From Kordia sp. (lineage in GTDB: Bacteria > Bacteroidota > Bacteroidia > Flavobacteriales > Flavobacteriaceae), in NCBI RefSeq assembly GCF_022447245.1, contig NZ_JAKVBC010000004.1, forward strand, positions 124,001 to 188,000: a stretch of DNA of 64,000 nucleotides, in the 5' to 3' direction. The notes beneath the pieces are model-generated. The model had not been told where the DNA came from and did not search any database. It saw only the letters and a program-made list of their open reading frames with translations. The position numbers and the translations under genes were made by a program. Positions 1 to 64,000 of the stretch are shown here, piece by piece. Numbering within the stretch: position 1 is the stretch's first letter; the number at the start of each line of letters is the position of its first letter.

Positions 1-888
1 AAGTACTTCCTTCGTTTTATTTTTGTCAAATAAAGATGTGGCGAAATAACTCAGAATAGCAATTACTTGCGATTGATTTTGTCGTAATACTTGTAACACT
101 TTTGGTTCAAACAATGTATCTAAGCCAGAAAGATGGAACACTTTTCCTTCTTCATTTCTTTCTTGTCGAATTTTGTCTAGGTGCATCGTACTTTTCACAT
201 AGAACAAGTAGTAACACGCCAAATACGCAATCCATAATGGATAGTAATTATGATTTCCACTAACATTACTGTTAGTTTTGATATACAAAAGTGTCAATAA
301 CCAAAAAACACTCAGTAAAATGAGCGTAACATAGATGTTTTTTAACCATTTTGTTTTACGAATTACAGCGTGATAAGACAGTTCGCCCAAGCTCTTTTCA
401 TAGTTTTTGATGATGTTGTAATTCCAAATTCCTACTATAAAAGTGAAAAGTAAGGCTAGATTTTCATTCCATTCCATGTGAATGTTTCCAATGGTTTCTC
501 GAGAAAATATCGAATAATCTACAAATACATTGATCTTTATAACTGTGTAAATTAAAAAGAATGCCACAAACGGAATGAGCAAGTAGTATTTGTATTTTTT
601 AAAGAGTTGTTCTTTTTGCAAATACGAACAGGTAAACGCTGTAAAAATAACAGGCGCTAAAAATTCTAATGGAAAAAAGAACAGCATGACAGCTTTATAT
701 TGTTTTGCAATTCCAATATCAAACGAAATGTATTGCAGAATCGCAATGGCCGTAATCATCAAAAACCAAAAGAAGTACCGCGAAGTTTTGTCCTGCGTTT
801 TTTTTATGAATATATGATACGTCACCAACACTAAAAGTCCAATAGCGCCAATAAATATGGTTGTATTATATAAATTCCAATCTAACAT
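1..888 (-). CDS. Multi-pass membrane sensor protein, N-terminal part (3' end outside window)
   Basis: An open frame starts at an ATG at 888 and runs off the left edge, so 296 residues are visible and the C-terminus is missing. The first ~245 residues hold about seven hydrophobic helices separated by short charged loops. After the last helix comes a soluble segment (HLSGLDTLFEPKVLQ, then ILSYFATSLFDKNKTKEVL) that resembles the linker leading into a GAF domain in flavobacterial membrane sensor histidine kinases. The output domain is not visible, so 'sensor kinase' is inference. A perfect inverted repeat touches the start codon. The frame is clean and has typical codon use. It could instead be a membrane-anchored AraC-type regulator. 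Confidence 0.7.
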   Translation of the reverse strand, partial: MLDWNLYNTTIFIGAIGLLVLVTYHIFIKKTQDKTSRYFFWFLMITAIAILQYISFDIGIAKQYKAVMLFFFPLEFLAPVIFTAFTCSYLQKEQLFKKYKYYLLIPFVAFFLIYTVIKINVFVDYSIFSRETIGNIHMEWNENLALLFTFIVGIWNYNIIKNYEKSLGELSYHAVIRKTKWLKNIYVTLILLSVFWLLTLLYIKTNSNVSGNHNYYPLWIAYLACYYLFYVKSTMHLDKIRQERNEEGKVFHLSGLDTLFEPKVLQVLRQNQSQVIAILSYFATSLFDKNKTKEVL

Positions 889-914
889 CTTTAAGTAGGT
901 TTGGTTACTTAAAG
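889..914. promoter_or_regulatory. Perfect 9-bp inverted repeat abutting the membrane sensor start codon
   Basis: CTTTAAGTA (889-897) and TACTTAAAG (906-914) are exact reverse complements around an 8-base spacer. The repeat lies directly before the ATG of the leftward sensor gene, so in the mRNA it would form a hairpin covering the ribosome entry site; as DNA it could be an operator. It has no T-tract and is not at a gene end, so a terminator is unlikely. Confidence 0.5.
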
Positions 915-1040
915 ATACCAAGAAAATCCAATGATACCCTTGATTTTCTTTTGGTTGGTTGTAAATTTTGTATGAGTTGAAGGTTTCTTTTAGTTCCGTA
1001 CTATTTTTTGTTCTAAAGTACGTTGTCGCGGCTTGTGTTT

Positions 1041-2369
1041 TTATGGTTTCGTTTCTAGTATATAAAAATAGCTTTTGAGAGCATAAGAATAGTTACTAGG
1101 ATCAGATCCTAAGGTTTTAAATTCTTTTTTTAATACTTCTATTAAATCCTCTTTGATGTCCCTTCTTTCAATTTTAGCACAATTGAGTTTTACCCAATGA
1201 ATTTTTGAGGAATTTGGAAAGTCTTTTAAAGCTTTTGTTAAATCAGGATTGTCATAGGTATTTTTATCTGCCAGTCCTATGAAATAGCTAATGGCAAATT
1301 TTTCACTTTTGTATTCGTTCCATCCTTTTTTGTCCGTTTCTGGAGAAACATGTCCCAAGACTACCGCTTCCAAATATGCATAAATATTCAGCAATTCAAT
1401 GTCTATGTATGTATCTGCCAATTGTACGATTTCGTTTCCTCGCTCTTCAAAGAATGTCTTTTCATCTAAAAATTTATTAAGAAATGAAATTCGTAATAAG
1501 TCAGAAGCAATGTTGCCATTTACAGGTATTTCGTTGTTGTCAAGAACTAATTTAGCTTCTAAAAATGCTGCTTTTGTAGCTTCTGGATCAAAATCTTCAG
1601 AGAGTTTTTTAATTTTTTTATAAGCTGCTAGTTGCAGATATTCTTTACTGGTTTCACCAAAAACATCTTTAATTGTAGCAATGTCTTTTTCTAGAAAGTA
1701 TTCTTGCACATTATTATTCCACCAATCTAATTCCCAATTCATATCTAAAAAGATCAGTTCATAAGCACTTCTAGCATCTTTTGTTTTTATCTTTTTTAAG
1801 AGTTCTGAACGTTTTCTTACTTGCTCTGCATCTCCATGAATGATATAGATTGCTTTGTCAATTCCAGTATGATTTTTGGGATGATTTGCTGCGTTCCAAT
1901 GCTCTATGGCTTTTTGATAATTGTCTAATTGCAAATAGCATTCACTTAGCCAGACATGTAATCGGTAATCTTGAGGAACTGCTTTTTTGTATACTTTATA
2001 ATGTTTTATTGCTGTTTTATAATCTTCAATTCGATGGCTTTCAAGCGCATATTCCAAATTGAAATTGCGTTCATTTGGTTTGCTTTCAAAAGCCTTTTTA
2101 TGCAAGTCGTATGAAATTTTTGGAGCAATAGAATACAAGGCACCTCCGACTAAATACTGCTGATACGGATTTTTAGCTTTGGAAACTAATTCATTAATAC
2201 AATCCTCACAATCTTTATAGACAAGACAATCTGAAAAAAAGTATTCCAAATCGGATGCTAATGCTGCTTGTGCTTTTTTTATTGCCTCCGAATTATTTTC
2301 GATGCCAGTTTGTGCATGTATGGTTATACATGTGAAGCTAAGAAATATAGTGAATAGTGTCTTTTTCAT
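1041..2369 (-). CDS. Exported tetratricopeptide-repeat-like protein
   Basis: The 442-residue protein begins with a signal peptide (MKKTLFTIFLSF...IHAQ, residues 1-20) and is otherwise soluble. Residues ~100-170 contain helical repeats of TPR type (DYKTAIKHYKVYKKAVPQDY followed by YLQLDNYQKAIEHWNAA). Clustered cysteines near residues 48-57 (DCLVYKDCEDC) could be disulfide-bonded or metal-binding. No enzyme motif is visible. It is most likely a periplasmic or surface protein-interaction scaffold of unknown role. It is co-oriented with the DUF4440-like gene upstream and the membrane sensor downstream, with gaps of 60 and ~150 bp. Confidence 0.8.
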   Translation of the reverse strand: MKKTLFTIFLSFTCITIHAQTGIENNSEAIKKAQAALASDLEYFFSDCLVYKDCEDCINELVSKAKNPYQQYLVGGALYSIAPKISYDLHKKAFESKPNERNFNLEYALESHRIEDYKTAIKHYKVYKKAVPQDYRLHVWLSECYLQLDNYQKAIEHWNAANHPKNHTGIDKAIYIIHGDAEQVRKRSELLKKIKTKDARSAYELIFLDMNWELDWWNNNVQEYFLEKDIATIKDVFGETSKEYLQLAAYKKIKKLSEDFDPEATKAAFLEAKLVLDNNEIPVNGNIASDLLRISFLNKFLDEKTFFEERGNEIVQLADTYIDIELLNIYAYLEAVVLGHVSPETDKKGWNEYKSEKFAISYFIGLADKNTYDNPDLTKALKDFPNSSKIHWVKLNCAKIERRDIKEDLIEVLKKEFKTLGSDPSNYSYALKSYFYILETKP

Positions 2370-2429
2370 ATTCGTGATTCATTGTGAATCGCTAAAACTA
2401 TGATAATCTTACTCTATTTCAAAATACAG

Positions 2430-2927
2430 TTAGTTTTTATGCGTACTCACAATTCGCGTCATTACCCATTTCCCGTGGTCATTTTTCCAGATGGTCACAA
2501 ATTTGCTTGGAACGGATTTCGCATTTGGTTCTAATTTATTGAAGAATTTATGTTTTCCCATTTGTACCGCGCCATATCCTTTGATTGGATAGACTTCAAT
2601 AGTACCTTCTATCAGTGTACGTGTTACTTTTCCGCAGATGTTATTTTTTAGGGATTCTAGGATTTGTGATTTAGAAGTTGACAATCCGCCCATGTCATGA
2701 AAGAACTCTATATCTTCTGAGATCAATTCTGCTTGTGTTTCCATATCACAGGTATTATATGCATCAAAGAAACGCGTATCTAAAGCAACAATCGTACTGT
2801 ATAATTCTTGATCTACAGGAATGTATTTCTCTTTGGCGACTACCGTTCGCTTGGATTTTGTTTTAATGGATAAACACGACGTGGTAAAAATTCCTAATGC
2901 TAAGAGTAATAGTAGTTTTGATTTCAT
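2430..2927 (-). CDS. DUF4440/SnoaL-like (NTF2-fold) lipoprotein
   Basis: The 165-residue product has a lipoprotein signal ending in TTSC (Cys18). The rest matches the short NTF2-like DUF4440 pattern: FFDAYNTCDMETQAELISED (the helix-plus-acidic stretch lining the pocket), a central IEGTIEVYPIKGYGAVQMG strand, and a final VTIWKNDHGKWVMTRIVSTH. Family members are small cone-shaped domains that bind ligands or act as enzymes; no specific substrate can be named. An anchored location in the outer or inner membrane is inferred from the lipobox. Confidence 0.8.
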   Translation of the reverse strand: MKSKLLLLLALGIFTTSCLSIKTKSKRTVVAKEKYIPVDQELYSTIVALDTRFFDAYNTCDMETQAELISEDIEFFHDMGGLSTSKSQILESLKNNICGKVTRTLIEGTIEVYPIKGYGAVQMGKHKFFNKLEPNAKSVPSKFVTIWKNDHGKWVMTRIVSTHKN

Positions 2928-2981
2928 TGTTTGTTTTTTGATTATGATTTATATAAAAGACTATGTTTCCATGATAATGTT

Positions 2982-3048
2982 ACACTTCGACTTCGCTCGG
3001 TGTGAACACTTCTATTCCTTTCTTATTCAACATTTGTGAACACTTCTA
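2982..3048. repeat. Dispersed 22-bp element (copy 1) and adjacent 14-bp direct repeat
   Basis: Positions 2982-3003 (ACACTTCGAC...GGTGT) match 12835-12856 at 19 of 22 bases. Directly after it, TGTGAACACTTCTA occurs twice, at 3001-3014 and 3035-3048. The element is intergenic, upstream of the DUF4440-like gene and downstream of the decarboxylase gene. Function unknown. Confidence 0.5.
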
Positions 3049-3098
3049 CCAATTTGCATCAACACTTTTACTTAAATGACATTAGGAATTTAGTAGTA

Positions 3099-4502
3099 TT
3101 ATTTTTTTATGATGTTATAACTAGCTTCTAATTCTTCAATAGCAATAACGATATTCTTATCCGTTGTTTGCCAATTGACAAATGCTGCTCTAAAACATGA
3201 ATTTCCTTTGTATACAGATGGCGTGATGAATATTTTTCGTCTGCTGTTTAATTCTTGTATGAATGCATCTTGTTTTTCTTGCGAAACTCCCGCTAGTTTG
3301 AAACATACTACATTTACTCTTGTTGGCGCTACCAATTCAAACACATCACTTTTTTCTATGTAGCTTGTCAATTGTTGTGCTAATTGAATGTTTCTGGAAA
3401 TAATTTCCTGATGCCCCTTTTTGCCATACGCCATTAACGAAAACCAAACTGGCAATGCTCTGAATCTCCTTGAGTTTTCCGGTAAGAAGTTTAAATACGA
3501 AAAGTTTTCCATCGGATTGCCCAAATACGGTGCATTGGAGTTTTGAAACGTTTCTATATGTCTTTGTTGGTGTTTTTCATGCACAAAAAATACGGCACTA
3601 TCATATGGAATATTGAACCATTTGTGACAATCAACTGTAATACTATCTGCTTGTTCCCAACCTGTGATGAGATGCTTTTTATCATTTATACAAGCGACCA
3701 AACCGCCAAAAGCAGCATCAATATGCCACCAAAAGTCATAAGTTTCTTTTAGTTTAGAAATGGCTTTCATATCGTCAAAATCGACACTGTTGACCGTTCC
3801 TGCACTTGACAATACCATGGTTTCTCCAGATGTGTTTTGTTTTAAGAATTCTTCCAGTTGTTCAATATCCATCGCTTCTCTGCCCTCGAGAAGTGGAATT
3901 TTGTGAATGTTTGTACTGCCCATTCCCAACATCGCAATTCCTTTGATAACAGACGAATGTGGCATTCCTGCAACTATTTGAATTGGTTGTTGCAATCCTG
4001 TACGTGCAACATCGTATTCTTGATTTTTTCCAATCCATTGACGTGCAATTCCTAAACAGGTAAAGTTAGACATCGTAGCGCCAGTTACAAATCCGCCAAA
4101 AAAATGCTTTGGCAATTCTAAAAAGTCTAGTAATAATTGAATCGTTTCTTTCTCTAGAATGGCAGACACATCACCTCTACCTTTTACACTTTGTGTATTT
4201 TGATCAAAGGTTGTTGCTAACCAATCTCCTAAAACAGAAGCAGGCGTTGTACCACCAGTTACGTATCCCCAATATCTTGGCCCAGACGAACCACACATCA
4301 GATGTTGATATTCTTCTTGAAATTTTGCCAATATTGTTGCCGCACCCAATCCTTCTTCTGGTAATGGATAGTTTTGAACTTCCTGTGGTTTTGCAGCAGC
4401 AGGAATGCTTTCTATATGTTGAAAACGTTGCAGTGCCAATTGTTGTACACTTTGCAGCAATGCTCCCATGTTTTCTTTATCCGTTTGTAATTGTTTATAC
4501 AT
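3099..4502 (-). CDS. PLP-dependent group II amino-acid decarboxylase
   Basis: The 467-residue protein has the signature of the glutamate/aromatic-amino-acid decarboxylase superfamily. HIDAAFGG at residues 260-267 carries the Asp that pairs with the pyridoxal nitrogen, and DCHKWFNIPYDSA carries the Schiff-base lysine (K294). Upstream, GPRYWGYVTGG and FVTGATMSNFTCL build the substrate and phosphate sites. The length is that of the soluble bacterial members. It decarboxylates an L-amino acid or similar substrate, but which one (aromatic, aspartate, glutamate) cannot be told from the sequence. It overlaps the GNAT gene upstream by 8 bp, so the two are co-translated. The divergent MocR gene is the probable regulator. 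Confidence 0.9.
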   Translation of the reverse strand: MYKQLQTDKENMGALLQSVQQLALQRFQHIESIPAAAKPQEVQNYPLPEEGLGAATILAKFQEEYQHLMCGSSGPRYWGYVTGGTTPASVLGDWLATTFDQNTQSVKGRGDVSAILEKETIQLLLDFLELPKHFFGGFVTGATMSNFTCLGIARQWIGKNQEYDVARTGLQQPIQIVAGMPHSSVIKGIAMLGMGSTNIHKIPLLEGREAMDIEQLEEFLKQNTSGETMVLSSAGTVNSVDFDDMKAISKLKETYDFWWHIDAAFGGLVACINDKKHLITGWEQADSITVDCHKWFNIPYDSAVFFVHEKHQQRHIETFQNSNAPYLGNPMENFSYLNFLPENSRRFRALPVWFSLMAYGKKGHQEIISRNIQLAQQLTSYIEKSDVFELVAPTRVNVVCFKLAGVSQEKQDAFIQELNSRRKIFITPSVYKGNSCFRAAFVNWQTTDKNIVIAIEELEASYNIIKK

Positions 4503-4941
4503 TTTTATAGTCTATTATGTTTCGTTTTTCCATATATCGTTCGGGTTGATTTAGTTTTGTGAAGCCATATTTTTCATACAACCAATCGGCAGAAGTTGTT
4601 GCCAATATCCAAAGTCTTATGCCTCTTAATTCACAGTGATTCATAATAACTTCCATCAACCAAGAGGACAAGCCTTTTTTTTGATAGGATTCCACAATAA
4701 AAACATCACATAGATATGCAAACTTAGTTTTATCTGTTACTACGCGTGCAAATCCGATTTGAGTCGTTTCATGAAAGAGTCCGAAGTTCAGAGAGTTCTC
4801 AATAGACTGTTTCACTAATTGCATGGGTATGTTTTGTGCCCAATAGGATTCTTCGCTTAAATATTTATGAATCATTCCTATGTCTAATTTGTCAATATCC
4901 GTTATTATGGAATATGTTTCTTTTTTATAGATTACTTCCAT
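4495..4941 (-). CDS. GNAT-family N-acetyltransferase
   Basis: The 148-residue protein has the GNAT layout: IGFARVVTDKTKFAYLCDVFIVESYQKKG covers strands 3-4 and the start of the acetyl-CoA pyrophosphate loop (Q-K-K-G-L-S-S-W-L), and ILATTSADWLYEKYGF is the usual C-terminal motif. It is the first gene of a leftward two-gene unit with the PLP decarboxylase, and its stop overlaps the decarboxylase start. Acetylation of the amine product or of a related amino acid would fit this pairing, but that is inference. Confidence 0.88.
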   Translation of the reverse strand: MEVIYKKETYSIITDIDKLDIGMIHKYLSEESYWAQNIPMQLVKQSIENSLNFGLFHETTQIGFARVVTDKTKFAYLCDVFIVESYQKKGLSSWLMEVIMNHCELRGIRLWILATTSADWLYEKYGFTKLNQPERYMEKRNIIDYKNV

Positions 4942-5032
4942 CTGTGTTCATTTTTTGATTGTTGTAAATTTAAAAGATAATTCTACAACAAAACAGATTC
5001 AGTTTTTTATATTTACACCATATCAGATATAT

Positions 5033-6478
5033 GTGAAAGTAGCTAATTTTTTATATGAAGATATTGCAAGTCATATTGAAGAAGAGATTTTGAATGGTGT
5101 TTTGCAATTAGGAGACAAACTTCCGTCTGTGCGAATGTTCAGCAAGCAACACAATGTAAGTGCTTCTACCATTTTTCAGGCATATTACACACTAGAGTCA
5201 AAAGGTTTGATTGAAGCGCGACCAAAATCTGGATACTACGTAATTTATCAACCTAAAAAGTATAGATCTGATATCGTTAACTCGAATCAGAAAGAAATTC
5301 CCGCAATTCATGAATTGACCACCGATGGCATGATTTCTCATATTGTAGATTTGTTAAGTGCTGAAAATTACACACACTTGTCATCTGCAAAACCAGATTT
5401 GTCTTTGTTGCCAACTGCCAGCTTGCAAAAGAGTGTTAAATCTGCATTGACTGCTTTAGGCGCTGATATTTTGAATTACGATCATCCATCAGGAAATATA
5501 CATTTGCGACAGTCAATTGCTGGACAACAGATTAAACTAGGAAAAGCCTATACTACAAAAGACATTGTAGTTACGAATGGCTGTACAGAAGCGTTAACTT
5601 TGTGTTTGCGAGCTACAACCAAAAAAGGAGATATTATAATTTCGGATAGTTTGACTTATTACGGAATTCATCAAATCATTAAGGATTTAGGTTTGAAATT
5701 TATTCCTATACCAATTCACACCAAAACAGGTTTGGATTTGAAATTTTTGAAACGTTCAATAGAAAAGTTTCCTGTAAAAGCTTGTTTGTTGACTACTAAT
5801 TTTAACAATCCAACGGGAAAAAGTTTGTCAACAGCACAAAAAAAAGAGTTGGTACAACTCATCACAAAACGCCAAATTCCATTGATTGAAGATGATGTGT
5901 ATGGCGAATTGTATTTTGGAAAACATCGTCCGAGTACTTGCAAACAGTTTGATACTGAAGGACTGGTATTGTATTGTTCTTCTTTTTCTAAAACCTTAGC
6001 GCCAGGTTATCGTATTGGTTATACTATTGCTGGAAAGTTTACAGAAACCGTGACACGTTTGAAACGAATTCATTCACTAGGTTCTAGCACTTTATCACAA
6101 CAAGCTTTGGTTGGTTTTTTATCTAAAGGAAGATATCCGTATCACTTAAAAAAGTTGCGCCATACATTACAAGCAAATATGCTCAGTTATTGCAAATTGA
6201 TTTACCAATATTTTCCTGAAGAAATTTATTTTGTACCACCAACAGGCGGTTATATTTTATGGATTGCTTTTCCTGAAGATTTTGACAGTGTTGCCTTGTT
6301 TGAAGCAGCTAAAATGCAGAATTTGATTATTGCTCCAGGGCAGATTTTCTCTATGAATGTTTCGCACAAAAATTATATACGATTGAGTTTTTCAACACCC
6401 ATAACTGAACCTATTGAGAAAGCTATTGAAGTGTTGGGAAGTTTGGCAAAAGCGTTGATTCAGAAAAGTTACTTATAA
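5033..6478 (+). CDS. MocR-type regulator (GntR winged helix fused to class I aminotransferase)
   Basis: Residues ~5-75 form a GntR winged helix (IASHIEEEILNGVLQLGDKL, then SVRMFSKQHNVSASTIFQAY). The rest is a fold-type I aminotransferase domain with TTNFNNPTG and the PLP lysine in SSFSKTLAPGYRIGY (K320 here). An ATG at 4955 would give 26 extra residues, but that is 13 bp from the divergent GNAT start and leaves no room for promoters. The in-frame GTG at 5033 starts exactly at the conserved domain, so I prefer it. MocR proteins usually control a neighbouring gene in response to PLP or an amino compound, here probably the GNAT-decarboxylase pair. Confidence 0.88.
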   Translation: MKVANFLYEDIASHIEEEILNGVLQLGDKLPSVRMFSKQHNVSASTIFQAYYTLESKGLIEARPKSGYYVIYQPKKYRSDIVNSNQKEIPAIHELTTDGMISHIVDLLSAENYTHLSSAKPDLSLLPTASLQKSVKSALTALGADILNYDHPSGNIHLRQSIAGQQIKLGKAYTTKDIVVTNGCTEALTLCLRATTKKGDIIISDSLTYYGIHQIIKDLGLKFIPIPIHTKTGLDLKFLKRSIEKFPVKACLLTTNFNNPTGKSLSTAQKKELVQLITKRQIPLIEDDVYGELYFGKHRPSTCKQFDTEGLVLYCSSFSKTLAPGYRIGYTIAGKFTETVTRLKRIHSLGSSTLSQQALVGFLSKGRYPYHLKKLRHTLQANMLSYCKLIYQYFPEEIYFVPPTGGYILWIAFPEDFDSVALFEAAKMQNLIIAPGQIFSMNVSHKNYIRLSFSTPITEPIEKAIEVLGSLAKALIQKSYL

Positions 6479-6551
6479 AATCCTGAGCTGCATCACTTAA
6501 GATACAACTCAAGATTTAACTAATTAAAACGAAAAACTGTTTGTGTATCTT

Positions 6552-8906
6552 TTAATCAGGCAATCGGTCGCGTTGTCCTTTTTTACGATTGAATCTGTAT
6601 ACAAAAGTTAGTGAAACTCTTCTTCCAATTGCTTTTCTTTCCGATGCTAAACGGAAGTTTTCACCTGTTACAACTACATCACGAATTCTAGAATCGAAGA
6701 TATTTCTAACATTTAAGGTAATAGCGCCTTTGTCGCCAAAAATGTCTTTACTGATGGCAAAATCTGCAAAGTATTGTGGTTTTTGTAAGGTTTGTCCGTT
6801 TTGATTTCTTCCTCTGTAATTGAAACTTGTTTGCATAGACAATCCTTTTTTGAAACGCATTCTAGAATTGATACGTGAAAACCAAACTTCGTCTTTAGTA
6901 TCAAAGTTTTGTCCTTCAAAATCTCCTTTTTGATCGTATTGGAAGAAGTTGAATTCTCCTGATAATCGCCACCATTTAAAAGGATTATATGTTGTTGAAA
7001 ATTCAAATCCGAAACGATCTTCCTTGTCTAAATTCACAGGAAATGTGATAAAGTTTCCATCGGTAGATTGGTTGGTAACAAAGTTGAAAAAGTCGGTTGT
7101 ACGCTGATAATATAGTGATGGATTGATCGAAAATTTCCCCCAACGCTTTAAAAAGGCAACTTCAAACGAGTTGGTATACATCGGATTCAAATCTGGATTT
7201 CCTGCACGCAAGTTTCTAAAATCTGTCAATCCGCCAAAAGGATTCAATTGCCAAAATCCTGGTCTATTAATACGTCTGCTGTAACTTAGCTGCACATCTG
7301 TTCTGTCAGCCACTTGGTAGGTAAAATGTGCTGTCGGAAATAAGTTAGTATAGTTTTTATCATCGTTAAACAAACGCTTTTCATCATCAATTCCAATGTC
7401 TGAATGTTCGACACGCAACCCTAATAGGTAACTGAATTTTCCAATTTTATTTCCGTATTGGGCATACACACCGTAAATACGTTCATTGTAATCCAATTCG
7501 TTGTCTAAATCTGGCACTAACACATCGTCAATATGTACCATATAATCACTCGTAATTCTTCGAATTTCTGTTCGAATTCCTGTTTCTAATCGTGACGTTT
7601 TTGTTAATGGAGATACAAAGTTTGCTTGAAACAAAAAGTCTTTGCTGCTTTCTACATCATCACTGTTAATCGTAGTAAAATCGGTTGTTGTTGGTTGTGT
7701 TCTTTGTTGGCGAATACGTTCTTGCTCATCATCGTTCCAAAAATCGTATTGTACATCCATTTCAAGCTTCTGCCCTTTTTTGTCAAAGGTTTTCACATAA
7801 TTCATCTCCAAACGATTGAAGTTTTGTGGCTCTTTGTAGTTTTCTATTCTCGAAATAGTACTATCAATAGTACCTGCGGCATCTAAATACGAATAATTCA
7901 AACGTGTTTCGTCCGTATTTTTTAAGAATGTATGGTAAAAACTCGCCGTTAAGGTATTCTTTTTATTGATATAATAATCACCTCCAAAAAAGATATTACG
8001 CGCATCATCATTTCTATCTTGATCGTTAAATTGCGTTAATCCTGTAGTAATTCCATTATTCGTTACGGTTTGACGAGTTGTCTCTTCTCCAAAGTAATTA
8101 GAGTTTCTGTAGCCAACATTCGTAAAAAAATTCACTTTATCCGTTTTATAAGTCAAATTTAAATTGGCTCTAAAATCTCTTGGATCTCCAGCGCCTAATT
8201 GTACCGAGCCACTCAATCCTCCTTTTTTATTCTTTTTGAGTATGATATTGATGATTCCTGCAGTTCCTTGTGCTTCATAACGTGCTGAAGGATTTGTAAT
8301 TACCTCAACTTTGTCAATCGTTTCGGCTGGAATTTGATCCAAACCATTGTTTGCTACCAAAGCAGAAGGTTTTCCGTTGATCAGAATTCGCACGTTTCCG
8401 TTCCCGCGTAAGCTGATTCCGCCACCAGCATCTACACTTACGGAAGGAACATTGTCTAGAATATCATTTACGGTTCCACCTTGCGTTAATAAATCTTTTC
8501 CAACATTGAATACTTTTTTATCCAATTTTAATTCTACTGTAGATTTTTCTGCGACAATTTCTACCTCGCCCAAAGCTTCCAAATCTTCTTCCAGGCTAAT
8601 GGTTCCAAGATTGAGGTCTTTATTTACTGTTACGTTTTTTGATTCATAAGATTTAAAAGAAATAAATTCCACTTTAATCGTGTATGTTCCTTGTGCAATA
8701 TCTAGTGAAAAATTTCCTTTTCTGTTAGTAATACCTCCTTCTAGAACTTTATTTGTTTTGGTGTCTAAAATGGTGACTGTAGCATATTCTAATGCTTGTT
8801 GTGTTGTTTTATCAACAACTTTTCCTTTGATTGTGTATTCTTTAGTTTGTTGCGCATGTGCCAACATGAAAGCTAAATACACAAATAGAATGACTATTTT
8901 CTTCAT
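6552..8906 (-). CDS. TonB-dependent-receptor-like outer membrane beta-barrel protein
   Basis: From an ATG at 8906 the protein is 784 residues (an upstream ATG at 8939 would add 11 residues before the signal peptide). Order: signal peptide (MKKIVILFVYLAFMLAHAQ), a carboxypeptidase-regulatory-like beta-sandwich (YTIKGKVVDKTTQQALEYA), a plug domain (GGTVNDILDNVPSVSVDAGG, then RILINGKPSAL) and a long aromatic-rich beta-barrel of the 'outer membrane beta-barrel family 3' kind. The substrate is unknown and no SusD partner lies nearby. It is divergent from the LytS/LytTR pair, which may regulate it. Confidence 0.88.
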   Translation of the reverse strand: MKKIVILFVYLAFMLAHAQQTKEYTIKGKVVDKTTQQALEYATVTILDTKTNKVLEGGITNRKGNFSLDIAQGTYTIKVEFISFKSYESKNVTVNKDLNLGTISLEEDLEALGEVEIVAEKSTVELKLDKKVFNVGKDLLTQGGTVNDILDNVPSVSVDAGGGISLRGNGNVRILINGKPSALVANNGLDQIPAETIDKVEVITNPSARYEAQGTAGIINIILKKNKKGGLSGSVQLGAGDPRDFRANLNLTYKTDKVNFFTNVGYRNSNYFGEETTRQTVTNNGITTGLTQFNDQDRNDDARNIFFGGDYYINKKNTLTASFYHTFLKNTDETRLNYSYLDAAGTIDSTISRIENYKEPQNFNRLEMNYVKTFDKKGQKLEMDVQYDFWNDDEQERIRQQRTQPTTTDFTTINSDDVESSKDFLFQANFVSPLTKTSRLETGIRTEIRRITSDYMVHIDDVLVPDLDNELDYNERIYGVYAQYGNKIGKFSYLLGLRVEHSDIGIDDEKRLFNDDKNYTNLFPTAHFTYQVADRTDVQLSYSRRINRPGFWQLNPFGGLTDFRNLRAGNPDLNPMYTNSFEVAFLKRWGKFSINPSLYYQRTTDFFNFVTNQSTDGNFITFPVNLDKEDRFGFEFSTTYNPFKWWRLSGEFNFFQYDQKGDFEGQNFDTKDEVWFSRINSRMRFKKGLSMQTSFNYRGRNQNGQTLQKPQYFADFAISKDIFGDKGAITLNVRNIFDSRIRDVVVTGENFRLASERKAIGRRVSLTFVYRFNRKKGQRDRLPD

Positions 8907-9123
8907 ATCTGTTCGTTTTATGTTTGATTGATGCTGCAAATATGTTGTTAAAACAGATACTATATTTATAAATAGCCGAATACCGTTGTATAGTCGTCAA
9001 AAGTTCAAAAAATACAGAAGTATTTGTTTCGTCTACTTTTTTACGGTGTTCAGGTATTTTTTTCAGTTGTTTATCGATCTGTAATTTTTAAAGAAGTCTA
9101 ATGCGTACTTTTATGAATATTAT

Positions 9124-9131
9124 TAGATTTG
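9124..9131 (+). promoter_or_regulatory. Candidate -7 element (TAGATTTG) for the histidine kinase operon
   Basis: TAGATTTG matches the Bacteroidota TAnnTTTG -7 box exactly and ends 10 bp before the ATG at 9142, which would make the mRNA nearly leaderless. No convincing -33 TTG sits 19 bp upstream, so this is a weak call. Confidence 0.3.
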
Positions 9132-9141
9132 ATATATAGTC

Positions 9142-10197
9142 ATGATAAAAGATATAATTGCATATATTAGAAATCGTCGCGTCTTAAAGCATATTGTTTT
9201 TTGGTGCCTCATTTACACATTTCTTGTTTTTACTCAGAGTTCTAAGGAGCCTTTTTGGGTCATTGCTATTGCAAAGTTATCGCATTTGATTCCACATATC
9301 ATCTCATCTTATTTTTTAGCATATTGGTTAGTTCCTAAGTATTTATATTCAAAAAAACACTTACAGTTTTTTATTTTCGGTTTTATCAGTGCATATATCA
9401 TTTGTGTGTTTTCTCGAATTTTAATGGTGCATGTTGCAGAACCATTATTTAGAGTTCGTCCGTTTGAGCAAGAACCTATTGTAGAGATTTTAACCGATTG
9501 GAGAAAGTTAATTAAAGGCTACTTTTTAAATATTTATTCTATTACCTTTCTATTTTTATTTGTAAAACTTTCGTTGGAACGTGTCGAAGAACAATCACTT
9601 AATAAGGAAAAAACGGCTATTGAGTTAAAGATGTTAAAAGCGCAGTTGAATCCGCATTTTTTATTCAACACCTTGAATAATATTTATTCTTTATCCGTGA
9701 TCAATTCACCAAAAACTTCAGAATCCATTGGGAAATTGTCTGAAATTTTGGATTATGTTTTGTATCGCTGTGATCAAAAGTATGTGCCTTTGTCAGGAGA
9801 AATTATGTTGTTAGAAAATTATATTTCTTTGGAACGTTTGCGTTATGATGAACGTTTGGAAGTAACATTTACAAATAATGTATCTTCACATACCAAAATT
9901 GCACCCCTAATTTTACTATCCATTGTAGAAAATGCATTTAAACATGGTGCTGGAGAAGATTCTGGTAGTCCAAAAATCACGATTGATTTACAGCAAAAAG
10001 ATTCAACTTTGACATTTAGAGTTTTTAACACAACTGCCAATCAGCCACAAAAGAATGCAAATGGTGCCATTGGATTAGATAATATAAAAAAGCAATTGGA
10101 ATTGTTATATCCAAACACACATACCATTACGATTGAACAGCGAGAAAATTCATTTCAAGTGATCATCACCTTAAAAACTACTGCGTATGAAAGTTAA
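9142..10197 (+). CDS. LytS/YehU-type sensor histidine kinase
   Basis: The 351-residue protein has four hydrophobic helices in residues ~15-145, then a His_kinase (PF06580-like) domain. The phosphoacceptor motif is LNPHFLFNTLNNIYSLS with His172. The ATP-binding part shows PLILLSIVENAFKHG (N box) and NGAIGLDNIKKQLELLY (G box). It phosphorylates the LytTR regulator whose gene overlaps its 3' end by 11 bp. The signal is unknown; with no large periplasmic domain, membrane or envelope state is a reasonable inference. Confidence 0.92.
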   Translation: MIKDIIAYIRNRRVLKHIVFWCLIYTFLVFTQSSKEPFWVIAIAKLSHLIPHIISSYFLAYWLVPKYLYSKKHLQFFIFGFISAYIICVFSRILMVHVAEPLFRVRPFEQEPIVEILTDWRKLIKGYFLNIYSITFLFLFVKLSLERVEEQSLNKEKTAIELKMLKAQLNPHFLFNTLNNIYSLSVINSPKTSESIGKLSEILDYVLYRCDQKYVPLSGEIMLLENYISLERLRYDERLEVTFTNNVSSHTKIAPLILLSIVENAFKHGAGEDSGSPKITIDLQQKDSTLTFRVFNTTANQPQKNANGAIGLDNIKKQLELLYPNTHTITIEQRENSFQVIITLKTTAYES

Positions 10198-10891
10198 ATG
10201 TTTATTGGTAGATGATGAACCGTTGGCAATTAAATTGATGGAAAATCATATTGCGAAGATTGCTTCCTTTGAAGTTGTAGCAACCTGCAATAATGCCATG
10301 AAAGCCTTGGAAATTTTAAACACACACGACATTGACCTGTTGTTTTTAGATATTAAAATGCCAACGATTACAGGAATCGATTTTTTAAAATCTTTGCGTA
10401 ATCCGCCAAAAACAATTTTTACAACAGCTTACCGAGAATATGCCTTGGAAAGTTACGATTTGGATGTTGCCGATTACTTATTGAAGCCAATTACCTTTGA
10501 TCGATTTTTTAGAGCGGTGGAACGTTTTTACAGAGATATCAAACCTACGCAGGTTTCGGTGACTACTTTGCCAAAGGAAGAAGAAACTTTGATTCAAATT
10601 AAGTCAGGAACTAAATATCATAAAGTTGTGGTTTCAAACATTATTTACATCGAAAGTTTAAAAGATTACGTAAAGATTCATACGACTTCAAAAAGCATCG
10701 TTTCCAAACAAAAAATTAGCGATTTAGAGGCCGAACTTGCCAAACATGCATTTTTACGTGTGCACAGATCATACTTGATTAATAGTAAAAAAGTAACCGC
10801 ATTTACACCACATGATATTGAACTTAACGATGTAGAAGTTCCTATTGGCGCGAGTTATAAGGAATATGTATTGGCGATTTTGAAGGAATAG
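10187..10891 (+). CDS. LytTR-family response regulator
   Basis: The 234-residue protein has a receiver domain in residues 1-~120, with acidic residues D9/D10, phosphoacceptor D55 (LLFLDIKMP) and the conserved lysine in DYLLKPITF. A LytTR DNA-binding domain follows at ~140-234 (IIYIESLKDYVKIHT, HAFLRVHRSYLINSKKV, VPIGASYKEYV). It is co-translated with the kinase. Likely targets include the divergent outer-membrane receptor, but no LytTR site could be assigned by eye. Confidence 0.94.
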   Translation: MKVKCLLVDDEPLAIKLMENHIAKIASFEVVATCNNAMKALEILNTHDIDLLFLDIKMPTITGIDFLKSLRNPPKTIFTTAYREYALESYDLDVADYLLKPITFDRFFRAVERFYRDIKPTQVSVTTLPKEEETLIQIKSGTKYHKVVVSNIIYIESLKDYVKIHTTSKSIVSKQKISDLEAELAKHAFLRVHRSYLINSKKVTAFTPHDIELNDVEVPIGASYKEYVLAILKE

Positions 10892-10917
10892 TTTAAATTT
10901 TTCAAACCTTCTTTTTT
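10882..10917 (+). terminator. Probable intrinsic terminator of the LytS/LytTR operon
   Basis: GAAGG...CCTTC with an inner GTTT/AAAC pairing is followed by six T residues (912-917 of the 10-kb block). The stem has a bulge and overlaps the stop codon, so strength is uncertain. Confidence 0.5.
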
Positions 10918-11007
10918 GAGTGTAATATTATCTTTCAATATTTAATTGAAGCTAGTACATAACTTATTTTATTACACAACACTGTAAAAAGTTTAATTTA
11001 TGTGTAT

Positions 11008-11451
11008 TTAAACACTAATGGTTTCACTAGCATTTAACTTTGGTATGAGTGAATGATATATAAGATTTGGCGCTTCAGTGGTTGCGTTTTGAATAAAATC
11101 AATCTGTAAATACGGTTCTCCATTGCACGGGTGATTCATAAAACTATAATTAATAGATGTATTCCCAGAAGTAAGTGCTTGCTTTCCAATTAATAAATCA
11201 TACATCGAAACATCAATTTGTGGAGCACACGTTCCCGTAACTAAATCGTCAAACGATTCTTGTGAACGTATGATTGTGTAATCATTATTTAAATCAATAT
11301 CCATCTGATATTTTGTATTTACACAGCCATATTCATTTTCAAGATTATTAGGTGTAATCCAATTAGGAGAACCACAATCATCATCATTCTTACAAGAAAA
11401 AAGAATGATCATAAATACAAAGGTAAGTAGTGTAATGTAAGGCTTTTTCAT
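11008..11451 (-). CDS. Small lipoprotein of unknown function
   Basis: From the ATG at 11451 this is a 147-residue lipoprotein: MKKPYITLLTFVF...LFSC with Cys20 as lipobox, followed by KNDDDCG. The frame also opens 22 codons earlier (11517), but that would put charged residues before the signal peptide. The mature part holds a few cysteines (NEYGCVNTKY, GTCAPQID, NHPCNGEPYLQI) that may form disulfides. I recognise no family. It is convergent with the LytTR gene. Confidence 0.75.
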   Translation of the reverse strand: MKKPYITLLTFVFMIILFSCKNDDDCGSPNWITPNNLENEYGCVNTKYQMDIDLNNDYTIIRSQESFDDLVTGTCAPQIDVSMYDLLIGKQALTSGNTSINYSFMNHPCNGEPYLQIDFIQNATTEAPNLIYHSLIPKLNASETISV

Positions 11452-11557
11452 TTTTAGTAACATCGATTTACAACTATATACAAAACACAATAAAAGGTTG
11501 CGCTTAAAATTATACAATTAGTTTAATTCGATGTTTTACAAATGCTACATAGTTTTT

Positions 11558-12058
11558 TTATTTTCCTTTCTTCTCCACAAACTGCGTACTCAAATACACT
11601 TTCTTCCACCCGCCATTTTCGTAGCTTCCAACTTTAAATTTATATGTAGAATCATCTACATTTTCCCACATATCTGTGACAACAGAGTTTCCGTATTTGT
11701 CTATATAGATGATATTTTTTCCTTCCGCAGAAACAGTTCCTTCCGTCAATCCGCCAAATACATCAAATTCCCAAAATTTGACAGTTTTTGTTGCAGCATC
11801 ATATTGACGAATTCCATGGTTTCGTGGTCCTAGTTTGGTTTGAGCTTTGTCTACAAATCCAATAGATTCTGCAATGACGAGTTTTTTATCTGAGGAATAT
11901 TTGAATGTAATTTCTTGTACAAACTTGCTGCCATCGTCCCATTTTCCTTCGGCTTTCTAAGTTTTTGAAACCAAATTATCAAATATGGAAAGTTTTGAAT
12001 CTTGTCTAAAAGAAAGTGTCGTTATAAGAATTGCTATGAGTAATAGTTTCGTTTTCAT
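11558..12058 (-). pseudogene. Exported ~20-kDa protein gene with one in-frame stop codon
   Basis: A frame of 167 codons starts at the ATG at 12058 (MKTKLLLIAILITTLSF signal-like) and ends at TAA 11558-11560. It is interrupted once, at codon 34, by TAG (11957-11959), in the context LVSKT-stop-KAEGKWDDGSKF. Beyond the stop the frame is clean and protein-like (NHGIRQYDAATKTVKFWEF, ending STQFVEKKGK). A single G-to-A change from TGG (Trp) would explain the TAG. The family may be a secreted lipocalin-like or DUF1579-like beta-barrel, but I cannot name it firmly. The lesion is either real gene loss or a base-call error. Confidence 0.7.
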
Positions 12059-12123
12059 AATTCTGTGTTACTTAATTTAAATCTATGATAATCTTGTGTA
12101 AGATCAAAGAAGTTTGAAGATTT

Positions 12124-12813
12124 TTAAAAAAATCGAAGGATACTTTCTCGCACCAAATCAGGCATTTCTAACGGAATCATATGTCCGCAGTTTTTAAGTA
12201 TGCTTATCGTTGCTTTGTCAAATTGTTGTTGTGAATGTTTTACAGCTTCAATATTTACTAAAGCATCTTCTTTAGAAGCAATGACATGAATTTTTGCTAG
12301 AATTTTTGATAGTTTTTCTGTGAGATCAACTCGTTGTGAAGTCGCTTTGAGTTGACGTATTAAAACCTCTTTTCCCAAAGTAGTATCCATATCTTTTATG
12401 ACTTGAATTAATTCTTGGTTTTGATGTTTTTTTGGATGTAAAAATTGTTGTGCACGTGCAGTAGCAATTCCTTTGTAAGTGTGTTCCTCTAGAAAGTCAA
12501 TCGTACTTTTTCGCAATTGTAGTTCTTTAGCATTCAAACCATTCGCAGAAGCAGCAAGAATCATCAATTTTTGAATTCGATTTGGATGAGAAACCGTAAA
12601 ATGCATTGTTGCATACGCGCCCATGGAAAAAGCAACCACAAAAGCGTTTTCTTCTAAAGTACTATCCAAAAGTTGATCTATTTCTTCAAAAGAAGTTGCC
12701 AAAGTGGTATCGATAAAAATACAATCAAACTTTGTCAAATCATTACAAACATATTCCCACAATTCTGGCGTACACATCGTTCCTGAAAGGAAATAGAGTT
12801 TTTGTTTATTCAT
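12124..12813 (-). CDS. Alpha/beta-fold hydrolase
   Basis: The 229-residue cytosolic protein has the hydrolase core. LSGTMCTPELWEY lies near the N-terminus (oxyanion-hole region), the nucleophile elbow VVAFSMGAYATMHF has Ser63, HVIASKEDALV supplies the probable acid, and NCGHMIPLEMPD has the catalytic His. It is shorter than most family members, so the lid is small. Substrate unknown. It stands alone downstream of a terminator that closes the sortilin-like gene. Confidence 0.85.
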   Translation of the reverse strand: MNKQKLYFLSGTMCTPELWEYVCNDLTKFDCIFIDTTLATSFEEIDQLLDSTLEENAFVVAFSMGAYATMHFTVSHPNRIQKLMILAASANGLNAKELQLRKSTIDFLEEHTYKGIATARAQQFLHPKKHQNQELIQVIKDMDTTLGKEVLIRQLKATSQRVDLTEKLSKILAKIHVIASKEDALVNIEAVKHSQQQFDKATISILKNCGHMIPLEMPDLVRESILRFF

Positions 12814-12824
12814 GCTTCAAAAAT

Positions 12825-12866
12825 AAAAAAACGCACACTTCGACTCTGCTCAGTGTACGTTTTTAT
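12825..12866 (-). terminator. Intrinsic terminator after the sortilin-like gene (contains dispersed repeat copy 2)
   Basis: AAAACGCACACT and AGTGTACGTTTT pair with one mismatch around a 12-base loop, with A/T tracts on both sides, 22 bp beyond the stop at 12888. The stem embeds 12835-12856, which matches the 2982-3003 element at 19 of 22 bases. Confidence 0.7.
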
Positions 12867-12887
12867 TTTTATTTGTTGTTATTTCTT

Positions 12888-15743
12888 TTATTCTATAACT
12901 AAATCTGTACTATCTGTTCCACCATTTCCAGAAACTTCAATTGTATACGTTCCTTTTGGTAAATAGTAAGCACCATTTTTCTTTTTAGGAATAGTTGCGT
13001 TTTCGTCTTTTTTCAAATATTTTTTACGTGCTTTTTCAGTCACACTTACATCGTAATTCCATGTATTGAATCCTGCATCAGCAGTGACTTTAGCTTCGTT
13101 CATTACAACACCATTTTTCGCAATAACTTTTACGGTAAAGTTTCCTCCCTTTTTCGCATGAAAATAGATTTCCTTTTTAGGAACTCTTGCTTCTAACCAT
13201 TTGCTCCACGTAGTTCCCCAAGATGGACGCGAACGTACACTTTCTGTATCAAATACATGAACATCTTTTGCCACAATTGCTGCATCGACTTGTTGTAATA
13301 CCGCAATATTAGCTTTATAAATAGAACGCCCATGTGTTCCTAATAGTAAATCTTTTGCTTGTTTTTGTACAACAATATCATGTACTGCCACATTTGGCAA
13401 TCCGTTGTGGAAAGGTTGCCATGTTTTCCCCATGTCTAGGGAAGCGTAAGCTCCATTATCTGTACCAACATACAGTACACTTTCGTTTTCAGGATCTTCT
13501 TTGATAACATTTACTGGTGAAGCAGGAATTCCGTTTGCAATACTTTTCCAAGTTTGTCCGTAATCGTCTGACATGTATATATAACTTTCAAAATTGTCCC
13601 AACGATAACCGTTTAAAGTTGCATACACACGTTCCTTTTTGTGCGATGAAGCTATGACACGCGACACCCATAGATCTTGTGGAAAGCTGTTTGAAATCTT
13701 TTGCCAATCGCCTCCGCCATTTTTGGTTACGTGAATTAATCCATCATCACTTCCCACATAGATCAATCCAAATTGAAAAGGTGATTCAGAAATACTTGTC
13801 AAAGTTCCATACGCTACATTTCCTTTTTTCCCTCCTTTGGTTAAATCATCTGAAATTGCTTCCCATTCGTCACCTTTATTGAGCGATCTATGCAATTTGT
13901 TCCCTCCTAAGTACAGAATATCTTGATTGTGAACCGAAAGATGAATTGGTGTTTGCCAGTTAAACCTGTATGGTGATTCTCCTAATTCATGCTTTGGCTG
14001 AATGTATTGTTGAGAACCATTTTCACGATTGATTCTGAAGTAATTCCCAAATTGATATCCAGTGTATACAATATTTGGATTGCGTTTGTCTACTTGTACT
14101 TGCATTCCGTCTCCACCCATAATTCTCTTATATGGATATTCACCTTCTTCATGCCATTTTACAGAAGCTTTATAATTATTTGGACCTACCCAAACTCCAT
14201 TATCTTGCAATCCTCCATATACTTTGTACGGCGATTGCTCATCTGCATAAATTGCATAAAACTGTCCTACAGCTGGAGTATTACATTTGATCCAATTATC
14301 TCCATTGTTGTATGAAATATTGACTCCACCATCATTTCCATTGATTAAATGATTTGGATTGTTTGGATTTATCCAAAGTGAATGGTGATCTACGTGTACA
14401 TTTTGACCGTTGATTGATTTGAACGTTTTTCCTCCATCTTGCGAACGCAAAATTGGAACTCCTGCAATGTAAATTTGATTTTGATTTTTTGGGCTTACAC
14501 GAATCATTCCGAAGTAATATCCGTATGAGTATACGACATCATCTAAATAATCGTCATGTGTTTTTTTCCACGATTTTCCGCCATCGGTAGTTTTGAAAAT
14601 CTGCGCTCCAATTACTGGTGTATCAAATAATAAAGAGTTTGCATTTTCTAGATATTTCGCTAAATCGATTGGTTTGATCGTTCCTGCACGCACCAATTGC
14701 TTTACATTTTCAGCTCTGTATTTTTCCTGAAAACCGTTCGTTTTTAAGTATGTATTTAATTCTTTATCAGTCAGACTTAAAAACTTCTCTGAAGACATTG
14801 TTTTAAAATCATCTTTTGTCAATGCTTTAGAATCACTTTCTTTTTCCTTCTTTTTCTCTCTCCTAAATTGGCTATCATGAAAAGCATATACTGTAGTGTC
14901 ATCGTAAACAGCCAATCCGATTCTTCCAACGCCATCACCTTCTGGAAAACCTGATTTTTCACTTACTTTTTTCCAAGTATTTCCAGCATCTGTACTTTTA
15001 TAAATTGCAGAATTGATTCCATTTCCAATAAAATTCCACGCTTTACGATCGCGTTCCCATGAAGAAGCATATTGCACATTGAAATTATTTGGCGAAACAG
15101 CTAAATCTACAATTCCCGTTTCGTTATTAACAAATAATGTTTTGTTCCATGTTTTTCCACCATCAGTAGTTTTAAAAATTCCGCGTTCTGCGTTTGGCGA
15201 ATATAAATGTCCTAAAACCGCGACAACGACTTCATTTCCATTATTCGGATTGATTAAAATACGACTGATATGATGTGAATCTAGCAATCCCATGTTTTCC
15301 CAGTTTTTCCCTTGATCGGTACTTTTTAGGATTCCAATTCCAGCATACGATGAACGTGAAGAGTTATTTTCTCCGGTTCCAACCCAAATGGTGTTTGATT
15401 TCCAATCGATGGCAATATCACCAATGTTCTGAGTTGGCGAACTGTCTAAAACAGGCGTAAAAGTAGTTCCGTTATCGTTTGTGTACCATAATCCTCCAGA
15501 AGCGTATGCTACGTAGAATTCAGCAGTATTATTTGGATTCACATCTAAATCGACCACACGACCACTCATAATCGTAGGTCCAATATTGGTAAATTCAATG
15601 TTTTTAACACTAGAGTTTTGTGTAAGTTTTGCTTTCTGTTTTAATGCTTCTTGCACCTTCGTTGCCGATGTTGAGTTACTTTGTGCAAAGCCAAATTGTG
15701 CTACAAAAAGTGAGCACGCAAGGAGTAAAATTTTAGGTTTCAT
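12888..15743 (-). CDS. Secreted sortilin/VPS10-like BNR-repeat beta-propeller protein
   Basis: The 951-residue protein has a signal peptide (ending FGFAQ) and many Asp-box/BNR repeats of the form S-x-D-x-G-x-T-W: TKDGGKTW-like STDQGKNW, TTDGGKTWNK, STDAGNTWKK, TTDGGKSWKK, SQDGGKTF, MSDDYGQTWK, SLDMGKTW. These form one or two seven- to ten-bladed propellers as in VPS10/sortilin and xyloglucanase-like proteins. A Lys/Glu-rich insert (~residues 295-370) interrupts the first propeller. The C-terminus is a small beta-domain (KKNGAYYLPKGTYTIEVSGN) and I do not see a standard T9SS tail. Function is unknown, probably binding or surface processing. Confidence 0.88.
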   Translation of the reverse strand: MKPKILLLACSLFVAQFGFAQSNSTSATKVQEALKQKAKLTQNSSVKNIEFTNIGPTIMSGRVVDLDVNPNNTAEFYVAYASGGLWYTNDNGTTFTPVLDSSPTQNIGDIAIDWKSNTIWVGTGENNSSRSSYAGIGILKSTDQGKNWENMGLLDSHHISRILINPNNGNEVVVAVLGHLYSPNAERGIFKTTDGGKTWNKTLFVNNETGIVDLAVSPNNFNVQYASSWERDRKAWNFIGNGINSAIYKSTDAGNTWKKVSEKSGFPEGDGVGRIGLAVYDDTTVYAFHDSQFRREKKKEKESDSKALTKDDFKTMSSEKFLSLTDKELNTYLKTNGFQEKYRAENVKQLVRAGTIKPIDLAKYLENANSLLFDTPVIGAQIFKTTDGGKSWKKTHDDYLDDVVYSYGYYFGMIRVSPKNQNQIYIAGVPILRSQDGGKTFKSINGQNVHVDHHSLWINPNNPNHLINGNDGGVNISYNNGDNWIKCNTPAVGQFYAIYADEQSPYKVYGGLQDNGVWVGPNNYKASVKWHEEGEYPYKRIMGGDGMQVQVDKRNPNIVYTGYQFGNYFRINRENGSQQYIQPKHELGESPYRFNWQTPIHLSVHNQDILYLGGNKLHRSLNKGDEWEAISDDLTKGGKKGNVAYGTLTSISESPFQFGLIYVGSDDGLIHVTKNGGGDWQKISNSFPQDLWVSRVIASSHKKERVYATLNGYRWDNFESYIYMSDDYGQTWKSIANGIPASPVNVIKEDPENESVLYVGTDNGAYASLDMGKTWQPFHNGLPNVAVHDIVVQKQAKDLLLGTHGRSIYKANIAVLQQVDAAIVAKDVHVFDTESVRSRPSWGTTWSKWLEARVPKKEIYFHAKKGGNFTVKVIAKNGVVMNEAKVTADAGFNTWNYDVSVTEKARKKYLKKDENATIPKKKNGAYYLPKGTYTIEVSGNGGTDSTDLVIE

Positions 15744-15929
15744 GGATTGGTTTATTTTAGTTTTTCAAAGTACTCAATGTTGCAAACTTGGCAAAATTTT
15801 GCTTGTATTTTTAACAATAGTTATGGTTTCTTCAGTCTTTGTAACAATCAATTTTAATTCTTTAGAAAAGAATTATCTGCAAAATTTAAAATAGTTTGTA
15901 CTTTTAAAGCTTTATTTTCAATATTGGTA

Positions 15930-16514
15930 ATGGGCATTTCTACTAAAAATCTGGAATTATATTTAAAGCGATTTATTCAAGATGATTCTTTGAATGACCA
16001 AATTCCTGTGATTTTGAAAGCCTTCCATTATTTGCAGTACAAAAAGAATACACTTTTTGTGGAAGAAGGTAAAATTGCTCCCTATTTCTGCTTCATTGAA
16101 AGCGGCATTTTACAGCATAATATTTTGGTTGATGGAGAAGAAAAGACTACCTATCTTGCTCTGAAAAATTCCGCCACGGCGGCACTAAAAAGTTTTATTG
16201 ATCAAATTCCATCACGAAAAAATATAAAAGCCATTAGTGAATGTAATCTATTTGTGATTGATCAAAAAAAATTCATAAATCTATTAAAGAATAACGAAGC
16301 TTTCCAACGTTTTTATTACAACTTAATCGAGAATCAAATCTACAGAATTGATGACTATCGAATAGATTTATTAACGTTAACTCCAGAAGAACGTTATAAA
16401 AAACTTCTTTTGAATGAACCAAAACTACTAAAAGAAGTTCCGCTGCATTATTTGGCTTCCTTTTTAGGAATTTCATCACGACACATGAGTCGTATCCGAA
16501 AGAATATTATTTGA
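15930..16514 (+). CDS. Crp/Fnr-family transcriptional regulator
   Basis: The ATG at 15930 gives 194 residues; a TTG two codons upstream is less likely. Residues ~20-120 form a cyclic-nucleotide-binding fold (FVEEGKIAPYFCFIESGILQ, CNLFVIDQKKFINLL) without the full cAMP-binding PRAAT motif. The C-terminal helix-turn-helix is short (HYLASFLGISSRHMSRIRK). It therefore belongs to the Bacteroidota Crp-like proteins that probably sense something other than cAMP. It is divergent from the sortilin-like gene at 15743, which may be its target. Confidence 0.9.
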   Translation: MGISTKNLELYLKRFIQDDSLNDQIPVILKAFHYLQYKKNTLFVEEGKIAPYFCFIESGILQHNILVDGEEKTTYLALKNSATAALKSFIDQIPSRKNIKAISECNLFVIDQKKFINLLKNNEAFQRFYYNLIENQIYRIDDYRIDLLTLTPEERYKKLLLNEPKLLKEVPLHYLASFLGISSRHMSRIRKNII

Positions 16515-17642
16515 GTTGTGTTAGATATGATTTTTAAAATATTGTTAGATGTTTTGTATTAACAAACTTGTTGTTCAGAAAAGTTTTTTTACTAATTAGC
16601 AATCAAAGCAGCAAAAATGTCATTAAAGCAATTTGTACCAAATCTATGTTTAGAGTGTTCTACTTGACAAATGTTATTTAATTAATCAAAAAAAGTTTTG
16701 ATAATGGCTTTTTTTCAAAGATTATACGCATCTTTTAGTAGTATTGTTTTCATATTGTTTTTTAGCTTAGTGTTGAAATGGATTCCGTTAAAGGTTAGTT
16801 CAGTAAAAAGCTTTAGAAAAAATATATCCTTTATCGCCAAATAACTTACCAAAAAGCTTTACACCTTTGTGGCTTACAGTCATCAGTATTACCTCATGAA
16901 ATCAAAAAGTCAATAACTCCTGATGTTGCGTAATTTAAAGCCATAGAACTAGCCCAAAGGACATTGTCTAGGTTTAGATACATTTTAAACACGCCAAAAC
17001 TATGGATTCTTGTTTTATCACAAACCTAAAGTGGTGAAAAATGAATAAAACTTATGCCTGTACAATGAGCTAAACCACAAAATTTGAGATAGATTGCTAG
17101 TGCCATGAATCTCTATTTTGTAACATAGGATTACACGAAACTAAGTTTGGGAAGTCGATATATAAATGCTTACAAGCATATCCTACGCAAAATTCTTTAA
17201 AGGTTCAAATCCAGATAAATGAAAATAACTCGAATAGTCATGTCTTCTGATAAACTCAATTTTGAAGTTTCAATGCATTTTTAAACATTAACAATCAGGT
17301 TTTTTTCCAAAAAGGGACAAATTCAGCACAAAATTATCAATTGAACAGAAAATGTCAGTAATTCCACTTACAAACCGTATTATTTTAATAAATTAGTATT
17401 GATACGTTAAGCCATTAAATATTCTACTCTTTTTTATATTGGATATGCCAATTCTCATGTCAAATTCAACTTACTTAGGTAACTAATCTCATTATTATTT
17501 TCACAAAACCTTTATAATAAATTAAATATATTGATGCTAAAACTAGCTTAATTTCATACATTTACAAATATCTTATTAATGTTATATTGATAAGACTCAA
17601 CTTTTGCCTCGATTTTTATTCCACATAAACTAAACATGCGCT
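16515..17642. other. 1.1-kb intergenic stretch without an intact gene
   Basis: No frame stays open here. One rightward frame from ATG 16704 starts with a hydrophobic, signal-like segment (MAFFQRLYASFSSIVFILFF), but many stops follow, so this could be the remains of an old gene. The last ~150 bp are AT-rich and should hold the promoter of the propeller gene at 17643. I see no strong hairpin, repeat or RNA gene. Confidence 0.5.
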
Positions 17643-20600
17643 ATGAGAAAACTAGTACTCTTTTTCGTATTGCTAACTGCAATCGTTGGATATTCTCAAC
17701 AATCTCCAGACCCAAGTATTTCAAACCAATTGTACAAGGATGCCCCTGAATGGGCAAAATTGATGTATAGTGAAAATCCAAATGCAAATACAATTGATCA
17801 ATTGTATCGAGAATATTATGAAACACATGAATATGTAAAATCATATCATACACAATATTACAAAAGATGGCGAAGAGCTATCAATCCATTTCTAAATAAT
17901 GAAGGTTTTTACGATCATACTAAAAAACTTCAAGCCATAGAAGCAGCACGAACACTTCAAGGCTCTGTAAACGCTAAACAAGTAGGCAATTGGTCTGTTA
18001 TGGGACCTTTTGAAAGTTATCGTGAAGGCGGTACCGTTTTCAGTGGAGCGCAAACCAATATTTACAGCATTAGTCAATGCTTAAATACTCCGAATGTTTT
18101 ATACTGTGGAACAGAATCTGGAGAAGTATATAAAACTACCAATGGAGGTGACAACTGGACCAATGCTTCAAAAACTTTAGTAACAACTTTAGCGCCACAA
18201 GCGGTGATTGCCAATGGAGGTGTAAGAGCCATTGCAGTACATCCTAACGATCCTGATACTGTATATGCAGGTTCTGGAAGTGAATTATTCAAGACCGTAA
18301 ACGGAGGTATTTCTTGGACCGTTGTATTTGATAGTAATATTCCTTTGTTTGGATATATTGATAATCCTTCAGAAATATTTATCAACCCAACCAATCCTGA
18401 CATTGTTTTTCTTGCTGGAAAAGCAGGTGTTCACCGTTCTACAGATGGTGGATTAAATTGGTCACAAGTTGTAGTGAATGAAGTTTTTGATCTGAAAGCA
18501 CAACCTGGAAACCCGAATACCTTATATGTGGTAAGAAATAATACGGCAACCAATACACATCAATTTTTAAAATCTACGGACGGAGGCGTTGTTTGGTTAG
18601 CACAAACTACAGGTTGGTATAATTCTACAGATCCGAATCGAAGTGTCGTTGGTGCTAAAATTGCTGTCAGTAATGCAGATTCTAATAAAGTATATGCGTT
18701 TTTAATCGGTGATTCTAAAGCTGGTGATAATGGATTTATCGGTCTTTACAAAAGTGATGATGCAGGAGTTTCTTGGGTAAATACAATGGGATATGATGGT
18801 GCACCTTATACAGCAACACATCTGAATTTATTAAATTCTGATCCTTCTGGTGGTGGATTCAATCAAGGGTTTTACAATTGTGCCATCATGGCTTCCAATA
18901 CAAATGCTGATGAAGTATTGGTTGGAGGAATTGGAATGTGGCGATCGAATGATGGTGGACAAACTTTTACCTGTATTTTTAATTACGGCTGCGGAATCCA
19001 CAATCCGATGCACGTAGATATGCAAGATTTTAAAGCTTTTGGAAACGAATATTGGGCCACTACTGATGGAGGTATTTTTAAATCGAACGATTTATTTGCT
19101 ACACAACCCGAATTTAAAATGACAGGTGTCCACGGGACCGATTTTTGGGGATTTGGCTCTGGCTGGAATCGTGACTTATTAGTTGGCGGAACCTTCCACA
19201 ATGGTGTAGATGTATATTCGGAAGGATTTCCTTTTGGAAGTTTCTTAGATTTAGGTGGCGGCGAACCTGCTTCTGGTTATGTAAACCCAGGAACAGAGCA
19301 AATTTATTCAACAAATATTGGTGGTCGTTTTATCCAACAACTATTAGCGGTGCTGTTTTGAATGCTTCCTTTGGAATATCACCAAATGAATCGCCATGGT
19401 TTGCACAATCGTCTGAAATGGAGTTTCATCCAAGTTGTTATAATTATGTATATACTGGGAATTCCAATCAATTATTTAAAAGCGAAAATGCAGGAGCAAG
19501 TTTTGATGCCATTTATACTGCACCTGCAAATAGTCAAGTTTTAGGTATAGAAATTTCACGTATCAATACAGACACTATGTATATTGTTGTGCGTCCAAAT
19601 TCTGGAAATTCGTATTTAGTAAAAACAACTGATGCTTGGGCAAGTACAAGTACAATTACCTTACCAAGTGGCAATGGAACACTAGCTTTGATTAGTTTAG
19701 ACCCTGAAAATGATGAAACAATTTGGTTGGCATATCCTCGTGGCACAAATGGTAATAAAGTATTTAAAAGTAACAACGGTGGTACATCTTGGACTAATGA
19801 AACTTCAAATGAATTAAACGGGCAAAATATTCAAGTATTAACTACTATTGGAGGAACTGATGGCGGTGTGTATGTTGGTACAAGCATGTCTGTTTATTAT
19901 AAAAATAATTCCATGGCTTCATGGACATTGGACAATGCCAACTTACCAACTACTATTGGTGCAAATGACTTACGTCCATTTTATAGAGATGGAAAAATAC
20001 GTTTGGCGAGTTACGGAAAAGGTATTTGGGAAAGTGCTTTGTTTGAAACGCCTTCAAGACCCGTAGCTAAAATTATGGTAGATAAGTTGTCTGCTAATTG
20101 TGCTGGAGATGTTTTTTATTTTGATGATTATTCCATGTTGAATCATACGAATGCTACGTGGGCATGGACGTTTGAAAATGCTAATATTGCGACTTCTTCG
20201 TTACGTAATCCGCAAGTGACTTTTAACGGTACTGGAAGTCATTTAGTAACCTTAACTGTTACCAATGATGCAGGTATTTCGTCAAGTGATTCTATTACAA
20301 TTAATGTAGAAGCGTTGACTAACACAAACCTAGAAGAAGATTTTGAAGTAGCTTTTGTCCCAGAAGGTTGGACACAAGAATCTACTGGGAATTATGCTTG
20401 GACATATGAAAATAATGTAGGTGGTTTTGGACTCAGCACCAATTCGATGGTAGTAAATAATTATGTGATTTCTCAACAAGGAACGTATTGTGATATTATT
20501 GCTCCTTTAAATATGACAAATACTGATGTAACAGATGGTATGCTAACTTTTGATGTTGCCTATGCCTTATATTCAGCTGCATATGCAGATGGACTAGAAG

Positions 20601-21100
20601 TGTATATTTCCACAGATTGTGGCATGACATGGACTTCTGTGTACAGTAAATTTGGAGACGTATTGGCAACAGCGCCAAACACTACGGCTCAATTTGTACC
20701 AACAGCTACACAATGGCGTACAGAATCTATCGATTTAACAAGTTATATTGGTAATGAAAATGTACAAGTAAAGTTTAGAAATGTAAATGCGTATGGACAA
20801 GCTTTATATGTCGACAACATCAATTTAGGAAGTATATTAAGTGTAAATGAAGTTGCAACTGATGCGATTAGCTTCTTCCCAAATCCTGTAAAAAGTAATG
20901 ATGCAGTTTTTGTAAAAAGCACCAAAGATGAAGACATTAAGTTTTCATTATACAACATTCAAGGAAAATTGATAGGAACTATATTTACACAAACCAATAC
21001 ACCTATTCCAACGCAGCAATGGGATTTAAGTGCTGGCGTGTATTTATACAATATCCGTTCAAATAATAAAATAAAGAAAGGAAAATTGATTGTGTATTGA
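17643..21100 (+). pseudogene. T9SS-secreted BNR-propeller/PKD protein, split by one frameshift near 19334
   Basis: The first part (17643-19361) begins with a signal peptide (MRKLVLFFVLLTAIVGYSQ) and carries BNR/Asp-box repeats (KTTNGGDNWTN, KTVNGGISWTV, RSTDGGLNWSQ, RSNDGGQTF). It ends at TGA. The second part continues at once in another frame (LNASFGISPNESPWFAQ) with more repeats, a PKD-like domain (TWAWTFENANI...VTLTVTNDAG), a jelly-roll region (LEEDFEVAFVPEGW) and a T9SS type A tail (SFFPNPVKSNDAVFV...KKGKLIVY). Restoring one C at the CC of 19334-19335 gives a continuous ~1150-residue protein. No ATG opens the second part (only TTG 19358). It is a broken or mis-sequenced single gene. Confidence 0.8.
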
Positions 21101-21127
21101 TAGGCAATCAAAGATCACTGATTAATT

Positions 21128-21689
21128 ATGGGCGTAAATATTACTGCGATTTTTCCTCAGAAGCTATCTGAAGAAATAATTCATCATCTTATAGATCAAA
21201 TCGAGTCGCAAAAATGTCTTTCTATAAAAGACTTTTACAATACCACTGTATCAAAAGGATTTCCTGAAAGTTCACACACACTTGTACAATGGTATGTAAA
21301 TGAAGAGAAAGTTTCAAAAAGACCAAAATTACCCAACATAAATGCTGCAATTGCAATACCTGAACAACTAACACTACAGTTTAGTAATACTGGATTTTCA
21401 CTTTGGAGTATGATTAGAGCGCATATAGCAATTTCAGAAGAGCCAGAAATCGCAGCTAAATTTAAGCTTATGTGTACAGAAATTGCGAATAAAGACAAAT
21501 GTCACCGAATGTTGGATTATGGGCGATGACAATCCTATTTATCATACTTTTATTCAAAATAAAGATTTTAAATCGGTAGCTTCACAAACACTACAAGCCG
21601 CAGGTATTGAGGAACTTTATCAAGAAATAGAATTCGATGACGAGTGTAATTACACTATCAAAGGATATTGCAAATTAATACTAACTTAA
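21128..21689 (+). pseudogene. Hypothetical cytosolic protein gene with a probable frameshift near 21521
   Basis: The first frame gives MGVNITAIFPQKLSEEIIHH onward for 133 codons and stops at 21529. A second frame, overlapping at 21483, carries on with DDNPIYHTFIQNKDFKSVAS to 21689. The junction sits at GGGCGATGAC (21521-21530), where removing one base joins MLDYG to DDNPIYHTF. The product would be ~186 residues, soluble and acidic, with no signal peptide. I do not recognise it. It follows the propeller gene closely (27 bp). Confidence 0.6.
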
Positions 21690-21796
21690 ATACATATTCA
21701 AAGTAGCACAATGTTGCAGGAAAAAAACCGCCATTTGGCTACTTCATCCCTTTTTAGTTTGACTATTTTTGAAGGAAATCAATTAAAATTACCACA

Positions 21797-23107
21797 ATGA
21801 AATACCATCCAATAGATCGTAACCTATTTATCAAGAATAGAAAAAACTTCATGGCACAGATGAAACCAAGTAGTTTGGCTGTGTTCAATTCAAATGATAT
21901 TTACCCTATTAGTGCTGATAGTACCATGCCTTTTGAGCAACATAGAGATATCTTTTACCTCAGCGGCGTAGATCAGGAGGAAAGTATTTTGGTATTGTTT
22001 CCAGATTGCCCAAAAGAAAAACATCGTGAAATTTTATTCTTAAAAGAAACCAACGAGCATATTGCCATTTGGGAAGGTGAAAAATTAACCAAAGAAGCTG
22101 CTTTGGCAACGTCTGGAATTAAAACCGTGTATTGGTTGCAAGACTTAGAAAAAGTGATGTTTGAAATCATGACGCAATGCGATACAGTGTATATCAATAC
22201 AAATGAACATTACCGTGCCAGTGTAGAAACGGAAACACGTGAAGATCGTTTTACAAAATGGTTAAAAGACAAATATCCTGCACACAGTGTTGCCAAAAGT
22301 AATCCTATTTTACAACGTTTACGTTCTGTAAAAGATCAAATTGAGATTGATTTGATGCAGCAAGCATGTGATATCACTGAAAAAGGTTTCCGTAGATTAT
22401 TGAGCTTTGTAAAACCAGGCGTTTGGGAGTATGAAATTGAAGCAGAATTAATTCATGAGTTCTTAAGAAATCGCTCTAAAAAATTTGCCTATACACCAAT
22501 TGTTGCTTCTGGAAATAACGCAAATGTATTGCACTATATTGAGAACAATCAGCAATGTAAAGCTGGCGATTTAATTTTGATGGACGTTGGAGCTGAATAC
22601 GCAAATTATGCAAGTGATATGACACGTACAATTCCTGTATCTGGTCGTTTTACTGAGCGTCAAAAAGCAGTATACAATGCCGTAAATCGTGTAAAGGATG
22701 AAGCTACAAAAATGTTAATTCCGGGAACTATTTGGGCAGATTATCATGTTGAAGTTGGAAAAATTATGACTTCAGAATTGTTGGGCTTAGGTTTATTGGA
22801 CAAAGCAGACGTACAAAATGAAAATCCAGATTGGCCAGCATATAAAAAGTACTTTATGCATGGAACTTCGCATCATATCGGATTAGACACGCATGATTAC
22901 GGAATCTTAACAGAACCGATGACAGCTAATATGGTATTTACGGTAGAACCGGGAATTTATTTACCAGATGAAGGTTTTGGAGTTCGTTTAGAAGATGATG
23001 TTGTCATTCAAGAAACGGGAGAACCATTCAACTTAATGCGCAATATTCCTATTGAAGCAGACGAAATAGAAGATTTAATGAATCAAAAGATTATACTTAG
23101 CCATTAG
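21797..23107 (+). CDS. Aminopeptidase P family metallopeptidase (M24)
   Basis: The 436-residue protein has an AMP_N N-terminal domain (residues 1-~150: DSTMPFEQHRDIFYLSGVDQ) and a pita-bread catalytic domain. The metal ligands are visible: two Asp in LMDVGAEYANYASDMTRT, His in MHGTSHHIGLDTHD, Glu in FTVEPGIYLPDEG and Glu in FGVRLEDDVVI. It removes N-terminal residues preceding proline and lacks a signal peptide, so it acts in the cytosol. It is monocistronic with a strong terminator after it. Confidence 0.93.
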   Translation: MKYHPIDRNLFIKNRKNFMAQMKPSSLAVFNSNDIYPISADSTMPFEQHRDIFYLSGVDQEESILVLFPDCPKEKHREILFLKETNEHIAIWEGEKLTKEAALATSGIKTVYWLQDLEKVMFEIMTQCDTVYINTNEHYRASVETETREDRFTKWLKDKYPAHSVAKSNPILQRLRSVKDQIEIDLMQQACDITEKGFRRLLSFVKPGVWEYEIEAELIHEFLRNRSKKFAYTPIVASGNNANVLHYIENNQQCKAGDLILMDVGAEYANYASDMTRTIPVSGRFTERQKAVYNAVNRVKDEATKMLIPGTIWADYHVEVGKIMTSELLGLGLLDKADVQNENPDWPAYKKYFMHGTSHHIGLDTHDYGILTEPMTANMVFTVEPGIYLPDEGFGVRLEDDVVIQETGEPFNLMRNIPIEADEIEDLMNQKIILSH

Positions 23108-23151
23108 CGTTTAGCTTTTGGCTTTTTTATTTTTTGAATCTTAAGTTTTAT

Positions 23152-23198
23152 AATAGTCTTTACTATCGAATTCATTGATAGTTAAAGACTATTTTTTT
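23152..23198 (+). terminator. Strong intrinsic terminator after the aminopeptidase P gene
   Basis: AATAGTCTTTA (23152-23162) pairs perfectly with TAAAGACTATT (23183-23193), extended by CTATC/GATAG with one bulged T, and is followed by a run of T. Confidence 0.85.
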
Positions 23199-23291
23199 GA
23201 ATTCTAAATACTAAACTCCCATAACTCATTCGTAATTGTCTATTGCTACTTTTTACCTATCTTTAGTTTTCATCAACTCATTACCATTGGA

Positions 23292-23945
23292 ATGAAAATA
23301 AAGTGGAAATATGCTTTGGGCGAAATATTAATTGTCATTATTGGTATTTCCATTGCTTTTTGGTTAAACAATTGGAAAGAAAACAGTGCTAATCAACAGC
23401 AAAAAAAGCAATATTTAGAAAATTTAGTACTTGATATTCAACAAGAAATCAATCAGCTTGAAGAAAATCAAAAAAGTATACATGATAAACTTCGAAGAAT
23501 AAAAGTTATCAGACCATTCTTAGGTGTCAATGAAGGAAACAGGGATAGTATTGCAAGACATATTTTCAATTTAGCACGTACCATTAATTTTCATCCAGAA
23601 AATACAACACACCAAACATTGATAAATTCTAGAGATATGAAACTCATTAATGATTTTCAACTTCGAAGAAATATGGAAGAACACTATGCGTTTCACAAGC
23701 AGGTTTTGCAAAATTATGAGCGAATTCATAAAATTCATGAAAATTACCTAGGTGACTTTTTCATCCATGAAATTGATTATACAAACATGTAAAAAGGACA
23801 GTATGATTTTCTAGAAAAACCGTTACTTAGGAACATTGTACAAAGTCTAGAAGGCTCATATTATATGGTGTTAAAAGGAAATAAAGAATGTATAGAGAGT
23901 AACCAAAAACTCTTGGCAAAAGTTGAAGAAGAATTGGAAAAATGA
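23292..23945 (+). pseudogene. DUF6090-type membrane protein gene with one in-frame stop
   Basis: The frame encodes a single N-terminal membrane helix (KWKYALGEILIVIIGISIAF) followed by a coiled-coil soluble region (QQQKKQYLENLVLDIQQEIN), as in the flavobacterial DUF6090 family, whose function is unknown. Codon 167 is TAA (23790-23792), but the same frame continues for 50 clean codons (KGQYDFLEKPLLRN ... KVEEELEK) to TGA 23943-23945, which is where I would expect the family to end. A single C-to-T change from CAA (Gln) explains the TAA. The truncated 166-residue form may still be made. Confidence 0.7.
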
Positions 23946-23976
23946 TTCAAATTTTTAACATAGAACACTTAAAAAG

Positions 23977-24567
23977 ATGATTTGCCATATTGAACCCTTC
24001 GACCATATTCGCTTGCGTCCGCAATGGTATTTTAAAACTTTGTTTGAAGAAAAAACGCTTGATTCGCTTCCACTAGAAATGATTCAATATACTATTGATC
24101 ATGGTAGTACAAAAATTACCGTGAATCTATATGTTGATTCTTTTTCTGTGGAATTTAACTCGAGCATGTCTTTGGAAGTATATCACGATTATTTGGGTGA
24201 CATTACACAGGCAGAAGCTGTTTTGGTAAAGACTACTAATTTCCCTGAACTTTGGAAAGAAGGAGTTTTGGAATCTGGACTTTGTGGATCAGTGGGTTTA
24301 ATACGAATCAATGCAACTTCCGAATGGTGTTCACTACTCACCTATTCCAATGGAGAAAAAGGAGTGTTTTCTTTTAAAGAAGGAAAAACCGAAACGAGAA
24401 CTATCTGCGGAAGCGACGAACAAAAAAATTATACAAAACTAACCGTAAAACCTGCTCCAACTATCTTTCCTAATTTGACTATCAGCCCAACAACCTTGCA
24501 AAAAAAGATTGATGAAATACATAAAAAGTTACATAAAACAGCTATTCAACTACATATTAAAAAATAA
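23977..24567 (+). CDS. GyrB/ParE-like (GHKL-fold) protein lacking ATPase residues
   Basis: The 196-residue protein resembles, by eye, the N-terminal ATPase domain of type II topoisomerase B subunits. HIRLRPQWYF mirrors the 'VRKRPGMYIG' region, LESGLCGSVGLIRINATSEW mirrors the 'GVGASVVNALS' helix, and SNGEKGVFSFKEGK mirrors the following strand pair. The Glu/Asn of the N box is not seen (LEMIQYTIDHGS) and there is no transducer or TOPRIM domain, so ATP hydrolysis is unlikely. Role unknown; this is a distant-similarity call. It follows the broken DUF6090 gene by 31 bp. Confidence 0.6.
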   Translation: MICHIEPFDHIRLRPQWYFKTLFEEKTLDSLPLEMIQYTIDHGSTKITVNLYVDSFSVEFNSSMSLEVYHDYLGDITQAEAVLVKTTNFPELWKEGVLESGLCGSVGLIRINATSEWCSLLTYSNGEKGVFSFKEGKTETRTICGSDEQKNYTKLTVKPAPTIFPNLTISPTTLQKKIDEIHKKLHKTAIQLHIKK

Positions 24568-24593
24568 AAAAAGCGAACTCAAAAGAGCTCGCT
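24565..24593 (-). terminator. Terminator between convergent genes, best for the cupredoxin operon
   Basis: AGCGAACTC (24572-24580) and GAGCTCGCT (24585-24593) pair with one G-T wobble around AAAA. Read leftward, the stem is followed by a T tract, so it closes the operon ending at 24626. Confidence 0.8.
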
Positions 24594-24625
24594 TCTCACT
24601 ATCAATCATGAAAAAACAATAGTAG

Positions 24626-25006
24626 TTACTCTACTATTAAGGTATATTGTGGCGTAGGATTTAATGGGCAAAAGTATACGTACTCACCTTTTTTAAGCGT
24701 TACTTCTTTTGAGTGTCCTGTCGCGTTATTTTTTACTACTTCTGTTACGTAAGCGTTTTTAATGTGATTAGCAGCATCTGTTTTTCCTTTTGGTGCTAAT
24801 ACGAATCCAACATCATGTCCAACTCCTGTGTTAGCAATTTCAAAAACGTATATTCCTTCTGAAAGCGTAATAGATTTTTGTGTAAACTCACCTTTAGTTT
24901 GTTCTAAAGAAACTGTTTTTACACCTTTCTTCATCATTTTGTTTTGTGCTTGCGTATTCATTGAAAACCCTACGAATAATACTAAGATTGCGATTAATTT
25001 TTTCAT
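24626..25006 (-). CDS. Exported cupredoxin-like protein
   Basis: The 126-residue product has a signal peptide (ending NTQAQ) and a single cupredoxin-like beta-sandwich. GVGHDVGFVLAP supplies a possible histidine ligand and EYVYFCPLNPTPQYTLIVE a cysteine ligand. The usual second His/Met after the Cys is replaced by a Pro/Thr-rich loop, so classic type 1 copper binding is uncertain. It is the last gene of a leftward group with an NTF2-like gene, an AhpD-like gene and a tiny zinc-ribbon gene. Together they suggest a redox or metal stress response (inference). Confidence 0.75.
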   Translation of the reverse strand: MKKLIAILVLFVGFSMNTQAQNKMMKKGVKTVSLEQTKGEFTQKSITLSEGIYVFEIANTGVGHDVGFVLAPKGKTDAANHIKNAYVTEVVKNNATGHSKEVTLKKGEYVYFCPLNPTPQYTLIVE

Positions 25007-25102
25007 TGTTCTTGGTTTTAAAATATTATGTATTTGTTATTAATTTTTGTGTGAATCTAATTGTGTAAAAGATTCGTATTTATATTTATGTTTAAGGGTA
25101 TG

Positions 25103-25459
25103 TTATGCGTGATAGTAACGTTCTCTATAGATTTTTCCATCTTTCCATTCTGTAGCAACTGCTTGTTCAGAAAGCATGGTACTTCCATCTTTTAATTTCA
25201 ATTCCATTTCGGCTGTATAGAAAGAATGGTTTCCATTTACAGCAAGATTTTTTACATCGTATCTTACAAATTCTTCCAACTGATTGTTAATGAAATCGTG
25301 TTCAAAATCGACATTAAACTTTTTTCCTTTTTTAGGTGCTCCATTTGCTTCTCTTAATTCAACTTCATCATGTAGATATGTTTCCATTGCTTCGATAAAA
25401 GCTCCTTTTGCTAAAAGTTCATGAACGTGTTTTAAATTTTTCTTTATTTGGTCTTCCAT
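25103..25459 (-). CDS. SnoaL/NTF2-like cytosolic protein
   Basis: The 118-residue protein has no signal peptide and shows the NTF2-like pattern: HELLAKGAFIEAMETYLHDE (first helix and acidic strand), VELREANGAPKKGKK, and VATEWKDGKIYRERYYHA at the C-terminus. Such small alpha+beta cones bind or isomerise small molecules. It lies between the AhpD-like and cupredoxin genes, with gaps of ~100 bp on both sides, in the same orientation. Confidence 0.85.
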   Translation of the reverse strand: MEDQIKKNLKHVHELLAKGAFIEAMETYLHDEVELREANGAPKKGKKFNVDFEHDFINNQLEEFVRYDVKNLAVNGNHSFYTAEMELKLKDGSTMLSEQAVATEWKDGKIYRERYYHA

Positions 25460-25580
25460 AATTGGTTAATTTTTATTGTTATTGATTATTGGGAAATGAA
25501 TTCCTGAATCTTATTCCTAAAACTCAGGAAATTCATGTGGTTTTTTAGGCTTCTTCTGTCGCTTAGAACCAGCCTAGATG

Positions 25581-26138
25581 TTATTGAGCTACTGTAAATT
25601 TTCCTGCTTCAACACTTGGAAAATCGATTTCTGTTTCAGCAATGTGATTTACATAGTTTGTCAATGTATTAGCAACTACGTTCAATACGATTTCTAAAAC
25701 ATCTCCATCATTATATCCTGCTGCTTTTACTGCTGCAATTTCTTCTCCTGTAACTTGTCCTCTGTTTTTTGTTACGCTTTGTGCAAATTGTAATCCTGCT
25801 TGTACTTTAGCATCGTTTGCTACTCCTTGACGACTTGCTTCGGTTTGCTCTTCTGTCAATCCGTTCATTTTTCCGATAGCAGTGTGTGCTGATAAACAGT
25901 AGTTACATGTATTTTCTTCTGCGATAGCTAAAGCTAATTGCTCTCTGAATTTGTTGCTAAAGTTCCCACTAGCTGTTAATTCACCTAAGCTTAAATATGA
26001 TTTTAACGTTGCAGGAGAATTTCCGAATACTTTAATTAGGTTTGGAATGAATCCTTATTTGTTTTGTACTGCATTAAATAATTCTTTTGCTTCTCCTGTA
26101 GTTGCTTCTGGGTTTAAAGTTTCAATTCTTGTACTCAT
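25581..26138 (-). pseudogene. AhpD-like carboxymuconolactone decarboxylase family gene with one in-frame stop
   Basis: The full frame starts at ATG 26138 (MSTRIETLNPEATTGEAKEL) and ends at TAA 25581-25583, 186 codons. Codon 28 is TAA (26055-26057) in the context ELFNAVQNK-stop-GFIPNLIKVFGN; relatives have an amino acid there, and CAA (Gln) to TAA is one C-to-T change. The rest is intact: EENTCNYCLSAHTAIG with the CxxC redox pair and downstream His of AhpD-type peroxidase partners. An internal ATG at 25868 follows the CxxC site and would make only a dead fragment. A downstream re-start or sequencing error cannot be ruled out. Confidence 0.75.
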
Positions 26139-26184
26139 AATTTTGTTTTTTTAATAGTTTTTTATTTTGTTATATGTGTTTGTT

Positions 26185-26283
26185 TTAGTTTTTGCATTCA
26201 CAGATTTGTCTCTCTGGATATTGCTCGTCGTATTCTTGGTATCCCCAGCAATTTGGGCAAACGGTATTTTCAATATTTTTCAT
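26185..26283 (-). CDS. 32-residue CPNCWG zinc-ribbon-like small protein
   Basis: A short frame starts at ATG 26283 and ends at TAA 26185. The product opens MKNIENTVCPNCWGYQEYDE and ends with ERQICECKN, so it has a CPNC knuckle and a CEC pair, enough for one zinc site. It lies 46 bp upstream of the AhpD-like gene in the same direction, downstream of the operator-like repeats. I believe similar CPNCWGYQEY peptides accompany AhpD-like genes in related bacteria, but I cannot check this here. Confidence 0.65.
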   Translation of the reverse strand: MKNIENTVCPNCWGYQEYDEQYPERQICECKN

Positions 26284-26700
26284 AATTCTTGGTCTTTTGT
26301 TTTCAACTTTTCAAACTGCAATTTTCTTTACCTATTTATAGTTCTAAAAGCGTTGTTTCATTTGAACAGTACAAAGATGCGGCGGAAAGGTGTTTCGAAA
26401 AATGGACAAAAGTTCCTAAGAATTGGACAAATGGGAATTTGATAGTTAGATTGTGAAATTTGTTAGACTTTTAGACTGATTTATATAGAGAAACTATGCA
26501 TATACTGTCTAGCTAAACTTGGTTTACTTTCTCATAATAAACTAAGGATTGTTATTAAGAGTGATAGTGAAGTCATCTGTTTTGTATTACGCTCCTATTC
26601 TATAAAGAAACAATCGTGTATTCGTGGTCAAAAATAATATGCGAAATGACACTTTGAGTATATAAGTAGCTACGCGAAGCGATCCAAAAGCGAAGCGATC
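26284..26700. other. Control region between the AraC gene and the small redox operon
   Basis: The ~420 bp hold no intact gene. They contain the tandem TGGACAAA sites (26403-26431) and, at the AraC end, GCGAAGCGATCC twice (26674-26685 and 26690-26701). A -7-like CATCTTTG occurs on the minus strand near 26375-26385, one base from the consensus. Confidence 0.5.
26403..26431. promoter_or_regulatory. Tandem TGGACAAA sites spaced 21 bp, candidate AraC operator
   Basis: TGGACAAA occurs at 26403-26410 and again at 26424-26431, 21 bp apart, i.e. two helical turns on one DNA face. This is the arrangement bound by AraC-family proteins, and an AraC gene is ~270 bp away. The site lies ~120 bp upstream of the zinc-ribbon/AhpD-like operon. 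Confidence 0.5.
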
Positions 26701-27546
26701 CTACTTCTTATGTTCCGCTTTAAAGTTTAAGGGAGATTTTTGAGTGGCTTTGGTAAAAAAGCGTGTAAAATAGGCTGGATCATTAAAGCCCAAATCAAAA
26801 GCAATTTCTTTTACAGAATGTTCTGAATATAATAATTGACGTTTGGCTTCTAGAATAATTCGGTTTTTGATGAAGTCACTAGGTGTTGCCGTTCCAAGTT
26901 TTTGAAAATGTTTGGTAATGGACTTTGGAGAAACGCCCAAACGATCTGCATAAGCAGAAACTGAATGCATTTTTTTAAAATTCTGTTCTACCAATACACT
27001 AAAATCTTTGTAGAGTTTGGTTTCCGTTTCTTCTTTTACGATAAAGTCTTCTTTCTTTACACGAACCGAATGAATGATAAATTGCTTCAAATAGCTTTGC
27101 AACATATCATACTGTCCAGAGTTTTCATTATTAAACTCTTCAATTAAATCTTCCAATAACAAACTCAAGCGTTGAATATCTTTTGGTTTCGGAATCACAT
27201 ACGGTGAATCGTATACATTATTAAACAACACACCATTACAGGAAATCTCTTGATCATGAGTTTGAATACAATAAAAATAACGTTGAAAAGATAGCTTATA
27301 CGCTTCTTTGATTTTCTCTGAACTTACTGAAAAAACTTGTCCTGGCGACAAAAAGAAAATGATATTTCCTTCAAATGTATATTCTTCAAAATCGATATGA
27401 TACGTTCCTTTTCCTTCCCTAATCCAATAAATGGTATATGGATCTACTTGTTCGGGTTTATTAACAACAAAGGCTTTTTCAAATTGCACAACACTTAATG
27501 AAAAAGTGTTTTCATACGTATAGGTAGTAATATCTTGAACTGCCAT
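26701..27546 (-). CDS. AraC-family transcriptional regulator
   Basis: The 281-residue protein has an N-terminal cupin-like sensor (YWIREGKGTYHIDFEEYTFE, IIFFLSPGQVFSV) and a C-terminal double helix-turn-helix (residues ~190-281). The first HTH is AYADRLGVSPKSITKHFQ, the second VKEIAFDLGFNDPAYFTRFF with the usual LGF-D-YF pattern. The ligand is unknown. It is followed in the same direction by a long control region and then the redox operon. It most likely activates that operon through the tandem TGGACAAA sites (inference). Confidence 0.93.
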   Translation of the reverse strand: MAVQDITTYTYENTFSLSVVQFEKAFVVNKPEQVDPYTIYWIREGKGTYHIDFEEYTFEGNIIFFLSPGQVFSVSSEKIKEAYKLSFQRYFYCIQTHDQEISCNGVLFNNVYDSPYVIPKPKDIQRLSLLLEDLIEEFNNENSGQYDMLQSYLKQFIIHSVRVKKEDFIVKEETETKLYKDFSVLVEQNFKKMHSVSAYADRLGVSPKSITKHFQKLGTATPSDFIKNRIILEAKRQLLYSEHSVKEIAFDLGFNDPAYFTRFFTKATQKSPLNFKAEHKK

Positions 27547-27794
27547 GTTTGATTTTTCTTTTTTCTAAATGATTGATGCAATATTGGTCGTAATAGGTAA
27601 TGATTATTTACGTAAAAAATTAGATTCGCTGTGCTTTTATAACGCTAACACTTTTAGATTTTCCCAAACGTTAGTTCGAGTGAATTTGTGAAACAAATTT
27701 GTATCGAGAATTACTCAGAAATTATATTTTTTCTACGGTAACTGAATCTGTGGCATTGGTTCACATAAAGTTTTCTCTACTATTTTGGTACGGA

Positions 27795-29105
27795 TTAAGA
27801 TTTATACGCTTCATTTTTATTATGAGATACAAATCCAGCTATCAAAAATGTAACAAACGCAGGCAATACCCATCCAAAATCATCTGTTCCTAAAGGAATG
27901 GTTTCTCTAATTGCTACAATAATTTTATTTGTTCCATAGAAAAAGTTAATTGCATCTACCAATCCAAACAAAAATGTTACCAAAACAACAGCTCTAAAAA
28001 CTAGTGGCGTGGCAATTTTCTGTGGTATCACATTTAAAAAGATCAATACAATCGCAATAGGATAAATAAACTTTAAAATAGGAATGGCAATCACGATGAT
28101 ATCATGAAAATCTAATTGTCCAACACCAATACCTAGTAAACATGCAACAACAGCTGTGATTGTATACGCATCTTTAGAACCTTTGAATAATCCTTTAAAA
28201 TAATCGGCAGTTCCTGTAATGATTCCCACAGCAGTGGTAAAACAAGCTAAAGTAACCAATACACTTAAAAAGGCAGTTCCGATATTTCCTAAAGTTTCAG
28301 TACTAATACCACGTAATAAAGCTGCACGCTTGTGATCGCTATCTAGACTCATATCAATTTCAATTTCACCACTAAAATAGGAACCGAGCAGTATCAAACC
28401 TCCATAAATAATAAACAAACCAATACCAGCAATCCAACCTGATTTTGCAATGAGTTTTTTCTTTTCTTCAAACGAATCATGCCCTTGTAAGTTCAGCGAA
28501 ATTATAATGACTCCGCCAATAACGATTGCACCAATAGCATCAAAGGTTTGGTAACCTTCCAACAATCCTGCAAACAGAGGCGAACCTTGAATTGTAGAAG
28601 TTGCAACTTCCTGATGTGGCATAAATAACCCAATTCCTATAATCGTTAGTAAAATTAATACAATTAACGGTGTTAGGAATTTTCCAATAAAGTTGAGAAT
28701 CTTAGAGCGATTCAACACAAACACCAATACTAAGGCAAAATATAAACTGCTTGTGAGTAAAGCACTTGTGCCAAAATTGGGAAATATAGAAATTTCATGC
28801 GTTGCTGAAGCCGTTCTCGGTGATGGAATAGCTACTGAAATGATATAAATTATAATACAAAATGTCGTACTAAAGATTGGCGATACTTTTTTTCCAAAAT
28901 CGTACATCGAACCTTGCAATCGCGCATGTGCTAAAATTCCAAAAATAGGAATTACTACCGCAGCAATCATAAATCCAAGTGTAACCCAAAACCATTGATC
29001 AGTTGCTTGATATCCTAATAATGGTGGTAATAGTAAGTTTCCTGCTCCAAAAAACATTGAGAATAAAGCGAAAGCAGTAACAAAGAGTTCGTTATTTTTT
29101 GACAT
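27795..29105 (-). CDS. brnQ: Branched-chain amino acid:cation symporter BrnQ
   Basis: The 436-residue protein is almost entirely hydrophobic (about 12 helices). It starts with the BrnQ signature FALFSMFFGAGNLLLPPLLG and shows AIPSPRTASATHEI and TFDAIGAIVIGGVIIISL, all typical of the LIVCS transporter family. It imports leucine, isoleucine and valine with Na+ or H+ across the inner membrane. Its start codon directly follows the stop of the upstream gene (29106), so the two are translationally linked. Confidence 0.95.
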   Translation of the reverse strand: MSKNNELFVTAFALFSMFFGAGNLLLPPLLGYQATDQWFWVTLGFMIAAVVIPIFGILAHARLQGSMYDFGKKVSPIFSTTFCIIIYIISVAIPSPRTASATHEISIFPNFGTSALLTSSLYFALVLVFVLNRSKILNFIGKFLTPLIVLILLTIIGIGLFMPHQEVATSTIQGSPLFAGLLEGYQTFDAIGAIVIGGVIIISLNLQGHDSFEEKKKLIAKSGWIAGIGLFIIYGGLILLGSYFSGEIEIDMSLDSDHKRAALLRGISTETLGNIGTAFLSVLVTLACFTTAVGIITGTADYFKGLFKGSKDAYTITAVVACLLGIGVGQLDFHDIIVIAIPILKFIYPIAIVLIFLNVIPQKIATPLVFRAVVLVTFLFGLVDAINFFYGTNKIIVAIRETIPLGTDDFGWVLPAFVTFLIAGFVSHNKNEAYKS

Positions 29106-29666
29106 TTATGTGATTTTTTTAATTCCAGCAATTAACAAACTAATAAGCACGTATAGAATTGCCAAAAGAATACTGATAAATTTGATGGTTGCCGTGACAA
29201 AAGCCAGTGTAGACCAATGCGATGTTAAATCATCATAGAATAGTTGAAGTAATGCAAAATTTTCTACCATATCTAAAACACCTGCATAAATCACAATTCG
29301 AATCATGACAACTCCAAGTCGGTTTACTAAACTTTCTCCATTTGTCCAAATATTTCGTCGCACTCGATGAATGAATAAGCATAAAAGTAATGTGTAGGCA
29401 ATAATAAAAATATAATCGAACCATAAACTCCATTCGGCCGATTGCATAGCGCCTTCCGTACTTTTCCAAGAATCTAAAATTTGTGTGCTGTAATCGAGTG
29501 TTTTTGCCAATTCAAACGAAACAATTCCCATCGGAGCTATTTCATTTTTGAGCAAAGTATCAAAATACATCATACAACTTCCTGCTAATAAAAAGGTAGC
29601 AATCGCCAAGAAAAGTAATTTCTTTTCAGCAGAAGGTGATAGTTTTTTCAACATGGAGTTAAACAT
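29106..29666 (-). CDS. Four-helix inner-membrane protein of unknown function
   Basis: The 186-residue protein has about four membrane helices (LLFLAIATFLLAGSCMMYF, WFDYIFIIAYTLLLCLFI, VVMIRIVIYAGVLDMVE, and a C-terminal FISILLAILYVLISLL). I recognise no family motif. Because its stop abuts the brnQ start, it may be an accessory to transport, but this is only context. The gene is divergent from the alpha/beta hydrolase gene; the hydrolase start chosen at 29715 leaves ~50 bp for two promoters. Confidence 0.75.
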   Translation of the reverse strand: MFNSMLKKLSPSAEKKLLFLAIATFLLAGSCMMYFDTLLKNEIAPMGIVSFELAKTLDYSTQILDSWKSTEGAMQSAEWSLWFDYIFIIAYTLLLCLFIHRVRRNIWTNGESLVNRLGVVMIRIVIYAGVLDMVENFALLQLFYDDLTSHWSTLAFVTATIKFISILLAILYVLISLLIAGIKKIT

Positions 29667-29714
29667 TTTTTGTTTCTGGTTTTACAACTAACGAAAGATA
29701 CATATTTTTGCGAC

Positions 29715-30497
29715 ATGCAACAGTTTGTCAGCTATAAAAATATAGAAATTGCCTATACCGTTTCTGGGCAAGGAAATGCATTGATCTTTTTGCACGGTTT
29801 CTTGGAAACAAGTACAATGTGGCAACCCTATATTGATATTTTCTCTAAAACACACAAAGTCATTGCGATAGATTTGTTAGGTCATGGAAAAACGCCATGT
29901 TTGGGTTATATCCAGACGATGGAAGAAATGGCGGAAACTGTTTTTGCTGTCGTAAAAGATCTAAAGTTGCGGAAAATGCATCTATTTGGTCATTCGATGG
30001 GCGGTTATGTAGCCTTGGCTTTCGCCGAAATGTATCCTGATTATTTAAAAGGCTTATGCTTAATCAATTCTACTTCAAGAGCAGATACTGATGAACGAAA
30101 AGTAAATCGCGATCGTGCTATTAGAGCTGTAAAGCATAACCACAAGCAATTTATTCGTATTTCTATTACAAACTTATTCAGACCAAAAAACCGTAAAATC
30201 TTTACTCAGAAAATCAAAGAAGTTAAAAAAGAAGCATTAACAACCTCTTTGCAAGGAATTGTAGCTGCATTGGAAGGAATGAAAATTAGAGAAGATCGAG
30301 AAGTCTTACTCCATTTTTCTCCGTATAAGAAAATGATGATTATTGGAAAACATGATCCTGTATTGAATTTTGAAGATTTACTCGATCAAACAAAAAACTC
30401 AGAAGTAGATGTAGATATTTTCCCAGATGGTCACATGAGTCACATTGAAAATAAGGAAGATTTATTATTTTCTCTTGAAAAATTTGTGAAAAATTAA
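29715..30497 (+). CDS. Alpha/beta-fold hydrolase
   Basis: From the ATG at 29715 this is 260 residues (MQQFVSYKNIEIAY...); the frame opens at 29670, but that would overlap the divergent promoter. The core is complete: LIFLHGFLETSTMW (oxyanion loop), LFGHSMGGYVALAF (nucleophile Ser), IIGKHDPVLNFED (acid) and FPDGHMSHIENKED (His). No lid-specific motif reveals the substrate. Related proteins are esterases or C-C hydrolases. Confidence 0.88.
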   Translation: MQQFVSYKNIEIAYTVSGQGNALIFLHGFLETSTMWQPYIDIFSKTHKVIAIDLLGHGKTPCLGYIQTMEEMAETVFAVVKDLKLRKMHLFGHSMGGYVALAFAEMYPDYLKGLCLINSTSRADTDERKVNRDRAIRAVKHNHKQFIRISITNLFRPKNRKIFTQKIKEVKKEALTTSLQGIVAALEGMKIREDREVLLHFSPYKKMMIIGKHDPVLNFEDLLDQTKNSEVDVDIFPDGHMSHIENKEDLLFSLEKFVKN

Positions 30498-30741
30498 CCA
30501 AAAACAGCTAAAACTTATCTTAAAAACTCAAAATCTCTATTTCAAACAAAAAACTAAGTAAGAAAATATATTTTTTTATTTAAGATTTTAATTCTAAAAA
30601 TACGCTAGAAAAGTGTTTTTTTATCAATTTTTGATGCAAAATATGCATTTCGTCTAAAAAATATGTCTTTTCATCGGATTTTTAATTAGTTATCTGTATA
30701 TTAGGTGTAACCAAAGAAAATCTTAACCTACTTAATTTGTA

Positions 30742-30981
30742 ATGGAAAATATGAGTACAAAAACTACTTTTTCACTCGGAAGAATCTATTGTAGCGTATT
30801 CGGTCATCGCTACAGAGTCACAAGAAAAGTTACCTCTCACATCAACGAATACCAATGTATGCTTTGTGGACATGAAGCTACGACTGATGACAAAGGAAAA
30901 ATAACAAAACTGACTCCACAGTTGAAAGATATCAACGAAACTTTAACCACTTTTCACAAAAAGAAGAATCCAGCATTTTAA
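30742..30981 (+). CDS. Small zinc-ribbon-like protein
   Basis: The 79-residue protein has SVFGHRYRVTRK followed by NEYQCMLCGHEATTDDKGK, so a Cys-x-x-Cys pair plus an upstream Cys and His could bind one zinc ion, as in the DUF1660-like small proteins. The tail is basic. No signal peptide. It stands alone between the hydrolase gene and the convergent thiL, with ~240 bp of AT-rich DNA upstream. Function unknown. Confidence 0.7.
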   Translation: MENMSTKTTFSLGRIYCSVFGHRYRVTRKVTSHINEYQCMLCGHEATTDDKGKITKLTPQLKDINETLTTFHKKKNPAF

Positions 30982-31005
30982 TTTCTGAATTCAACTTGTA
31001 AAGTC

Positions 31006-32052
31006 CTATTGATCCATAGCATTCCATCCTTGCGCTTGCAATGGAATCTTAGTATTTGCCCTCGTAATTAAGTGAATACCTTCGCTCTCTTGCGTCATGT
31101 GTCCAATAACCGTAAGATTTGGATTTGCTTTAATTTTTGGGAAGTCTTCTTGACTAATAGTGAATAAAAGTTCATAATCTTCGCCACCGCTTAAGGCTAC
31201 CATTGTACTGTCTAAATTGAATTCTTCACAGGTAGATATTACTTGTGGATCAAGCGGGATTTTATCTTCATACAAATTACAACCAACATCTGATTGTTTG
31301 CATAAGTGCATAATTTCAGAAGACAATCCATCGCTAATATCAATCATTGACGTCGGTTTCACATCCAAATCATGTAATAAAGGTGGGATATCTTTTCTAG
31401 CTTCTGGCTTTAACTGACGCTCAATAATATATGAGTACATATCCAAATCTGGTTGATTGTTTGGATTTACCTCAAACACTGTTTTTTCACGTTGCAATAC
31501 TTTCAAGCCTAAAAAAGCGCCTCCAATATCACCTGTAACCACTAATAAATCATTCTCTTTTGCGCCATTTCTATAAGCAATTTTTTCTTCTTCTATTTCA
31601 CCAATAGCAGTCACACTAATAAGCAACCCTTTTGTGGAAGAAGTAGTATCGCCTCCAATCACATCTACATTATACATCTTTGCTGCCAATTGAATTCCTG
31701 CATACAATTCTTCCAAAGCTTCTAACGGAAAACGATTGGAAACAGCAATCGAAATGGTAACTTGTGTTGCCTTGGCATTCATCGCATAAATATCAGAGAC
31801 ATTTACAACAACTGCTTTATATCCTAAATGCTTTAGTGGCATATAACTCAAATCAAAATGTACGCCTTCTACTAACAAATCTGTAGAAACAACCACTTTT
31901 TTTGATTCAAAATCCAATACAGCGGCATCATCACCAATTCCTTTCACTGTAGAACTTTGCGTAATCTTGAAGTTTGCTGTCAAATGATCAATCAATCCAA
32001 ACTCTCCCAAACTTGCTAGCGACGTACGCTGTTCACCCTTATCTTTTAACAT
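31006..32052 (-). CDS. thiL: Thiamine-monophosphate kinase
   Basis: The 348-residue protein has the ThiL/PurM-like features: LGEFGLIDHLTANF at the N-terminus, GIGDDAAVLDFESKKVVVST (metal and ATP site), VVVNVSDIYAMNAKATQVTI, VDVIGGDTTSS, MIDISDGLSSEIMHLCKQS and ALSGGEDYELLFTI. It phosphorylates thiamine monophosphate to the cofactor thiamine diphosphate in the cytosol. Length is normal. No other thiamine genes lie in the window. It is divergent from the choice-of-anchor B gene. Confidence 0.95.
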   Translation of the reverse strand: MLKDKGEQRTSLASLGEFGLIDHLTANFKITQSSTVKGIGDDAAVLDFESKKVVVSTDLLVEGVHFDLSYMPLKHLGYKAVVVNVSDIYAMNAKATQVTISIAVSNRFPLEALEELYAGIQLAAKMYNVDVIGGDTTSSTKGLLISVTAIGEIEEEKIAYRNGAKENDLLVVTGDIGGAFLGLKVLQREKTVFEVNPNNQPDLDMYSYIIERQLKPEARKDIPPLLHDLDVKPTSMIDISDGLSSEIMHLCKQSDVGCNLYEDKIPLDPQVISTCEEFNLDSTMVALSGGEDYELLFTISQEDFPKIKANPNLTVIGHMTQESEGIHLITRANTKIPLQAQGWNAMDQ

Positions 32053-32140
32053 GCTGTAATAGTATTTATTAAGTTAAAATTGTATTTTAGTCCGCAGTTT
32101 TTAGCCTCGATCTTATAAAAACGCAAAATTAGCCAAAAAA

Positions 32141-33568
32141 ATGACACGTATTGCACGAAATCTACTCTTTGTTCTTGCACTTTTTAGTATTTCCCCTTCT
32201 ATAGCCCAAATGGTTCCTTGTTCTGGTGGATTTGCTGGTGTATTTCCTTGTGATGGATATGATTTATTATCCAATCTGCCCAAATCAACCTTCAGTAATG
32301 AAGACGGAAGTGATATTTGGGGATGGACAGATTCCACAACAGGCAAAGAATATACTCTTATTACCTTTGAAGATAAAACTTGTTTTGTCGATGTTTCCGA
32401 TCCAGTGAATCCAATTTATTTAGGAAATATTCCAACCAATGCTGGTGTAAACTTTTGGAGAGATATTAAAGTGTTCAATAACTACGCCTATATTGTTGCT
32501 GATAAAGTAGGAAGTCACGGAATGCAAGTATTCGATTTAACACGATTGCGCAATGTGAGCAATCCTCCACAAACTTTTACTCCAGACAACATTTTGACTG
32601 ATGTAGGAAGCTGCCATAATATTGCCATTAATGAAGATACAGGCTTTGCATACCTTGTTGGTTGTAACACCTTTAGTGGTGGACCGTATTTTTTAGATCT
32701 TTCTGATCCTGCGAATCCTGTTTCAGCTGGAGGATATTCAACAGATGGATATACACATGATGCACAAATTGTTGTGTATAATGGTCCTGATACTGAACAT
32801 CAAGGAAAAGAAATCATGATTGCTAGTAATGAAAACGAAATTGTAATTTTAGATGTTTCTAACAAATCTTCTGTTGTACGAATTTCAAGAGTTGATTATA
32901 CAGATGTTGGATACACACATCAAGGTTGGTTGTCAGATGATCATCGTTATTTTTATTTAGGTGATGAAACAGATGAAATTGATTTTGGATATCAAACACG
33001 TGGTTTGGTGTTTGATTTTCTCGATTTAGACAATCCGTCTTTTATAAGCACATTCACAGGAAACACCAACGCTATTGATCATAATTACTATACAAACGGA
33101 AATAAATTATATCAAGCTAATTATACAGCTGGATTACGAATTTTAGACATTACCAACCCGATGAATGTAACTGAAATTGGGTATTTTGATACACATCCAG
33201 AATCTAATAATACTACATTTTTTGGCGCTTGGAGTGTGTATCCATATTTTGCTAGTGGCAACATCATTATTAGTGATATTGACAGAGGTTTGATTATCAT
33301 TAGAGATAGCAACTTATTAAGCACTACGGAAGCTCCATCATTTGATTTTATGATGTACCCTAATCCAGCTTCAAACCATACCATGATTAGAGCTGGTGAA
33401 AATATGCTGATCCAAACAATAGAAGTAAGAGATATTTTAGGTAAAAAAGTTACTGAGCATACCAATATCAATGAAATTCTATTTCAACTGCCTGTTTCAA
33501 AATTCCCTTCAGGCATGTATGTTGTAAAAATAAACAATACAACTTCTCAGAAATTAGTTGTAAATTAA
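32141..33568 (+). CDS. Secreted choice-of-anchor B protein with T9SS type A tail
   Basis: The 475-residue protein has a signal peptide (ending PSIAQ) and a LVIVD-type propeller: repeated D-x-S-x-P-x-x-P blades (CFVDVSDPVNPIYLG, YFLDLSDPANPVSAG, RGLVFDFLDLDNPSFIS, LRILDITNPMNVTEIG) with His-rich turns (THDAQIVVYNG, YTHQGWLSDD). The last ~75 residues are a T9SS type A sorting domain (MYPNPASNHTMI...VVKINNTTSQKLVVN). The adjacent gene is a lipoprotein version of the same protein. Role in the cluster is unknown. Confidence 0.9.
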   Translation: MTRIARNLLFVLALFSISPSIAQMVPCSGGFAGVFPCDGYDLLSNLPKSTFSNEDGSDIWGWTDSTTGKEYTLITFEDKTCFVDVSDPVNPIYLGNIPTNAGVNFWRDIKVFNNYAYIVADKVGSHGMQVFDLTRLRNVSNPPQTFTPDNILTDVGSCHNIAINEDTGFAYLVGCNTFSGGPYFLDLSDPANPVSAGGYSTDGYTHDAQIVVYNGPDTEHQGKEIMIASNENEIVILDVSNKSSVVRISRVDYTDVGYTHQGWLSDDHRYFYLGDETDEIDFGYQTRGLVFDFLDLDNPSFISTFTGNTNAIDHNYYTNGNKLYQANYTAGLRILDITNPMNVTEIGYFDTHPESNNTTFFGAWSVYPYFASGNIIISDIDRGLIIIRDSNLLSTTEAPSFDFMMYPNPASNHTMIRAGENMLIQTIEVRDILGKKVTEHTNINEILFQLPVSKFPSGMYVVKINNTTSQKLVVN

Positions 33569-33602
33569 AGAATTAGCTCACTACCTCACAAAAATATTGC
33601 AG

Positions 33603-34855
33603 ATGAAAAAGATAAAAAAATGTCTTCTCTTCATGGTAGCACTAGCTATTTGTGCTTGTGCAGATGATGATAGAGATTCTATTCAGCTAGGTGAAATCCC
33701 TAATTCACTAGCATTTCCTGATGCAAGTATCTGTATAGATGGTTCTGCTGGAGGATATCCTTGTAATGGTTATGATTTAATGGCACATCTTTCATTAGAT
33801 ACGTTTGGCGCTCTGCGAGGAAATGATTCTTGGGGATGGACCGGTCCGCAAACCAACCGAGAATACGCATTGATTGGAACTGATGTAAACGCTGCTTTTG
33901 TAGATATTACCAATCCAACAAATCCAATCTATTTAGGAAATTTACCAGCACAAACCGTATCTAGTAACTGGCGGGATATCAAAGTGTATAACAATCACGC
34001 ATTTATTGTAAGTGAAGCGCCAAGCCACGGAATGCAAGTCTTCGATTTAACGCGTTTGCGTAATGTTGCCAATCCACCAGAAACATTCACTCCTGATGCT
34101 TGGTATGATGGTTTTGGAAGCGCCCATAATATTGTCATCAATGAAGAAAGCGGATTTGCATATGCAGTTGGCGCCATGACACTTGACGATACTATTTTTT
34201 CTTTTAATGGTGGACCACATTTTGTAAACATTCAAAATCCAACAAATCCTGTTGCTGCTGGCGGTTATCCGAATGATGCCTATTCACATGATGCACAAGT
34301 GATTACCTATAATGGCCCCGATACGGAACATATTGGAAAAGAAATTTTAATTGGTAGTAATACAAACGAAGTCGTTATTATCGACATCACCGATAAAAAC
34401 AATCCTATTCAATTATCAACAATTGATTATACAAATATTGGATACACGCATCAAGGTTGGTACACAGAAGACCAACGTTATTTTATTTTAGGAGACGAAT
34501 TAGATGAACTCAACTTTGGGTTCAACACACGAAGCGTTGTATTTGATTTAGAAGATTTAGACAATCCATCGATACACATGTCCTATGTAGGACCAACTGC
34601 TGCTATTGATCATAACGGTTATGCAAAAGATGATATGTTTTTCTTAGCCAACTACACAGCTGGAATTCGCGTATTAGATATTTCAAATATTGGTACTGGA
34701 GTCATTCAGGAAGAAGGTTTCTTTGATACTTATCCTGAAATGACGATGCCATTTTTAGAGGTGCTTGGAATGTATATCCATACTTTGAAAGCGGAAATAT
34801 CATTATAAGCGACATCAACTCAGGATTATTCATCATCCGTAAAAACAACGAATAA
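33603..34855 (+). pseudogene. Choice-of-anchor B lipoprotein gene with a 1-bp frameshift near 34755
   Basis: The ATG at 33603 opens a lipoprotein (MKKIKKCLLF...CACADDD) with the same propeller as the gene before it. The frame stops at 34808 with an odd tail (FLEVLGMYIHTLKAEISL). Adding one T to the T5 run before AGAGG restores FRGAWNVYPYFESGNIIISD and an end at TAA 34853-34855, aligned with FGAWSVYPYFASGNIIISD of the paralogue. So it is a one-base deletion in a homopolymer, real or artefactual. It lacks a T9SS tail and would be surface-anchored by lipid. The next gene starts 4 bp after the restored stop. Confidence 0.8.
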
Positions 34856-34858
34856 CAC

Positions 34859-36250
34859 ATGACACAACAAAAAATATATACTACAATTTATGCAGTTTTT
34901 CTATTGACATTTGTGGTAGGTTGTTCTTCTGACGATGGCAATTCTGGAGATACAAATGATACAACAAATCCAATTGTATTTCAAGGAGAAATTGATTGGG
35001 TAAAAACACTTGGCGGCACACAAGAAGATACTGCTCAAGATATTACTATTACTGCTGATGGCGGATACGCAATTGTTGGTTATACTAAAAGTATTGATGG
35101 CGATATTATAGACAACGCTACAGAACAAAATAATTATTGGGTAGCACGTTTGGATGCAGAGGGAAATTTACTTTGGAGCAAAACCTATGGAGGAACAGCT
35201 GACGATCGTGGTGAAGCTATTAAAACTACTGCCGATGGCGGATTTATCATTACAGGATATAGCAGAAGTGCAGATGAAGATGTAAGTGTAAATAATGGAT
35301 TTTACGATCAATGGATTGTAAAACTTGATGCGAATGGTAACTTGGTTTGGGAAAAAAGCTTTGGTTACTCTGGAAGCGATCAAGCATTTGACATTATGCA
35401 AACGAATGATGGTGGTTATTTTACGACTGGTTTTTTAGATGTTACCGCTTCTGGCGGACAAGGAACTTTTGGAAAACCTAGTGGAAATAATGAAAGTCTC
35501 GTAACTCCTAAACATGGTGTTGGCGAATATTGGTGTCATAAACTTGACGCAAATGTAACTATAGTTTGGAGTCGTTTTTTTGGTGGAACTAACAACGACC
35601 GCTCTTATTCAACTTTAGAAACAAATGACAACAATTTTATCATCGCAGGTTCTTCTGAGAGCGATGATTTTGATGTAACCAACAGTCAAGGAAGTTACGA
35701 TTTTTGGGTGGTAAAACTTAGCAATTCAGGCGATTTGATTTGGCAAAAATCCTATGGTGGTACTGGAATTGATATTGGCTATGATATTACCAAAACCAAT
35801 GATGGAAATTATATTGTAGTTGGCGATACAAGAAGTTCCGATGGAAACATTGCCAATCTGAAAGGATCCGCAGATTTTTGGATTATCAAAATTAGTGATA
35901 CCGATGGTTCATTACTTTGGGAACGCACTTATGGAGGAAGTGATTTTGAATCGGCACGAGGTATCACTCCGCTTCAAGATGGTGGATTTGCTGTTGTAGG
36001 AAGTGCTAAAAGCAACAATGTTGATGTAGATGCAAATTATGGTCAAAATGATTTTTGGGTGATTAAAATTACAGATACTGGAAACTTGACCTGGGAGAAA
36101 AACTTCGGTGGATCACAATTAGACATTGCTTTCGGAATTGTAGAAACCAATGATAAAAAGCTAGTCATTGCAGGAAGTACACAAAGTAATGATGGAGACA
36201 TTACACAAAATAAAGGCATCAAAGATGCGTTGATTCTAAAAATAAAATAA
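34859..36250 (+). CDS. Repeat lipoprotein with propeller-like repeats
   Basis: The 463-residue protein is a lipoprotein (VVGCSSDDG) containing about seven ~55-residue repeats. They follow the pattern 'D-FWVVKL-x-G-L-W-K-YGG-x-x-D-A-x-I-x-T-x-DGGYxxxGxTxSxDGD', e.g. LLWSKTYGGTADD, LIWQKSYGGTGID, LLWERTYGGSDF, LTWEKNFGGSQLD. This spacing fits a seven-bladed beta-propeller or a solenoid. No catalytic residues are evident. It sits 4 bp from the choice-of-anchor B gene and 3 bp before MbnP, so all are probably one transcription unit. Confidence 0.85.
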   Translation: MTQQKIYTTIYAVFLLTFVVGCSSDDGNSGDTNDTTNPIVFQGEIDWVKTLGGTQEDTAQDITITADGGYAIVGYTKSIDGDIIDNATEQNNYWVARLDAEGNLLWSKTYGGTADDRGEAIKTTADGGFIITGYSRSADEDVSVNNGFYDQWIVKLDANGNLVWEKSFGYSGSDQAFDIMQTNDGGYFTTGFLDVTASGGQGTFGKPSGNNESLVTPKHGVGEYWCHKLDANVTIVWSRFFGGTNNDRSYSTLETNDNNFIIAGSSESDDFDVTNSQGSYDFWVVKLSNSGDLIWQKSYGGTGIDIGYDITKTNDGNYIVVGDTRSSDGNIANLKGSADFWIIKISDTDGSLLWERTYGGSDFESARGITPLQDGGFAVVGSAKSNNVDVDANYGQNDFWVIKITDTGNLTWEKNFGGSQLDIAFGIVETNDKKLVIAGSTQSNDGDITQNKGIKDALILKIK

Positions 36251-36253
36251 ACA

Positions 36254-37012
36254 ATGAAAAAGTTAACATATACACTCTCAATACTAACATTAATACTTGT
36301 TTCATCGTGTAATAACGATTCAAATGCTATAGAGACTTCTGCCATTGAAATTATATTTGACAATCGTATTTCTTCAAGTCAAGATTTAGACTTAGGAACT
36401 ACAGTTTATGTGAATCAAAACAATGAAAGTGTTGTAACGAATGAGCTTAAATATATCATTTCAAACATTGCTTTAACACAGGACAACGGAACTGTTTTTG
36501 AATATCCGAAAGAGGATTCCTACTTTGTCATCAATGAAGAAAATTCAAGCAGTTTGACATTAAATTTAACAGGAATTCCTATTGGAAATTATACGCAAAT
36601 TTCATTCGGAATTGGCGTTGATCAATCTAAATATCCATTAGATGGCGGCGTGATGAATTTTATTCCTACAGCAGAAGATGCTGGTATGTTATGGAATTGG
36701 GCAGCAGGTTACAAATTCATCAAATTTGAAGGAACATTTACCCCACAAGGCGGCACAGAAAGTCCATTTGTAATACATGTTGGAAGTCATGGACAGAATT
36801 TAGATAACTATAAATTTGTTATGCTTCCGTTAGCAAATACTATCAATGTAGCCACAGGAAATACCGCTGTCGTCAATATAGAAGCGTATGTTCAAAATAT
36901 CATTGACGCAACCAATCAAATCAAATTAGAAGATACAAGTGATATTCAAGTAGATCCTGTAAATGCACCAAGAATTGCTAAAAACTTAGAAAGCACATTT
37001 AGCGCAGAATAA
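36254..37012 (+). CDS. MbnP-family copper-associated lipoprotein
   Basis: The 252-residue protein has a lipobox at Cys19 (LVSSC). It carries MbnP features: an N-terminal beta-strand IEIIFDNRISSSQDLDLG, YFVINEENSSSL, FGIGVDQSKYP, the family hallmark GMLWNWAAGYKFIKFEG with Trp147 and Trp149, and HVGSHG. In methanotrophs MbnP/CorA-type proteins bind copper through a kynurenine made from Trp by the di-haem enzyme MbnH; that gene lies 2.5 kb downstream here. Copper handling is inferred from the family. Confidence 0.85.
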   Translation: MKKLTYTLSILTLILVSSCNNDSNAIETSAIEIIFDNRISSSQDLDLGTTVYVNQNNESVVTNELKYIISNIALTQDNGTVFEYPKEDSYFVINEENSSSLTLNLTGIPIGNYTQISFGIGVDQSKYPLDGGVMNFIPTAEDAGMLWNWAAGYKFIKFEGTFTPQGGTESPFVIHVGSHGQNLDNYKFVMLPLANTINVATGNTAVVNIEAYVQNIIDATNQIKLEDTSDIQVDPVNAPRIAKNLESTFSAE

Positions 37013-37080
37013 ATACTAAAGTTTGTAGTATAACAACTTCGACATAATTCTTACATTTAAGGAAACATGCGTTTCCATAG

Positions 37081-39067
37081 GTGAAGAAAATCTTACTACA
37101 TAGCATTTTTTTATTGAGTTGTTTTGTTCTAAATGCGTAATACTGGACAAATCAACATTTTAATGTAGAAAATGGTTTGCCAGACAATTAAACCTTTGCC
37201 ATTGAAAAATTTAAAGATGAAATTTATGTTGCTATTGATGGCGGACTGGTTACTTTTGACGGTATCAATTTTAAACTTCACAATCGTAAAAAAAATCGAT
37301 ATACCGTTACCTTATTGAATCAAAAAGATAGTGTTTTATATATTGGCTCATGGCTAGATGGCATTCTCCTCAAAAAAAATGATTCGCTTCAAAATATAAA
37401 TACAGCGCGCATTAACAGAGTACTTAGGTATCAGGAAAAAAATCTATCATTCAACTCATATCATAATTCAGCACTTTTAAGCATCAATCAAAAACAATAG
37501 GTTGATACCATCATAAGGTATGAAAAAGAAAATCGTGGCAGGCGCATCGCTATTGACGAGTCTTCCATTTTTGTTTGTAAAAATAATACCATTCACTCTT
37601 ATAATTGGAAAGGCAATGATACGGGGATTTTTTGGATAAATCCAACAGCAATAAAAACGATGCAACGCATCAATTCATTTTTTTTTGGGGAGATCAACAA
37701 GGGACATTATCATGGATTTCAAAAAAAATCCTGAACAAGTGTACACACATCAATTCAAAAAACCGTACACCATAAAAAAAATAATTCCTTATGAAAAATA
37801 TCGAGCTCTGGTTCAATTGCAACATCGCGCAGAATACAACAGCTTTTACATTCTCTTCTCACTTTTGACAAAAGCTACACTAAGATCACCAATGTAGAAT
37901 CTATTTTAAGTATTAAATATGGTATTTGCGACATTTTTGTAGACAGTAAAACGATCTATATTGCGAGTTATGGAAATGGAATCTATAAAATATTTCCATC
38001 ACTCTTTAAATCGAATTAAAACAAAGACTATCAAATTCCGACAACTAAATTTAGTTATGAAAACGAAGCTGGAAATATGGTATTTGCTACTGAAAATCTT
38101 TCCTATGTACTCAAGGAAAATGATTCTTTCGTTCAACAAAAAAATCCATTTCGACTCAATACTATTTTCGAGTTTCAAAATGAACGCTATCTATCTTCTC
38201 ATGAGAAACTATATAACGCTAAGCTAAAAAAAGTAGTGAGTGCCGTGTGAGCAATTTTATATATGCACAAGAAAATGATACGCTATTTTTTTCTCAGTAT
38301 TACTTAACTCGGTATCATAACAATGACAAAAACCAAGTTTATTGCATAGAATATAACAAAGAAGATAAAAAAATAAATGCTGGCTCACTGTATCGTAATA
38401 CTGTATTTATAGGAACACAAAATGGCATCGAAAAGTTTATAAAAATGATGCAAATGTTTGGGAGAAGACGTTTGATACACTATTGCATAAACATTTAAAA
38501 CAATGTGTTATCAGAGAAATACTTCCGCATAAAAAACAACTCATTATAATGACTCCTTATGAAGCGTATACTTATGACGAAGAAAATGTTTCGCCTTTGT
38601 TATTTACGGAAGAAAATGTATGTCACGATGATACGTTCATAGACTCAGATGACAATATCTATTTTGGTACTAACAAAGGTTTTTGGGTCGTTATGGATAA
38701 TTTTCAATATCATTTTAATACAAAAAACGGCACCAATTCTAATAACATTTACACTTTTTATCAAGACTCAAAAGGTATCATTTGGATTACTTTAGGAAAT
38801 GGAATTATGGAACTATGGAATTTAATCCAAAATTATTAGATATAACCATTCCACCAAAAATAGAATTACACACAAAAAATATTCGAGAAGATCATGTAAC
38901 GATTGCCTTTAAAAGTAGTACTAGGCAAAACGTATAACAATATTGCAGAAGAGTTATTTGTATCCAAAACTACGGTTCGCACACATATTAGAAACATATA
39001 TCAAAAACTACATGTCAACTCTAAAGCAGAAGCTATTCAATTGGCAAATGAAAAGAAAATGATATAA
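37081..39067 (+). pseudogene. Heavily decayed LuxR-type regulator with two-component propeller domain
   Basis: Fragments in shifting frames read as one protein: a GTG-started signal-like segment, then YWTNQHFNVENGLPDN and EIYVAIDGGLVTFDGINFKL (propeller blades). Further blades follow (GICDIFVDSKTIYIASYGNG, DNIYFGTNKGFWVV, SKGIIWITLGNGI), and a LuxR HTH ends it (YNNIAEELFVSKTTVRTHI at ~38935-39000). In-frame stops occur at 37138, 37189 and 37498, with frameshifts near 37680, 38250 and 38460. The Y_Y_Y, membrane and coiled-coil parts seem deleted near 38890-38920. Not functional. It splits MbnP from MbnH. Confidence 0.85.
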
Positions 39068-39071
39068 AAAA

Positions 39072-39121
39072 ACTCACAGTACAACCAATAAACCTAAAAC
39101 TTTGTATTGCAAACTGTGAGT
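39072..39121. terminator. Inverted repeat (9 bp arms, 32-base loop) between convergent units
   Basis: ACTCACAGT (39072-39080) and ACTGTGAGT (39113-39121) are exact reverse complements, between the decayed regulator and the 3' end of the leftward peptide gene. The long loop and poor T-tract make a terminator uncertain. Confidence 0.4.
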
Positions 39122-39161
39122 CTAGTTTTAAAAACTAAAAATATATCTCATGAAGATTCTT

Positions 39162-39344
39162 TTAGCTACATCCAATTCCTGAGCACCAAAAACTTTGGCA
39201 ACCATCTTGTGTTGGCTCATACGTTTTACAGTTTTTTCTGCGTGTCCAACAATCGCAAGTCCAAGTTTCAGGGCCTTTTCCTGTGATTTCGTTGCTTTCA
39301 AAATTTGAGATCACATTTCGCTTCAAATTCAATTTGTTTTTCAT
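39162..39344 (-). CDS. RiPP-type precursor peptide, Cys/Trp-rich core
   Basis: The ATG at 39344 gives 60 residues; an ATG at 39401 would add 19 residues before the leader and is unlikely. Residues 1-~22 (MKNKLNLKRNVISNFESNE) match the Bacteroidota natural-product leader pattern, also seen at 51491 and 51800 here. The GG end is altered to TGKGP. The rest has six Cys (30, 32, 39, 49, 54, 59) and three Trp (28, 33, 53): TWTCDCWTRRKNC and DGCQSFWCSGIGCS. It could be modified or disulfide-bonded. No modification enzyme is adjacent except the di-haem MbnH gene divergent from it. Confidence 0.65.
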   Translation of the reverse strand: MKNKLNLKRNVISNFESNEITGKGPETWTCDCWTRRKNCKTYEPTQDGCQSFWCSGIGCS

Positions 39345-39382
39345 TTCTTGTTTTTCATAATTTCTAAATTTTGTGTTTATTT

Positions 39383-39390
39383 CAAAAGTA
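39383..39390 (-). promoter_or_regulatory. -7 element (TACTTTTG) for the peptide gene
   Basis: Read leftward, TACTTTTG matches TAnnTTTG exactly, 39 bp upstream of the ATG at 39344. The -33 TTG is not at ideal spacing. Confidence 0.4.
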
Positions 39391-39483
39391 ATTGACAACA
39401 CAAAGCACAGAATCGTCCAAAATGTAGGATTCTCTCAAAAGCCTCTTGTCTCCTTGAAAAATAGCACAAAATGTAGTACTTCA

Positions 39484-39514
39484 TTGCCCAATCACTAGAC
39501 ATTTGGTATCTTAG
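39484..39514 (+). promoter_or_regulatory. Promoter of the MbnH gene
   Basis: TTG at 39484-39486 and TATCTTAG at 39507-39514 are separated by 20 bp, fitting the Bacteroidota -33/-7 pair with one mismatch in the -7 box. The ATG follows at 39523. Confidence 0.5.
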
Positions 39515-39522
39515 CAAAAGCT

Positions 39523-40593
39523 ATGAAATTCAACCCTTACATATTTGTATTTGTTGCACTCTTTTTTGTGTCCTGCAAAAACGAACCGTATGAGGAAATT
39601 CCCGGACAAGAAGCTGGCGAATTCCAAAGTGTTCCGTTGGATTTTACAGTGCCTTCAAATTTTCCTCCTTTAGTTTATGATATAGAAGCTAATCCGCCAA
39701 CTGAAACGGGTTTTGAGCTGGGAAGGCGTTTGTTCTATGAAGGTCGTTTGGCATCTGATAATGTGGTAGCTTGTGGATTTTGTCATATTCAAGAATTTGC
39801 CTTTACACATCATACACATATCATTAGTCACGGAGTTGATGGCGCGTTGGGAAGCAGAAATGCACAACCCTTACACAACTTGGCTTTTCAAAACGAATTT
39901 ACTTGGGACGGCGCTGCCATTCATTTAGATATGCAACCGATCATTCCGATTACGAACGAATTGGAAATGAACGAAACTTTCACTAACGTAATCGCGAAAC
40001 TACAGGCACATCCTGATTATCCACGATTGTTCCGTGAAGCTTTTGAAAATGGAGAAATCAACTCGGAAAATATCTTAAAAGCCTTGTCACAATTCATGGT
40101 TATGATGGTGACTTCTAATAGTAAATACGACAAATTTAGTCGCAATGAAGGAAATGTTACCTTAACAGTAAACGAAATGCAAGGCATGCAATTGTTCAAT
40201 CAAAAATGTGCTTCATGTCATGCTGGCGAATTGTTTACCGATCAATCATATCGCAACAATGGTTTGGCAATTGATCCGCAATACAATGATATTGGTCGTG
40301 CGCGTGTAACTGGATTTACTCAGGATAATTACAAATTCAAAGTACCAAACCTTCGTAACATAGAAGTTACTTTTCCATATATGCATGATGGACGTTTGGC
40401 TACCTTAGAAGATGTTTTAGAACATTACCGAAGTGGCATTCAAAATACTGTAAACTTAGATCCAATTTTCCAACAACCAGATGGATCTTTGGGAATTCCA
40501 ATGACAGATGAAGAAAAAGTTCGTATTATAGACTTCCTAAAAACACTTACTGATACTGATTTCATTTTTGATCAGCGATTTTCGGAGTTTTAA
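39523..40593 (+). CDS. MbnH-like di-haem cytochrome c peroxidase-family lipoprotein
   Basis: The 356-residue protein has a lipobox (FFVSC, Cys18) and two haem c motifs, CGFCH at residues 84-88 and CASCH at 229-233. It also has the MauG/CcpA-family landmarks GRRLFYEGRLASDN, GSRNAQPLHN, FTWDGAAIHLDMQ, KVPNLRNIEVTFPYMHDGR and a C-terminal DEEKVRIIDFLKTLTD. With MbnP in the same locus the best assignment is MbnH, which oxidises a Trp of MbnP to kynurenine using a bis-Fe(IV) state. Simple peroxidase activity is the alternative. It acts outside the inner membrane. Confidence 0.88.
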   Translation: MKFNPYIFVFVALFFVSCKNEPYEEIPGQEAGEFQSVPLDFTVPSNFPPLVYDIEANPPTETGFELGRRLFYEGRLASDNVVACGFCHIQEFAFTHHTHIISHGVDGALGSRNAQPLHNLAFQNEFTWDGAAIHLDMQPIIPITNELEMNETFTNVIAKLQAHPDYPRLFREAFENGEINSENILKALSQFMVMMVTSNSKYDKFSRNEGNVTLTVNEMQGMQLFNQKCASCHAGELFTDQSYRNNGLAIDPQYNDIGRARVTGFTQDNYKFKVPNLRNIEVTFPYMHDGRLATLEDVLEHYRSGIQNTVNLDPIFQQPDGSLGIPMTDEEKVRIIDFLKTLTDTDFIFDQRFSEF

Positions 40594-40594
40594 A

Positions 40595-40630
40595 AATAGT
40601 AGTAAACCATAGAAAAGGCTTACTACTATT
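40595..40630. terminator. Bidirectional terminator between mbnH-like and LamG genes
   Basis: AATAGTAGTAA (40595-40605) and TTACTACTATT (40620-40630) pair perfectly over 11 bp around a 14-base loop, between convergent genes. Confidence 0.8.
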
Positions 40631-40651
40631 TTGAATATATATTTTATTTAC

Positions 40652-41713
40652 TTATTGTTTAATGAACTTTAGCCTACTATTGTCTGATAGCGTCAAAAAA
40701 TACATTCCCTTTGATAAATTTGCGACTGAAATTTCCGAAGTATTTGACACCATTCCCTTTTTTACAATCGCACCTAAAGAATTCTGAATTACGAACTCTT
40801 GATTTAACTTCAAACCCTTAATCTGCACTATACTTTTTGTTGGGTTTGGATATATTTGTAGCCCATTATTAGGAGTTTCAAAAGTATCAACAGACAATAA
40901 AGAGTTTGGAACTGAGTCTACCCAATTAGAGCAAGGGCCAATTCTAGGAGTGTTTATTAAATCTAAATCACGATCACTGTTACCCAAGACATTTTGAAGT
41001 ATTATCCACTCCCAATTATAATTATTTGGAATACCTTCATTACATCTGTAGTATCCTATTAAATCTTGTGGAGGTGAAGCAGTATCTAGTTCTATGTTTT
41101 TATCTATATTAATTTGTGCAAGTGTTCTAACTGCGTTTGGTCCACTATATACTTTTATTTCATCAAAAGAACCTCCGAAAAATGTATTTAGATATGAACT
41201 TGCTATTTTGAATTTAACAGTATTACCAAAAACAGCTGTAATGGGTGCACTAGTACCTTCCCAATATCCATCAATATAAAACTTAAACCGACCTGTGGCA
41301 ATGTCAAAAGTAATAGCCATATGATGCCAGTCATTATCATTAATTAATCTGTTACCTGAGATCATAGTCCATGAATTAGTATTATCTGCAATTCCTGCAT
41401 CAGCTGATCCTGTTGAAGGGTTTTTTCTAATAAAAAATCCTTCCTTAACGGTTCCACTATCGTAATGTTTAGAAAGCATATAGTTTCCACTTCCATTATT
41501 ATTGTCTTTCACCCAAAACTCAATTGTAAAACTATCATTATCGATATTGTCTCCAAAAATACCAGTCTCTATAGGTGTACTTGGATTTGAATCGTCTAAC
41601 TCAGCAAAATCATTTTCGCCATCAAAACAATATGCATAATTCAAATTTTGAGCATTTACTCCATAAATGCAAAAAATAAAAATCAACAGTAACATGTAAT
41701 TTTTTTTCATCAT
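40652..41713 (-). CDS. Secreted LamG-domain protein with T9SS type A tail
   Basis: The start at 41713 (ATGATGAAA) places the signal peptide (MMKKNYMLLLIFIFCIYGVNAQ) first; an ATG at 41797 is less likely. Residues ~25-215 form a LamG/concanavalin-like domain (NYAYCFDGENDFAEL, FTIEFWVKDNNNGSGNYML, DNDWHHMAITFDIATGRFKF, GGSFDEIKVYSG). Such domains bind carbohydrates or proteins. The C-terminal ~70 residues are a T9SS type A domain (GLQIYPNPTKSIVQI ... GMYFLTLSDNSRLKFIKQ). No enzyme domain is present. Confidence 0.87.
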   Translation of the reverse strand: MMKKNYMLLLIFIFCIYGVNAQNLNYAYCFDGENDFAELDDSNPSTPIETGIFGDNIDNDSFTIEFWVKDNNNGSGNYMLSKHYDSGTVKEGFFIRKNPSTGSADAGIADNTNSWTMISGNRLINDNDWHHMAITFDIATGRFKFYIDGYWEGTSAPITAVFGNTVKFKIASSYLNTFFGGSFDEIKVYSGPNAVRTLAQINIDKNIELDTASPPQDLIGYYRCNEGIPNNYNWEWIILQNVLGNSDRDLDLINTPRIGPCSNWVDSVPNSLLSVDTFETPNNGLQIYPNPTKSIVQIKGLKLNQEFVIQNSLGAIVKKGMVSNTSEISVANLSKGMYFLTLSDNSRLKFIKQ

Positions 41714-41785
41714 AATAAAATTTAAATAAATAATAGGGGTTAAAAATTTAAGTGTAAAAAAAGATGTCCTTATCTTAAAACTATA

Positions 41786-41812
41786 CAAATTTAACACATC
41801 CGTGGACTACAA
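41786..41812 (-). promoter_or_regulatory. Promoter of the LamG protein gene
   Basis: Read leftward, TAAATTTG (41793 to 41786) matches TAnnTTTG exactly, with TTG (41812 to 41810) 16 bp upstream, a little short of the usual ~19. The ATG follows ~70 bp later. Confidence 0.45.
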
Positions 41813-42228
41813 ACATGTAGAGGATTACGTAATTGATAACAACAGGTAAAAACACATAGCGTATTTCTTTCAAATGAAATACTATTTTACCTCAAACATA
41901 CATTTATTACAAAACAATATTTTTCTTTTAAACTATTGTAAATAAAAAATACTAATACTTGATTTACAATGTTTTAAACATAAATAAAAATTAAGGTTAA
42001 ATAGAAAAGATTCTCACAAGAATATATAATTTGTTTAAGAGGAATGTTAATGTAAATTTAACATTAATACATATTCACAAAAACCGACTATCAATAATTA
42101 CAAAGTATTTCCTATTGCCTATGCAGACTACTAATTACAAATAAATCATAGATCCTTTTTTGAAATACTTGATAATATAAAACAATAATATCCACAAAAC
42201 TCAACATAACTATCCAATGATTCTTTGA
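41813..42228. other. AT-rich intergenic stretch
   Basis: About 415 bp with no open frame or strong hairpin; very A/T-rich with short A-tracts. Nothing else is visible. Confidence 0.4.
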
Positions 42229-42729
42229 ATGATCAAAAACCAAGTCATAACAAAAGTCTTTGGAAGAGTCAAAAAAATAATTTTGCTATTCAATCATAAA
42301 TTCAAACGACTTGAAAAAATCATTACTCCTGATACTTCTTCTTTTTCTGCGACCCTTTTAACTCATACAATTGATAAAAAAAGCAATTTTTTAATATTCA
42401 GTACCATATGGAATTTAGGGCGTATACAATTTCCAAAAGCCGATATGGTGTTAGAGAAGACTATAAAATTAAAGCTGAAAAAAATCAAAAGTGCGCAACA
42501 ATTATGCTCATTTTTAAAACAAATCTTCCGAAGTACAAATTGTTGATTTAGAAACTATTTTTTAGTAAATAAGAATGACAATTTACATAGTATTGATTAT
42601 TTCTTTAAAACAGGTTTTCGGTTTACAAAAAGTGATTACAAGCAAAAGATAAAGGCTAAGAAAAAGCAAAAAATCATTGTACAATTTGCTCCTTCTATTC
42701 CCAAAAAAGAAGAAGTAACACGCTTATGA
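42229..42729 (+). pseudogene. Unknown basic protein gene with one in-frame TGA
   Basis: The frame starts at ATG 42229 (MIKNQVITKVFGRVKKIILL), reaches TGA at 42544-42546, and then continues open in the same frame for 60 codons (FRNYFLVNKNDNLHSIDYFF ... IPKKEEVTRL) to TGA 42727-42729. CGA (Arg) to TGA would be one C-to-T change. The protein is Lys-rich with no signal peptide. I recognise no family, and the uneven composition suggests an old remnant. It lies alone in a 1.2 kb region before the suf genes. Confidence 0.4.
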
Positions 42730-42885
42730 ATTGGCAAATAAATGATCGAATTAAAATACAAATAAACACACTTTACAACTGTAAATTCTCTTCAAAAAAA
42801 GGCTCAAAAAGTTATCATCAAAAAATTCTATCAAACAATTTATTATATAAATGTTAGGTTTTTTAGAATAAAGCGGCAAATAGCG

Positions 42886-42893
42886 TATCTTTG
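42886..42893 (+). promoter_or_regulatory. -7 element (TATCTTTG) of the HesB/suf gene group
   Basis: TATCTTTG is an exact TAnnTTTG match, 27 bp before the ATG at 42921. The region ~20 bp upstream has no clear TTG. Confidence 0.5.
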
Positions 42894-42920
42894 CAGGTAA
42901 AATTAAACGTAAATTAAAAA

Positions 42921-43250
42921 ATGATAACAGTTTCAGACACAGCCCGTAAAAAAGTAGTCGAGCTCATGACCGATGATGGTTTTGATGTAACTACTGATTT
43001 TGTTCGTGTTGGTGTGAAAAGTGGTGGATGTTCTGGGTTGTCGTACGATTTAACATTTGACAAAAGTCAAAACGAAGCAGACAAGATATTTGAAGACAAT
43101 GGTATCAAAATTATCGTCGACAAAAAAAGCTTCTTATATCTCGTAGGAACAACGTTAGAATATTCAGGCGGATTGAACGGAAAAGGGTTCGTTTTTAACA
43201 ATCCAAATGCACAACGCACCTGTGGTTGCGGAGAGTCATTCTCTTTGTAA
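42921..43250 (+). CDS. HesB/IscA/SufA-family Fe-S cluster carrier
   Basis: The 109-residue protein has the three conserved cysteines of A-type carriers: GVKSGGCSGLSY (Cys37) and TCGCGESF (Cys101 and Cys103). It also has the DLTFD and VDKKSFLYLVGTTLEYSGGL strands. A-type carriers receive clusters from the SufBCD scaffold and pass them to target enzymes. It precedes sufB by 170 bp in the same direction and is likely transcribed with the suf genes. Confidence 0.94.
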   Translation: MITVSDTARKKVVELMTDDGFDVTTDFVRVGVKSGGCSGLSYDLTFDKSQNEADKIFEDNGIKIIVDKKSFLYLVGTTLEYSGGLNGKGFVFNNPNAQRTCGCGESFSL

Positions 43251-43421
43251 CTATCTTTTGGCATGTGGTATTTTTTGATACAATGATCTTGAAATATTAC
43301 CTACCAACATGAAATGATAAAAATAAGCGCATTTATAAATTATTTGTCAAAAAGTGACATGAAATAAGGAAGTACAATAAAACCTTACACATGAAACTTT
43401 AAACTTTGAACAAACAAAAGA

Positions 43422-44870
43422 ATGAGTAAGTATACTGAAGAAGAATTACAAAAAGAGCTGGAAACCAAAGAGTATGAGTACGGTTTTTATACTGATATTG
43501 AAAGTGATACGTTTCCAAAAGGTCTGAATGAAGATATCGTCAGAGCAATCTCTAAAAAGAAGAATGAACCGGAATGGATGACGGAATGGCGATTGGATGC
43601 TTTTAGAATTTGGTCAGAAATGGAAGAACCAGATTGGGCAAATGTTCATTATGAAAAGCCAGACTTTCAAGCGATTTCATATTATTCAGCACCAAAAAAA
43701 GCAGATCCAAACAAAACACTTGATGATGTAGATCCAGAATTATTGGAAATGTATAAGAAATTAGGAATTTCAATTGATGAGCAAAAGAAGCTTCAAGGAA
43801 TTGCTATTGATATTGTAGTAGATTCGGTTTCTGTAGCAACTACTTTTAAAAACACTTTAGCTGAAAAAGGAATTATCTTCTGCCCTATTTCGGAAGCTAT
43901 TCAAGAACATCCTGAGTTAGTAAAAAAATATATAGGAACTGTAGTTCCTAAAACAGACAACTTTTATGCAGCGTTAAATTCGGCTGTGTTTACCGATGGT
44001 TCTTTCTGTTATATTCCCAAAGGCGTTCGTTGTCCGATGGAATTATCAACCTATTTCCGAATCAATGAAGCTGGAACAGGACAGTTTGAGCGTACGTTAG
44101 TGATTGCTGACGAAAGTAGCTACGTAAGTTATTTGGAAGGTTGTACAGCACCATCACGTGATGAAAATCAATTGCATGCTGCCGTGGTAGAATTGATTGC
44201 CATGGACGATGCCGAAATTAAATATTCTACCGTTCAAAACTGGTTCCCCGGAGATGCAAACGGTAAAGGAGGTGTTTTCAATTTTGTAACCAAAAGAGGA
44301 TTGTGCGAAACCAATTCTAAGATTTCTTGGACACAAGTAGAAACAGGTTCTGCTGTAACATGGAAATATCCAAGTTGCGTATTGAAAGGTGACAATTCGG
44401 TTGGTGAATTTTACTCTATCGCCGTAACAAACAATTACCAACAGGCTGATACTGGAACAAAAATGATTCACCTTGGAAAAAATACAAAGAGTACCATCAT
44501 TTCCAAAGGTATTTCTGCTGGAAAATCCCAAAACAGCTATCGAGGTTTGGTGCAAATAGCTTCCAAAGCAGAAAACGCACGTAACTTCTCGCAATGTGAT
44601 TCACTTTTAATGGGAAACAAATGTGGAGCTCATACGTTTCCTTACATAGAAGCAAAAAACAAATCTGCACAAATAGAACACGAAGCCACGACAAGCAAAA
44701 TTGGAGAAGATCAAATTTTCTATTGCAACCAACGTGGAATTGATACTGAAAAAGCTATTGCATTAATTGTAAATGGTTTCAGCAAAGAAGTGTTGAACAA
44801 ATTACCAATGGAATTTGCTGTTGAAGCTCAAAAACTATTAGAAATTTCATTAGAAGGTTCTGTTGGATAA
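43422..44870 (+). CDS. sufB: Fe-S cluster assembly scaffold SufB
   Basis: The 482-residue protein matches SufB along its length: [100 protein letters not shown] and a C-terminal EGSVG. With SufC and SufD it forms the SufBC2D complex that builds Fe-S clusters in the cytosol. No cysteine desulfurase (SufS) or SufE gene follows within the window, so sulfur supply must be encoded elsewhere. Confidence 0.97.
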
Positions 44871-44891
44871 TCAATCATAAAATCATACAAT

Positions 44892-45335
44892 ATGAAAAAA
44901 ATCTATTTCATCTTCGCATTATGCTTACTCATTGTAAGTTGTAAAAATAACCCTAAAGCGAACGAAACAGAAACAAAAGCAAAAAGTGAAACAACTAGCG
45001 AATCTGGAATTACAACCACACGTACAGTTGGAGATGTAAACGATACATTCTCTGGCATGTTTTTATATCTAGATGATGAAAAAGCTGCCGTTTTACAAAC
45101 TGCTGGAAGTAAAATGTATGGAGTTGTCATTGACGATAAAATGCATGAGTTAAATAAAGAATGTCAAAAATTCAAAAAGAATAACCACGATATGGTTCCT
45201 GTTGTTGTAAGAGGCATTAAGAAACCAAATCCAGTAAAGGACGCTTGGAAAGAAGTTATTGAAGTGAAAGAAATTCTTTCAGTACAACAACCAAGCGGAC
45301 AAGATGGTACTATTATCATCACAAACAATCAATAA
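44892..45335 (+). CDS. Lipoprotein encoded between sufB and sufC
   Basis: The 147-residue protein has a lipobox (LLIVSC, Cys17) and a Lys/Glu/Thr-rich linker. A small domain follows with FSGMFLYLDDEKAAVLQTAG, KMYGVVIDDKMHELNKECQK and VPVVVRGIKKPNPVKDAWKE, reminiscent of small OB-like domains in flavobacterial lipoproteins. Gaps of 21 and 27 bp to sufB and sufC show it belongs to the operon. Its periplasmic location makes a direct role in cytosolic cluster assembly unlikely. Function unknown. Confidence 0.85.
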   Translation: MKKIYFIFALCLLIVSCKNNPKANETETKAKSETTSESGITTTRTVGDVNDTFSGMFLYLDDEKAAVLQTAGSKMYGVVIDDKMHELNKECQKFKKNNHDMVPVVVRGIKKPNPVKDAWKEVIEVKEILSVQQPSGQDGTIIITNNQ

Positions 45336-45362
45336 TTCGATTTAAAAAATATCACATTTAAA

Positions 45363-46115
45363 ATGTTACACATAAAAAATCTACACGCAGGTATTGAAGA
45401 AAAAGGAATTCTGAAAGGAATCAACCTAGAAGTAAAAGCAGGAGAAGTACATGCGATAATGGGACCAAACGGATCTGGAAAAAGCACCTTATCTTCAGTT
45501 ATTGCAGGAAAAGAAGAGTATGAAGTTACCGAAGGAGAAATTTTCTTAAATGGAGAAAATATTGAAGAATTAGGCCCTGAAGAACGTGCACATGAAGGTG
45601 TATTTTTATCATTCCAATATCCAGTAGAAATTCCGGGAGTTTCTGTAACCAACTTTGTGAAAACAGCTATTAACGAAACACGCAAAGCAAAAGGTTTGGA
45701 AGAAATGCCAGCCAGTGAAATGCTAAAGAAAATTCGTGAAAAAGCGGAGTTGCTAGAAATAGACAGACGATTTTTATCGCGTTCCTTAAACGAAGGATTT
45801 TCTGGTGGAGAGAAAAAACGTAACGAGATTTTTCAAATGGCAATGCTAGAGCCAAAATTAGCCATCTTAGATGAAACCGATTCTGGTTTGGATATTGATG
45901 CCTTACGAATTGTGGCAAATGGTGTAAATAAATTACGTAGCGAAGACAATGCTGTTATTGTTATTACGCACTATCAACGTTTGTTAGATTATATCGTACC
46001 TGATTATGTTCACGTATTGCACAATGGAAAAATTGTAAAATCAGGAACTAAAGAATTGGCCTTAGAATTAGAGGAAAAAGGATACGATTGGATTAAGCAA
46101 GAAGCAACTATTTAA
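45363..46115 (+). CDS. sufC: Fe-S assembly ATPase SufC
   Basis: The 250-residue ABC-type ATPase has Walker [10 protein letters not shown], the SufC-specific loop [20 protein letters not shown], signature [13 protein letters not shown], Walker [17 protein letters not shown] and the H-loop [12 protein letters not shown]. It drives conformational change in SufBC2D. It is not a transporter subunit, since no membrane partner is encoded. The sufD start follows 12 bp after the stop, preceded by a clear AAGGAGAG ribosome site. Confidence 0.97.
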
Positions 46116-46127
46116 GGAGAGTTACAA

Positions 46128-47447
46128 ATGGAGTTAAAAGATAAATTATTGTCATCCTTTATGGTTTTTGAAGATCGTGTAAACGATCAATCAAAAGAAT
46201 TGAATGAAATCAGAAACACGGCGATTAAGACATTTCAGCAAAAAGGATTTCCGACAAAGAAAGATGAAGATTGGAAATATACTTCGTTAAAATCCTTATT
46301 GAAGCATGACTACACGATTTCACCGCAACAAGAATCTGCGATTGAGTTTAAGGATGTAAAAAAATATTTTATCCACGATATTGACACCTATAAAATTGTC
46401 TTTATTGATGGAAAGTATAGCTCATTCCTTTCGGAAACTACACATGATGGAATTGATGTTTGTTTAATGAGTTCTGCACTAAACAAGCCGAAATATAAAA
46501 TCATTATTGATTCATATTATAATAAAGCCGCTAAAGCCGATCTCAGTTTGACGTCTTTGAATACTGCTTTTGCTTCAGAAGGAGCTTATATTCATATTCC
46601 AAAAAACAAAGTAGTTGAAAAACCAATACAAATTGTACATTTTTCAACAGGAAATGAAGTTTCAGTAATGCTACAACCTCGAAATTTGATCGTAGTTGAC
46701 GAGAACTCACACGTACAAATTATTGAGCGTCACCAAAGTTTAACATCCAATGTGGTATTGACAAATTCGGTAACCGAAGTTTTTGCAAACAAACGTGCTA
46801 TTGTTGATTATTATAAAGTTCAAAACGACAATCAAGAAGCTTCTTTGATTGATAATACGTTCATTTCACAAAAACAAAGTAGTAATGTTTCTGTACATAC
46901 ATTTTCTTTTGGAGGAAAGTTAATACGTAACAATTTACAGTTTTTCCAAAAGGGAGAACGCATTGATTCTACGATGAAAGGAATTACGATTATTGGTGAT
47001 AAGCAGCATGTTGACCACAATACATTGGTGCATCATATTGAACCAAATTGTGAAAGTCATCAAGACTATAAAGGAATTTTTGGCGATCGTTCAACAGGAG
47101 TTTTCAATGGAAAGGTAATTGTAGAGAAAGAAGCACAGAAAACCAATGCATTTCAAGCAAATAATAATATTTTAGTAGACGATAAAGCAACTATCAATAC
47201 AAAACCGCAGTTAGAAATTTTTGCAGATGATGTAAAATGTTCGCACGGTTGTACTATTGGGCAATTGGATAAAGATGCTTTATTTTACCTACGTTCACGT
47301 GGAATTCCGATGAAGGAAGCAAAAGCATTACTAATGTATGCTTTTGCTAATAACGTTTTAGAAAGCGTGAAGGTGAACGCCATTAAAACTCGAATCAATA
47401 AATTAATTGCGCAAAAATTAGGCGTAAATCTAGGATTCGATCTATAA
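46128..47447 (+). CDS. sufD: Fe-S cluster assembly protein SufD
   Basis: The 439-residue protein is a SufD beta-helix protein: PTKKDEDWKYTSLKSLLKHD at the N-terminus, INTKPQLEIFADDVKCSHGC with the conserved His-Gly-Cys region, and FYLRSRGIPMKEAKALLMYA at the end. It partners SufB and SufC and is probably needed for iron entry. It is the last gene of the group and a strong terminator follows. Confidence 0.96.
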   Translation: MELKDKLLSSFMVFEDRVNDQSKELNEIRNTAIKTFQQKGFPTKKDEDWKYTSLKSLLKHDYTISPQQESAIEFKDVKKYFIHDIDTYKIVFIDGKYSSFLSETTHDGIDVCLMSSALNKPKYKIIIDSYYNKAAKADLSLTSLNTAFASEGAYIHIPKNKVVEKPIQIVHFSTGNEVSVMLQPRNLIVVDENSHVQIIERHQSLTSNVVLTNSVTEVFANKRAIVDYYKVQNDNQEASLIDNTFISQKQSSNVSVHTFSFGGKLIRNNLQFFQKGERIDSTMKGITIIGDKQHVDHNTLVHHIEPNCESHQDYKGIFGDRSTGVFNGKVIVEKEAQKTNAFQANNNILVDDKATINTKPQLEIFADDVKCSHGCTIGQLDKDALFYLRSRGIPMKEAKALLMYAFANNVLESVKVNAIKTRINKLIAQKLGVNLGFDL

Positions 47448-47468
47448 AGGAAAGATAAAAGACAACTA

Positions 47469-47503
47469 AAATCCCGAAGCAGAAACGCTTTGGGATTTTT
47501 TTT
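47469..47503 (+). terminator. Intrinsic terminator of the suf operon
   Basis: AAATCCCGAAGC (47469-47480) pairs with GCTTTGGGATTT (47487-47498) over 12 bp with one G-T wobble and a 6-base loop, then a T-run. Confidence 0.9.
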
Positions 47504-47536
47504 GAAATACTCATTTGACAGGTCCTGCTACATGAG

Positions 47537-48073
47537 TTATAATTCTACTTCTTCCGCAATAATTCTGTAAATATCTACTTCAGGAAGTACCGTTTGCAAT
47601 TGTACAGCTACAGAACTAAATTGTGGATCTTGTCGCAATCGTTTCCAGGTATTTTTTACGTATTGATTAAAGTTTTCTCGCTGTCCTTGCTGATACGCTG
47701 GATTATCTTTGACCATTACTAAAATTTGCTGAATGGTTTCTCTTCCTTGTGTAAGTTTCGTTTTGATGGGTTCATGTAAATTCATCAATACACTATGTGC
47801 CATTTCCAAACAGTTGGCTCCAATGAGTAACAGATGTCTTCTTTTTTGTGGAACATCTTTGTTTTTGGCCACAAATAGTTGATTTTGCAAAATGCTCATT
47901 CTACTTGATTCTACAAACCCAAATTGTTTTAGTACTTCTTGATTTTCTGAAAGCCAACGTTCAATCTCTGCTAAAAAGCGTGATGATTTGGAGCGAAGCA
48001 ATTCAGAAATCAAGTCTACTTTAAAAATGGAAGCTTCATAAAAGGTATTTTTTTCTATTATACTTGTTTTCAT
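47537..48073 (-). CDS. Unknown helical protein, third gene of the DUF2589 operon
   Basis: The 178-residue protein is soluble and largely helical (LISELLRSKSSRFLAEIERW, LLLIGANCLEMAHSVLMNLH, NQYVKNTWKRLRQDPQFSSV). It has no signal peptide, membrane segment or known catalytic motif. It lies 50 bp after the 269-residue gene in the same direction and shares its context with a DUF2589 gene, so the three probably work together. I do not recognise a family. Confidence 0.75.
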   Translation of the reverse strand: MKTSIIEKNTFYEASIFKVDLISELLRSKSSRFLAEIERWLSENQEVLKQFGFVESSRMSILQNQLFVAKNKDVPQKRRHLLLIGANCLEMAHSVLMNLHEPIKTKLTQGRETIQQILVMVKDNPAYQQGQRENFNQYVKNTWKRLRQDPQFSSVAVQLQTVLPEVDIYRIIAEEVEL

Positions 48074-48123
48074 GTGTTTCTATTTTGTGCTACTTCATAC
48101 AAAACTGCATGAAGTACGTGCGT

Positions 48124-48933
48124 TTATAGATAATCTAGTACTTGTACAGTATTGCCATTGTCATCAACATCGGTTGTCCACTCCATAGCGTCATCAGTAA
48201 TATTTACTTTAATACTAATTAAGCTTGCAGGATCATCAATTTCTTTTAAGCGTTGTGTTTCTACAATGACAGGAAGTTCTTCAATTTCCGGTGATTTTGG
48301 TTGCAAATTGGCTTCAATTTCTTGTACTAAAGCACTCTGATATACATGCTCTTCTACATACACTGCTCCTACAAAAGCATACGATACTTCTGCAAATTTG
48401 ATCGCTGCTTTATTTGCTGCAATTGAATAATTGTTTGGTGTTGATGAAGTTTCTCCAGTTGTTTTTACAGTAGATGATTCTACATTTCTACTAGCAGCAT
48501 CTGTTGTTGGTGTATCTGCTTGTGGAGCTGATATTGCTTGATCTGCTGCAGTTGCTTGACGCAAATCAACAGCGGCTTCTTGAGACTGTGCTTCTGCTTT
48601 TGCAGCCAATTCTGGTTTGATGCTTTCTAAATAGGCAACTTGATCATCTGTCTTTGTTGGATATAAGTCATCCATTACTTTAAAGAATGCCATTTCATAT
48701 ACATCTTGAATTTCTCTTTCTGTATACTCTCTTGTAACTGTTTGTGTGGTATCTACTGCAACAGGAATAGTTAATTGCATGTCTTTGATACGAATATTTG
48801 GTACCGCAAAATGCTTTAGCATTGGATTTTGAATATATTCCTGAGCAATGGCTAAGGTTTCAATATCTGATTGCACTTTTGCATTAGTGACTTCTTTATA
48901 AATCTTTCCTATATAGTCTTTTAATGTAATCAT
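48124..48933 (-). CDS. Unknown protein with low-complexity linker, DUF2589 partner
   Basis: The 269-residue protein has three parts. The N-terminal region (residues ~1-120) contains LKHFAVPNIRIKDMQLTIPV, a pattern (F-x-V-P-x-x-I-x-D-M-x-L-x-I-P-V) resembling the opening of proteins found with DUF2589. Residues ~120-170 are an Ala/Thr/Ser/Gln-rich linker. The C-terminal part is acidic (ISIKVNITDDAMEWTTDVDD). No signal peptide. It may be an adaptor or structural protein; the function is not known. Confidence 0.75.
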   Translation of the reverse strand: MITLKDYIGKIYKEVTNAKVQSDIETLAIAQEYIQNPMLKHFAVPNIRIKDMQLTIPVAVDTTQTVTREYTEREIQDVYEMAFFKVMDDLYPTKTDDQVAYLESIKPELAAKAEAQSQEAAVDLRQATAADQAISAPQADTPTTDAASRNVESSTVKTTGETSSTPNNYSIAANKAAIKFAEVSYAFVGAVYVEEHVYQSALVQEIEANLQPKSPEIEELPVIVETQRLKEIDDPASLISIKVNITDDAMEWTTDVDDNGNTVQVLDYL

Positions 48934-48998
48934 GATTTTTGTTTTTAAGTCAAGGAAACCTCCGAAGAGGCTTCCTGAATTTGTTAGTGTAGTACGTT

Positions 48999-49535
48999 CT
49001 AAGATTCTGTAATAGATTCTTCAAGCATATCTAATACACGACTCATTCCTGCTGGAACTTCGTCTTGTACAGCATTGATTCTAATATTCATACTGTATGA
49101 ACGTTTAGACTCATCTGAGTACGTGCTTTTCTTTTGGTACGAATAGCTTCCTTTGAACTTGAAACGTCCCCAAGCCCAACGTAAACTTAATTCAGCACTT
49201 AAATCTAATTTGTGACTAGCTACAGTTTCAACTTTTGTAACACTAGAGATTTTAGCATTAAAATCAATCGTTGTATCAGCAACTCTTAAAAATGGAATTG
49301 GAACAATGGTTAACAAAGGAGTTGTTAATGTTACCGATGTTGGTGATCCATCCACTAATTTAGAATATGCGAATGTTACATTTTTCACATTTCCAGATTC
49401 ATCAAGACCTACTTCGTTGATAAAATCTACTGTTGATAAAGCTGCTGCTGCTTGTGCATCAATAACTGCTGTTAGAGGTTTCCCTAGCATTGCACTAAAA
49501 TTAATGTTAGCAATTTCATTTGGACTAACTGGCAT
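48999..49535 (-). CDS. DUF2589 family protein
   Basis: The 178-residue protein matches the DUF2589 layout: an N-terminal INFSAMLGKPLTAVIDAQAA (helix over the I-G-x-P-L-x-A-x-x-x-A-Q-A-A motif), a beta-rich middle (LLTIVPIPFLRVADTTIDFN), KFKGSYSYQKKSTYSDESKR, and a C-terminal VPAGMSRVLDMLEESI. The family's function is unknown. It is the first gene of a leftward three-gene unit with its own promoter and palindrome. Confidence 0.85.
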   Translation of the reverse strand: MPVSPNEIANINFSAMLGKPLTAVIDAQAAAALSTVDFINEVGLDESGNVKNVTFAYSKLVDGSPTSVTLTTPLLTIVPIPFLRVADTTIDFNAKISSVTKVETVASHKLDLSAELSLRWAWGRFKFKGSYSYQKKSTYSDESKRSYSMNIRINAVQDEVPAGMSRVLDMLEESITES

Positions 49536-49675
49536 AATTGTAATTTTTAAAATTTTTTACCTACTCTTTGTAAAAGGCTTTTCGGCTTTCTCCTTAGGTT
49601 GTAAAAAAATAGTCGCGAACAATTTCCTACAATTTTTTAAGCTTAACATGATATTCTTCCGAAAGAATTACATTG

Positions 49676-49705
49676 CAAATATACAACAAATGTTTTTAAT
49701 TTCAA
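49676..49705 (-). promoter_or_regulatory. Bacteroidota promoter of the DUF2589 operon
   Basis: Read leftward, TTG (49705 to 49703), a 19-bp spacer and TATATTTG (49683 to 49676) match the TTG-N19-TAnnTTTG consensus exactly. Confidence 0.65.
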
Positions 49706-49711
49706 ACATTT

Positions 49712-49729
49712 TACAATATTAATATTGTA
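49712..49729. promoter_or_regulatory. 18-bp perfect palindrome upstream of the -33 box
   Basis: TACAATATTAATATTGTA is its own reverse complement and ends 6 bp from the -33 TTG; CAATATTG recurs at 49757-49764. It is a likely binding site for a dimeric regulator. Confidence 0.5.
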
Positions 49730-49908
49730 CAAACACATAATATCAGTAATATGTTGCAATATTGTGCTTTGTTTAGAAATTGTGTAAAATGATTCTGTAT
49801 TTATGAAGAATTTGAGTTTTTTACACAAAAAAGAGATACAATGTACAGAAAAATGTAGATTATATCTCTTTATTATATGAATGGTTGCCGTAGTTACAGC
49901 ATGTTCTT

Positions 49909-51252
49909 TTATTGGACTGAATTACAAATTTCGCTTATAAACTTATTGAAGTCCATGCCATCTTTTCCTACCAAACCGAAACGCACTATAACTAAATCTT
50001 TTGAAGGAATAACATACACACGTTGTCCTTGGTATCCATTTGCAGAATACATATCTTTTGGAACATCTGGGTGAAATCCGCCAGCGTTGAGCCAAAAATG
50101 CCCTCCGTAACGTCCATTTGAAGTTGGTGTTGATTTTGTAATATAATCTACCCAAGAATCATCAAAAATACGTGCGCCATTCCACTCGCCTCTATGCAAG
50201 TATAACAATCCAAATTTTGCCCAATCGCGCGGTGTTGCCCATGCATAGGAAGAACCAACATAGTTTCCTTCCATATCTGCTTCAATTAGCATAGAATGCA
50301 TTCCTATTTTATCAATAAAGTTTACATACGGAAAGTCTAAGTATTCTTGATGAGTATCAAATTGCTTGCGCAAGATTCCAGAAAGTAAATTTGAAGTTCC
50401 AGAAGAGTAGTTCCAAGTTTCGTTTGGTTTTCCAACTAATGGTTTATCTATCTGCGAGGTAGTCATATCTTTTTCAAGGAAGAGCATTTTTGTCACATCA
50501 GAAATTTTACTGTAATCCTCTTCCCATTCTAAGCCACTATTCATCTGTAATAAGTTGTGCAAGGTTATATTATTACGCTCATCCGATTTCCAAGCATCTA
50601 TTGGTGCTTTGTCCCAAACATTCAATTTTCCTTCATATTGTAGAATTCCATACATGGTACTTACCAAGCTTTTTGTCATAGACCAACCTAAAAATTTAGA
50701 GTCTTTATTAAAACCATTTGCATATTTTTCAGAGATAATTTGATCTTTATACAAAACCAGTACAGCTCGTGTCTTTTTAATATCCTCACCTTCCACATTG
50801 GAAAAAGCGTACTTTACTGCATTTTCAATTTTAGTATAATCTATATTCGAAAACGTAGTGTCTTTTTGTGGCATGTTTCCATACGGATAAGGCATCATGC
50901 GTGCAATATTTGTACGAAGTGGCACAGGTGTTTCTTTGGTAATGTCATATTCATCATCAATAAGAACACTTCCCAAACCTTTTCGATAAATGGCTTTTCG
51001 TTCCATAAGACCGTACACTGAAGCCGAAGCATATTTCTTTTGTAGGTCAACAAAATCTCTTGCAATATTTATTGGAGTAAAACCATTATCCGTACTATCA
51101 GTAAATGCGGGCGCTCTTCCAGCAACAAAAACAGAAGAACTCATACTTTTTGCCGAATATCCCGAAATGATATTCAATTTGGAATAGTTAAACGCAACTA
51201 CTATTACAATTAACACTAGTATAACCGCTAAAATTTTCAAGGTCTTTTTCAT
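49909..51252 (-). CDS. Membrane-anchored serine hydrolase (class C beta-lactamase fold)
   Basis: The 447-residue protein has an N-terminal membrane helix or uncleaved signal (ILAVILVLIVIVVAF) and a penicillin-binding-like domain. The nucleophile is in GWSMTKSLVS (Ser191, Lys194), the second motif is NYSSGTSNL (Tyr/Ser), and GGHFWLNAGG lies near the third. NylB-type (6-aminohexanoate-dimer hydrolase) and esterase EstB-like proteins look like this. The substrate could be a short amide, ester or peptide, and beta-lactam resistance is not implied. It acts in the periplasm. Confidence 0.87.
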   Translation of the reverse strand: MKKTLKILAVILVLIVIVVAFNYSKLNIISGYSAKSMSSSVFVAGRAPAFTDSTDNGFTPINIARDFVDLQKKYASASVYGLMERKAIYRKGLGSVLIDDEYDITKETPVPLRTNIARMMPYPYGNMPQKDTTFSNIDYTKIENAVKYAFSNVEGEDIKKTRAVLVLYKDQIISEKYANGFNKDSKFLGWSMTKSLVSTMYGILQYEGKLNVWDKAPIDAWKSDERNNITLHNLLQMNSGLEWEEDYSKISDVTKMLFLEKDMTTSQIDKPLVGKPNETWNYSSGTSNLLSGILRKQFDTHQEYLDFPYVNFIDKIGMHSMLIEADMEGNYVGSSYAWATPRDWAKFGLLYLHRGEWNGARIFDDSWVDYITKSTPTSNGRYGGHFWLNAGGFHPDVPKDMYSANGYQGQRVYVIPSKDLVIVRFGLVGKDGMDFNKFISEICNSVQ

Positions 51253-51490
51253 CTTATTGTTGGTTTTCTATTGCGCTAGGATTAACATTAGCGAATATTT
51301 AATTACACTTTCAAATATATTAAAATGAAAATTATTGCAGTAGTTTAAATAGTGTTTTTCCTGATATAAAAATAGGAAAAACACTCAAAAAAAGTATTCA
51401 GAAAGCTGTTTTACGATCTTGCAATTAGCCTAATCTTTGTGATACTGTTACGTAACGTTATGAAATATAATTTTTTAAAAACAAGAAACC
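51253..51490. other. Intergenic control region of the precursor peptides
   Basis: It contains a -7-like TAATCTTTG (51431-51439), one base longer than consensus, and a perfect 10-bp palindrome GTTACGTAAC (51447-51456) close to the expected transcription start. The peptide ATG is at 51491. Confidence 0.35.
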
Positions 51491-51781
51491 ATGAAAAAAA
51501 ACAAACGAAGTTTAAAAAAATTGACACTAAATAAGAAAGTAGTATCAAAATTAGAAGGACAACAAGCCAATGGAGGTACAGGAATTTTTACCGTAGTTGT
51601 TTGTCCTATTGAAACACGTTGGAATTGTCCTATTTTAACTATTAATTGTCCACGTACATTGGTTTGTCCTATTGATACTTTAGCATGTCCTATTGATACA
51701 ATTGCATGTCCTACTGATTCTATAGCATGTCCAACTGACTCTATAGCGTGTCCTACAGATACGATTGCGTGTCCTTTTTAA
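51491..51781 (+). CDS. RiPP-type precursor with Cys-Pro heptad repeat core
   Basis: The 96-residue peptide has a leader (MKKNKRSLKKLTLNKKVVSK ... GQQANGG, residues 1-29) typical of Bacteroidota class I lanthipeptide-like precursors, ending in a GG processing site. The core (30-96) has nine cysteines (38, 46, 53, 59, 66, 73, 80, 87, 94), every one followed by proline. From Cys59 on, the core is five copies of the heptad C-P-[I/T]-D-[S/T]-[L/I]-A. Ser/Thr in each unit could be dehydrated and ring-closed with Cys (inference). No lanthionine synthetase lies in the window. It is paired with the next gene. Confidence 0.75.
   Translation: MKKNKRSLKKLTLNKKVVSKLEGQQANGGTGIFTVVVCPIETRWNCPILTINCPRTLVCPIDTLACPIDTIACPTDSIACPTDSIACPTDTIACPF
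51665..51778 (+). repeat. 21-bp tandem repeat (5.4 units) inside the precursor gene
   Basis: Units start at 51665, 51686, 51707, 51728 and 51749, with a partial unit at 51770. Each encodes the C-P-x-D-x-x-A heptad. Units differ mainly at third codon positions and at I/T and S/T codons, so selection appears to keep the protein pattern. Confidence 0.85.
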
Positions 51782-51799
51782 ACCATTAAATTTTTAATT

Positions 51800-52063
51800 A
51801 TGAAAAAAAATAAAAAGAGTTTAAAGAAGTTGACACTGAATAAGAATGTAGTATCAAATTTAGAAAAAAGCCAAGTAAATGGTGGAACTATTGTTACATT
51901 GGCTTGCCCAGTGACCTTATTTTGTCCAACACGTTTTTGTCCTACAAGATTTAATTGTCCAACACTGAATATTATTCAGTGTGGAACGATTAGAACAATT
52001 GATGGTCCTGGTTGTCAATCATTAGTAGACGGATGTCAATCTGCTTTAGGTTGTACATTCTAG
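51800..52063 (+). CDS. Second RiPP-type precursor, duplicated leader
   Basis: The 87-residue peptide starts 18 bp after the first. Its leader (MKKNKKSLKKLTLNKNVVSN ... SQVNGG) is nearly identical to that of the first, at DNA level too, showing a duplication. The core differs: TLACPVTLFCPTRFCPTRFN with four Cys-Pro units, then CGTIRTIDGPGCQ and a C-terminal SALGCTF. So the leader is conserved while the core has diverged, as expected for peptides handled by one shared enzyme. A terminator follows. Confidence 0.75.
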   Translation: MKKNKKSLKKLTLNKNVVSNLEKSQVNGGTIVTLACPVTLFCPTRFCPTRFNCPTLNIIQCGTIRTIDGPGCQSLVDGCQSALGCTF

Positions 52064-52091
52064 ACAATCATTTACATAAAACTATAGTTTG

Positions 52092-52125
52092 GAAGCTGCT
52101 GTTATAGGCAGCTTCTTTTCGTTTT
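52092..52125 (+). terminator. Intrinsic terminator after the two precursors
   Basis: GAAGCTGC (52092-52099) pairs with GCAGCTTC (52108-52115) around an 8-base loop, followed by a T-rich tract to 52125. Confidence 0.85.
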
Positions 52126-52126
52126 A

Positions 52127-52987
52127 CTAATTCACAAAAGTTTGTATGTAATTGCGTAAGTCTTGATCTTTTTCTAACACCATTTTTTTCTTTAATCGGT
52201 ATTTATGTGTACGTACACTTTCCTGATTGATTCCTAGTATAAGGCGAATGTCTTCGTTAGACATATTCATTTTTAGATAGCAACAATATTTTAAGTCTTT
52301 TTCAGTAAGGCAAGGAAATTTAGCGCTTAGTTTTTTAAGAAAGTTAGGATTTACATTTTCGAAATAATGCTTAAAGTCTTCCCAATGTTTTTGATCGTTT
52401 CGTGTCATTTTGATCGTATTGACAATAGACATTAATTGTGTTTTAGTAGACGCATCTACATTGCTATATAATTGTTTAATACGTTCTTTAATTTTGTCCA
52501 ATAAGGCTTTTTTTTGATCAAGTTCAAGTGTATAGCGTGTTAAGTCTTTGCTTTGGTCTTCTGTTAATTTTCCTTTGGGAACAAATGTTTTTGATATAGA
52601 AACGGCTTGTGTCTTTTTAATTAAGTTTAAAATTCCCAGAATGTTGGTAATAAGATTGTTGGATTGCATTCCATATTCAAACAATTGTGTAAACACTACT
52701 AAATTGTCACGTAACTGCAATTTTCGATGTTCATTTCTAGTTCGTAAACACACTAAAGGAATGGAAAAATCACGATGATATGAGAGCAAGGAGTTAATTA
52801 CATTTTGGTTGTCTCTAAAACTTAGAATTAACAATGTAGGCTGAATAGATTTTGAAAGCTGTACAATGTCTGACACACGTGTTGCTGTAATAAAACTATA
52901 CTGATCCATAGTTTGCAAGCTTTTTAAGATTGCTGCTAACGATGAAGAAGTATCGCTCCCAATAAGTATATTTTCATGTGTAGTCAT
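52127..52987 (-). CDS. LuxR-type HTH regulator with atypical receiver-like domain
   Basis: The 286-residue protein begins with a receiver-like fold (ENILIGSDTSSSLAAILKSL, PTLLILSFRDNQNVINSLLS) that lacks the clear acidic phosphorylation pocket. A helical linker follows (QKKALLDKIKERIKQLYSNV), and a C-terminal LuxR-type HTH is seen in ~225-286: FPCLTEKDLKYCCYLKMNMS and SNEDIRLILGINQESVRTHK. Bacteroidota regulators of this kind often respond to phosphorylation-independent cues. Convergent with the precursor pair, it could control them and/or the ThiF locus. Confidence 0.85.
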   Translation of the reverse strand: MTTHENILIGSDTSSSLAAILKSLQTMDQYSFITATRVSDIVQLSKSIQPTLLILSFRDNQNVINSLLSYHRDFSIPLVCLRTRNEHRKLQLRDNLVVFTQLFEYGMQSNNLITNILGILNLIKKTQAVSISKTFVPKGKLTEDQSKDLTRYTLELDQKKALLDKIKERIKQLYSNVDASTKTQLMSIVNTIKMTRNDQKHWEDFKHYFENVNPNFLKKLSAKFPCLTEKDLKYCCYLKMNMSNEDIRLILGINQESVRTHKYRLKKKMVLEKDQDLRNYIQTFVN

Positions 52988-53122
52988 TACTATATGTAAA
53001 TTTCTAAAGCATCATAGTGCATTGTTGGGGAATCACATCAAAACATGTTTTTCAAATGTAAAGTTTATAGCTTTAAAATAATACGGTAGAAATACTCGAT
53101 TTTGACATTTTACTGTTAAATT

Positions 53123-54037
53123 TTAATAGTCAATAGTTCCCAAATATATTCTAGATCTTCCTTGATTGTCATTTTGCACCCAAACTAATTGTGAGCCATC
53201 TGGTGAAAATTTTGCATGTTGCGCAGCAAAATTTCCATTACCTACTGGAATTATAGGAGTATTTCGATTTGATAAATCAACACTTTTTATAAAGATTTGA
53301 AGTTTTCCTTGACCAGACATTGCTTCAAAAGCCATTAACTGACCGTCATTGCAAAACCATGGTGCGCGCCCTATTGCACCTTCTGCAAGATCTGAAAATA
53401 CAAAAGGTGTATTATCACCTATTTGCATGCATATTTTATTATTATTTTGATTATATATGCCGCTAGACTCTGATTGCCCACCGTATGCGATAATTTCATC
53501 ATTTACAAGGTTTACTGTACCCATTCCTGACCAATATCCTTGATAGGTGAGTTCTTGCGACTGTAACGAATTGATATTAACTTTTAAAAGCTTTGGTTGA
53601 TTGTTTGTATAGTTTGTAACTAACAATGTGAGTCCATTTGCATACCATGTTGGATATGCAAGTTCTGCGTTTTCATAACCTGAAACTGTAAGTTGTTGTG
53701 CGCTATTGTCTGCGCCATTTTCAGTGAGCAGCATGATTCTATTGTGTGGTAAACTACTTTTTGGAAAAACGCCTGTAAAAGTTATTTGATTTGTGTTTTG
53801 CTCTGTGTTCAATGACCAGGAAGCTCTTGAGCAATTGTAATCATCACTTTTATATTATATGTTTTCCGTCTTTGTATTAATGTCTACTGTCCAAAATTCT
53901 TGTCTAGGAATTTCTTTCCCTGCACGTTCAAACAATACAGTATTTCCATCTGGGCTAAAACAAGGGCGCCCATCTATGTAGTGTTCGCTAGCAGTAACTC
54001 CAGTTTGAGTTATTGGATGAATATTAGTGACTTTCAT
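53123..54037 (-). pseudogene. TolB/PD40-like propeller protein gene with one in-frame stop
   Basis: A 305-codon frame runs from ATG 54037 (MKVTNIHPITQTGVTASEHY) to TAA 53123-53125. It is interrupted once by TAA at 53855-53857 in the context NTKTENI-stop-YKSDDYNCSRASW, after which the frame continues cleanly. CAA to TAA would be one C-to-T change. Blades show the TolB/WD40-like PD40 signature: RPCFSPDGNTVLFERAG, APWFCNDGQLMAFEAMSG, AKFSPDGSQLVWVQNDNQG. No signal peptide, so it may be cytosolic, unlike TolB. It follows the ThiF gene by 95 bp in the same direction. Confidence 0.75.
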
Positions 54038-54132
54038 AATATGGAGTGGTTGGTTATTCCAAATGTAGAAAGTACAACTGATTTGATATAGCGTGTTACT
54101 ACGTGATTATTTTTTAGTGTGATATTACTTTT

Positions 54133-54828
54133 TTACTTAAGCTCAAACACACGAAATACATTTTTGGAAAGATTAAAGACTTGCAACTTTCCTTGGAGAA
54201 CATTGGAAGCTTCTTGGAGAATTTTGACAACTTCATTTACTTGAAAACTGGAAGCCATCGTTACAATTTGCGGCATCACTCTTGAATCATTGCAATCTTC
54301 TGTTTGAAAGATGGTTTGATCATTTGTAAACGTATTTGCCATCGATTTTCCACCTTTGTAATTGAACACCGAAATATGACCTTCAGAAGCTTTTACACCT
54401 GTATATACCATAGGAACATTGTATTTGCTACAGAAAGCATCTATGACTAAACGAGCGGTATAATTATCGGTACAGTCTAAAACGATATCAGCCTCTTTTA
54501 GTAATTGATTACTGTTTTTGGAGGTTAAACGTTCTTTAAAAGTATTTATTTTCACTTCTTTAGTACGTGCTTGCAATTGTTCTTTTGCAACATTGCATTT
54601 GTACTTTCCAACCGAGTTCAAATCATATAAAATTTGACGTTGTAAATTTTTTTCCTCTACTCGATCATCATCAATAAGTGTCAGTCTTCCAACACCAAGC
54701 AATGCTAAAGATAGTAATGTTCCGCAACCCAAACCGCCACAACCAACTACAGCAATATGTGTTTGTTGTAATTTTTGTTTCAGTTCTTGTGATGCTTTGT
54801 TACTACAATTTGCTTCCGCTTCTATCAT
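54133..54828 (-). CDS. E1-like (ThiF/MoeB/HesA family) adenylyltransferase
   Basis: The 231-residue protein has the E1/ThiF Rossmann core: VVGCGGLGCGT (Gly29-Gly36 loop), LIDDDRVEEKNLQRQILY with Asp53, Asn61, Arg64 and Gln65, Lys77, and VLDCTDNYTAR (Asp118, Asp121), which bind ATP-Mg and the substrate C-terminus. Cys179 (TEDCNDSR) is a candidate thioester cysteine. The zinc-binding CxxC pairs of MoeB/ThiF are absent. It overlaps the DUF4132 gene by 4 bp. It likely activates the Gly-Gly end of the small protein two genes upstream. An alternative substrate is a precursor peptide (MccB-like). Confidence 0.9.
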   Translation of the reverse strand: MIEAEANCSNKASQELKQKLQQTHIAVVGCGGLGCGTLLSLALLGVGRLTLIDDDRVEEKNLQRQILYDLNSVGKYKCNVAKEQLQARTKEVKINTFKERLTSKNSNQLLKEADIVLDCTDNYTARLVIDAFCSKYNVPMVYTGVKASEGHISVFNYKGGKSMANTFTNDQTIFQTEDCNDSRVMPQIVTMASSFQVNEVVKILQEASNVLQGKLQVFNLSKNVFRVFELK

Positions 54829-57416
54829 TTTTTTATTTGACTTAGAATGGTTTTGTCGGTAATTTTATCATCTGCAGCCAATAAAAATGCTTTACTCAAT
54901 ACTAATGATAATCCACGATCGCCTTCAAAAGGCAAAAAGATATTGTTTGTATTTTTATCTTTCCCTCTCTCAGGAACAATACATAAATATTGATCGTTTG
55001 GTTCCATTAAAATATTGGAACTTCCTATGTGAATTTTGTAGGTGCGTTTTGTTCCTTTTACACGTAAAAACTTCCCATCAATTGTAGCAACTTTACTGAT
55101 TATTAATCGCGGCAAGAGTTTTTCTAAAATTTCCTTTCTCGTTTTTGCTAATTCATTCAAATTCCCAAAAGAATAGCTCGTCCAGTAATCAGTATATTGC
55201 GGTAATCCGCCATTATCTCTCCATTGCGGATCGTTTCCAACACTACATACACCTACAAATAAATCTACATCTCGTAAAATTTCAGATAATACTAGCTTCG
55301 GAACATCTAGCAAATCCATAACTTCTTGATCTTTTATAAATCGCACTTGATCAGTTGCCACATAATTCCATATTCCCGTATCATTATACTCATCTTCTGC
55401 ATTTAAAGTATTGATCCAAAATTGTGCTTCTATGTGATGTGCTTTTACGTGAATTTTTGCCACTCCTCCATCATATCCACCATCAAAAGCACCAATTAAC
55501 GCATATTTCCATCCGCGAACACCTGTCAATGCATTAAATTGATGTTGTTTCAGAATATGAGCTGCCATTCGATTGCTGTATGTTCTCGTATCAATTTCTG
55601 CATCTGTCAATATATACACCTCTCGATATGCTTGCTTTAGCGGTTGTTTGAGTTCAATGGTTTCTAGTTTTGTGCGCCAAAATAACACGCCTTCACTTGT
55701 TTCATAAATTGGATGCCATAAGCGAACTTCTGTTTCATCTATAATCCAATCTAATACGGTATCTTCTTGAGTTGTCCATTGATTGTTAAGATATAAAGCG
55801 GTAACAAAGGTATCTTCTTTTTTAAATTGCCATAAAAGTCTTTTTGCGATAAAACAAACTAAACCATGATTTAAATAATATTTTTTAAAATTTTCATACG
55901 TCCAAATACGATTTTCTAAGTATACACGATCTATTCTATCACGTTGTGCGGTGAGGTACTTTTTAATTTGTGTGACATCATTTTTTGCTTTCTTAAGTTT
56001 TGTTGTGTGTTTTACTGAACTTTTCACAAAAGATGGTGTCGTTTTTTGTGTTTTCCCATCAGCTTTTCTCCAAACCTGATTTATTTTCCCTAATTCCTGT
56101 ATGCTAATTTCAAGTGTATAATCATCGAATGCATAGGTCTTAGCTCCATTTTCCAATCCGAAAGTAGGAATAGAAAGCTCTTCAATTTCTGAAGAAGAAA
56201 TTCCCAATTTTATAGAGGCTTCTTCAATATATTTTTCAATCAGTTTTCGGGTATTATTTTGCTTGAATTTTAGCTTTAATCTTGACAAATGGCTAATTCC
56301 TTCCAACCCTTTGGTATTTGCTAATACGTAGATACATGCATTTCCAATTCCAGCTGCAGCAGGACCAACTCCTGGAATCTTTTTATAACAGCGTTCTGCA
56401 AGCTTCGCTATCAAGTTTAAAGTTACGGTGTCATGAAATTTTACTAAACTCCAAACCAAACCTTTAAGAAATATGGTACTTTTTTCTTGTACAAACTCAT
56501 GATGAGGATATTCATAAATTTGTCCAGCATACGTCTCTCGTATAACAGTTTCTATTTGCTTTAGTTGTATGACATGTTCCAACAAAGGATGTACAATAGC
56601 TTTGTATTTAATAATGCTTATTTTATCTATGATATTACTCGTGTTTTTAAGAAAACGTTGAGAAGGTTTGCTACTTGTTGCTTTGGTAAGAAGATGACAA
56701 AGTTCATAGAAATGATTGCGAAGATTTTCTTCCATGGCAATGATTTCTGGATTGAACATTTTACCAAATTGATCATCTATATGTGTATACGGAAGCGTTT
56801 TCCCTGTAGTGTTTTGACCCTCGAAAAGTAGATTTTTGAGTTTAGTTTCCACTTTGTCCAAATCAGCTCCAATATAATTATTTTTGATTTTCATAGCTGG
56901 AAAAGCTAGAAATTTTTCTATGTAAGCTTTCCATTCGGGAGATAGTCCATTTTTTTTGACACTTTTTTGAATTTGCTGCGCTGCAAACCCAATTGGCCAA
57001 TCCGAAAAATGGATACGATTTTTTTGAGTAGTTGAAGAATGTTCAAAGAAATCCATCAATTTAGCAAACTCTACAGGCGTATATTCAAGGTTGCTACGTA
57101 AGAGTGCAGTTAATAATTCACCACATATGTGCCGCTTATTACTTTCAATATTTGAGAGTGGTCTACTTGAACTTTTTTTTAATAAGAAAACTCTTTTTTC
57201 TGCTAAGTATTGAACAAATTCTTTCTTAAAAGTTGCTTCTTTGCTCTTTAATTCTTTATATGATTTCAACTTTGAGAATGAAATTGTATAGCTGTAACCT
57301 TCTAAAAAAACATCTTCTAAGATTTTTTTTAGCTGTGCTTCATATAAAGGATTTTCTATAGGTTTCTCTTCTTTTTTAGAACCAAATAAATTTTTTAGAC
57401 TGTCTGTTAATCCCAT
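54825..57416 (-). CDS. DUF4132-domain protein
   Basis: The 863-residue cytosolic protein has a helical N-terminal part with HEAT-like segments (LEYTPVEFAKLMDFFEHSST; KIPGVGPAAAGIGNACIYVL) and a DUF4132 domain at ~440-650. Its landmarks are QPLKQAYREVYILTDAEIDT (591-610), YSNRMAAHILKQHQF (613-627) and RGW (634). The C-terminal ~200 residues contain LSEILRDVDLFVGVCSVGND and end LSQIKK. DUF4132 proteins such as E. coli MolR/YehI have no settled function. Sitting between the Gly-Gly protein and the E1 gene, it may be the target, carrier or conjugation partner (inference). Confidence 0.85.
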   Translation of the reverse strand: MGLTDSLKNLFGSKKEEKPIENPLYEAQLKKILEDVFLEGYSYTISFSKLKSYKELKSKEATFKKEFVQYLAEKRVFLLKKSSSRPLSNIESNKRHICGELLTALLRSNLEYTPVEFAKLMDFFEHSSTTQKNRIHFSDWPIGFAAQQIQKSVKKNGLSPEWKAYIEKFLAFPAMKIKNNYIGADLDKVETKLKNLLFEGQNTTGKTLPYTHIDDQFGKMFNPEIIAMEENLRNHFYELCHLLTKATSSKPSQRFLKNTSNIIDKISIIKYKAIVHPLLEHVIQLKQIETVIRETYAGQIYEYPHHEFVQEKSTIFLKGLVWSLVKFHDTVTLNLIAKLAERCYKKIPGVGPAAAGIGNACIYVLANTKGLEGISHLSRLKLKFKQNNTRKLIEKYIEEASIKLGISSSEIEELSIPTFGLENGAKTYAFDDYTLEISIQELGKINQVWRKADGKTQKTTPSFVKSSVKHTTKLKKAKNDVTQIKKYLTAQRDRIDRVYLENRIWTYENFKKYYLNHGLVCFIAKRLLWQFKKEDTFVTALYLNNQWTTQEDTVLDWIIDETEVRLWHPIYETSEGVLFWRTKLETIELKQPLKQAYREVYILTDAEIDTRTYSNRMAAHILKQHQFNALTGVRGWKYALIGAFDGGYDGGVAKIHVKAHHIEAQFWINTLNAEDEYNDTGIWNYVATDQVRFIKDQEVMDLLDVPKLVLSEILRDVDLFVGVCSVGNDPQWRDNGGLPQYTDYWTSYSFGNLNELAKTRKEILEKLLPRLIISKVATIDGKFLRVKGTKRTYKIHIGSSNILMEPNDQYLCIVPERGKDKNTNNIFLPFEGDRGLSLVLSKAFLLAADDKITDKTILSQIKK

Positions 57417-57425
57417 AAAATAAAT

Positions 57426-57818
57426 TTATCCTCCTACTAAAGGTGTAAGTTTTACAAAACTAACCGTTGTTGCCCCTGTAACTAATACTTCTTGCTCTAA
57501 GCTTTCTGCTTGTTGATCGTCTACTAAAACAAGGTATCCATTTTGTTGAAATGCATTTAGCGCGATGAATGTTTGCTGTTCTGCATCTATTTTAGCACGA
57601 CTTTTTTTGAGTTTGTAACCATTGAGTGTTTGTTCTGATTCTGTTGGACGAATAAACCCTTTAAAATAGTCTGGAAGCTTGTTATTATAAGCTTCTACTT
57701 CTGAGGTAACTCTTGCCTCAATAATATCTTTTACTGTTACAATTTCGCTTTTAACAGCAATTTGTATTTGGCTGAGAATATCACCTGTAAATGACTGATC
57801 TTTAATAGTAATGGTCAT
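57426..57818 (-). CDS. Small protein ending in Gly-Gly, candidate ubiquitin-like modifier
   Basis: The 130-residue protein begins with a beta-strand-like MTITIKDQSFTGDILSQIQI and a conserved-looking middle (LPDYFKGFIRPTESEQTLNG). The C-terminal strand is VSFVKLTPLVGG, so the last two residues are Gly-Gly, the end used by ubiquitin-like and sulfur-carrier proteins. It is longer than MoaD/ThiS (~66-90 residues), with an N-terminal extension of about 50 residues. It is the first gene of a leftward operon followed 9 bp later by DUF4132 and then the E1-like gene. Fold assignment is inference from the C-terminus and context. Confidence 0.7.
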   Translation of the reverse strand: MTITIKDQSFTGDILSQIQIAVKSEIVTVKDIIEARVTSEVEAYNNKLPDYFKGFIRPTESEQTLNGYKLKKSRAKIDAEQQTFIALNAFQQNGYLVLVDDQQAESLEQEVLVTGATTVSFVKLTPLVGG

Positions 57819-57876
57819 AGAAATGATTTTTAATAAACTTACTGATTTTGCATCATACTAGAAAGTATATAACATA

Positions 57877-57909
57877 AAAAACCTGCAACTATAGGAGTTA
57901 CAGGTTTTT
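57877..57909 (-). terminator. Intrinsic terminator after the OmpA-family gene
   Basis: AAAAACCTG-C-AACT (57877-57890) pairs with AGTT-A-CAGGTTTTT (57896-57909) with one mismatch, just after the stop at 57930 on the leftward strand. Confidence 0.75.
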
Positions 57910-57929
57910 AATAATATATGTTATTGTAT

Positions 57930-59810
57930 TTAGTCTTTGCTTATAATAATGAAGTCAGAACGACGGTTTTGTTGGTGTTCTTCGTCCGTACATTTTTTAC
58001 AGTCAATTAATGGAGAGCTTTCTCCTTTTCCTTCACTGCTTAAACGTGAAGCATCAATTCCTTTAGAGATGATGTATTGTACTGTAGATTTTGCTCTTCT
58101 TTCAGATAAGCGTTGGTTATAAGAAGCAGGACCTCTAAAGTCAGTATGCGTTTCTACTTTAATCACCATGTTTGGATACTTTGTCATTACAGAAACAACT
58201 TTATCTAACTCAAAAGCAGCATCTTGTCTGATATTATGCTTATCAAAGTCGAAGAAAATTGGGTTTAATACAATCACTTCTTCTTCAATAATTTCTTCAA
58301 TTGGCGCTAATGGAATGTCTACAACTCTTTCTGGATTATCTCCACTGTTTACATCCACTTTTTCAGGAACATATCCTTCAATACTAGCTTCTAATTGAGA
58401 AGACTTATCACATTCAACTTTGAAAACTACTTTTCCTTCAGCATCACTCGTTTTAGTACCAACACTATTTCCTTGATCGTCAGCTAATACAACTTTTGCT
58501 CCACTTAAGATCGCTCCAGTTTCTTTATCTGTTACTGTAATTACATAATCAACATCACAAATAGGATTGATTAAGTTTACTTCATAGATATCATCATCTC
58601 CTTTTCCACCTTCGCGGTTAGAAGCAACAAATCCTTTTTTAGACTCTTCATCAAATGTAAAAGAGAAGTCGTCAGAGTTACTGTTTAATGGTGTTCCTAA
58701 GTTACGAACTGCTCCAAAACCAGCATCTTTTACTCTAGCAGCAAATACATCTAATCCTCCAATACCTAAATGTCCATCAGATGAAAAGTACAATGTATTG
58801 TTACTACTAATGTATGGGAAAAATTCTCTTCCTTCAGTGTTGATATCGCCTCCTAAGTTTTCAGGTTCTCCGAAAGATCCATCACTATTGATAGCCACTT
58901 TATATAAGTCAGACTGACCTAAACCTCCTGGCATATCAGAAGCAAAATATAATGTTTTACCATCAGCACTTACTGCTGGATGTCCTACAGAGTACTCATC
59001 ATTGTTAAATGGAACTGGTTTTACATTTGTCCATTCTCCGCCAGACATTGTTGCTGTATACAAGTTTAATGTTCCTTGTCCTTCTTCACTTTTCTTGAAC
59101 TTACCGTCATAGTAATTCTCACGAGTAAAATACATTGTTTTAGCGTCTGGAGAGAAACTTACTGTTCCTTCGTGAAACTTAGTGTTGATGTCTTTAGATA
59201 AAGCAACTGCATTAGATAATTCTCCATCACCATCGTACGTAGCCATATAAATGTCTAAGTATGGTTGATCGTTCCATCCATATTTTCTTCCTCCATCACG
59301 CGTAGATGTAAAGTATACGGTGTTTCCTGCTGAAATAGCTCCAAAATCAGAGTTTTTTGTGTTAATTTCAGAATTCTTCACTTCAAACTTTGTCACTTTC
59401 GCTAAGATTTGCGGAATGTAATTTGGATTTTTGTTAAAAGCGATTGCTCTTTTATCTCTTGGCTTTGCTTTTGCAAACTTCGCCATCCATTCGTTATGTT
59501 GTTGGTACTTACCGTTAGCCTTTAACATTTGCGCATACTTATAGTACACATCTGGTTTTGTATTTCCCTCAGAAATCGTTTGGCTATACCAGCGCTCTGC
59601 ATCCTTCGCTTTGAAAAGATTGTAATAACAATTTGCTAACTGCTCATATACATACGCATCAGCTTCTTCAATCGCTATTTCTTGATATTCCTCAGCCGCT
59701 TTAACATATTCAAGTCGGTTATAAAGCTTATCCGCTTTTTTGGTTTTATCATTCTGAGCAAACACATTAGATGTTGCTAGAATAAGAAATAATATAAATA
59801 ATTTTTTCAT
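57930..59810 (-). CDS. PorE-like OmpA-family protein (TPR, PD40, carboxypeptidase-regulatory, OmpA)
   Basis: The 626-residue protein has a signal peptide (ending SNVFAQ). Domains in order: TPR (LYNRLEYVKAAEEYQEIAIE, residues ~30-120), a PD40/WD40-like propeller (~130-420: FHEGTVSFSPDAKTMYFTRE, GHPAVSADGKTLYFASDMPG, YISSNNTLYFSSDGHLG), a CarboxypepD_reg-like domain (~430-510: TDKETGAILSGAKVVLADD) and an OmpA peptidoglycan-binding domain (~520-626: FFDFDKHNIRQDAAFELDKV, LSERRAKSTVQYIISKGI). This is the PorE layout, anchoring the type IX secretion machine to peptidoglycan. It follows the SprF gene by 21 bp. Confidence 0.92.
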   Translation of the reverse strand: MKKLFILFLILATSNVFAQNDKTKKADKLYNRLEYVKAAEEYQEIAIEEADAYVYEQLANCYYNLFKAKDAERWYSQTISEGNTKPDVYYKYAQMLKANGKYQQHNEWMAKFAKAKPRDKRAIAFNKNPNYIPQILAKVTKFEVKNSEINTKNSDFGAISAGNTVYFTSTRDGGRKYGWNDQPYLDIYMATYDGDGELSNAVALSKDINTKFHEGTVSFSPDAKTMYFTRENYYDGKFKKSEEGQGTLNLYTATMSGGEWTNVKPVPFNNDEYSVGHPAVSADGKTLYFASDMPGGLGQSDLYKVAINSDGSFGEPENLGGDINTEGREFFPYISSNNTLYFSSDGHLGIGGLDVFAARVKDAGFGAVRNLGTPLNSNSDDFSFTFDEESKKGFVASNREGGKGDDDIYEVNLINPICDVDYVITVTDKETGAILSGAKVVLADDQGNSVGTKTSDAEGKVVFKVECDKSSQLEASIEGYVPEKVDVNSGDNPERVVDIPLAPIEEIIEEEVIVLNPIFFDFDKHNIRQDAAFELDKVVSVMTKYPNMVIKVETHTDFRGPASYNQRLSERRAKSTVQYIISKGIDASRLSSEGKGESSPLIDCKKCTDEEHQQNRRSDFIIISKD

Positions 59811-59831
59811 TGTTTTTTTGGCGTTTAGGTG

Positions 59832-60749
59832 TTAGAAATATCTAGGCGAACGAGAAACTTTTCTTGGGAAGTATAAATCAAATAATAAAAATACTTCGTG
59901 CGATGCGTTTGCTACAGAAGAGATTTCTGAAGTCACAGCATCATAGGCATAACCTATACGTAATCTCGGGTTGATCGCAAAGTTGACCATTCCACTAAAA
60001 GAGTCATCCAAACGGTACGAAGCTCCAATTTCAAACTTTTCATAGAACAAAGCATTCAAGTTAAGGTCAAATGATGTAGGTGCATCAAATGCAGACTTTA
60101 CTAAGAATGATGGTTTGATTTTTGTATTTGGACTTGCTTGAAAAACATAACCTCCAGTAAGGAAATAATGTTGTACTTCTGAACCATATGCTCTACCATT
60201 AACGTCTAGGTGTTTCCCTTTCAAAAAGTTAGGAACCGATAATGCTAAATAGTAATTGTCAGAATAGTAAAAAAGTCCAGCTCCGATATTAAAGGTTGTC
60301 TCATTTACATCACTAGAGAAAGCTTCATCTCCTTGATCAATAAGTGTTGGATTTACTTGAGATAACAATCCAATATCATGGAAAGTAAGTCCTCCTTTAA
60401 TTCCAAACGCTAATTTATGAGCGCCTCCTAAATTTAGTGTATATGCAAAGTCAGCGTAAGTATTGGTTTCTTTTACAGGCCCAATTTGGTCTGCAATTAA
60501 AGACAATCCTAATCCTACGTTTTTACCGACAGGCGAATGCCCAAAGAACGTAAACGTTCTTGGGGCTCCGTCAAATCCGGTCCATTGGTTTCTGTATAAT
60601 GCACCTAAAGATATTCCTTCTCTAGATCCTGCATATGCAGGATTTATTACTGCCATATTGTACATGTACTGTGTGTACTGTGGATCTTGCTGTGCAAGAG
60701 ATGGTAGTGAAAAAAGTAATGCAAATAGTGCGATATATAAGTTCTTCAT
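59832..60749 (-). CDS. Type IX secretion system membrane protein, PorP/SprF family
   Basis: The 305-residue protein has a signal peptide (ending PSLAQ). It starts with the family hallmark QDPQYTQYMYNMAVINPAYA followed by GSREGISLGALYRNQWTGFD, and continues as a 14-strand-type beta-barrel (GLGLSLIADQIGPVKETNTY; LFYYSDNYYLALSVPNFLKG; IGYAYDAVTSEISSVANASH). SprF proteins are needed for secretion of a linked type B T9SS substrate such as SprB. The large adhesin gene directly upstream is that substrate. The three genes form one leftward operon. Confidence 0.95.
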   Translation of the reverse strand: MKNLYIALFALLFSLPSLAQQDPQYTQYMYNMAVINPAYAGSREGISLGALYRNQWTGFDGAPRTFTFFGHSPVGKNVGLGLSLIADQIGPVKETNTYADFAYTLNLGGAHKLAFGIKGGLTFHDIGLLSQVNPTLIDQGDEAFSSDVNETTFNIGAGLFYYSDNYYLALSVPNFLKGKHLDVNGRAYGSEVQHYFLTGGYVFQASPNTKIKPSFLVKSAFDAPTSFDLNLNALFYEKFEIGASYRLDDSFSGMVNFAINPRLRIGYAYDAVTSEISSVANASHEVFLLFDLYFPRKVSRSPRYF

Positions 60750-60803
60750 GATAAATGATGTAATATTATTTTTAAGAATTTAGATGTTTAATTTTAGGGA
60801 AAC

Positions 60804-63800
60804 CTACTTGTTTAGATAAATCCATCCGTTTTTAGCTTCTCCATTTTCAAGTCTCAATACATAAAAATAAGTTCCTACTGGTAATTCATCATTATCATTT
60901 GTTTGACCTCTCCATTCGTTCGTATACTGATTCTTTTGATATACTGAACGACCATGAGAATTAAATATCTCTAATTCCTGTACTCTAAATGCTCGTAAGT
61001 CCCATGTATCATTTAAGTTATCTCCATTTGGCGAAATTCCTTGTGGGAATGAACACATAGAGTTGATTACTGTAAATGTTTGTGAACTTGAACAACCTTC
61101 AGCAGTTGTAATTGTTACTGTGTATTCTCCATCGTCGGTTGCAATAAATGTTGAACCGTCATTATCAGATGATGAACCACCAGACCACTCATAAGTTACG
61201 GTTGCTGGATCATATCCATTATTTAAAGGAGATACAGTAATTGTATACTCATCATTAATACACTCACCTTCTAATCCGATGCTTGCTGGATCAATTTGAT
61301 CTAATACTACTACCTGGAAGCTTCCAGTTGCGTAGCATCCTGTATCATCATTCGTTAGACGGACATATACAGTTCCTCCGCCACTTGTATATGCTGTAGG
61401 ATCAGCTAACATTCCTGTTCCTGCTTCTGCATCGGTCATTGATTCATAATACGTAACAGTTATAGGATCAGCAGGATCGTTTGGCAATAATAAATCACCT
61501 TCAACAGACGTTAAGTCAAATTCAGCAATATTATCAAGATCTTCATCACATACTTCTAGTGGTCCTGCAGGTCCAACTTCTGGATTTTTCTGTACAGTAA
61601 CCGTAACATCGTCTGTTAATGTTACCAAAGAACCATCAGCTAATGCATACGTGATAGATGCCGTATAAGTGGTATCTTCTGTTGGAGATACTGTAATATC
61701 TGTATCATTACTAATTACGTTTCCATCTGGATCTAACCACTCGAATGTGTAGTTTGGATTTCCGTCTGGCACAAATCTCCATAATTCTTGTTCAGTTACT
61801 TCCCAAACTCCGTTATTTCTTCCTGGAGGTGCATATCCTACTGTTCCTCCAGCATTTTGAATACCAACAATTGCAATACCCCCATCATTCCAAGTTGGAC
61901 AGAATGGCTTCTCGATTAAGATTACATCAATAACATTTGAAGACTCATATAAAATAATCTGTTGCGTTGTCATGATATCATTACATCCAAAGTGTGGTAC
62001 ATCAAAGAATGTTGCTTTAAACTGACGTGTAGGAGCTGTTCCTACTACAGCATATTCGATATAGTGATCTCCAGCTACACCAGGATCAATATCATGGTAT
62101 GCTCCGTGAATTGCATTATCAGGAACCGCTGGCGTTGGAAGTAAATCTCCTGGCGCAAAGTTCCATGGACAGAATGCTCCAACATCAGCAGGGTCAAATG
62201 AAATTAATCCATTCGCTCCAATTGATAGTTGCGTATACGCTGTTCCAAAGTAATAGAAAGTAAATCCTATATCTACAGCAGAAGAATATCTATCATCTAA
62301 TGTAATAGACGTTGGCTCTCCCGTTAAGTTATCTGGTGGACATTGTAAGTCACTAATAGTATATGTACTTGTATCAGACGTAATAGCACTTGCCATGAAT
62401 GTAGCAGATAAGTCTGTTGAAGTTACATCACACGTTTGTGATTGGTCATATCCAGCATTGATAATACTACAAGCTTGATCTGGACAGAACGCTTGTGTTT
62501 GTGGATCACTTGTTAACACACAGTTTGTATCATCAGTATCTGCTACTGTAAATACCACTGGAGTTGCATTTGGATATGGTCCAAAAGTATATACTCCTTC
62601 TGCTGTTACTACTTGTGGTGCACTTCCAAAGTCATCAGTAATTGTGATAGACATTGCGTCGCCTGTAGCTAAGATTTCTACTTCTACTAAGAATTGCTCT
62701 CCTTGAGCACAATCTTCAACAACTGTATACGTGGCTGTTGGTTTGAAACATGTTAAACATTCTGCAGTCCATTCCCAAGTGGTTCCGTTTCCAGAAGCAC
62801 AACTTGTAAATCCACCACTGTTAACTACCATAAAGATATTTCCACCTGTAGATTCAACAATTAATCCTGTTAAATCTCCAGCATTGTTTCCATCAAATAA
62901 TACAGGACCAGTTGCATCTGATCCATCATAAATAGTGATCGTATCATTATCATCTACGATTGTTCCTGTTAAGAACGAAAGTCTTACTGGGAATCCTGTA
63001 TCTGAAGTAAATAAGAATGTATTATCGTCGTTGTTTGTATAACAGTGACTCACATTGATTGCTCCGTCAGCACAAACTAAGTTAAATACTTGATTTGGAT
63101 CAGGTCTAGTAGTGAAACTTTCTTCAATACATCCTGTAGCCAATCCATTTCCGTTGTATGGTAAAATTGTTACGTAGTATGTTGTAGAGTATTCAGTATC
63201 TAATGCATACGTGTTTACCAGTCCTACATCTTCTCCGTTTACAATATCTGTTCCTCCTGGAGTTGTTCCTACACTTAAAATATATCCTGCAGGAGAACCG
63301 ATAGCACTTCCCCAAGTAATATTTTGATCAATTTCAACAGCTGTTGCTCCATCTGTTGGGAATGTTAAGGATACACATGATGGTGGAGCCAATGGATCAA
63401 TACATCCTACGATGAAATCCCAAGGAGTATATCCTTGTGTTTGACAACTAATAGAACCATCTGGTGTTACTTCTATAATAATACTATCACCTGTTGATTC
63501 AAAAGCAAGTCCTGCTAGGTCTCCAGCATTTCCATAACCTGAATATAATAATGTAGTACCGTCAGAATCATAAATATTTAATTCATCCCAGTTGTTTTCT
63601 ACTTGTCCTGCATTGAAACTTACTGCCAATGTAGAAGTGCCATCAGAACTTCTGTAACTAAAACGAGTAGTTACACCACTTGTATAACAGAAACCTACAT
63701 TATTAATTGGTGCTGCAGCACAGTCAACTACTTCAAATGGATCGTCTCTAATTGTAAAGCTTTCCTCAGTACATCCTGTTGCGTTTCCGTTTGCGTTATA

Positions 63801-64000
63801 GGGTGTAATTGTTACATATATAATTGTAGAGAATGGCATTGTTCCTGGATCATATGTATTTACTAATCCAACATCAACAGCATTTGCAATATCTGTTCCT
63901 CCAGGTGTTGTTCCCATAGAAACTAAATATCCCGTTGGAGCACCTGTTGCAGTTCCCCATGTAATATCGTCTTCTTCGTTAACATCAATAGAACCATCCG
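60804..64000 (-). CDS. Giant T9SS type B adhesin-like protein (5' end outside window)
   Basis: The frame is open to the right edge, so only the C-terminal ~1065 residues are visible; the apparent ATG at 63917 is internal, since the repeat continues upstream (ITWGTATGAPTGYLVS). Repeats alternate a fibronectin III-like unit (VGTTPGGTDIVNGEDVGLVN) with a CUB-like domain (FNAGQVENNWDELNIYDSDG; GNAGDLAGLAFESTGDSIII). Later come a nidogen-like region (YSSAVDIGFTFYYFGTAYTQ), PKD/Ig-like units, and the type B sorting domain (FPQGISPNGDNLNDTWDLRA ... GWIYLNK). It is a surface adhesin exported with its SprF partner. Confidence 0.93.
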   Translation of the reverse strand, partial: DGSIDVNEEDDITWGTATGAPTGYLVSMGTTPGGTDIANAVDVGLVNTYDPGTMPFSTIIYVTITPYNANGNATGCTEESFTIRDDPFEVVDCAAAPINNVGFCYTSGVTTRFSYRSSDGTSTLAVSFNAGQVENNWDELNIYDSDGTTLLYSGYGNAGDLAGLAFESTGDSIIIEVTPDGSISCQTQGYTPWDFIVGCIDPLAPPSCVSLTFPTDGATAVEIDQNITWGSAIGSPAGYILSVGTTPGGTDIVNGEDVGLVNTYALDTEYSTTYYVTILPYNGNGLATGCIEESFTTRPDPNQVFNLVCADGAINVSHCYTNNDDNTFLFTSDTGFPVRLSFLTGTIVDDNDTITIYDGSDATGPVLFDGNNAGDLTGLIVESTGGNIFMVVNSGGFTSCASGNGTTWEWTAECLTCFKPTATYTVVEDCAQGEQFLVEVEILATGDAMSITITDDFGSAPQVVTAEGVYTFGPYPNATPVVFTVADTDDTNCVLTSDPQTQAFCPDQACSIINAGYDQSQTCDVTSTDLSATFMASAITSDTSTYTISDLQCPPDNLTGEPTSITLDDRYSSAVDIGFTFYYFGTAYTQLSIGANGLISFDPADVGAFCPWNFAPGDLLPTPAVPDNAIHGAYHDIDPGVAGDHYIEYAVVGTAPTRQFKATFFDVPHFGCNDIMTTQQIILYESSNVIDVILIEKPFCPTWNDGGIAIVGIQNAGGTVGYAPPGRNNGVWEVTEQELWRFVPDGNPNYTFEWLDPDGNVISNDTDITVSPTEDTTYTASITYALADGSLVTLTDDVTVTVQKNPEVGPAGPLEVCDEDLDNIAEFDLTSVEGDLLLPNDPADPITVTYYESMTDAEAGTGMLADPTAYTSGGGTVYVRLTNDDTGCYATGSFQVVVLDQIDPASIGLEGECINDEYTITVSPLNNGYDPATVTYEWSGGSSSDNDGSTFIATDDGEYTVTITTAEGCSSSQTFTVINSMCSFPQGISPNGDNLNDTWDLRAFRVQELEIFNSHGRSVYQKNQYTNEWRGQTNDNDELPVGTYFYVLRLENGEAKNGWIYLNK

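Follow-up and report, generated by a model that had tools for sequence, protein, structure and literature searches.

Gene organization of the Kordia locus

The window analysed here is a 64,000-nucleotide stretch of Kordia sp. DNA. It contains three contiguous genes transcribed in the same direction that code for a small candidate ubiquitin-like (Ubl) protein, a DUF4132-DUF7737 protein and an E1-like enzyme (Table 1). The stop codon of the small gene lies 9 bp ahead of the start of the DUF4132 gene, which in turn overlaps the E1 gene by 4 bp. These coordinates and features, including the KLTPLVGG end of the 130-residue protein and the sizes of the 863-residue DUF4132 protein and the 231-residue E1, agreed with those given in the initial annotation of this DNA. 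Since a terminator-like hairpin separates the module from an OmpA-type gene upstream, the small gene probably has its own transcript start. The three-gene order was kept in five other genomes of the same genus, which were all of those carrying the small gene (it was absent from five of the 10 other same-genus genomes searched), at identities of 75-92% (small protein) and 70-81% (E1). This conservation, together with the recurrence of the small gene-DUF4132 adjacency across phyla, indicated that the genes do not adjoin by chance.

The initial annotation had also placed a PD40 propeller in the module. In the window the propeller gene (53123-54040, minus strand) is interrupted by a stop; another same-genus locus (L011:7940-8854) has it as an uninterrupted frame of 304 aa, and no match to it was found in two of the five same-genus loci (L012 and L014). 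The propeller was therefore excluded. Just past the module, on the opposite strand, two small cysteine-containing ORFs (51491-51781 and 51800-52063, plus strand) match lant_leader_L1a, a class I lanthipeptide leader family, and are probable ribosomal peptide precursors.

Table 1. Features of the module and its borders in the Kordia window
Feature	Coordinates	Strand	Basis
Candidate Ubl gene, 130 aa, C-terminus KLTPLVGG followed by stop	57426..57818	-	ORF and AlphaFold model
Gly129-Gly130 codons, abutting the stop; tail is coil in the model	57429..57434	-	
DUF4132-DUF7737 protein, 863 aa	54825..57416	-	ORF and Pfam
N-terminal helical solenoid, residues about 21-412 of the 863-aa protein	56181..57356	-	
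DUF4132 domain, residues 454-636	55509..56057	-	PF13569, 7.4e-34
DUF7737 domain, residues 757-861	54834..55148	-	PF24879, 5.5e-39
Cys812 codon (YLCIVP) in DUF7737; kept where the partner ends in GG	54981..54983	-	
E1-like (ThiF/MoeB-type) adenylating enzyme, 231 aa, without rhodanese and CxxC	54133..54828	-	
E1 Cys179 codon; in the alignment, at the position of the Cys conserved in MoeB and ThiF	54292..54294	-	
Terminator-like hairpin between upstream OmpA-type gene and module	57877..57909	-	Consensus match only
PD40 propeller ORF, 3' part of a split gene	53123..53812	-	Same-genus comparison

The small protein and its DUF4132-DUF7737 partner

The AlphaFold model of the 130-aa protein (pLDDT 80) has a ubiquitin fold with the beta-grasp strand order and a long helical insert. 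Its fold matches, with weak to middling scores, were mostly ubiquitin, NEDD8, SUMO, ISG15 and MoaD, the last (5mpo) among the best of them. The beta-grasp fold that the initial annotation had proposed to look for was thus borne out by the prediction, most of the top matches being of that fold. At the sequence level, a Pfam search returned no family at E<=1, and so no ThiS match; comparison with ThiS/MoaD (PF02597) by hhalign gave nothing significant (probability 1.7), and two NCBIfam matches (E 0.007 and 0.044) both fell far under the cut-off. Sequence kinship with PDB entries was also considered and dropped, nothing convincing being found for either the small or the DUF4132 protein. No relative of the small protein was confirmed in viral contigs using a single-sequence query.

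The genome scan showed a terminal GG in all 80 kept loci, spread over many phyla (66 of these loci were used for the small-protein profile), and this GG is invariant although the remaining sequence falls to about 40% identity. One locus of Verrucomicrobiia (L079) carries two Ubl-like frames ending in GG, with the tails FVPLVGG and LVPLVGG. Of 395 genomes of the phylum, 10 have the small gene and the same 10 have the DUF4132 gene; the median intergenic distance of the two over 74 loci was 1 bp; in a Hymenobacter locus (L047), at least two tandem DUF4132-DUF7737 genes follow one small gene. The partner contains both Pfam domains in all 40 aligned members, and invariant polar residues are densely present in its alignment (39 of the 74 read DUF4132 frames were used in this set). 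Among the matches listed by a structure search with the DUF4132 protein, mainly the solenoid was covered. The protein is matched by PHROG 20839 (947 positions) at 1.8e-16, and tblastn against phage records gave no DUF4132 match. In the open-access literature DUF4132-DUF7737 proteins are almost absent, DUF4132 being mentioned in three papers and DUF7737 in none.

A single cysteine, Cys812, is invariant in the aligned C-terminal 480 residues of the partner (71 of 71 ungapped GG-clade proteins). Counting DUF4132 frames and not genomes, this cysteine is present in all 78 readable GG frames, the site reading VCIVP in two of them (L081 and L100); four more GG frames (L061, L068, the second frame of L069, and L099) have no recognisable Cys site and are broken or cut. 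It is absent from all 20 GxYW-type frames. These belong to a second clade, in Flavobacteriales, whose small proteins end in G-x-Y-W or variants and whose DUF4132 proteins are mostly 1650-1720 aa long; in the first seven aligned, the Cys812 position is Ser or Asn, and none of the seven loci has an E1 nearby. The terminal GG, whose conservation the initial annotation had asked to be surveyed, is therefore invariant in the close family (80 loci) but replaced in this distant clade. The replacing tails are mostly aromatic (GSYW, GTYW, GAYW, GSIW and GRLW, and once each GSYC and GSYFYL; L187, L246, L260, L209, L252, L253 and others), and must serve a purpose other than E1 activation. One exception, L244, keeps the Cys and has a small gene with a stop ahead of its last strand. 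Eight DUF4132 frames with the Cys and six without it had no small gene within the distance rule, although at least five of the six non-Cys loci (L182, L188, L256, L257 and L259) do carry a small-protein frame. An Acetobacter DUF4132 protein has no Cys, and its 9.7-kb locus yielded no small gene. Since four Deinococcus pairs have a long DUF4132 protein and yet retain GG and Cys (they branch as the sister group of the non-GG clade in the tree), partner length can be separated from GG and Cys. The simplest account is a joint loss of GG and Cys on one branch.

One of these pairs (L208) corresponds by gene order to DR_A0165 (SEP068184)-DR_A0166 of Deinococcus radiodurans; the names were assigned because a thioredoxin gene lies upstream and a DUF4132 gene downstream. 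Its small protein has 134 aa, ends in LTALAGG and matches the small-protein profile at 7.7e-16. The partner is a DUF4132-DUF7737 protein with the Cys, of the long type (1626 aa) with an N-terminal DUF5724 domain (PF18991, 4.1e-179) that the 863-aa type lacks. Within the 13 kb around the pair lie the genes modA, thiD, thiazole synthase, thiS and trxC; nothing in this locus matched an E1 convincingly. According to the available part of the published account, SEP068184 increases under gamma rays and H2O2, cells deleted for it survive H2O2 better, pull-downs, for which both N- and C-terminal tags were used, recovered 157 proteins with the thioredoxin DR_A0164 among them, and the predicted structure is similar to those of MOCS2/MOCS2A and SAMP1 (PMC9650054). 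The protein is said there to occur in Deinococcus only, and the words "ubiquitin" and "DUF4132" are absent from the main text as available (PMC9650054). A second account, also available in part, describes tagged DRA0166 as increasing with mitomycin C in an IrrE-dependent manner (PMC8533742). The accessible parts of the two accounts conflict on an upstream DdrO motif, which is listed for DRA0165 at -83 in one (PMC8533742) and of which no example is reported for SEP068184 in the other (PMC9650054). Evidence for a stress-response role, as given in these parts, comes only from the published Deinococcus member.

The E1-like enzyme and its genomic linkage

The product of the third gene belongs to the ThiF family (PF00899, 2.5e-58), and MoeB and ThiF are the closest solved E1s by sequence. 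Its best NCBIfam score, 170 bits, lies under the MoeB/ThiF equivalog cut-off of 275. Alignment with Escherichia coli MoeB and ThiF showed that it retains GxGGLG, NLQRQ, DCTDN and Cys179; the complete ATP site, Cys179 and lack of CxxC pairs noted in the initial annotation were confirmed. Pfam detected no rhodanese domain in it. Besides the window, 11 of the 34 GG frames from Bacteroidota have an E1 following the DUF4132 gene; none was found beside the DUF4132 gene in 47 other GG frames, many from Streptomyces, or in 21 non-GG frames (L244, with its broken small gene, is included among the latter; counts are again of frames). In Kordia, Dokdonia, Lacinutrix, Flavobacterium and one Cyclobacteriaceae genome the operon E1 comes immediately after the DUF4132 gene, and the 12 linked enzymes all have Cys179 and all lack CxxC. 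The initial annotation had proposed a compact three-gene Ubl/E1 module. Its Ubl-DUF4132 part does co-occur elsewhere, but linkage of the E1 is confined to some Bacteroidota, so that the conserved unit is one of two genes, Ubl and DUF4132-DUF7737, with the E1 as an optional third.

In a tree of 47 E1-like domains, the operon E1s of Kordia, Dokdonia and Lacinutrix form one clade (support 100/99), and those of Flavobacterium and the one of Cyclobacteriaceae are placed elsewhere; the tree contains long branches. From this tree, the E1 may have been recruited to the operon more than once, a single origin also being conceivable. No ThiS/MoaD scored over the cut-off in eight of 12 operon-E1 genomes versus none of nine without an operon E1 (Fisher p 0.0046), and no other E1 at E<=1e-38 was present in five of 12 versus none of 14 (Fisher p 0.012); because six of the 12 operon-E1 genomes are Kordia, these counts are not independent. 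The presence of an E1 of any kind in module genomes was discarded as evidence: at the same threshold 277 of the 395 genomes of the phylum carry one, which makes finding one in four of four GG and five of six GxYW module genomes of that set uninformative. Among the non-operon E1s that module genomes contain, 11 of 12 scanned carry a rhodanese domain, one of them from the genome of the window (the scan covered 12 of 13, L200, of 236 aa, being left out). The one without rhodanese (L122, 236 aa) belongs to a genome in which an operon E1 is present as well. The simplest reading of these data would be that the module needs an E1, borrowing one where possible and carrying its own where not.

Ten genes neighbouring five E1 operons, analysed with Pfam, included no E2, no JAB or other peptidase, no rhodanese and no cofactor gene, and here the initial annotation, which had reported none of these adjoining the module, held. 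Neither E2 nor JAB was seen by eye among the 25 largest neighbour clusters (57 loci), and no thiamine, molybdopterin or sulfur gene was found in those ten neighbours or in these clusters. The D. radiodurans pair, on the other hand, does have such genes within the 13 kb around it.

Proposed function and comparison with known systems

From the predicted fold, the GG conservation, the gene pairing, the E1 linkage and the GG-Cys812 coupling computed here, we infer an E1-activated Ubl dedicated to DUF4132-DUF7737, whose GG tail would be passed via Cys812 to a macromolecular target; we give this reading a probability of about one half. The 130-aa protein would be a carrier with a ubiquitin fold that is made with its C-terminal GG already exposed, and the tail would be adenylated by the E1-like enzyme, encoded in the operon in some Bacteroidota and elsewhere presumably supplied in trans by the cell's housekeeping MoeB-type E1. 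The operon enzyme is assigned as the cognate E1 by gene linkage, its activity being predicted. The activated tail would then be transferred to the adjacent DUF4132-DUF7737 protein, most likely as a thioester on Cys179 of the E1 and afterwards on Cys812, although we hold the Cys812 relay as such only tentatively. The solenoid would bind the macromolecular target, presumably a protein, which would receive the Ubl. Taken to its full extent, a Ubl modification lacking E2 and JAB in about ten phyla, in which a Cys812 transferase would take the Ubl directly from the E1 to solenoid-bound targets and would act in Deinococcus in the response to DNA damage and oxidative stress, the proposal becomes conceivable but rather unlikely.

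The main rival is a sulfur carrier. The operon E1, or a MoeB-rhodanese in trans, would make a thiocarboxylate of the GG tail, DUF4132-DUF7737 would be the acceptor, and Cys812 would handle sulfur. Known sulfur carrier-acceptor pairs are MoaD with MoaE and ThiS with ThiG. Sulfur transfer is favoured because the E1 is MoeB/ThiF-like, rhodanese-bearing E1s are available in trans (the 11 of 12 scanned) and neither E2 nor JAB is seen nearby; the rank of MoaD among the fold matches and the dense invariant polar residues of the DUF4132 protein point the same way, and the tight coupling of the two genes fits a 1:1 complex. The predicted structure of the Deinococcus member, likened to MOCS2A and SAMP1 in the available part of its description, adds to this (PMC9650054). 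However, the operon E1 itself has no rhodanese, thiamine, molybdopterin and sulfur genes are missing from the ten neighbours surveyed around five E1 operons, and most operon-E1 genomes lack ThiS/MoaD. A long solenoid would, moreover, be odd for a small-molecule sulfurtransferase; this solenoid and the stress induction are the reasons for favouring a macromolecular target. We prefer the thioester relay to a protein target and regard the sulfur carrier as a possible but doubtful reading.

That the GxYW clade retains the pair without GG, Cys812 or E1 indicates that the pair can work without GG chemistry, and the pairing is independent of E1 presence. Both observations would suit a non-covalent association, in which the small protein would serve the DUF4132 protein as a subunit with a ubiquitin fold, and the GG would be an unactivated structural or binding tail. 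We consider this improbable, given a GG that stays invariant across many phyla while the rest drifts, the joint disappearance of GG and Cys812, and an operon E1 found only where GG is present and mostly where ThiS/MoaD is missing. Still harder to accept is an E1 that adenylates some other substrate and is a chance downstream neighbour, as the many module loci without an adjoining E1 and the divergence of the operon E1s might suggest: the enzyme lies directly downstream in all five groups named above, with a 4-bp overlap in the window, and five operon-E1 genomes have neither another E1 (E<=1e-38) nor a ThiS/MoaD substrate over the cut-off. We rate that explanation as very improbable.

The Ubl-DUF4132 pairing in many bacterial groups, sometimes with its own E1, points to a candidate unrecognised ubiquitin-like system, as far as comparative genomics can indicate. 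It ties an orphan ubiquitin-fold protein to DUF4132-DUF7737 across many phyla, supplies a hypothesis for the function of the latter, and suggests that a stress-related gene pair already published for Deinococcus may be a ubiquitin-like or sulfur-carrier system. The wider family, the GG-Cys812 coupling and the E1 are new here, their combination not having been found in the open-access literature. In K. algicida and Lacinutrix the operon E1 is the sole one of its kind and no ThiS/MoaD was found; because the E1 there has no other recognised substrate, these organisms make the question simple to test.

Assignment to a known phage-defence system was rejected, the matches to the PADLOC E1-E2 and BilD profiles, among the best 25 of 33 matches, covering only part of each profile. 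E. coli YehI also belongs to the DUF4132 family but has no DUF7737, for which reason it was dropped as a guide to the partner; its neighbour YehK is matched by no Pfam family and lacks a terminal GG. With the E1-E2-JAB Ubl operons of bacteria (Iyer et al., 2006, PMC1779556) the module shares a small Ubl-fold protein and an E1-like enzyme in one operon, and it differs from them in that no E2 or JAB was seen among the neighbours covered here. With the MoaD/ThiS carriers and their MoeB/ThiF enzymes it shares a predicted beta-grasp fold, a C-terminal GG and a ThiF/MoeB-type E1; unlike those carriers, the small protein has no Pfam ThiS match, contains a long helical insert and is partnered with a DUF4132 protein.
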